Assembly (NCBI GenBank): GCA_002440625.1
Contig: DJUV01000247.1
Coordinates: 1 to 21,800, forward strand
DNA: 21,800 bases
Origin: Rhodobacteraceae bacterium UBA6273
Lineage (GTDB): Bacteria; Pseudomonadota; Alphaproteobacteria; Rhodobacterales; Rhodobacteraceae
Reading direction: 5' to 3'
Shown here: piece by piece, positions 1-21,800 of the stretch
How positions within the stretch are numbered: the stretch's first letter is position 1
Layout of the letters: every line of letters starts with the position of its first letter
The notes under the pieces: model-generated
The model's database searches: none
What the model saw: only the letters and a program-made list of their open reading frames with translations
Told to the model about the DNA's origin: nothing
Program-made: the position numbers and the translations under genes

Positions 1-1
1 C

Positions 2-610
2 TCGTTCCGCGAGGTCGATTTTTCCACCGCCGGGATCGGTTTCGTGATGGTGATGAACCCCGCCGCGCTCTCCGGCGCGCCGCACAGTTTCATCGCCACG
101 GTCTATGCCGACCGCGCGGCCGAGGCACCGGTCCTGCGCGATCTGGCCAGCGCCTATCCCAACATCACCGCGATCCGCATCCGCGACGTGGTGGACCGCG
201 TCGGCGAGGCGCTGGCGGCCATCGCGCGGGCGACCTCCATTGCGGCGATGGTGACGCTGTTGACCGGGCTTGTCGTGCTGATCGGCGCCGCTGCATCTGG
301 CGAACGCGCGCGGGTCTACGAGGCGGCGGTGATGAAGACACTGGGCGCCACAAGGGGAACCATATTGAAAAGCTTCGCTCTGCGTTCCGCGCTGATGGGG
401 GCGGCGGCGGGGGTCGTTGCGGTTGTCTTCGGTGGTCTCGCCGGCTGGGCGGTGATGTATTTCGTGATGGAGGCCGCGTTCCGCTTCGAACCCGTCTCAG
501 CCATCCTCATCGTCGCGGGTGGTGCCGCCGTCTCGCTCCTCGCGGGGCTGGCCTTCGCGCTTCGCCCCCTCTCGGCGCGCCCGGCACAGGTGTTGCGCGC
601 CCGCGACTAG
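2..610 (+). CDS. ABC transporter permease, FtsX/YbbP type (C-terminal part, 5' truncated by window)
   Basis: The reading frame is open from base 2 and ends with TAG at 608-610, so only about the last 202 residues are visible and the true start lies outside the window. The visible part begins in a periplasmic segment (REVDFSTAGIGF, then MVMNP), followed by three hydrophobic membrane segments: around ATSIAAMVTLLTGLVVLIGA, around SALMGAAAGVVAVVFGGLAG, and around VSAILIVAGGAAVSLLAGLA. It ends in a short basic tail with RPLSARPAQVLRARD. The cytoplasmic stretch EAAVMKTLGATRGTIL between the first two segments is the typical FtsX-family coupling region. This is the layout of YbbP-like permeases, which work with a YbbA-type ATPase. 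The substrate cannot be told from this fragment. The family assignment is fairly sure; the partner genes are not in view. Confidence 0.85.
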   Translation, partial: SFREVDFSTAGIGFVMVMNPAALSGAPHSFIATVYADRAAEAPVLRDLASAYPNITAIRIRDVVDRVGEALAAIARATSIAAMVTLLTGLVVLIGAAASGERARVYEAAVMKTLGATRGTILKSFALRSALMGAAAGVVAVVFGGLAGWAVMYFVMEAAFRFEPVSAILIVAGGAAVSLLAGLAFALRPLSARPAQVLRARD

Positions 611-760
611 CGGCACATCATGGTGGGAAGAGCCGGTATTGTCCCCGATTCTGCACGATTCCGTCGCTCTCGTGCCAGAATTGTTGAAGAAATAGAACTT
701 ATAGGCACCAGCCCGGCCGCCGTGCGTTAGAGGCGGGAGCCGATCAGAGGAGTCGTGACC

Positions 761-1357
761 ATGTTGACCCGCCGCCAGTTCGCCTACGGCCTTGCATCCG
801 CCGGCCTCGCCTTGACGGCAACACCCGCGCTCGCGATCCTGGCGCCCGACATCACGCTGCCCGCAGCACCCATTGCCGGCGTCAACATCGCGCCGGAGCT
901 CTATCCGACCATCGTAAAGGTCCGCCGCGACCTCGCGCCCGGTTCGATCCACGTCATTTCCTCCCAGTACTTTCTCTATTTCATCGCCCGCAAGGGCATC
1001 GCGATCCGCTACGGCGTCGCAGTCGGCAAGTCGGAACTGGTGTTCCGCGGCGCCTGCGTCGTCGGCAAGAAAGCCGAATGGCCAAGCTGGACGCCGACGC
1101 CAGAGATGATCGAGCGCAACCCTGCGGCCTACAAGAAGTACGAAGACGGGATGCCGGGCGGGCCGAAGAACCCGCTGGGCGCGCGGGCCATCTATCTCTA
1201 CCAGGACGGTCGCGACACGGCGATCCGCATTCATGGGACGATCGAGCCGAACTCGATCGGCAAGTCGGTATCGAATGGCTGCCTGCGCATGGTCAACGAA
1301 CACGTCATCGACCTTTACAACCGGGTCGAGATTGGCGCGCAGGTGATGGTTTACTGA
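761..1357 (+). CDS. Exported L,D-transpeptidase (YkuD domain)
   Basis: The product (198 aa) should form or exchange 3-3 cross-links, or attach proteins, in peptidoglycan outside the inner membrane. The N-terminus has a twin-arginine motif (TRRQFAYG, residues 3-10), a hydrophobic stretch and an AlaLeuAla-type cleavage site near residue 25, so Tat export is likely. The YkuD catalytic signature is complete: His158 in RIHGT, then SNGCLRM with catalytic Cys174. ATG at 761 is preferred over the in-frame GTG at 755, because the purine-rich site AGAGGAG at 746-752 lies 8 bases before the ATG but only 2 before the GTG. The gene stands alone on its strand, with 150 bases upstream that contain no other gene. 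The specific role (cross-linking or lipoprotein attachment) cannot be decided from sequence. Confidence 0.9.
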   Translation: MLTRRQFAYGLASAGLALTATPALAILAPDITLPAAPIAGVNIAPELYPTIVKVRRDLAPGSIHVISSQYFLYFIARKGIAIRYGVAVGKSELVFRGACVVGKKAEWPSWTPTPEMIERNPAAYKKYEDGMPGGPKNPLGARAIYLYQDGRDTAIRIHGTIEPNSIGKSVSNGCLRMVNEHVIDLYNRVEIGAQVMVY

Positions 1358-1398
1358 CTGCACTTCCGGCCCGCGCCGTCAAAGGCTAAAGACGGCAC

Positions 1399-2454
1399 AT
1401 GGCGCTGACCCTGACCTCTCTCACCGAACACGCCGAACTTGGTTTCGACGCGATCATCGACGTCCGCTCGCCATCGGAGTTCGCCGAGGATCACCTGCCC
1501 GGCGCCATCAGCCTGCCGGTTCTCGACGATGAGGAACGCGCAAGGATCGGCACGATCTACAAGCAGCAGTCGCCCTTCCTTGCCCGCAAGATCGGCGCGG
1601 CGCTTGTCGCGCGGAATGCCGCGCGCCATCTCGAAGGGCCGCTGGCGGAGATGCCGGGCGGCTGGCGTCCCCTAGTCTATTGCTGGCGCGGCGGCCAGCG
1701 CTCCGGCTCCTTCGCGACGATCCTGTCGCAGGTCGGCTGGCGGGTGGAACTGGTCGCGGGCGGCTACAAGGCCTGGCGGTCGCTGGTCGTCGCGGCCCTG
1801 AACGAACCGCCCGCCGCGCCGGTCATCGTCCTTGACGGCAATACCGGCTCGGCCAAGACCGAGTTGCTCGGCCTTCTCGGCCAGCGCGGGGTCCAGGTGC
1901 TTGACCTTGAGGGACTCGCGAACCATCGCGGGTCGCTCTTCGGCCATATGCCGGGCGGGCAACCCGGCCAGAAGGCCTTCGAAGGCCGGATCGCCACGGC
2001 GCTCGCCGCGCTCGATCCGTCGCGCCCGCTGGTGGTGGAGGCGGAAAGCTCGCGCATCGGCAACCTCGCGCTACCCAAGGGCCTCTGGGCGGCGATGAGC
2101 ATCGCGCCGCGCGTGCATATCCGTGCCGAGTTACCCGCCCGCGCCAGCTACCTCTCGCGGGCCTATGCCGATCTTGGGGGCGATGCGGAGCGGCTTGCCG
2201 GGGTCATCGCGCTGCTGCGATCCCAGCATTCAGCCGAGGTCATCGACAACTGGCTGACGCTCTCCGCCACCGGCCAGACGGCAACGCTCGCCGCCGACCT
2301 GATGCAGCGCCACTACGATCCGCGCTATGAGAAACACCGCGCCCGCTTCACCCGCCCCGGCGATACCGAGGTCACGGCAGATGACTTGTCACCCGAGGCG
2401 CTCCCCGCTCTCGCCGACCGGATCGCCACCGTGCTGCCCGGCCTCGCCCCGTAG
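1399..2454 (+). CDS. mnmH: tRNA 2-selenouridine synthase MnmH (SelU/YbbB)
   Basis: The enzyme replaces sulfur by selenium in the wobble 2-thiouridine of certain tRNAs (via a geranylated intermediate in E. coli), using selenophosphate as donor. The product is 351 aa, the usual family length. An N-terminal rhodanese domain (about residues 10-125) carries the catalytic Cys95 in YCWRGGQRSGS. A C-terminal P-loop domain follows, with a Walker A motif GNTGSAKT at 147-154. It starts 41 bases after the L,D-transpeptidase stop; the ribosome site before the ATG is weak. It is convergent with selD, whose product makes its selenium donor, and the two genes are separated by a strong hairpin. This neighbourhood supports the call. 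No sign of damage is seen. Confidence 0.95.
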   Translation: MALTLTSLTEHAELGFDAIIDVRSPSEFAEDHLPGAISLPVLDDEERARIGTIYKQQSPFLARKIGAALVARNAARHLEGPLAEMPGGWRPLVYCWRGGQRSGSFATILSQVGWRVELVAGGYKAWRSLVVAALNEPPAAPVIVLDGNTGSAKTELLGLLGQRGVQVLDLEGLANHRGSLFGHMPGGQPGQKAFEGRIATALAALDPSRPLVVEAESSRIGNLALPKGLWAAMSIAPRVHIRAELPARASYLSRAYADLGGDAERLAGVIALLRSQHSAEVIDNWLTLSATGQTATLAADLMQRHYDPRYEKHRARFTRPGDTEVTADDLSPEALPALADRIATVLPGLAP

Positions 2455-2477
2455 GCCGGGGTTCACCCCGGCATTCT
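2455..2477. terminator. GC-rich hairpin between convergent mnmH and selD
   Basis: A perfect 7-bp stem, GCCGGGG (2455-2461) with CCCCGGC (2466-2472) and a TTCA loop, begins directly after the mnmH stop codon. It is followed by ATTCT rather than a clean T run. Because it is symmetric and sits between two convergent genes, it could end transcripts from both sides. The lack of a long U tract makes intrinsic termination plausible but not certain. Confidence 0.6.
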
Positions 2478-2498
2478 CCCGCCCCGATCCGGTCCCCC

Positions 2499-4676
2499 TC
2501 AATTCTCCACCGTCAGGAACGGCGCGCCCTCTTCCACCGCGCCGATGATCGCCGCCGCCTCGCCCGCGTCCCGCAGCCGGGCGACGATGTCGCGGGCGTG
2601 AGAGGCCGGGACCGCCGCAAGAAGCCCGCCCGAGGTCTGCGGATCGAAGAGAAGCTCCGCCCTCGGGCTTTCGGTCCAGAACATCCGCGCCGCCGCCGCC
2701 CGGTTGGCGGGCAGGATCGTCGATCCGTGGCCGGAGGCCGACAGCGCCTCGGCCCCCGGCAAAAGCGGCACGAAGGTCAGGTCGATATGCGCGGCGGCGC
2801 GCGAGGCGGTCATCATCTCCAGAAGATGCCCGGCAAGGCCGAAGCCGGTCACATCGGTCATCGCATGGGCGTGCGGCGAAAGGATGCGCGCCGCAGCCCC
2901 TTGCGGCCGCGCCATCGAGCGAAGGCAGGCCGCCACCACCTCGCCCGGCGCCGCGCGGAGCATCTCGGCGGCAAGGATCACGCCGGTGCCGATGGGCTTC
3001 GTCAGGATCAGCCAGTCGCCGGGCTTGGCGCCAGCGAGCGTGATCGGCGCATTGGCGGCAAGGCCGGTCACGGTGAAGCCCACCGTCATCTCCGCCCCCA
3101 TCGTCGTGTGGCCGCCGACGATCTCCGCCCCTTCGGCGGCAAAGACCTCGGCCGCCGCGGCCATGATCTCGCGCAGGGTCTCGCGTTGCAGCTTCGGCGC
3201 CATGCGCGGCAGGATCACCTGCGACAGCGCCGCCTGTGGCCGCGCGCCCATCGACCAGACATCGCCCAGCGCATGGATCGCGGTGATCCGCGACAAGAGC
3301 CAGGGGTCGTCGGTGAAGGCGCGGAGGTGATCGGTGGTCAGCACCTGATAGCCCTTGCCCGCCGCCAACACCGCCGCATCATCCCCGGCCCCGAGAAGCA
3401 CATCCGCCCGCCCGACGCGCGGCAGATCGGCGAGGACCGAGGCGAGATCGCCAAAGCCAACCTTGGCGCCGCAGCCCGCGCACAGCGGCTTGTCGCCAAG
3501 CGTTTCGCGCACGCCGGCCGCCATCGTCTCGGGCAGTTTCGGCGCCTCCATCACGGGCAGATTGCTGAACTTCGCCATGAAGGCGCGGTCGATCCGGTCC
3601 TTCCAGCGCCAGAGCGCCGGGCCGTCGAGCCTCAGCCCCCATTTGTCGGCGACAGCGGCCCTGTGGCCGGTGGAGATCAGCTTCAGGTAATCGCTCTGCG
3701 GATGGTAGGGCCGCATCTGGCCCTGCCCGGTCAGCGCCGCTTTCAGGTTCTCATGCAGGACCGGCGCCTGCCGCACGGCAAAGACGCCGGCCTTGGGACG
3801 CGGCGCATGGGCCATGGCCGCGACGTCCCCGCTGGCGAAGATCGCAGGATCGGCCACGGATTGCAGCGTCTCGCCGATGGTGACGAAACCGTCCACATCG
3901 GCAAGGCCGGTCCCTGCCAGCCACGGCGCCGGCCTCGTCCCCGCCGCGCCGATGATGAAATCCGCCGCCACCTGACGGCCATCGGCCAAGGTCACGCCAA
4001 GGGCATTCGCCTCGACCACCGGCAACCCGGCCAGAAGCGCCACATCGGCACGCTCAAGATGCGCGAAAAGCGCCCGTCGCGCGCCCTTGCCGAGAAGTGC
4101 GAGCGGCGCCCCCGCCTCGATCACCGCAACCTGCGCGCCCTCGCCCAGCCGGTACTTGGCGGCGAGCGCCAGTTCCACCCCGGCCACGCCGCCGCCGATC
4201 ACCGTGACGGTGGGCGCGCGCCTGCCGGCCCTCACCTCGCGCAGGAACCGTGCCCAGCGCGCGGCGAAGACGTCGAGCGGTTTCGCCGGCACCGCATGGT
4301 CGGCAAAGCCCGGCAGGTCCGGCATCCCCGACGAAATCCCGATGTCGAGGGAGGCCAGGTCATAGGCCACATCCGCCCGCCCCGGCACGATCACCCTTTG
4401 CGCCTGCCGGTCGATCCCCTCGGCATGGCCAAGGATCAGCCGCGCCCCGGCGAAACGGGCGAGTTTCACGAGGTCGATCTCCAGCGCCTCGCGCGGATAA
4501 TGCCCGGCGACATGGCCCGGCAGCATCCCCGAATAGGCCGCCGTCGGCTCCGGGCTGATGAGCGTCAGCCGCGCGCCCGGCAGGGGCGCCATCCCCCACA
4601 TCCGCAAGAGAAGCGCATGGGTATGCCCGCCCCCGATCAGGACCAGATCGCGCGTGAGTGGGATCGCTGCCTGCAT
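2499..4676 (-). CDS. selD: Selenide, water dikinase SelD fused to an N-terminal NAD(P)/FAD oxidoreductase domain
   Basis: SelD makes selenophosphate from selenide and ATP. The product (725 aa) is about twice the length of E. coli SelD because of a flavoprotein-like N-terminal half. Residues about 9-380 are a pyridine-nucleotide-disulfide oxidoreductase (NDH-2-like), with GGGHTH at 15-20, a second Rossmann motif VIGGGVAGVELA at 159-170, and the FAD-type ASGD at 281-284. Residues about 395-725 are the SelD domain. Cys402 and Lys405 in AGCGAK correspond to the essential Cys17 and Lys20 of E. coli, and GAGDDAAV follows at 429. Cys, not selenocysteine, is used. The ATG at 4676 is chosen because GGAGG lies 9 bases upstream; the frame is open further up to 4796, but that stretch has no matching domain and would overlap the next gene's start. 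This fusion is a known SelD architecture. The oxidoreductase may feed reduced selenium to the kinase, which is inference. Confidence 0.95.
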   Translation of the reverse strand: MQAAIPLTRDLVLIGGGHTHALLLRMWGMAPLPGARLTLISPEPTAAYSGMLPGHVAGHYPREALEIDLVKLARFAGARLILGHAEGIDRQAQRVIVPGRADVAYDLASLDIGISSGMPDLPGFADHAVPAKPLDVFAARWARFLREVRAGRRAPTVTVIGGGVAGVELALAAKYRLGEGAQVAVIEAGAPLALLGKGARRALFAHLERADVALLAGLPVVEANALGVTLADGRQVAADFIIGAAGTRPAPWLAGTGLADVDGFVTIGETLQSVADPAIFASGDVAAMAHAPRPKAGVFAVRQAPVLHENLKAALTGQGQMRPYHPQSDYLKLISTGHRAAVADKWGLRLDGPALWRWKDRIDRAFMAKFSNLPVMEAPKLPETMAAGVRETLGDKPLCAGCGAKVGFGDLASVLADLPRVGRADVLLGAGDDAAVLAAGKGYQVLTTDHLRAFTDDPWLLSRITAIHALGDVWSMGARPQAALSQVILPRMAPKLQRETLREIMAAAAEVFAAEGAEIVGGHTTMGAEMTVGFTVTGLAANAPITLAGAKPGDWLILTKPIGTGVILAAEMLRAAPGEVVAACLRSMARPQGAAARILSPHAHAMTDVTGFGLAGHLLEMMTASRAAAHIDLTFVPLLPGAEALSASGHGSTILPANRAAAARMFWTESPRAELLFDPQTSGGLLAAVPASHARDIVARLRDAGEAAAIIGAVEEGAPFLTVEN

Positions 4677-4794
4677 CCGCCCATTCCTCCCCGCCCTCTT
4701 CGTAGCGGCTCGCTTCGGCTTTGGCGATGCCCGGCCTTGGCCGCAGCACCTGATCGCGCTAAGGATCGGCCTCGCGGTAACGGAGAGGGGCGTC

Positions 4795-5805
4795 ATGCGG
4801 GTCTATATCAGCGGCGCGGCGGGGTTCATCGGCTATCACCTCGCCCGGATTCTCCTCGACGAAGGCATGACCGTGCGCGGGATGGACGGCATGACGGATT
4901 ACTATGACGTCAGCCTGAAGCGCGGCCGCCTCGCCGGGCTGATGCAGCATCCGAATTTCAGCTTCGCCGAATTCATGCTTGAAGATGCCAGCCGGCTTGC
5001 CAAGGACATCGCCGATTTCCGCCCCGATGCGGTCGTCCACCTCGCCGCACAGGCCGGGGTGCGCTACAGCCTTGAAGCGCCGCGCAGCTACCTGTCGTCC
5101 AACATCGACGGCACCTTCAACATCATGGAGGCGGCGCGCGATGCCAGTGTCGGCCACCTCCTCCTCGCCTCGACCTCCTCGGTCTACGGCGCCAATACCG
5201 CGATGCCGTATCGCGAGACCGACAAGTGCGACACCCAGGTCTCGCTCTATGCCGCGACCAAGAAGGCGACCGAGAGCCTCAGCCATTCCTGGGCGCATCT
5301 CTGGGGCCTGCCCGTTACCTGCTTCCGGTTCTTCACCGTCTACGGGCCGTGGGGCCGGCCCGACATGGCGCCGTTCAAGTTCACCAAGGCGATCCTCGCC
5401 GGCGATACCATCGACGTCTATGGCCATGGCAAGATGTTCCGCGACTTCACCTATGTCACCGACCTTGTCCGCGCGATCCGGCTGCTGATCGACACGCCGC
5501 CGGTGCGCCCCGCCAGCCCCGAAGACATTGCCGAGGGCGACAGCCTGTCGCCCGTCGCCGCATGGCGCGTGGTGAACATCGGCAATGGCGAGAAGGTGGC
5601 GCTTGAGGATTTCATCGCCGCCATCGAGGCGGCGACCGGCAAGAAGGCCAGGAAGCACTACATGGAGATGCAGAAGGGCGACGTGCCTGCGACCTGGGCC
5701 GACAATGCGCTTCTCCGCCGCCTGACCGGCTACCGGCCCGAAACCGGCATCGTCAAGGGCATGGCCGCGACCGTCGACTGGTACCGTGACTACTATCGCG
5801 TCTGA
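4795..5805 (+). CDS. UDP-glucuronate 4-epimerase-like NAD-dependent SDR (CapI/LspL type)
   Basis: This 336-aa protein is an extended short-chain dehydrogenase. It has the NAD-binding GAAGFIG at residues 7-13, the STSSVYG strand at 126-132, and the catalytic pair Tyr152/Lys156 in YAATK. The segments DYYDVSLKRGRL (36-47), AAQAGVRYSLE and RFFTVYGPWGRPDMA are characteristic of the UDP-GlcA 4-epimerase/CapI group, which makes UDP-galacturonate for surface polysaccharides. The ATG at 4795 is chosen because GGAGAGG lies 6 bases upstream; the frame remains open further up, but that part is antisense to selD. The gene is divergent from selD with about 118 bases between starts, and no other polysaccharide gene is nearby. 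The substrate is therefore inferred from sequence alone; a related UDP-hexose epimerase is the alternative. Confidence 0.88.
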   Translation: MRVYISGAAGFIGYHLARILLDEGMTVRGMDGMTDYYDVSLKRGRLAGLMQHPNFSFAEFMLEDASRLAKDIADFRPDAVVHLAAQAGVRYSLEAPRSYLSSNIDGTFNIMEAARDASVGHLLLASTSSVYGANTAMPYRETDKCDTQVSLYAATKKATESLSHSWAHLWGLPVTCFRFFTVYGPWGRPDMAPFKFTKAILAGDTIDVYGHGKMFRDFTYVTDLVRAIRLLIDTPPVRPASPEDIAEGDSLSPVAAWRVVNIGNGEKVALEDFIAAIEAATGKKARKHYMEMQKGDVPATWADNALLRRLTGYRPETGIVKGMAATVDWYRDYYRV

Positions 5806-5819
5806 GCGGGTTTTCCGGC

Positions 5820-5848
5820 TTGACGTCCTTGGGGGCCTGACTTACCTA
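5820..5848 (+). promoter_or_regulatory. Likely promoter of tRNA-Met
   Basis: TTGACG at 5820-5825 matches the housekeeping -35 box very well. A TACCTA hexamer follows at 5843-5848 with a 17-base spacer and serves as a plausible -10 box. Transcription would begin a few bases before the tRNA 5' end at 5860, giving a very short leader. The -10 part also forms one arm of an inverted repeat with the tRNA. Confidence 0.5.
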
Positions 5849-5868
5849 GCGCCCCCAGTGGCTAGGTA
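5843..5868. repeat. Perfect 8-bp inverted repeat joining the tRNA-Met 5' end to its upstream DNA
   Basis: TACCTAGC at 5843-5850 is the exact reverse complement of GCTAGGTA at 5861-5868, with a 10-base spacer. The right arm covers tRNA positions 2-9, including the base T4 that mismatches in the acceptor stem. The left arm covers the proposed -10 box. A wider GC inverted repeat, GGGGGC (5831-5836) with GCCCCC (5851-5856), overlaps it. Confidence 0.8.
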
Positions 5869-5936
5869 GCTCAGCTGGTTAGAGCGCGCGACTCATAATC
5901 GCGAGGTCGAGGGTTCGAGTCCCTCCCTCGCCACCA
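5860..5936 (+). tRNA. tRNA-Met (anticodon CAU, elongator type)
   Basis: The gene folds as a 77-base cloverleaf with encoded CCA. The D arm is GCTC...GAGC, the anticodon stem CGCGA/TCGCG has the loop CTCATAA (anticodon CAT), the T arm is GAGGG TTCGAGT CCCTC, and the acceptor strands are GGCTAGG and CCTCGCC. The start GGCTAGGTAGCTCAG is close to E. coli elongator tRNA-Met, which favours that over the lysidine-modified tRNA-Ile(CAU), though the anticodon alone does not separate them. One acceptor pair is broken: T4 (5863) faces C69 (5929). A G at position 4 would restore pairing. The 3' half overlaps the end of aqpS on the other strand. Confidence 0.93.
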
Positions 5937-6591
5937 CTTCCCTCAAGAGCCAGCGCATGACTGCGTATGCCAAAACCGCACCTGCAATTTCCGCCGCGAC
6001 AAAGGCCGGCACATCCGCCGGACGGATGCCGGCGAAAGTGTCGCTGAAGGCTCGCGCGACGGCCACCGCCGGATTGGCGAAGCTGGTCGAGGCGGTGAAC
6101 CAGTAGGCCGCCGTGATATAAAGGCCCACCAGCACCGGCACCGCATCGGGCCGCGCGCGCAACCCGCCAAGAATCGTGGCGACAAGGCCGAAGGTCGCGA
6201 CCGCTTCGGCCAGCCACTGGCCGGTGCCGGTCCGCACGGTGGAGGACAGCTGCCAGACCGGCAGGTCGAACATCAGATGCGCCAGAAGGCAGCCAGCGAT
6301 GCCGCCCACTACCTGCGCCGCCGCATATCCCAAGGCCAGTCCCGGACCGATCTCCCCCCTCAGCGCGAAGACCATGCTGACGGCTGGGTTGAAATGCGCG
6401 CCCGACAGCGGGCCGAGGATGGTTATGAGGACGACAAGCACCGCCCCCGTCGCCAGCGTATTGGCCAGAAGCGAAACGGCATCATCGGTGGACAGCGCAT
6501 CAGCCATGATGCCAGACCCGACGACTGTCGCCACCAGAAGCCCGGTGCCCAGCGCCTCGGCTACAAGGCGGCGCGCGGGGTCAGCGGTCAT
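5893..6591 (-). CDS. aqpS: Aquaglyceroporin-like channel of the arsenic operon (AqpS type)
   Basis: This 232-aa membrane protein belongs to the MIP (aquaporin) family. It has about six membrane spans and two pore half-helices carrying NPA boxes at residues 68-70 (HFNPAVS) and 173-175 (FANPAVAVAR, with the pore arginine at 180). In Sinorhizobium meliloti, AqpS replaces an arsenite pump and lets arsenite made by ArsC leave down its gradient; the same role is inferred here from the operon. The ATG at 6591 lies inside the arsC end (ATGACCGCTGA, 11-base overlap) with GAGGGG upstream; a GTG at 6603 is less likely. Residues 219-232 and the stop codon are encoded in the antisense of tRNA-Met, so the tail, including GLEPSTSRL, is probably a fortuitous extension. 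The channel itself looks complete. Confidence 0.9.
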   Translation of the reverse strand: MTADPARRLVAEALGTGLLVATVVGSGIMADALSTDDAVSLLANTLATGAVLVVLITILGPLSGAHFNPAVSMVFALRGEIGPGLALGYAAAQVVGGIAGCLLAHLMFDLPVWQLSSTVRTGTGQWLAEAVATFGLVATILGGLRARPDAVPVLVGLYITAAYWFTASTSFANPAVAVARAFSDTFAGIRPADVPAFVAAEIAGAVLAYAVMRWLLREVVAREGLEPSTSRL

Positions 6592-7084
6592 CCTGCCCCT
6601 CACCGATGGCCTTGAGGTGACTGTGCAGGGCCATGCCGTCGATCGAATTCAACGGCAGGTTCACGAAGGCCGCGATCCGGTTCGACAGCGCCCGGTAGGC
6701 TTCGGCAAAGGCGAGGCCGCGCTCCGCCTCGTTGCCTTCGGCCGCCGCCGGATCGGGGATGCCCCAATGCGCGGTCATCGGATGGCCGGGCCAGAACGGA
6801 CATTCCTCGCCAGCGGCGGAATCGCAGACCGTGAAGATGAAATCCATCTGTGGCGCTTCCGGCCCGGCAAACTCGTCCCAGCTTTTCGACCGGGCGAAGG
6901 CGGTGTCGTGGCCTTCCCGTTCCAGAAGCGCGATGGCCAGCGGGTTCGGCTTGCCCGTGGGCCGCGACCCGGCGGAAAAGGCGCGGAACCGTCCAGCGCC
7001 TTCGCGGTTCAGGATGGCCTCCGCCAATATCGACCGGGCGGAATTGCCCGTGCAGAGGAACAGCACGTTATAGGGTGTCGTCAT
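6581..7084 (-). CDS. arsC: Arsenate reductase, low-molecular-weight phosphatase family (ArsC)
   Basis: This 167-aa protein should reduce arsenate to arsenite in the cytoplasm. It has the LMW-phosphatase P-loop CTGNSARS with nucleophile Cys11, and the acid Asp111 in a DPAAAEG loop. Two further cysteines, Cys87 (TVCDSA) and Cys95 (EECPFWPG), sit where the redox pair of thioredoxin-coupled ArsC enzymes lies. Three cysteines argue for arsenate reduction rather than a protein-tyrosine phosphatase. The ATG at 7084 follows the arsR stop by 3 bases, and the 3' end overlaps aqpS by 11 bases, so the three genes are one translationally coupled operon. The length is normal and nothing looks broken. Confidence 0.93.
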   Translation of the reverse strand: MTTPYNVLFLCTGNSARSILAEAILNREGAGRFRAFSAGSRPTGKPNPLAIALLEREGHDTAFARSKSWDEFAGPEAPQMDFIFTVCDSAAGEECPFWPGHPMTAHWGIPDPAAAEGNEAERGLAFAEAYRALSNRIAAFVNLPLNSIDGMALHSHLKAIGEGQDDR

Positions 7085-7087
7085 CGC

Positions 7088-7426
7088 TCAGTCTCCACAA
7101 GCGCAGGCCACGGCCTCGATCACCGGCTGACAAAGTTCAGGCCGGCCGCCGCAGCAATCCTCCATCAGATAGGCAAGAAGCCCGCGCATCCCCTCCATGT
7201 CCGCGAAGTAGCGGACGGCCCGCCCCTCGCGCCGGTTTCTGACCAGCCCGGCAGAATGCAGGATCGTCAGATTGGCCGACATGGTGTTCTGCCGTACCTC
7301 AAGCGCCGCCCCGATCTCACCCGCCAGCATGCCGTCGGCGCCCGCTTTCACCAGCAACCGAAAGACGTCGAGGCGTGTGTCCTGGCCGAGCGCCGAGAGG
7401 GCCGTGAGGCTGCGATTCCTGTCCAT
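7088..7426 (-). CDS. arsR: ArsR/SmtB-type arsenite-responsive repressor
   Basis: This 112-aa winged-helix regulator should repress arsR-arsC-aqpS until arsenite binds. The recognition region LEVRQNTMSANLTILHSAGLVRNRREGRAVRYF is typical of the family. It lacks the classical CxC-type metal site in the recognition helix. Instead the C-terminus holds Cys91, Cys92 and Cys99 in EDCCGGRPELC, plus Cys108 and Cys110 in ACACGD. From memory this resembles the C-terminal arsenite site of Acidithiobacillus ferrooxidans ArsR. The ATG at 7426 is chosen because the protein aligns from there and 8-bp repeats lie just upstream; GTG at 7441 in the same frame would add five residues. The ribosome site is poor for either start. 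Confidence 0.9.
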   Translation of the reverse strand: MDRNRSLTALSALGQDTRLDVFRLLVKAGADGMLAGEIGAALEVRQNTMSANLTILHSAGLVRNRREGRAVRYFADMEGMRGLLAYLMEDCCGGRPELCQPVIEAVACACGD

Positions 7427-7433
7427 ATATCCA

Positions 7434-7457
7434 GATTTCACGATTTATTGATTTATT
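7434..7457 (-). promoter_or_regulatory. AT-rich repeat upstream of arsR, candidate ArsR operator
   Basis: Three 8-bp units in tandem, GATTTCAC-GATTTATT-GATTTATT on the + strand, lie 8 to 31 bases before the arsR ATG. This patch is strikingly AT-rich against its surroundings. Autoregulated ArsR proteins bind next to their own start, so an operator or promoter is likely here. I see direct rather than clear inverted symmetry. The exact -35/-10 boxes are uncertain. Confidence 0.45.
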
Positions 7458-7498
7458 CAAGCCAAATCGAGCTCACAATGGACAGACTCGAACTGATC

Positions 7499-7574
7499 TG
7501 GCGACCCCGGCAGGATTCGAACCTGCGACCTGCCGCTTAGGAGGCGGCCGCTCTATCCCCTGAGCTACGGGGCC
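7499..7574 (-). tRNA. tRNA-Arg (anticodon CCU)
   Basis: Read on the minus strand this is a 76-base cloverleaf with encoded CCA. The acceptor strands are GGCCCCG and CGGGGTC (one G-U pair). The D arm is GCTC...GAGC, the anticodon stem GCCGC/GCGGC has the loop CTCCTAA (anticodon CCT, reading AGG), and the T arm is GCAGG TTCGAAT CCTGC. All stems pair. It stands 73 bases upstream of the arsR start on the same strand. Confidence 0.96.
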
Positions 7575-7852
7575 TTGCCGACGTGGCGGCTCTCGGTCAC
7601 TTGCGTCCGAGCCGGTTTGCCCGCTGGGCCTGCAAGTGGATAGGCTGCGCAGGTCCTGAATGCAAGCGAGCGTGGCAGGGCTTTGATGAAGCGGGCCGGT
7701 CCTGTTCGGCGATAGAGGCGGAACATGTCCTGGGGGTAGAGGAGGTGAGCGGATGTCTATTTGGCTGCTTTCGCTAGCTTCGGGCGCGCATCCCCCTCCG
7801 CCACCTTACTCGACGTGTTCCGCCATTGCGCTCTGGAGAGCCGCGTGACCAC
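7575..7852. other. Spacer between tRNA-Arg and the flagellar locus
   Basis: About 278 bases with no established gene. It should hold the tRNA-Arg promoter on the minus strand, but no convincing -35/-10 pair was found. Its main visible signal is a near-perfect ribosome-binding sequence, GAGGAGGTGA at 7739-7748 on the + strand, followed by a 31-codon frame (listed separately). Codon and base patterns otherwise look non-coding. Confidence 0.6.
7753..7848 (+). CDS. Candidate small ORF, 31 aa, unknown function
   Basis: An ATG at 7753 follows the ribosome-binding sequence GAGGAGGTGA (7739-7748) at good spacing and opens a 31-codon frame ending TGA at 7846-7848. The peptide starts MSIWLLSLASGAH, then has a run of five prolines and a second hydrophobic stretch, SAIALW. 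It is convergent with the end of the 778-aa protein gene, 4 bases away. Against it, third-base GC is clearly lower than in neighbouring genes, and it uses codons such as CTA and AGA that are rare here. I do not recognise it. It may be a real small membrane peptide, or a chance frame after a chance ribosome site. Confidence 0.2.
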   Translation: MSIWLLSLASGAHPPPPPYSTCSAIALWRAA

Positions 7853-10189
7853 TCACGGCGCGACCTCCGTCGCGAAGCGCAGGAGGCTGGCGAGCGCCTC
7901 GCGTGCCAGTCCCGTCTCGGCAACGAGACCGCGACCGGCTTCGAGTTCACCCTCGTCTCCTTTACTGGCAACCGCCGGTGCCGGCGCAGGGGCGAGCGTC
8001 TTCAACGCCTCGGCCACACCGTCCGGCGCCGCTGCCGCTCCGCTCCGCCGGCCCCCCGCAAGCCACGCCGCGCGCGCGGCACCTGCGGCGTCGCCCGACC
8101 CGGAAAGTTCGGCTTCGGCCTTCTGCGGTTGGTTCTGCCTGAGGTAAGCCTCGGCCCGCAGCGCCGCGGCCTCGGAGCTTTCCGCCCCGGCAAGCGCGTC
8201 GAGCGCTGCCGCTGCGTCGCCGTCATCAAGCGCGCTCCGGGCGAGAATCAGCTTGCCGCGCCCGGTCGCGGCAGCCTCGCCTTTCAAGAGCGCCTTCGCT
8301 TCCGCGCCAAGTCCCGCGCCCGCCAGCCGTTCTGCCATATCAAGTCGCAGCAGCACGTCGGGATCAAATCGCAAGATCCGGTCTCGTTCCCGGTAGTAGT
8401 GGTTGAGAAGAGTCCAGTCGTCGCCTTTTCGGGCGAGCATTGCGAAAAGGCTGAGAAGCACCTCCTGCGCCAGGGGCTCGGGGAAGGCCTCCTGCCACCG
8501 CGCTTCCTCGCTGAAGGCGGAACCGAAGTCGCCGGTCGAGGCCAGCGACAGGATCTGCAGGACTGCAAGCTCCGGCCCCTTCTTTTCGTGACGGAATTCA
8601 GAGGCAAGTGCAGCCGCGCTTTCGGCGAGCGCGGGCGGCACCGCCTCATCGCGATCGAGACGCAGGCGGATGGCGCGGGACAAAGCTTCGGACGCTGCCG
8701 GACTGCCGCCCGTGGCGATTGTGTCGAGGCTCTCTTCGGCCGAGGCCGCATCGCCGCCGGCTTTGGCGAGGTCGGCACTGGCAATCTCCAGTTCCGGGTC
8801 AGCGGCCATGCCCGTGCGCAGAACGGCCGCGCGCGCGGCATGGGCGGCATCGGCGTCCCCCACGGCGATCAGGCGCTCCATCAGTTCAGGTCCCAGCAGA
8901 CGGCGCAGATGGGCCGGAAGCGCGGAAAAGGCACCAAGGACGGCGGCGCTATTGATGTCGTTGCGGGCGCGTGGTTCGCGGGTTTCGAGAAGCGCCCAAA
9001 GCGCAACCGCGCCATCGCAGCTGGTGAAACCATTGAGCGTTGCAGGGGCTTTCTCCTCCCCGTCGACGATGGCCGCGAGCGTGCGGAGCCAGGGCGCATC
9101 CGCCTCGCCGACGACGAAGGCGTCAAGCGTCGCCCGCGCCTCTGCGCCGAAGCCCAGATGGATGTAGAGCCGGGCCAGCGCCACGACCTTGTCATGGTCC
9201 GGCTTGTCGAACTCTCCCACCAGACCCTGTCGACGCTCAGCGAGCTGATATGCCGCTGGCGTTTCGTCGCCCCAATCGGCGGGGGCGAAGGCGGAGTCCT
9301 CCGGGCAGGACCGGCCCTCGGCGGAGAGCGCGGCGTCGATTTCCGGGAAGCCAGAGTCGCGGTCGACGCTGGTTTCGACATGCAAGGGCAGGCCCGGATC
9401 GTCCTGCGGCGTTGTAACGGCGGGCGCGCGGTTCTCCGTCCCTGATGCCGCAACGGGTTCTGGCGCCGGATCGGGGAGTGGCGGGGTGTCGAAGGTGATG
9501 ATCCCCTGCGCCGCCGCGCGTCCCAGTTGTTCGGCCAGTGCCTTGCGGATTTCATCGGCCCGGGAATCGGCGGGCACGAATGCAGCGGCTGCCGGCGGAG
9601 GCGTAGGGTCCGGGCGCTGGTCGCCGGAACCGGGCGGAAAAGCGGCGACTGGCGCCGCGCCCTTTTGCCAGTAGACCGGCAGGTGAGGGTCGGCCACGGG
9701 CGGCGTGATCGACGCAGGCTGCCAAGGCGACAAGGCTAGGCCGGTGACTTGCTTGCCGGCTGCCACGACCTGATCGCCCGCACCACCGCCATCCGGGGCT
9801 TCGAACGGGCTGCCGGCGGGCGGGGCGCCATCCTTGACGTCGATCACCACCGCGCCGCCCGCCGTCTCAAAGGCCGCCACGTGGCAGTTGCAGGGAACGG
9901 CAAGATCAAGGATGCCGCCGTCGCGTGCACCGAGATCTGCGACCCTGCCGCGCGGGATCAGGTCGAACGCGCCAGAAATGTCGAAACTCGTCACCGCGTC
10001 GGCTGCGCGGAACACATAGCCGTCTCGCCCTCGCGTCACGCTCCAGCCCGCTTGCGCCGTTCCCTCAAGGACGATGCGGGTAAAGCCCGGGTGTTCGCCG
10101 GACCTGACGCGCACCACCTCGGCGCGAAGCGGCAACGCATAGAAGAGCATGAGGGCGATTGTCGCAAAGATCGGGAAGGACAATCTCAT
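7853..10189 (-). CDS. Exported 778-aa solenoid protein coupled to motA; candidate periplasmic motor protein
   Basis: I do not recognise a named family. A classical signal peptide (residues 1-23, cut after LRA) is followed by a beta-rich segment (about 24-121, starting VVRVRSGEHPGFTRIVLEG) that resembles AMIN-like domains. A proline/alanine-rich linker spans about 122-290. A long helical, TPR-like repeat region fills about 300-778, rich in alanine and charged helices such as LARLYIHLGFGAEA. There are only four cysteines (100, 102, 295, 391), suited to disulfides in the periplasm. The start overlaps the motA stop (ATGA), so the two are translationally coupled. A MotE-like gene lies just upstream in the same unit. 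The context makes a role in stator assembly or torque generation likely, possibly equivalent to rhizobial MotC. That role is inference; the coding call is firm. Confidence 0.85.
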   Translation of the reverse strand: MRLSFPIFATIALMLFYALPLRAEVVRVRSGEHPGFTRIVLEGTAQAGWSVTRGRDGYVFRAADAVTSFDISGAFDLIPRGRVADLGARDGGILDLAVPCNCHVAAFETAGGAVVIDVKDGAPPAGSPFEAPDGGGAGDQVVAAGKQVTGLALSPWQPASITPPVADPHLPVYWQKGAAPVAAFPPGSGDQRPDPTPPPAAAAFVPADSRADEIRKALAEQLGRAAAQGIITFDTPPLPDPAPEPVAASGTENRAPAVTTPQDDPGLPLHVETSVDRDSGFPEIDAALSAEGRSCPEDSAFAPADWGDETPAAYQLAERRQGLVGEFDKPDHDKVVALARLYIHLGFGAEARATLDAFVVGEADAPWLRTLAAIVDGEEKAPATLNGFTSCDGAVALWALLETREPRARNDINSAAVLGAFSALPAHLRRLLGPELMERLIAVGDADAAHAARAAVLRTGMAADPELEIASADLAKAGGDAASAEESLDTIATGGSPAASEALSRAIRLRLDRDEAVPPALAESAAALASEFRHEKKGPELAVLQILSLASTGDFGSAFSEEARWQEAFPEPLAQEVLLSLFAMLARKGDDWTLLNHYYRERDRILRFDPDVLLRLDMAERLAGAGLGAEAKALLKGEAAATGRGKLILARSALDDGDAAAALDALAGAESSEAAALRAEAYLRQNQPQKAEAELSGSGDAAGAARAAWLAGGRRSGAAAAPDGVAEALKTLAPAPAPAVASKGDEGELEAGRGLVAETGLAREALASLLRFATEVAP

Positions 10190-11055
10190 GCCGCGTCCGA
10201 CTTCACGGATTTCAACGCTTCCTCAAGGGCGGAAAAGCTTGGCCGCATGTGGTGGGGGGTGTTCTGCCGGCCAACCTCGATGCAGAGATTTGCCTGGTGG
10301 TTGTGCAGATTCGCCACCAGAACCTCGCGGATGAGGGCATAGAAGTGGCCATCCTCCTCGACCACGGTCTTCAGCTTGGCCGCGAAGGGGCCGACAATCC
10401 CGTAGGCGAGGAAAACCCCAAGGAAGGTGCCGACGAGCGCGCCGCCGATCATCTTGCCGAGGATCTCCGGCGGCTGGTCGATGGAACCCATGGTCTTGAT
10501 GACGCCGAGCACCGCCGCGACGATGCCGAGCGCCGGCAAACCGTCCGCGACCGACTGCAGCGCATGCATCGAATGGAGCGAATGATGCAGGCTCGCGTCC
10601 AGCTGCTTGTCGAGCACCTCTTCGACCTGGTGCGGATCATCGTAGTTCATCGAAGCCGAGCGCAGCGTGTCGCAGATCAGGTCGACCGCTGCATGATCCG
10701 CGGCGATCTTGGGGTACTTCCCGAAGATCGAAGAGGTGTCCGGCGCCTCGACATGCTGTTCGATCGCGACCGGATTGCTTCGGGCGAGACGGATCAGTTC
10801 GAACAGGAGGCAGAGGAGGTCGCGGTAATCGTCCGGTTTCCATTTCGGTCCCTTGAAGACCTTGCCGATGTCCTTCAGCGTCTTCTTGATGGTGGCGCCG
10901 TCATTGGAGACCACGAAGGCGCCGACCGCCGCGCCACCGATCATGATCATCTCGAACGGCAGCGATTTCATGATGATGCCAAGCTTTCCGCCGGCGGCGA
11001 CATAGCCGCCAAAGACCATCACGAAGATGATGACGATTCCAATGATGCCGACCAT
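10186..11055 (-). CDS. motA: Flagellar motor stator protein MotA
   Basis: MotA forms, with MotB, the proton-conducting stator in the inner membrane. The product is 289 aa, near the E. coli length. It has four membrane segments: two near the N-terminus (about 2-22 and 33-51) and two in the C-terminal half (about 173-192 and 202-222). A charged cytoplasmic loop lies between them (LLFELIRLARSN). The conserved prolines Pro174 (ADGLPALGIV) and Pro223 (GIVGPFA) match E. coli Pro173 and Pro222. The ATG at 11055 follows a 68-base gap after the motE-like gene. The 3' end overlaps the next gene by ATGA. motB is not adjacent; it lies 10 kb away in another unit. Confidence 0.97.
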   Translation of the reverse strand: MVGIIGIVIIFVMVFGGYVAAGGKLGIIMKSLPFEMIMIGGAAVGAFVVSNDGATIKKTLKDIGKVFKGPKWKPDDYRDLLCLLFELIRLARSNPVAIEQHVEAPDTSSIFGKYPKIAADHAAVDLICDTLRSASMNYDDPHQVEEVLDKQLDASLHHSLHSMHALQSVADGLPALGIVAAVLGVIKTMGSIDQPPEILGKMIGGALVGTFLGVFLAYGIVGPFAAKLKTVVEEDGHFYALIREVLVANLHNHQANLCIEVGRQNTPHHMRPSFSALEEALKSVKSDAA

Positions 11056-11123
11056 GACTGCCTCGGTTTGTTCGTGACCCGATCAGCTATCCGCTGCTCC
11101 GGTTAAGATTTTCGCTTCGCCGA

Positions 11124-11699
11124 TCAGGACTTCGGTGCCGCGGCATTGCGACCGGCGAACTGGACGCTGATCGCGTAGGCCACCTTCGGGTCGAGCCCGG
11201 CCATGACCGCGGCGGCCGCTTCGGGCCGCATTCGTGACAGGAACCCGGCCGCGAAATCCGGCGCCATTTCACCGAAAAGTGCTGCGGCATCCTTCGGTTT
11301 CATCCGCTCATAGACGGCGACGAGTCGCGCCACGTCCTTTTCGGCGGCCTGATCGGCCTGCTCGATGGTGGCGGCGAGTTTCTGTTCGGCGGCCTCTAGG
11401 CTGGCGATCCGCTTTTCGGCTTCGCTTCCGGCGAGTGCGACAGCCTTTTCGCGCGCCGCGATCCCGTCTTCGCGCGCCGTGAGCCTCCTGTCGCGCTCCT
11501 TCAGATCGTCGAACAATGCCCTCGTCGCCGCATCTCCATCGGTACAAGCTGCCGTTTCCGCGGGGACCGCTTCGGCCGTCGCCGCGTCAAGGGCATGTCC
11601 CGCCGTCAGCCCGGCGCGCAGAAGACCCGAGGACGCGAGGAGCAGGAAGAGGACGGACAAGGCCCGCCTCCGCAGCCGAGGGGAGGAGGACGGGTTCAT
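11124..11699 (-). CDS. MotE-like flagellar protein (MgtE N-domain-like C-terminus)
   Basis: This 191-aa protein has a basic N-terminus and one hydrophobic segment (about 13-30, signal or anchor). A charged coiled coil follows (about 61-125, e.g. LKERDRRLTAREDGIAAREK). The C-terminal domain (about 130-181) carries YERMKPKDAAALFGEM and later MAGLDPKVAYAI. That C-terminal pattern is typical of MotE, which in S. meliloti is the chaperone of periplasmic MotC. It overlaps the coiled-coil gene upstream by ATGA and precedes motA by 68 bases, which fits a stator-linked role. Whether it is a chaperone here is inference. MgtE transporters share the domain but are far longer. Confidence 0.82.
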   Translation of the reverse strand: MNPSSSPRLRRRALSVLFLLLASSGLLRAGLTAGHALDAATAEAVPAETAACTDGDAATRALFDDLKERDRRLTAREDGIAAREKAVALAGSEAEKRIASLEAAEQKLAATIEQADQAAEKDVARLVAVYERMKPKDAAALFGEMAPDFAAGFLSRMRPEAAAAVMAGLDPKVAYAISVQFAGRNAAAPKS

Positions 11700-12061
11700 G
11701 CCGCTTCCTCCCCCGAAAGCGACCCGTCCGCGCGCCGGCGCAGCACCCGTCGCCGCAAGGGCGCGGAGTCTGCCGGCTCGGGAAGGTCGTGCATCGTGGC
11801 AAGCAGAAGTTCAAGCCGGGCAGCGGCGGCTTCGGCACGTTCGGTCATTCCGGCAAGCGACTGCGTCGATTCCTGTGCCGCGGCGCGGGCATGGGCCAGC
11901 GCGCGGGTCATGTCGTCGACCTGCACCGAAAGCACCGCCACAGCGCCACCTATGCCGTTTTCAAGCTGGCTGAAGACGCTCAGCCGCCGCGACAGCACGT
12001 GACAATAGACGGCCACGCCCAGTGCGCCTGCCCCCAGAAGAATATCGGCGATTAGTTCCAT
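11696..12061 (-). CDS. Small membrane-anchored coiled-coil protein of the flagellar locus
   Basis: This 121-aa protein has one N-terminal membrane helix (about residues 3-22), then a heptad-rich helix (about 30-95, e.g. QVDDMTRALAHARAAAQEST). It ends in a short basic tail with RRRVLRRR. From memory it resembles proteins annotated as DUF6468 in alphaproteobacterial flagellar clusters; this was not checked. It sits 12 bases after fliL and overlaps the motE-like start by ATGA, so it is made with the stator proteins. No function is known to me. A partner of FliL or the stator at the membrane is a reasonable guess. Confidence 0.75.
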   Translation of the reverse strand: MELIADILLGAGALGVAVYCHVLSRRLSVFSQLENGIGGAVAVLSVQVDDMTRALAHARAAAQESTQSLAGMTERAEAAAARLELLLATMHDLPEPADSAPLRRRVLRRRADGSLSGEEAA

Positions 12062-12073
12062 TCCGGCCCCGGC

Positions 12074-12559
12074 TCAGTTGATGACGAATTCAGTGACAAG
12101 AAGGTCCCGCACGCGCCCCTCGCCCGAGACCATCTGGACTCGCCTCAGCATCTGCGCCCTGAGGCGGGAGAGCGCAGTCGGGTCCTCAAGATCGCCGACC
12201 TCGACCGCCCGCAGGTAGCCGTTCAGAACATCCGTCACGCGCGGCATGATCAGCTTCATGTCGGCCTCACCTGTCTTCCGGACCTCGATCTGGCCGGTAA
12301 AGTGCAGGAACCTTCCGCCGGGTTCGGCGCCGAGGGAGACCACTATCGGCTCGATCGGCACGAAGGCAATCTCGGGCAAGGCATCCGGCCCTTTGTCGCC
12401 TTTGCCGTCTGCCGGTCCGGCACGGCCGAGAATCAGCCCGCTAAAGACCGCGTAGAACCCGCCGCCGCCCAGTCCGATCATCAGCACAAGCCCCAGAATC
12501 AGCGGCAGTTTCGACCGTTTTGGCGGCGTGGACGGGGCCTCGGGATGAGCGTCTGACAT
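12074..12559 (-). CDS. fliL: Flagellar basal-body-associated protein FliL
   Basis: FliL surrounds or supports the MotAB stator at the inner membrane. The 161-aa product has a short proline-rich cytoplasmic N-terminus, one membrane helix (about 18-44) and a periplasmic domain. The domain shows the family pattern: PIVVSLG, then RFLHFTGQIEV, then MPRVTDVLNGYLR, ending DLLVTEFVIN. It is the first gene of the leftward unit fliL - coiled-coil gene - motE-like - motA - solenoid protein. It starts 114 bases from the divergent fliF, with a CtrA-like box between. The ribosome site is modest (GGTAG). Confidence 0.95.
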   Translation of the reverse strand: MSDAHPEAPSTPPKRSKLPLILGLVLMIGLGGGGFYAVFSGLILGRAGPADGKGDKGPDALPEIAFVPIEPIVVSLGAEPGGRFLHFTGQIEVRKTGEADMKLIMPRVTDVLNGYLRAVEVGDLEDPTALSRLRAQMLRRVQMVSGEGRVRDLLVTEFVIN

Positions 12560-12604
12560 GGGTTTCTACCGTCTGATTTCATCCCGGTCATACGCCGGCC
12601 TGAG

Positions 12605-12619
12605 CTAACCGATTGTTAA
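12605..12619. promoter_or_regulatory. CtrA-like box in the fliL/fliF divergent promoter region
   Basis: CTAA (12605-12608), seven bases, then TTAA (12616-12619) fits the CtrA consensus TTAA-N7-TTAA with one mismatch. It lies 54 bases before fliF and 45 before fliL, in a 114-base divergent spacer. The response regulator CtrA controls flagellar genes in many alphaproteobacteria, including Rhodobacterales. Binding here is inferred, not shown. Confidence 0.55.
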
Positions 12620-12673
12620 GCGCGATCACCGAAGCATCGGGGGAAGGCAGAAGCCGCAGAGGGAGTCGCAGCC

Positions 12674-14251
12674 GTGGGTCAGTTCATTTCGGTCTGGAAA
12701 TCCCTCGGCCTCAGGCGCCAGGTGATCGTCGCGGTGGCCACGCTCGCAATGTTCGCCGCCGTCATCGCTCTGGGCAAGTTCGCCACGCGCCCGTCGATGG
12801 CGCTTCTTTATTCGGGGCTCGACGCCAAGCAGTCGGGTGAGGTTCTGGCGGCGCTGGATCAGAACAGTGCGGCCTATGATGTCCGCGGGGCCGCGATCTA
12901 CGTGGATGCGGCGCGGCGGGACGAGCTGCGCATGTCCCTCGCGGCGGGCGGGTTGCCGTCTAACAGCGGGTCGGGCTACGAGCTTCTCGACACGCTCTCG
13001 GGCTTCGGCACCACGTCCCAGATGTTCGATGCCGCCTATCTTCGTGCACGGGAGGGGGAGCTGGCCCGGACCATCATGGCGCTGCCGGTGGTGCGCAAGG
13101 CGCGCGTTCACATCGCCGATACGGCCGCGCGCGGGCTCAGGGCGATGTCACAGGCCTCGGCCTCGGTCGTGGTCACGACGACGGCGCCGCTTTCGGCAAG
13201 CCAGGCGCGGGCGCTCCGTTACCTCGTTGCCTCCGCCGTGCCGGGGATGGCGCCGCAGGAGGTTTCGGTCATCGACAGCGAAAGCGGCCTCATCGAGGAT
13301 GCGTCCGCGACCGCCGCAGCCAGCGAGGATCAGCGCGGCGAGGCGCTTCGGCGCAATGTCGCGCGTCTCATCGAGGCGCGCGTCGGCCTCGGGAACGCGG
13401 TGGTCGAAGTCGCCGTGGAAACCGTCACCGAGCGTGAGGCGATCACCGAGCGGAAGCTCGACCCCGAGGGCCGCGTGGCGATCTCGACCGATACCCAGGA
13501 AAGCGCGAACAAGTCATCCGACAGCGCAGGCGGCGCCGTCACGGTGGCCTCGAACCTGCCGACCGGCAGCGGGATCGGCAGCGACAGCAACGCGCAAAGC
13601 AGCAACAGCGAATCGCGCGAGCGCACCAATTTCGAGGTCTCCGAAACCACGCGTGAGCTTGTCCGCGCCCCCGGTGCCATCCGCCGCCTGACGGTTGCGG
13701 TCCTCGTCGATGGCGTCGCCGACCCGGCGAAACCGGAAGTCAAGGCGCCACGCGGCGACGAGGAACTGGCGGCGCTCCGTGAGCTTGTGGCCGCCGCCGT
13801 TGGGTTCGACGAAAAGCGGGGCGATGTCATCACCGTGAAGTCGATGGATTTCGAACCGGTCCTGCCCGGCGATGTGGCGGCGGGCGGCTTCGCGCTGGCC
13901 GACCTGCCAATCGACATCATGACGGTGATCCAGATCGCGGTCCTCGCGATCGTATCGCTGATCCTCGGCCTTTTCGTGCTGCGCCCGATCCTTCTGTCGC
14001 GACCAGGGCCAAGGCCGCTTCTCGCCGCTCCCGCGCCGGGCGCCGCCCTGACCGGCACCATCGAGGATGACAGACCGACCGCGGCGCCGCCGGCCCTCGC
14101 CGCCGCGCGAAACGCAGGTTCCGGCCCGGCGGCTGCGGAGGTCCCCGCCGATCCGGTCGCGCGGCTGCGGCAGCTGATTTCGGAGCGTCAGGACGAGACG
14201 GTGGAGATCCTGCGCGGCTGGATCGAAGAACCGGGGGAGAAGACGGCATGA
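12674..14251 (+). CDS. fliF: Flagellar MS-ring protein FliF
   Basis: FliF forms the membrane MS ring on which the export gate and C ring are built. The 525-aa product has a membrane helix near residues 17-37, then ring-building motifs in the periplasmic region (LYSGLDAKQSGEVLAALD; LPSNSGSGYELLD). A serine/asparagine-rich insert lies around residues 275-320, and the second membrane helix at about 412-440. The C-terminal tail, DPVARLRQLISERQDETVEILRGWI, is the FliG-binding segment. The start is GTG at 12674, with GGGAG 8 bases upstream. It heads the rightward unit fliF-fliH-fliN-fliP and ends in an ATGA overlap with fliH. fliG is not adjacent. Confidence 0.97.
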   Translation: MGQFISVWKSLGLRRQVIVAVATLAMFAAVIALGKFATRPSMALLYSGLDAKQSGEVLAALDQNSAAYDVRGAAIYVDAARRDELRMSLAAGGLPSNSGSGYELLDTLSGFGTTSQMFDAAYLRAREGELARTIMALPVVRKARVHIADTAARGLRAMSQASASVVVTTTAPLSASQARALRYLVASAVPGMAPQEVSVIDSESGLIEDASATAAASEDQRGEALRRNVARLIEARVGLGNAVVEVAVETVTEREAITERKLDPEGRVAISTDTQESANKSSDSAGGAVTVASNLPTGSGIGSDSNAQSSNSESRERTNFEVSETTRELVRAPGAIRRLTVAVLVDGVADPAKPEVKAPRGDEELAALRELVAAAVGFDEKRGDVITVKSMDFEPVLPGDVAAGGFALADLPIDIMTVIQIAVLAIVSLILGLFVLRPILLSRPGPRPLLAAPAPGAALTGTIEDDRPTAAPPALAAARNAGSGPAAAEVPADPVARLRQLISERQDETVEILRGWIEEPGEKTA

Positions 14252-14850
14252 GCCTGCGCGCCCTCCGGCTGGAGACATTCACCCCCGAAGCCCGTGGCCT
14301 GATGCGCGACGATCTTTCGGAGGCGGAGGCCGAAGAGGCGCGGCTCGCCGCCTATGAGCAGGGCCATCGCGCCGGCTGGGATGACGCCATCGCGGCACAA
14401 AGCGGCGACCTGACGCGGCTCCGCACCGATCTCGGCCAGAGCCTGCAGGACCTGAGCTTCACCTATCATGAGGCGCACAGCCACGTCCTGCGGAGCCTCG
14501 AGCCCCTCTTGCGCGACATGGTCGCGGTCGTGCTGCCGGCCGTCGCGCGGGAAACGCTGGCGCCGATCCTTCTCGAAGAGCTGAGGCCCCTCGCCGCCGA
14601 ACTGGCCGGCGCACCGGTCGAGATCGTCACCCATCCTGACAACCTCGCCCTTGTCGAAGACCTCGTGGTCGCGCGGGCGGGTTTCCCGGCGACCTTGCGC
14701 GGCGAACCGACACTTGGCCGCGGGCAGGCGCATTTCCGCACCGGCGCCTCTGAGCGTGTCGTCGATCTCGATGGCGTGCTGGCCGCCTTGACCGAGGCCG
14801 TATCGGCCTTCTTCCACATCGCGAAAGAGGAGAGCCGGGCACATGGATGA
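14248..14850 (+). CDS. fliH: FliH-like stator of the flagellar export ATPase
   Basis: FliH holds the export ATPase FliI and docks it at the C ring through FliN. This 200-aa protein has the FliH pattern: an acidic N-terminal helix (DDLSEAEAEEARLAAYEQGHRAGWDDAIAAQ, residues about 22-52), a long middle helix, and a V/F-ATPase E-subunit-like C-terminal domain with ETLAPILLEELRPLA and the later GEPTLGRGQAHFR. Sequence is weakly conserved in this family, so the position between fliF and fliN (ATGA overlap before, 8-base overlap after) supports the name. fliI is not in the window. Confidence 0.85.
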   Translation: MSLRALRLETFTPEARGLMRDDLSEAEAEEARLAAYEQGHRAGWDDAIAAQSGDLTRLRTDLGQSLQDLSFTYHEAHSHVLRSLEPLLRDMVAVVLPAVARETLAPILLEELRPLAAELAGAPVEIVTHPDNLALVEDLVVARAGFPATLRGEPTLGRGQAHFRTGASERVVDLDGVLAALTEAVSAFFHIAKEESRAHG

Positions 14851-15127
14851 CCCGCTGGCCGCCGCCCTCGGCGAGGGCAATCCCTTCACCCAGGTACCGA
14901 TCGAGATCACGGTGTCGGTCGGCCGCGCCCGGCCATTGCTCCGGGACCTCCTGATGCTCAAGCGTGACGCGGTTCTGTCGCTTGACCGCAAGATCGACGA
15001 TCCGGTGGAACTCTATGTCGGCGAAAGGCTGATCGCACGGGGCGAGCTGACTGAGCTTGATCCGGCGGACGGTGGCGGGCTGGCGGTGCGCCTGACCGAA
15101 ATCGCGCGGATCAACGATGCGCTCTGA
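14843..15127 (+). CDS. fliN: Flagellar C-ring switch protein FliN
   Basis: FliN forms the base of the C ring, acting in rotation switching and docking FliH. This 94-aa product is essentially one SpoA (FliMN C-terminal) domain. It has VPIEITVSVGRARPLLRDLL, then LDRKIDDPVELYVGERLIARGEL, then the end VRLTEIARIND. It lacks the long N-terminal extension of enterobacterial FliN, as expected for this group. The ATG at 14843 overlaps fliH by 8 bases, and the TGA overlaps fliP by 11 bases (ATGCGCTCTGA). Confidence 0.93.
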   Translation: MDDPLAAALGEGNPFTQVPIEITVSVGRARPLLRDLLMLKRDAVLSLDRKIDDPVELYVGERLIARGELTELDPADGGGLAVRLTEIARINDAL

Positions 15128-15854
15128 CCGGCTCTGGTTCGCACGCGCCGCCGGCGTTGCTGCACTTCTCCTCTCCGCCGCATCGCCCGCCGCCGCGCAG
15201 GAGATCGCGCTCGGCTCCGGCACGCTGACCGGCCAGTCGCTGTTCATCATTTCCGCGGTGACGATCCTCAGCCTCGCGCCGGGGCTTGCCGTGATGGTGA
15301 CCTGCTTTCCCTTCATCGTCACCGTGCTGTCGATCCTGCGCCAGGGGATCGGACTCCAGCAGTCGCCGCCGAACATGCTGATTGTCTCGCTGGCGCTCTT
15401 TCTCACCTGGTTCATCATGGAACCGGTGATGACGGAGGCCTGGCGCGTCGGCATCTCACCCCTCATCGATGGCACGATCGACGCGTCGACGGCATTCGAA
15501 CGCGGCATCACCCCGTTCCGGGGGTTCATGGCCGCGCGTCTTGATCCCGACACGCTTCAGGAACTCGCCGCCCTGCGCCCCGGCGCCATCGCGATCACTG
15601 ACCCCACGCAGGCGCCGCTTTCGCTTCTCGTCCCCTCCTTCATGCTGTCGGAGATGTCGCGGGCGTTCGAGATCGGCTTCCTCCTTTATCTGCCTTTCCT
15701 CGTCATCGACCTCGTCGTCGCGGCGGTGCTGATGTCGATGGGCATGATGATGGTGCCTCCTGCCGTCGTCTCGCTTCCCTTCAAGCTCGCCTTCTTCGTC
15801 ATGGCGGACGGCTGGTCGCTCGTCTCCGGCGCGCTAGTGCGAAGCTACATGTGA
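15117..15854 (+). CDS. fliP: Flagellar type III export gate protein FliP
   Basis: FliP is the core of the export gate in the MS ring. The 245-aa protein has a cleavable signal peptide (about residues 1-28, ending PAAAQ), as in other FliP proteins, then four membrane segments. Hallmarks are VTILSLAPGLAVMVTCFPF, ILRQGIGLQQSPPNMLIVSLALFLT and the C-terminal FEIGFLLYLPFLVIDLVVA with MGMMMVPP. It is the last gene of its unit and starts inside fliN (11-base overlap). fliQ and fliR do not follow. Downstream is a 226-base convergent spacer. Confidence 0.97.
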   Translation: MRSDRLWFARAAGVAALLLSAASPAAAQEIALGSGTLTGQSLFIISAVTILSLAPGLAVMVTCFPFIVTVLSILRQGIGLQQSPPNMLIVSLALFLTWFIMEPVMTEAWRVGISPLIDGTIDASTAFERGITPFRGFMAARLDPDTLQELAALRPGAIAITDPTQAPLSLLVPSFMLSEMSRAFEIGFLLYLPFLVIDLVVAAVLMSMGMMMVPPAVVSLPFKLAFFVMADGWSLVSGALVRSYM

Positions 15855-16080
15855 GTCGCCATTGCCAATGGTGGCGGCCGTGCTCCCCTCTTCGCCGGAA
15901 GGCGGGCGCGGGAAGGCGGGGTCATGAATCTGCACGCCCCTCCATGCGCAAACCGCTGACCCGCGCGGCAAAGGAATACGCTGGCAAACCCAGAAACGGA
16001 GCCTCAGACAGACGGCATGGACTGCCGCTGGCCAGTCTGAGCGTTTGGTACTCCGGTGTACCAGTGCTTCGGGCGGCGGG
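15855..16080. other. Convergent spacer between fliP and flgI
   Basis: 226 bases without a credible gene. Just after the fliP stop there is a weak hairpin (GCCATT/AATGGT, about 15858-15872) without a T run. Nearer flgI lies a perfect 6-bp stem, TGGTAC (16046-16051) with GTACCA (16058-16063) and loop TCCGGT, about 18 bases past the flgI stop. Neither is a textbook terminator, so transcript ends here may depend on Rho. Confidence 0.5.
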
Positions 16081-17178
16081 CTACTGCACCAGGAAATCTG
16101 CGTGCAGCGCTCCGGCGGCGTGGATGCTCTTCAGGATGTCGATCATGTCGCGCGGGGCCACGCCAAGGGCGTTCAGCCCGGATACAACGTCAGAAAGCGA
16201 AGACGTATCGGCCAGTTCCGCCATGCCGATCCCCGGCTCTTCCTGCATGGTAGCGGAACTGCGCGGAACCACCACGGTCTCGCCCTCGGCGAAGGGGTTC
16301 GGCTGCACCACGACCGGAGCCTCCTCCACCCGCAGGGTCAGGTTGCCTTGGCTGACGGCGACCCGGCTGATGCGGACATCCTCGCCGACGACGATCGTGC
16401 CGGACCGCTGATCAACGACGACGCGGGCGCGGACATCCGGCTCGATCGCCAGGTTCTCGATCCTGCCGAGGACATGCGCGGGCGAGCCCATCCGGGTGGC
16501 GCGAATGTCGAGGCTCACAGTGCCGGCATCGAGCATCACGGCAACGCCGCGGCCGAATTCCGTGTTGATGGCATCCTCGATCCGGCCGGCAGTCGTGAAA
16601 TCGGGGGTGCGCAACGCCAGACGGACAGTCTCAAGCGCTGCGAAATCGAAGGGTATCTCGCGTTCCACCCGCGCACCCGCCGGAATCGCGCCAGAGGTCG
16701 GGACGCCCTGGACAACCGACGCTGCCTGTCCCTCGGCCGATACGCCACCGGCGATGATCGTGCCTTGCGCCACCGCGTAGATCTCACCGTCGGCGGCGTT
16801 GAGCGGCGTCATGATCAGCGTCCCGCCAAGAAGGCTTTTGGCGTCGCCAATGGCCGAGACGTTCACGTCGATCTGCCCGCCGGCGCGCGCAAAGGGAGGA
16901 AGGCTCGCCGTCACCAGGACTGCCGCGACGTTCTTTGGTCTGAGGTTCTCTCCCGTGACGTTGACCCCCAGACGCTCGAGGATGTTCGACATGATTTCTT
17001 CGGTGAAGGGCGCGTTGCGAAGCCCGTCCCCGGTGCCGTTCAGCCCGACGACGAGGCCGTAGCCGACGAGGTCATTGCCGCGCACGCCGTCGAATTCGAC
17101 CATGTCCTTGATCCTGATCGGCGTGGCGGCGGCAGCGCCGGCGACGAGAAGAAACGCAGCGAAGGGGAGGTATTTCAT
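16081..17178 (-). CDS. flgI: Flagellar P-ring protein FlgI
   Basis: FlgI forms the P ring around the rod in the periplasm. The 365-aa product has a signal peptide (about 1-18, ending AAAA before TPIRIKDM). The conserved blocks follow: GVRGNDLVGYGLVVGLNGTGD, then MLERLGV-like residues (ILERLGVNV), GENLRPKNVAAVLVTASLPPFA, and a C-terminal GLNALGVAPRDMIDILKSIHAAGALHADF. It overlaps the flgL stop by ATGA and ends the flgE-flgK-flgL-flgI unit. flgH (L ring) is not adjacent in the window. Confidence 0.98.
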   Translation of the reverse strand: MKYLPFAAFLLVAGAAAATPIRIKDMVEFDGVRGNDLVGYGLVVGLNGTGDGLRNAPFTEEIMSNILERLGVNVTGENLRPKNVAAVLVTASLPPFARAGGQIDVNVSAIGDAKSLLGGTLIMTPLNAADGEIYAVAQGTIIAGGVSAEGQAASVVQGVPTSGAIPAGARVEREIPFDFAALETVRLALRTPDFTTAGRIEDAINTEFGRGVAVMLDAGTVSLDIRATRMGSPAHVLGRIENLAIEPDVRARVVVDQRSGTIVVGEDVRISRVAVSQGNLTLRVEEAPVVVQPNPFAEGETVVVPRSSATMQEEPGIGMAELADTSSLSDVVSGLNALGVAPRDMIDILKSIHAAGALHADFLVQ

Positions 17179-18188
17179 CGCAGGAAATCCGCAAGCGACA
17201 GGCGCGAAAGGCGCGCGGTTATGGAATAGAGCGTTTCGATCTGGGATTGCGCCGACTGGAGCGCGGTTGCGGTCGCATAAGGATCGGCCGCCACAAGCGC
17301 CGACCTTGCGATGGCGAGCGACCCTGCCTCCGCTGCCGTCCGGCTGGCGCTTTCCGCGATATGCGCCTCGGCCGATCCGACGCGCGCCCTGAGCGTGGTG
17401 AGGCCGGAGCCGGCACCGAGGATCGTCTCGCCTGCAGTTCTGGTCATCAGTGCCCGCCCGGCGGCATCCCCGGCAAGCGCGCCATCGGCTACGAGGGAGG
17501 CGAGTGCCAGCCCCTTCAGCGTATCGCGGATCGCGGGATCAAGGGCGGTGACGTCAAGCGCCACAACGTCGTTCGCGCCGATAGCCACGGCGGATTGCGG
17601 CGCGGCGCCGCCATAGACCGTGTCGGCAAAGCCGCCGGCACCGGGCGGGGCGTCGAACCAGGTTTGAACGGCGGTGATGACGTCACTTGCCGTCGTCAGA
17701 CCGGCGGTGGTCGTGGCAAGCGCGTCCAGAGTATCCCGCGCGCCGTTGATCGGTGCGCGGTCGGTGGCCGTTCCCGACAAGAGGAAGCGGTCGGCGATCT
17801 GCGTGTTCAGGGCAGCGACGGCGGACTGGAATTTCTGCCGGGCATCGACGGTCGTCGTCTCCACCATCTGCGCGGTGCCGACCGTGCCGGCATTGAGCAG
17901 CGACGGTGCAATGTCTTGCGAAAGCGACTGGACGGTGCCGAGGACGCGCTGCTGCCCTTCGGCGAAAAGTTCTGCTTCGCTTGCGGCGGTGCGGTAGCCA
18001 TCGAGGAGGCGCAGGCTGTGGTCGAGACCGGCCAGCGCCTTGAAGTCGCCCGAGACGGCGGCACCGATATCGGCGCGCTGGCCGGTCGTCATTTCCTGCG
18101 TCAGGGTCGAGAGCCGGGTCTGGAGGCCCGTGTTGTGTCGCCGCATCTGGAAGCTTCGCGCGAGGTCGCCGATCGAAACCGTTGTCAT
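17175..18188 (-). CDS. flgL: Hook-filament junction protein FlgL
   Basis: FlgL joins the hook to the filament outside the cell. This 337-aa protein shows the flagellin-like N-terminal helix (RRHNTGLQTRLSTLTQEMTT, about 16-35) and a matching C-terminal helix ending LQSAQSQIETLYSITARLS. The variable centre is alanine-rich. ATG at 18188 is preferred: it lies 2 bases after the flgK stop, with GGA 8 bases upstream. A GTG at 18194 would overlap the stop but has almost no room for a ribosome site. The position between flgK and flgI supports the name over a flagellin. Confidence 0.9.
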   Translation of the reverse strand: MTTVSIGDLARSFQMRRHNTGLQTRLSTLTQEMTTGQRADIGAAVSGDFKALAGLDHSLRLLDGYRTAASEAELFAEGQQRVLGTVQSLSQDIAPSLLNAGTVGTAQMVETTTVDARQKFQSAVAALNTQIADRFLLSGTATDRAPINGARDTLDALATTTAGLTTASDVITAVQTWFDAPPGAGGFADTVYGGAAPQSAVAIGANDVVALDVTALDPAIRDTLKGLALASLVADGALAGDAAGRALMTRTAGETILGAGSGLTTLRARVGSAEAHIAESASRTAAEAGSLAIARSALVAADPYATATALQSAQSQIETLYSITARLSRLSLADFLR

Positions 18189-18190
18189 CG

Positions 18191-19645
18191 TCACAATCCG
18201 ATCAGGGTCTGGATGAGGTCGTCGATGGTCTGGATCACCCGCGCATTGGCCGAATAGGCCTGCTCCACCTGCAGGAGCGTCTGCAGTTCCGCATCGGTGT
18301 CGACACCATCCGCGAGTTGCAGCTCCGTCATCGCCGTCTGCCGGGACGCGGCATAGGCCTGGCGGAAGTCGGCCTGCTGGCGAGGGCCGGACACCTGCGA
18401 AAGTACGTCGGCGGCAAGTCCGGCAGCCGAGCGGGCCGCACCGGTGAAGGCGCCCGAGGCCGGAACGCGCGCAGCCTGCAGCGCATTCCCGAGCGCCGTG
18501 AGGAGGGTGCCATCCCCGGCATTGCCCGGCGCCGCAGCGCCGAGGCCGTCGCGAACCCGCCAGAGCTGGCCGCCCTGCGCGGGGTCGGCAGCGGCGTTCA
18601 GCGTCAGACGCCCGGCGAGGCCGGCCTCCGTCAGGGGATCGAAGGCGCCGCCCCGGTCGGTCAGAAGGCCGGGCTGGCCGGGGGCCAGCGTGCCATCGAC
18701 GGCGGGGTCGGAAAATCGCGTCATGAGATCGCGCGCCATGGCATCGAAAGCGCCTTGTGCCGCGGGAGCAAGGTCGTCGCGGATCGCGAACATCGCGCCG
18801 AGGCTGCCGCCGCCAAGGACGCCGTCCTTGCCCGAGGCCACCGCGATGCCATTGATGGAGAGGCCCGAGAGCGCGCCCGATCCGGTCGTCATGTCGGCGC
18901 TGATGACACCCACGGGCGTGAAGCCGATGGTGGCGGGCGTACCTTCGAGAAGGACGGCGCCGCCGGTTGTGAAAAGGGCGATCTGGCCGTGTTCGCGCGC
19001 GACCTCGCGCACCGGGACGATCCTGGCGACCCTGTCGACCAGCGTCTGGCGCTGATCCATCAGCGCGCTCGCGTCGCGGCCCGCTGCGCGCTGGGCGGTG
19101 ATGCTGGTGTTGAGCTTGTCGATCAGGACAAGCGAGTCGTTCAGTGTCTTGACGTCCGTCGCTATGGCCGCATCGGCATTCATCCGCGCGCCCTGTACTT
19201 CGCCCGTCAGGGCGGCGAGGTGTGACGCGAGTGATCCTGCCGCGTCCAGCACCGCCTGCAGGCGGGTCGGGCTGTCGGGGCGGCTGGCGGCGGTGACAAG
19301 GCTCGTCTCAAGCGTGGCGACCCTTCCGGTGAGCGAACCCGCCTCGCCGGGCGTGCCGATCAGGGTTTCGATCTTCGCGAGGAAGGCCGATTGTGGCCCC
19401 GCATCGCCCGCCGCCGCATCGGCGAGGCGGCGGTCGGAGAGGAGGGCTGCGTCGACATGGCGGGTAATGCCGATCACGGCGACGCCCGCGCCGGTGCCGC
19501 CGATCGACCGGGCCGTGACCTCAAGCTCGCGCCGGCCGTAGCCTGCGGTCGTCGCGTTGGCAACGTTCGACGACACGACCTCTGCCCGCCGCGAACTGGC
19601 GGTGAGGCCGGAGAGGGCGTTGGCGAGCGAGGCCGAAAGGCTCAT
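18191..19645 (-). CDS. flgK: Hook-associated protein FlgK
   Basis: FlgK is the first hook-filament junction protein, exported through the flagellum. The 484-aa product has the conserved N-terminal rod/hook motif (SSNVANATTAGYGRRE, residues 25-40) and the C-terminal YSANARVIQTIDDLIQTLI that forms the D0 coiled coil. The middle has LVLIDKLNTSI and RQTLVDRVARI, as in other FlgK. GGGAGG lies 7 bases before the ATG at 19645. It starts 15 bases after the flgE stop. Confidence 0.95.
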   Translation of the reverse strand: MSLSASLANALSGLTASSRRAEVVSSNVANATTAGYGRRELEVTARSIGGTGAGVAVIGITRHVDAALLSDRRLADAAAGDAGPQSAFLAKIETLIGTPGEAGSLTGRVATLETSLVTAASRPDSPTRLQAVLDAAGSLASHLAALTGEVQGARMNADAAIATDVKTLNDSLVLIDKLNTSITAQRAAGRDASALMDQRQTLVDRVARIVPVREVAREHGQIALFTTGGAVLLEGTPATIGFTPVGVISADMTTGSGALSGLSINGIAVASGKDGVLGGGSLGAMFAIRDDLAPAAQGAFDAMARDLMTRFSDPAVDGTLAPGQPGLLTDRGGAFDPLTEAGLAGRLTLNAAADPAQGGQLWRVRDGLGAAAPGNAGDGTLLTALGNALQAARVPASGAFTGAARSAAGLAADVLSQVSGPRQQADFRQAYAASRQTAMTELQLADGVDTDAELQTLLQVEQAYSANARVIQTIDDLIQTLIGL

Positions 19646-19660
19646 GATTCAGCCTCCCGC

Positions 19661-20971
19661 TCAGCGCTTGATGTTGGTGGTTTCCTGCAGCATTTCGTCC
19701 ACGGTCTGGATCACCTTGGCATTCGACGAATAGGCGCGCTGGGTCTGGATCAGCGCGGTAAGCTCGGCGGCGACATCGGTTGCCGATCCTTCGCGCGCAT
19801 AGCCGACGATGGCGCCCGCCGGCCCGTCGCCGGCATCCCAGAGAAAGAACGATCCCGAGTCGGGCGAGATCTGGAAGGTCTGGTTGTTGAGCGTGATGAG
19901 GCCGTTCGGGTTGGGCACGTCGACGACCGGAATCTGGTAGATGCGGCGGGTAAAGCCGGTGTCGTAGGTGGCTACGACATAGCCGTTGTCATCAACCTCG
20001 ACTGTCGTCAGGTTCCCGACCGGGGAGCCATCCTTGGTGATCGAGGTCGGCGCGAAACTGTCGGAAAGCTGCGTCAGGCCGCTCGGATCGCCGGGCTTGC
20101 CGACGGTCATGGTGATCGGCCCGCCGGCAACGGTCAGGGCAAGCGTGCCGCTGACGGGGTCATAGGCGCCCCCCGACAGGGTCGTGACCGAAGCCAGCGT
20201 GCCGCCGTTGCCGCGGGTGTCGTCGAAGGTCAGCGTGTACTGGCCGATCAGGGCGCCGTTCTGGGCGGAATCCCGGATCTCCATCGTCCAGCTGTTCGAG
20301 GCGCCGGAGGCGGGCACGACGGGCGCGAAGGTGATGTCGAGCGTGTCGGAGGTGCCGAGATTGCCAAAATACTCCACCGAGAGCGGCAGCGTGCTGCCCG
20401 AAGCACCGGCCTCCGTCGCAGTGGCCGGCAGGTTGACGCCAAGATGCATGGCCGTTGTCGGATCGCCCACGGTCTGGTTGGTGTTGATGACGACCGGCTG
20501 AAGCCCGGCTACTGTGTCGCGCGGAAGGACCGGGATCGACCCGTCAGGGTTTGCCGGCCAACCGAGGAGAACAAGCCCCGAGTCGGTCTTGAGGATGCCG
20601 TCGGCATCGGGGCGGAAGGCGCCCGTTGTGGTCATCATCAAGGGCTGCGATCCGCCCGAAAGGCCGTTCAGCGACACCGCCGTGGTGACCGGCAGCATGC
20701 CCCGGCCCGAGACGGCGAGGTCAAGCGCGTTCGCCGTGGCGACGAGCGCGCCGCGTTCATCGATGAGGCGCGAGGTCGAGGCGCGGACGCCGCCGGCGGA
20801 ATAGGTTCCGGCGCCGCGGGCGTGGTTGATGACGAAGTTCTCGAAATCCGCCGAGGCGCGCTTGTAGCCGTAGGTGCCCGAATTGGCGATGTTGTCGGAG
20901 ATCGTGGCAAGCCGGGTCGCATTGGCGCTGAGCCCGGCGACACCGGCGTTGAGCGAGGACGAGATGGACAT
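19661..20971 (-). CDS. flgE: Flagellar hook protein FlgE
   Basis: FlgE builds the hook. The 436-aa protein starts MSISSSLNAGVAGLSANATR, followed by the rod/hook motif SDNIANSGTYGYKRASADF (25-43). The middle has a FlgE-type domain (DLAVSGRGMLPV; TGAFRPDADG; GLVLLGWPANPDG). The C-terminus, AYSSNAKVIQTVDEMLQETTN, completes the D0 coiled coil. The ATG at 20971 is chosen because the conserved N-terminus begins there and AAAGG lies upstream; the frame is open to 21139, but that part is antisense of nothing recognisable and overlaps motB. It heads the unit flgE-flgK-flgL-flgI. A CtrA-like box lies 57 bases upstream. Confidence 0.95.
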   Translation of the reverse strand: MSISSSLNAGVAGLSANATRLATISDNIANSGTYGYKRASADFENFVINHARGAGTYSAGGVRASTSRLIDERGALVATANALDLAVSGRGMLPVTTAVSLNGLSGGSQPLMMTTTGAFRPDADGILKTDSGLVLLGWPANPDGSIPVLPRDTVAGLQPVVINTNQTVGDPTTAMHLGVNLPATATEAGASGSTLPLSVEYFGNLGTSDTLDITFAPVVPASGASNSWTMEIRDSAQNGALIGQYTLTFDDTRGNGGTLASVTTLSGGAYDPVSGTLALTVAGGPITMTVGKPGDPSGLTQLSDSFAPTSITKDGSPVGNLTTVEVDDNGYVVATYDTGFTRRIYQIPVVDVPNPNGLITLNNQTFQISPDSGSFFLWDAGDGPAGAIVGYAREGSATDVAAELTALIQTQRAYSSNAKVIQTVDEMLQETTNIKR

Positions 20972-21027
20972 GGGTTTGGCCTTTCTGCTTCTCGGTCCGT
21001 ATCGGCGGCACCTTGGCGCACGGCGGC

Positions 21028-21043
21028 TTAAGATTGCCCTAAC
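21028..21043. promoter_or_regulatory. CtrA-like box between motB and flgE
   Basis: TTAA (21028-21031), seven bases, then CTAAC (21039-21043) matches TTAA-N7-TTAAC with one mismatch. It overlaps the motB stop codon and lies 57 bases before the flgE start, so it could drive the flgE-flgK-flgL-flgI unit separately from motB. This is the same motif, with the same single-base deviation, as in the fliL/fliF spacer. Binding is inferred. Confidence 0.5.
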
Positions 21044-21800
21044 GCCCGCGCCCCGATTTGTCGGAGCGCAAAAGCACGATCTCCAGCCGGTTGTTGCGCA
21101 CCGCCATCGGGTTCTGCACCGCAGGCTCGCGGTCGGCATGGCCGGTGATGCGGCGGATGCGTTCGGGCGCGAGGCCCGCCGTCTCCAGCACCTCGCGCAG
21201 CTTCATGGCGCGGGCGGTTGAAAGCTCCCAGGCCGGGTTCTTGCGCAACACCTCCGGCAGGGCGCGGATATGGCCGTCGACCGCCACCCCGTTCCTGACC
21301 AGACCGAAGACTTCGCTGAGGACGCCGGCGATTTCGACCAATACCGGCGAAGGCGCCTCGTCCCCGGGCGAGAACAGGGGTTCTCCTTCCAGATCAAAGA
21401 CTTCGACGATGATGCCTTCGTCGGTGACGCGGGTCACGATATGGCGTTGGGCCTCGACGCTGACCATGCTTTCGCCGCCAAGACCCATCAGCATCTCCTC
21501 GACCTTGGCCATCGCTTCGGCGTCGCGCTTCGCCGCTGCTTCGTCCTTCGGATCGGTGCCGGTCTGGCCGACGGCCTGACGCTCCTTCGTTGGCCTTATG
21601 CTTGACGCGCCGGTGCCGTTCTGGGCGATCTGCTCTTCGGAAAAGACACTGTCGCCGCCGAAACTGCCGTCACCACCGCCCGAGATCCGGCTTAGGGGAA
21701 TCGTCGGGCTGAAGTAGTCCGCGATGCCTTTCCGCTGCTTTTCCGTCGTCGCGTTCAAGAGCCACATCAGCATGAAGAAGGCCATCATGGCGGTCACGAA
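21039..21800 (-). CDS. motB: Flagellar motor stator protein MotB (N-terminus outside window)
   Basis: MotB anchors the stator to peptidoglycan. At least 254 residues are visible, starting FVTAMMAFFMLMWLLNATTE, which is the end of the single membrane helix. The proton-carrying aspartate of MotB, normally just before this Phe, would lie in the next codon beyond the window edge, so the gene is cut there. A linker of about 70 residues (SGGGDGSFGG and acidic stretches) leads to an OmpA-type domain with FDLEGEPLFSPGD, ELSTARAMKLREVL and ITGHADREP...NNRLEIVLLR. It ends TAG at 21039-21041. There is no sign of disruption. Confidence 0.95.
   Translation of the reverse strand, partial: FVTAMMAFFMLMWLLNATTEKQRKGIADYFSPTIPLSRISGGGDGSFGGDSVFSEEQIAQNGTGASSIRPTKERQAVGQTGTDPKDEAAAKRDAEAMAKVEEMLMGLGGESMVSVEAQRHIVTRVTDEGIIVEVFDLEGEPLFSPGDEAPSPVLVEIAGVLSEVFGLVRNGVAVDGHIRALPEVLRKNPAWELSTARAMKLREVLETAGLAPERIRRITGHADREPAVQNPMAVRNNRLEIVLLRSDKSGRGR

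Follow-up and report, generated by a model that had tools for sequence, protein, structure and literature searches.

Which protein does the MotE encoded in this flagellar cluster work with, and what does the large exported protein encoded beside it contribute to the motor? The window, by which we mean the whole 21,800-nucleotide stretch of Rhodobacteraceae bacterium UBA6273 that was analysed (contig DJUV01000247.1), carries on its minus strand the genes fliL-pflI-motE-motA-motK in that order. The last of them is the 778-aa open reading frame that a preliminary description had put forward as a periplasmic stator accessory of Rhodobacterales, a MotE partner standing in the place of MotC. Its start overlapping the motA stop and the presence of a MotE-like gene in the same unit are as described there, the overlap of the motK ATG with the motA stop being 4 bp.

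The fliL-motK unit and the architecture of its last product

7853..10189, minus strand: very probably motK, a 778-aa predicted exported AMIN-linker-TPR protein, named from its match to C. sphaeroides P0235 and from synteny
7868..9307, minus strand: TPR solenoid and C-terminal helix of MotK, about residues 295-774, with the invariant C295 and C391
9800..10126, minus strand: AMIN-fold domain of MotK, residues 22-130
10186..11055, minus strand: motA, stator (Pfam MotA_N 9.7e-38; NCBIfam MotA1 369 bits, above cut-off)
11124..11699, minus strand: motE of the MotE/FlgY/FlbB group, with a single Cys52 (MgtE_N 8.1e-06; weak FlbB match below cut-off)
11696..12061, minus strand: pflI (DUF6468; Pfam 6.3e-07; operon place as in PMC10954123)
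12074..12559, minus strand: fliL (Pfam FliL 3.9e-15)
12605..12619, strand not assigned: CtrA-like box TTAA-N7-TTAA with 1 mismatch, between fliL and fliF
21039..21797, minus strand: motB, its start at the window edge (MotB_plug and OmpA)

From 12674 onward, fliF, fliH, fliN and fliP lie on the strand opposite to the fliL-motK unit, and the motB at 21039..21797 is the sole motB match in the window's own genome assembly, which is 85% complete. All the features that the preliminary description had read from the 778-aa protein were found again: its N-terminus is signal-like, a disordered Pro/Ala linker joins an AMIN-fold domain to a TPR solenoid, and there are four cysteines. The structural comparison with AMIN domains that had been suggested there also came out in its favour, as AMIN domains top the VIA-align ranking for the N-terminal domain, whose model resembles the peptidoglycan-binding AMIN domain of AmiC, and a TPR-like helical solenoid is seen in the structure model. 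Foldseek placed small heat-shock proteins first by E-value for the same domain (2.6e-03), mostly at high rmsd, with no match below 0.001.

For the full model, the best Foldseek match against the PDB library is 9hmf_K, from the periplasmic scaffold of the Campylobacter jejuni motor (9HMF), at E 4.8e-05; its global TM-score is low (0.15) and its rmsd very large, and the match therefore backs the order of the domains more than their shape. That order of AMIN domain, linker and TPR superhelix is the order of PflA. With 773 residues, 9hmf_K fits the size of mature PflA, given the full length that we assume for PflA. Constructs put the start of mature PflA near residue 16 (PMC12222027). A VIA-align search with the full model listed 50 matches, generic TPR proteins and none of them from a bacterial flagellum, which is no evidence against PflA. 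The MotK profile, when searched against PDB sequences, gave 9 weak matches to generic TPR, coatomer or designed proteins.

Homology to MotK and its distribution in Rhodobacterales

Over 622 aa, the window protein is 33% identical to the 652-aa P0235 of Cereibacter sphaeroides (E 7e-67); the alignment ends near residue 627, beyond which there is only a short, weak C-terminal piece. We took P0235 to be C. sphaeroides MotK from the organism name and the 652-aa length given in PMC10954123, not from an accession. One source labels P0235 "serine/threonine-protein kinase". Cysteines 100, 102, 295 and 391 of the window protein correspond to C98, C100, C243 and C339 of P0235, whose other two cysteines both fall in the signal region.

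The fla2 operon of C. sphaeroides contains the same five genes with motK last, and MotE and MotK are periplasmic there (Velez-Gonzalez et al., 2024, PMC10954123). The same study reports that motE or motK mutants have flagella but are paralysed, that in vitro the three proteins MotE, MotK and MotB2 bind one another, that MotK-sfGFP forms a polar focus only when MotA2 and MotB2 are present, and that the single mature cysteine of MotE forms the disulfide of a dimer. Judged from sequence, predicted structure and likeness to this characterized system, the 778-aa protein is very probably MotK and works like MotK, and we would expect the MotK of this bacterium to behave as in C. sphaeroides. The proposal of a periplasmic stator accessory is thus backed by the MotK experiments and by a homologue in the same operon. 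The reasoning behind it, that MotE needs a client, arrived at the right partner, but its chaperone-client direction did not stand, since MotE is severely reduced without MotK, which is itself stable without MotE (PMC10954123). The MotK family, its partners and its phenotype are already in print (2024, PMC10954123), and the family is not new. Our analysis assigns this function to a gene that, where named, is mostly annotated "hypothetical protein" (once "kinase") and that is present in at least 146 of 196 genomes.

Synteny was followed with a profile built from 24 homologues, which was run against named genomes; of the 248 relatives found, the best 80 were kept as loci. All five genes stand in the order fliL-pflI-motE-motA-motK at 74 of these best 80 loci; of the remaining six, five are cut by contig ends, and at locus L011 motA and motK lie together with a 4-bp overlap, apart from fliL-pflI-motE. 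An ATG or GTG falls exactly at the 4-bp overlap with the motA stop in 69 of the 78 related loci with motA. We scored the box at 12605-12619 against TTAA-N7-TTAA, which we take to be the CtrA consensus; it is a predicted CtrA site before fliL, and the window holds 2 matches with at most one mismatch versus 0.2 expected. At 72 of 74 loci such a box (at most one mismatch) lies in the gap between fliL and fliF, versus 1.8 expected from base shuffles.

Co-occurrence was surveyed in 196 genomes of the order Rhodobacterales, every row listed belonging to the window's own family; as these genomes are related, Fisher values are not true probabilities and were not relied on. MotK was detected in 146, MotE in 166 and FlgI, our marker of flagella, in 174. 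Equal presence in non-motile relatives, which the preliminary description had held would count against its proposal, is not what FlgI indicates: MotK occurs in 145 of 174 FlgI-positive versus 1 of 22 FlgI-negative genomes (145 with both, 1 with MotK only, 29 with FlgI only, 21 with neither), and the match in the sole FlgI-negative genome with MotK is only at 6e-05 (G010). The expected co-occurrence with motE was likewise borne out, with 144 genomes holding both MotK and a close MotE (below 1e-40), 2 MotK only, 2 MotE only and 48 neither; the 1e-40 cut was chosen after seeing the values, at a gap from 1e-44 to 2.8e-26, and splits off 20 genomes with a weak MotE. Against all 166 MotE-positive genomes the figures are 144, 2, 22 and 28. 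This tight co-occurrence is absent from the available portion of PMC10954123.

The profile search left 29 of the 174 FlgI-positive genomes without MotK, at least one of which holds a diverged copy that the profile missed. In that genome (G110), which has a strong MotE, a 701-aa open reading frame with a signal-like start directly follows motA, and profile comparison ties its central part, both cysteines included, to MotK (96.6%, E 6.8e-10); 146 of 196 is therefore a lower bound. An AMIN profile found nothing in the 701-aa frame. A congener outside the 196-genome sample encodes at the same place a 797-aa protein that matches the MotK profile over nearly its full length (E 5.4e-34) and also the AMIN profile (E 4.9e-06), and the loss of the AMIN domain therefore looks local. 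In the other strong-MotE genome without a MotK match (G140), the frame after motE is a LacI-family regulator. In three loci of a genus with divergent MotE and no MotK (g7), the first large frame beyond motA is flhA (Pfam FHIPEP). A motB search of genomes with divergent MotE and no MotK covered 10 genomes and 11 loci, of which 8 were inspected; with a length of about 3 kb, these loci do not reach far enough for the rest to be judged. At the two g7 loci L096 and L099, the gene downstream of motB is of hook/rod type and similar to FlgE, and no motC-like frame was seen there.

An alignment of 77 MotK proteins, the window's own and those from 76 of the 80 loci, shows C295 and C391 in every sequence and C100 and C102 in 53; L016, L030, L067 and L077, which have no motA or no closed frame, are left out of it. 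Cys52 of MotE is conserved in 67 of 76 sequences, taken from 75 of the 80 loci and from the window. C295 and C391 may be bonded to each other. In its available text, PMC10954123 discusses cysteines for MotE, not for MotK; the invariant pair, and the single case of a MotK-like protein with no detectable AMIN domain, are possible additions to the known family.

A proposed spoke on the MotE ring and its alternatives

PflA has an N-terminal beta-sandwich, an unstructured linker and 16 TPRs and forms radial spokes (PMC12222027), and its beta-sandwich resembles the AMIN domains of PilQ (PMC11870540). Homologues of FlgY and PflA have been surveyed across phyla by the preprint PMC11870540 and a review, both of which also group MotK with PflA. 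The window protein, as MotK, is very probably made together with MotA and exported to the periplasm, where it acts with MotE and MotB so that the stator engages and the motor turns. In the mechanism that we consider most likely, MotE would form a ring at the MS ring (the E-ring), and MotK would be a spoke standing on it. Its TPR end would point inward to MotE, and its AMIN domain, on the flexible linker, would extend outward to peptidoglycan and/or MotB, by which stator units would be recruited or held open. The spoke geometry by itself we regard as evenly balanced; which end of MotK points inward, and the contact of the AMIN end with both wall and MotB, we infer. With somewhat less confidence, and tentatively, we propose that Rhodobacterales motors may be a minimal, putatively PflB-less version of the Campylobacter-type spoke-and-ring arrangement, in which MotE makes the E-ring, MotK the spokes, the AMIN end meets MotB and the wall directly, an invariant C295-C391 disulfide close to the solenoid's base holds the spoke, and the spoke persists in a few lineages that have lost the AMIN domain.

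The strongest alternative, which we consider a serious though lesser possibility, is the model drawn in PMC10954123, in which MotK acts as a clamp on peptidoglycan instead of a spoke: its AMIN domain would bind the wall, anchor MotE and favour open MotB. The AmiC-like fold of the N-terminal domain and the requirement of the MotK focus for MotA2 and MotB2 (PMC10954123) both suit a clamp, but an AMIN-type fold also binds proteins, and in PflA that end wraps PflB together with the linker (PMC11870540, PMC12222027); the MotK-like protein of G110, moreover, shows no AMIN domain. The two may be one thing, the clamp being the view of the spoke from its outer end.

It is improbable that the protein is a strict orthologue of MotC of the Sinorhizobium meliloti type, encoded after motB and with MotE as its chaperone, a protein that we compared by its description. 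A review notes that MotC and MotK are both exported, TPR-rich MotE partners and suggests that they are homologous despite great divergence. The gene studied here, however, follows motA, not motB, and downstream of motB in the window stands a flgE-like gene, whose best matches are FlgE models, and not motC; in addition, it is MotE that needs MotK in C. sphaeroides, opposite to the MotC/MotE relation (PMC10954123, a review), and C. sphaeroides is described as having no MotC homologue (PMC10954123). That the gene encodes a general envelope TPR protein merely located in a flagellar operon would agree with the Pfam and NCBIfam searches, in which no family passed the cut-off for the 778-aa protein, but is contradicted by its near restriction to FlgI-positive genomes, by its synteny among the best 80 of 248 loci and by the paralysis of the C. 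sphaeroides motK mutant (PMC10954123), and can be set aside as highly implausible.

Comparison with known motor proteins

MotK of C. sphaeroides is the closest known relative of the window protein, sharing its operon, AMIN and TPR regions, signal sequence, CtrA site upstream of fliL and four mature cysteines at matching places; the two differ in length (652 versus 778 aa), the window protein having a longer linker and C-terminal solenoid, and are 33% identical. MotC of S. meliloti is similarly a periplasmic, TPR-rich MotE partner needed for rotation (a review, PMC10954123), but it is encoded after motB, the review ascribes an AMIN domain to MotK alone, and MotE stabilises MotC whereas MotK stabilises MotE. 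CC_2058 of Caulobacter crescentus adjoins a motE-like gene, has an AMIN-like N-terminus and has a reported Mot- mutant, although BLAST shows no similarity to MotK (PMC10954123).

PflA of C. jejuni has the same succession of AMIN-like beta-sandwich, unstructured linker and TPR superhelix (PMC12222027, PMC11870540), pairs with the E-ring protein FlgY, a homologue of the MotE whose gene is present in the window, and, if 9hmf_K is PflA, is the best PDB match of the window protein; in contrast, identity is about 10%, and PflA works with the rim protein PflB. If MotK is indeed a spoke, alphaproteobacterial motors accessible to imaging would be linked to the Campylobacter scaffold and to the E-ring of Caulobacter basal bodies.

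MotK-like proteins and loci in related genomes

MotK-like proteins of two congeneric genomes differ in their AMIN domain, and in one locus motK is coupled to motA apart from the rest of the usual operon.

L083 6208-8313, minus strand: 701-aa MotK-like protein in the position after motA (one genome)
L090 1252-3645: 797-aa version from a congener of the L083 genome
L011 7084-10292: motA-motK pair with a 4-bp overlap

The AMIN profile detected no such domain in the 701-aa protein, which carries both conserved cysteines; in the 797-aa protein the domain is present but diverged. In L011 the motA-motK coupling persists even though fliL-pflI-motE was not found within the locus. No motK was found for L084, L085 and L086, which come from three congeneric genomes whose MotE is divergent; there the next large ORF past motA is flhA. 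Weak MotE matches (weaker than 1e-40, a cut set after the values were viewed) coincided with the lack of a MotK match in 20 of the 196 genomes sampled. The MotK-length C. sphaeroides protein (P0235) is named 'serine/threonine-protein kinase' in its source, which looks like a misannotation.

A second CtrA-like box

21028-21042: predicted CtrA-like box with one mismatch, overlapping the motB stop

This box lies upstream of a flgE-like gene.

Other genes in the window

5893-7441, minus strand: HTH_20 (ArsR-like) regulator, low-molecular-weight phosphatase/ArsC-like protein and aquaporin-family gene
2499-4796, minus strand: 765-aa fusion of pyridine-nucleotide oxidoreductase and AIRS domains
1399-2454, plus strand: rhodanese-like gene adjoining the fusion gene

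The first three genes follow motK on a common strand and, judged by domain content, possibly constitute an arsenic resistance set. The fusion has an AIRS part that we take to be SelD-like, and with the rhodanese-like gene it perhaps forms a selenium-related pair.
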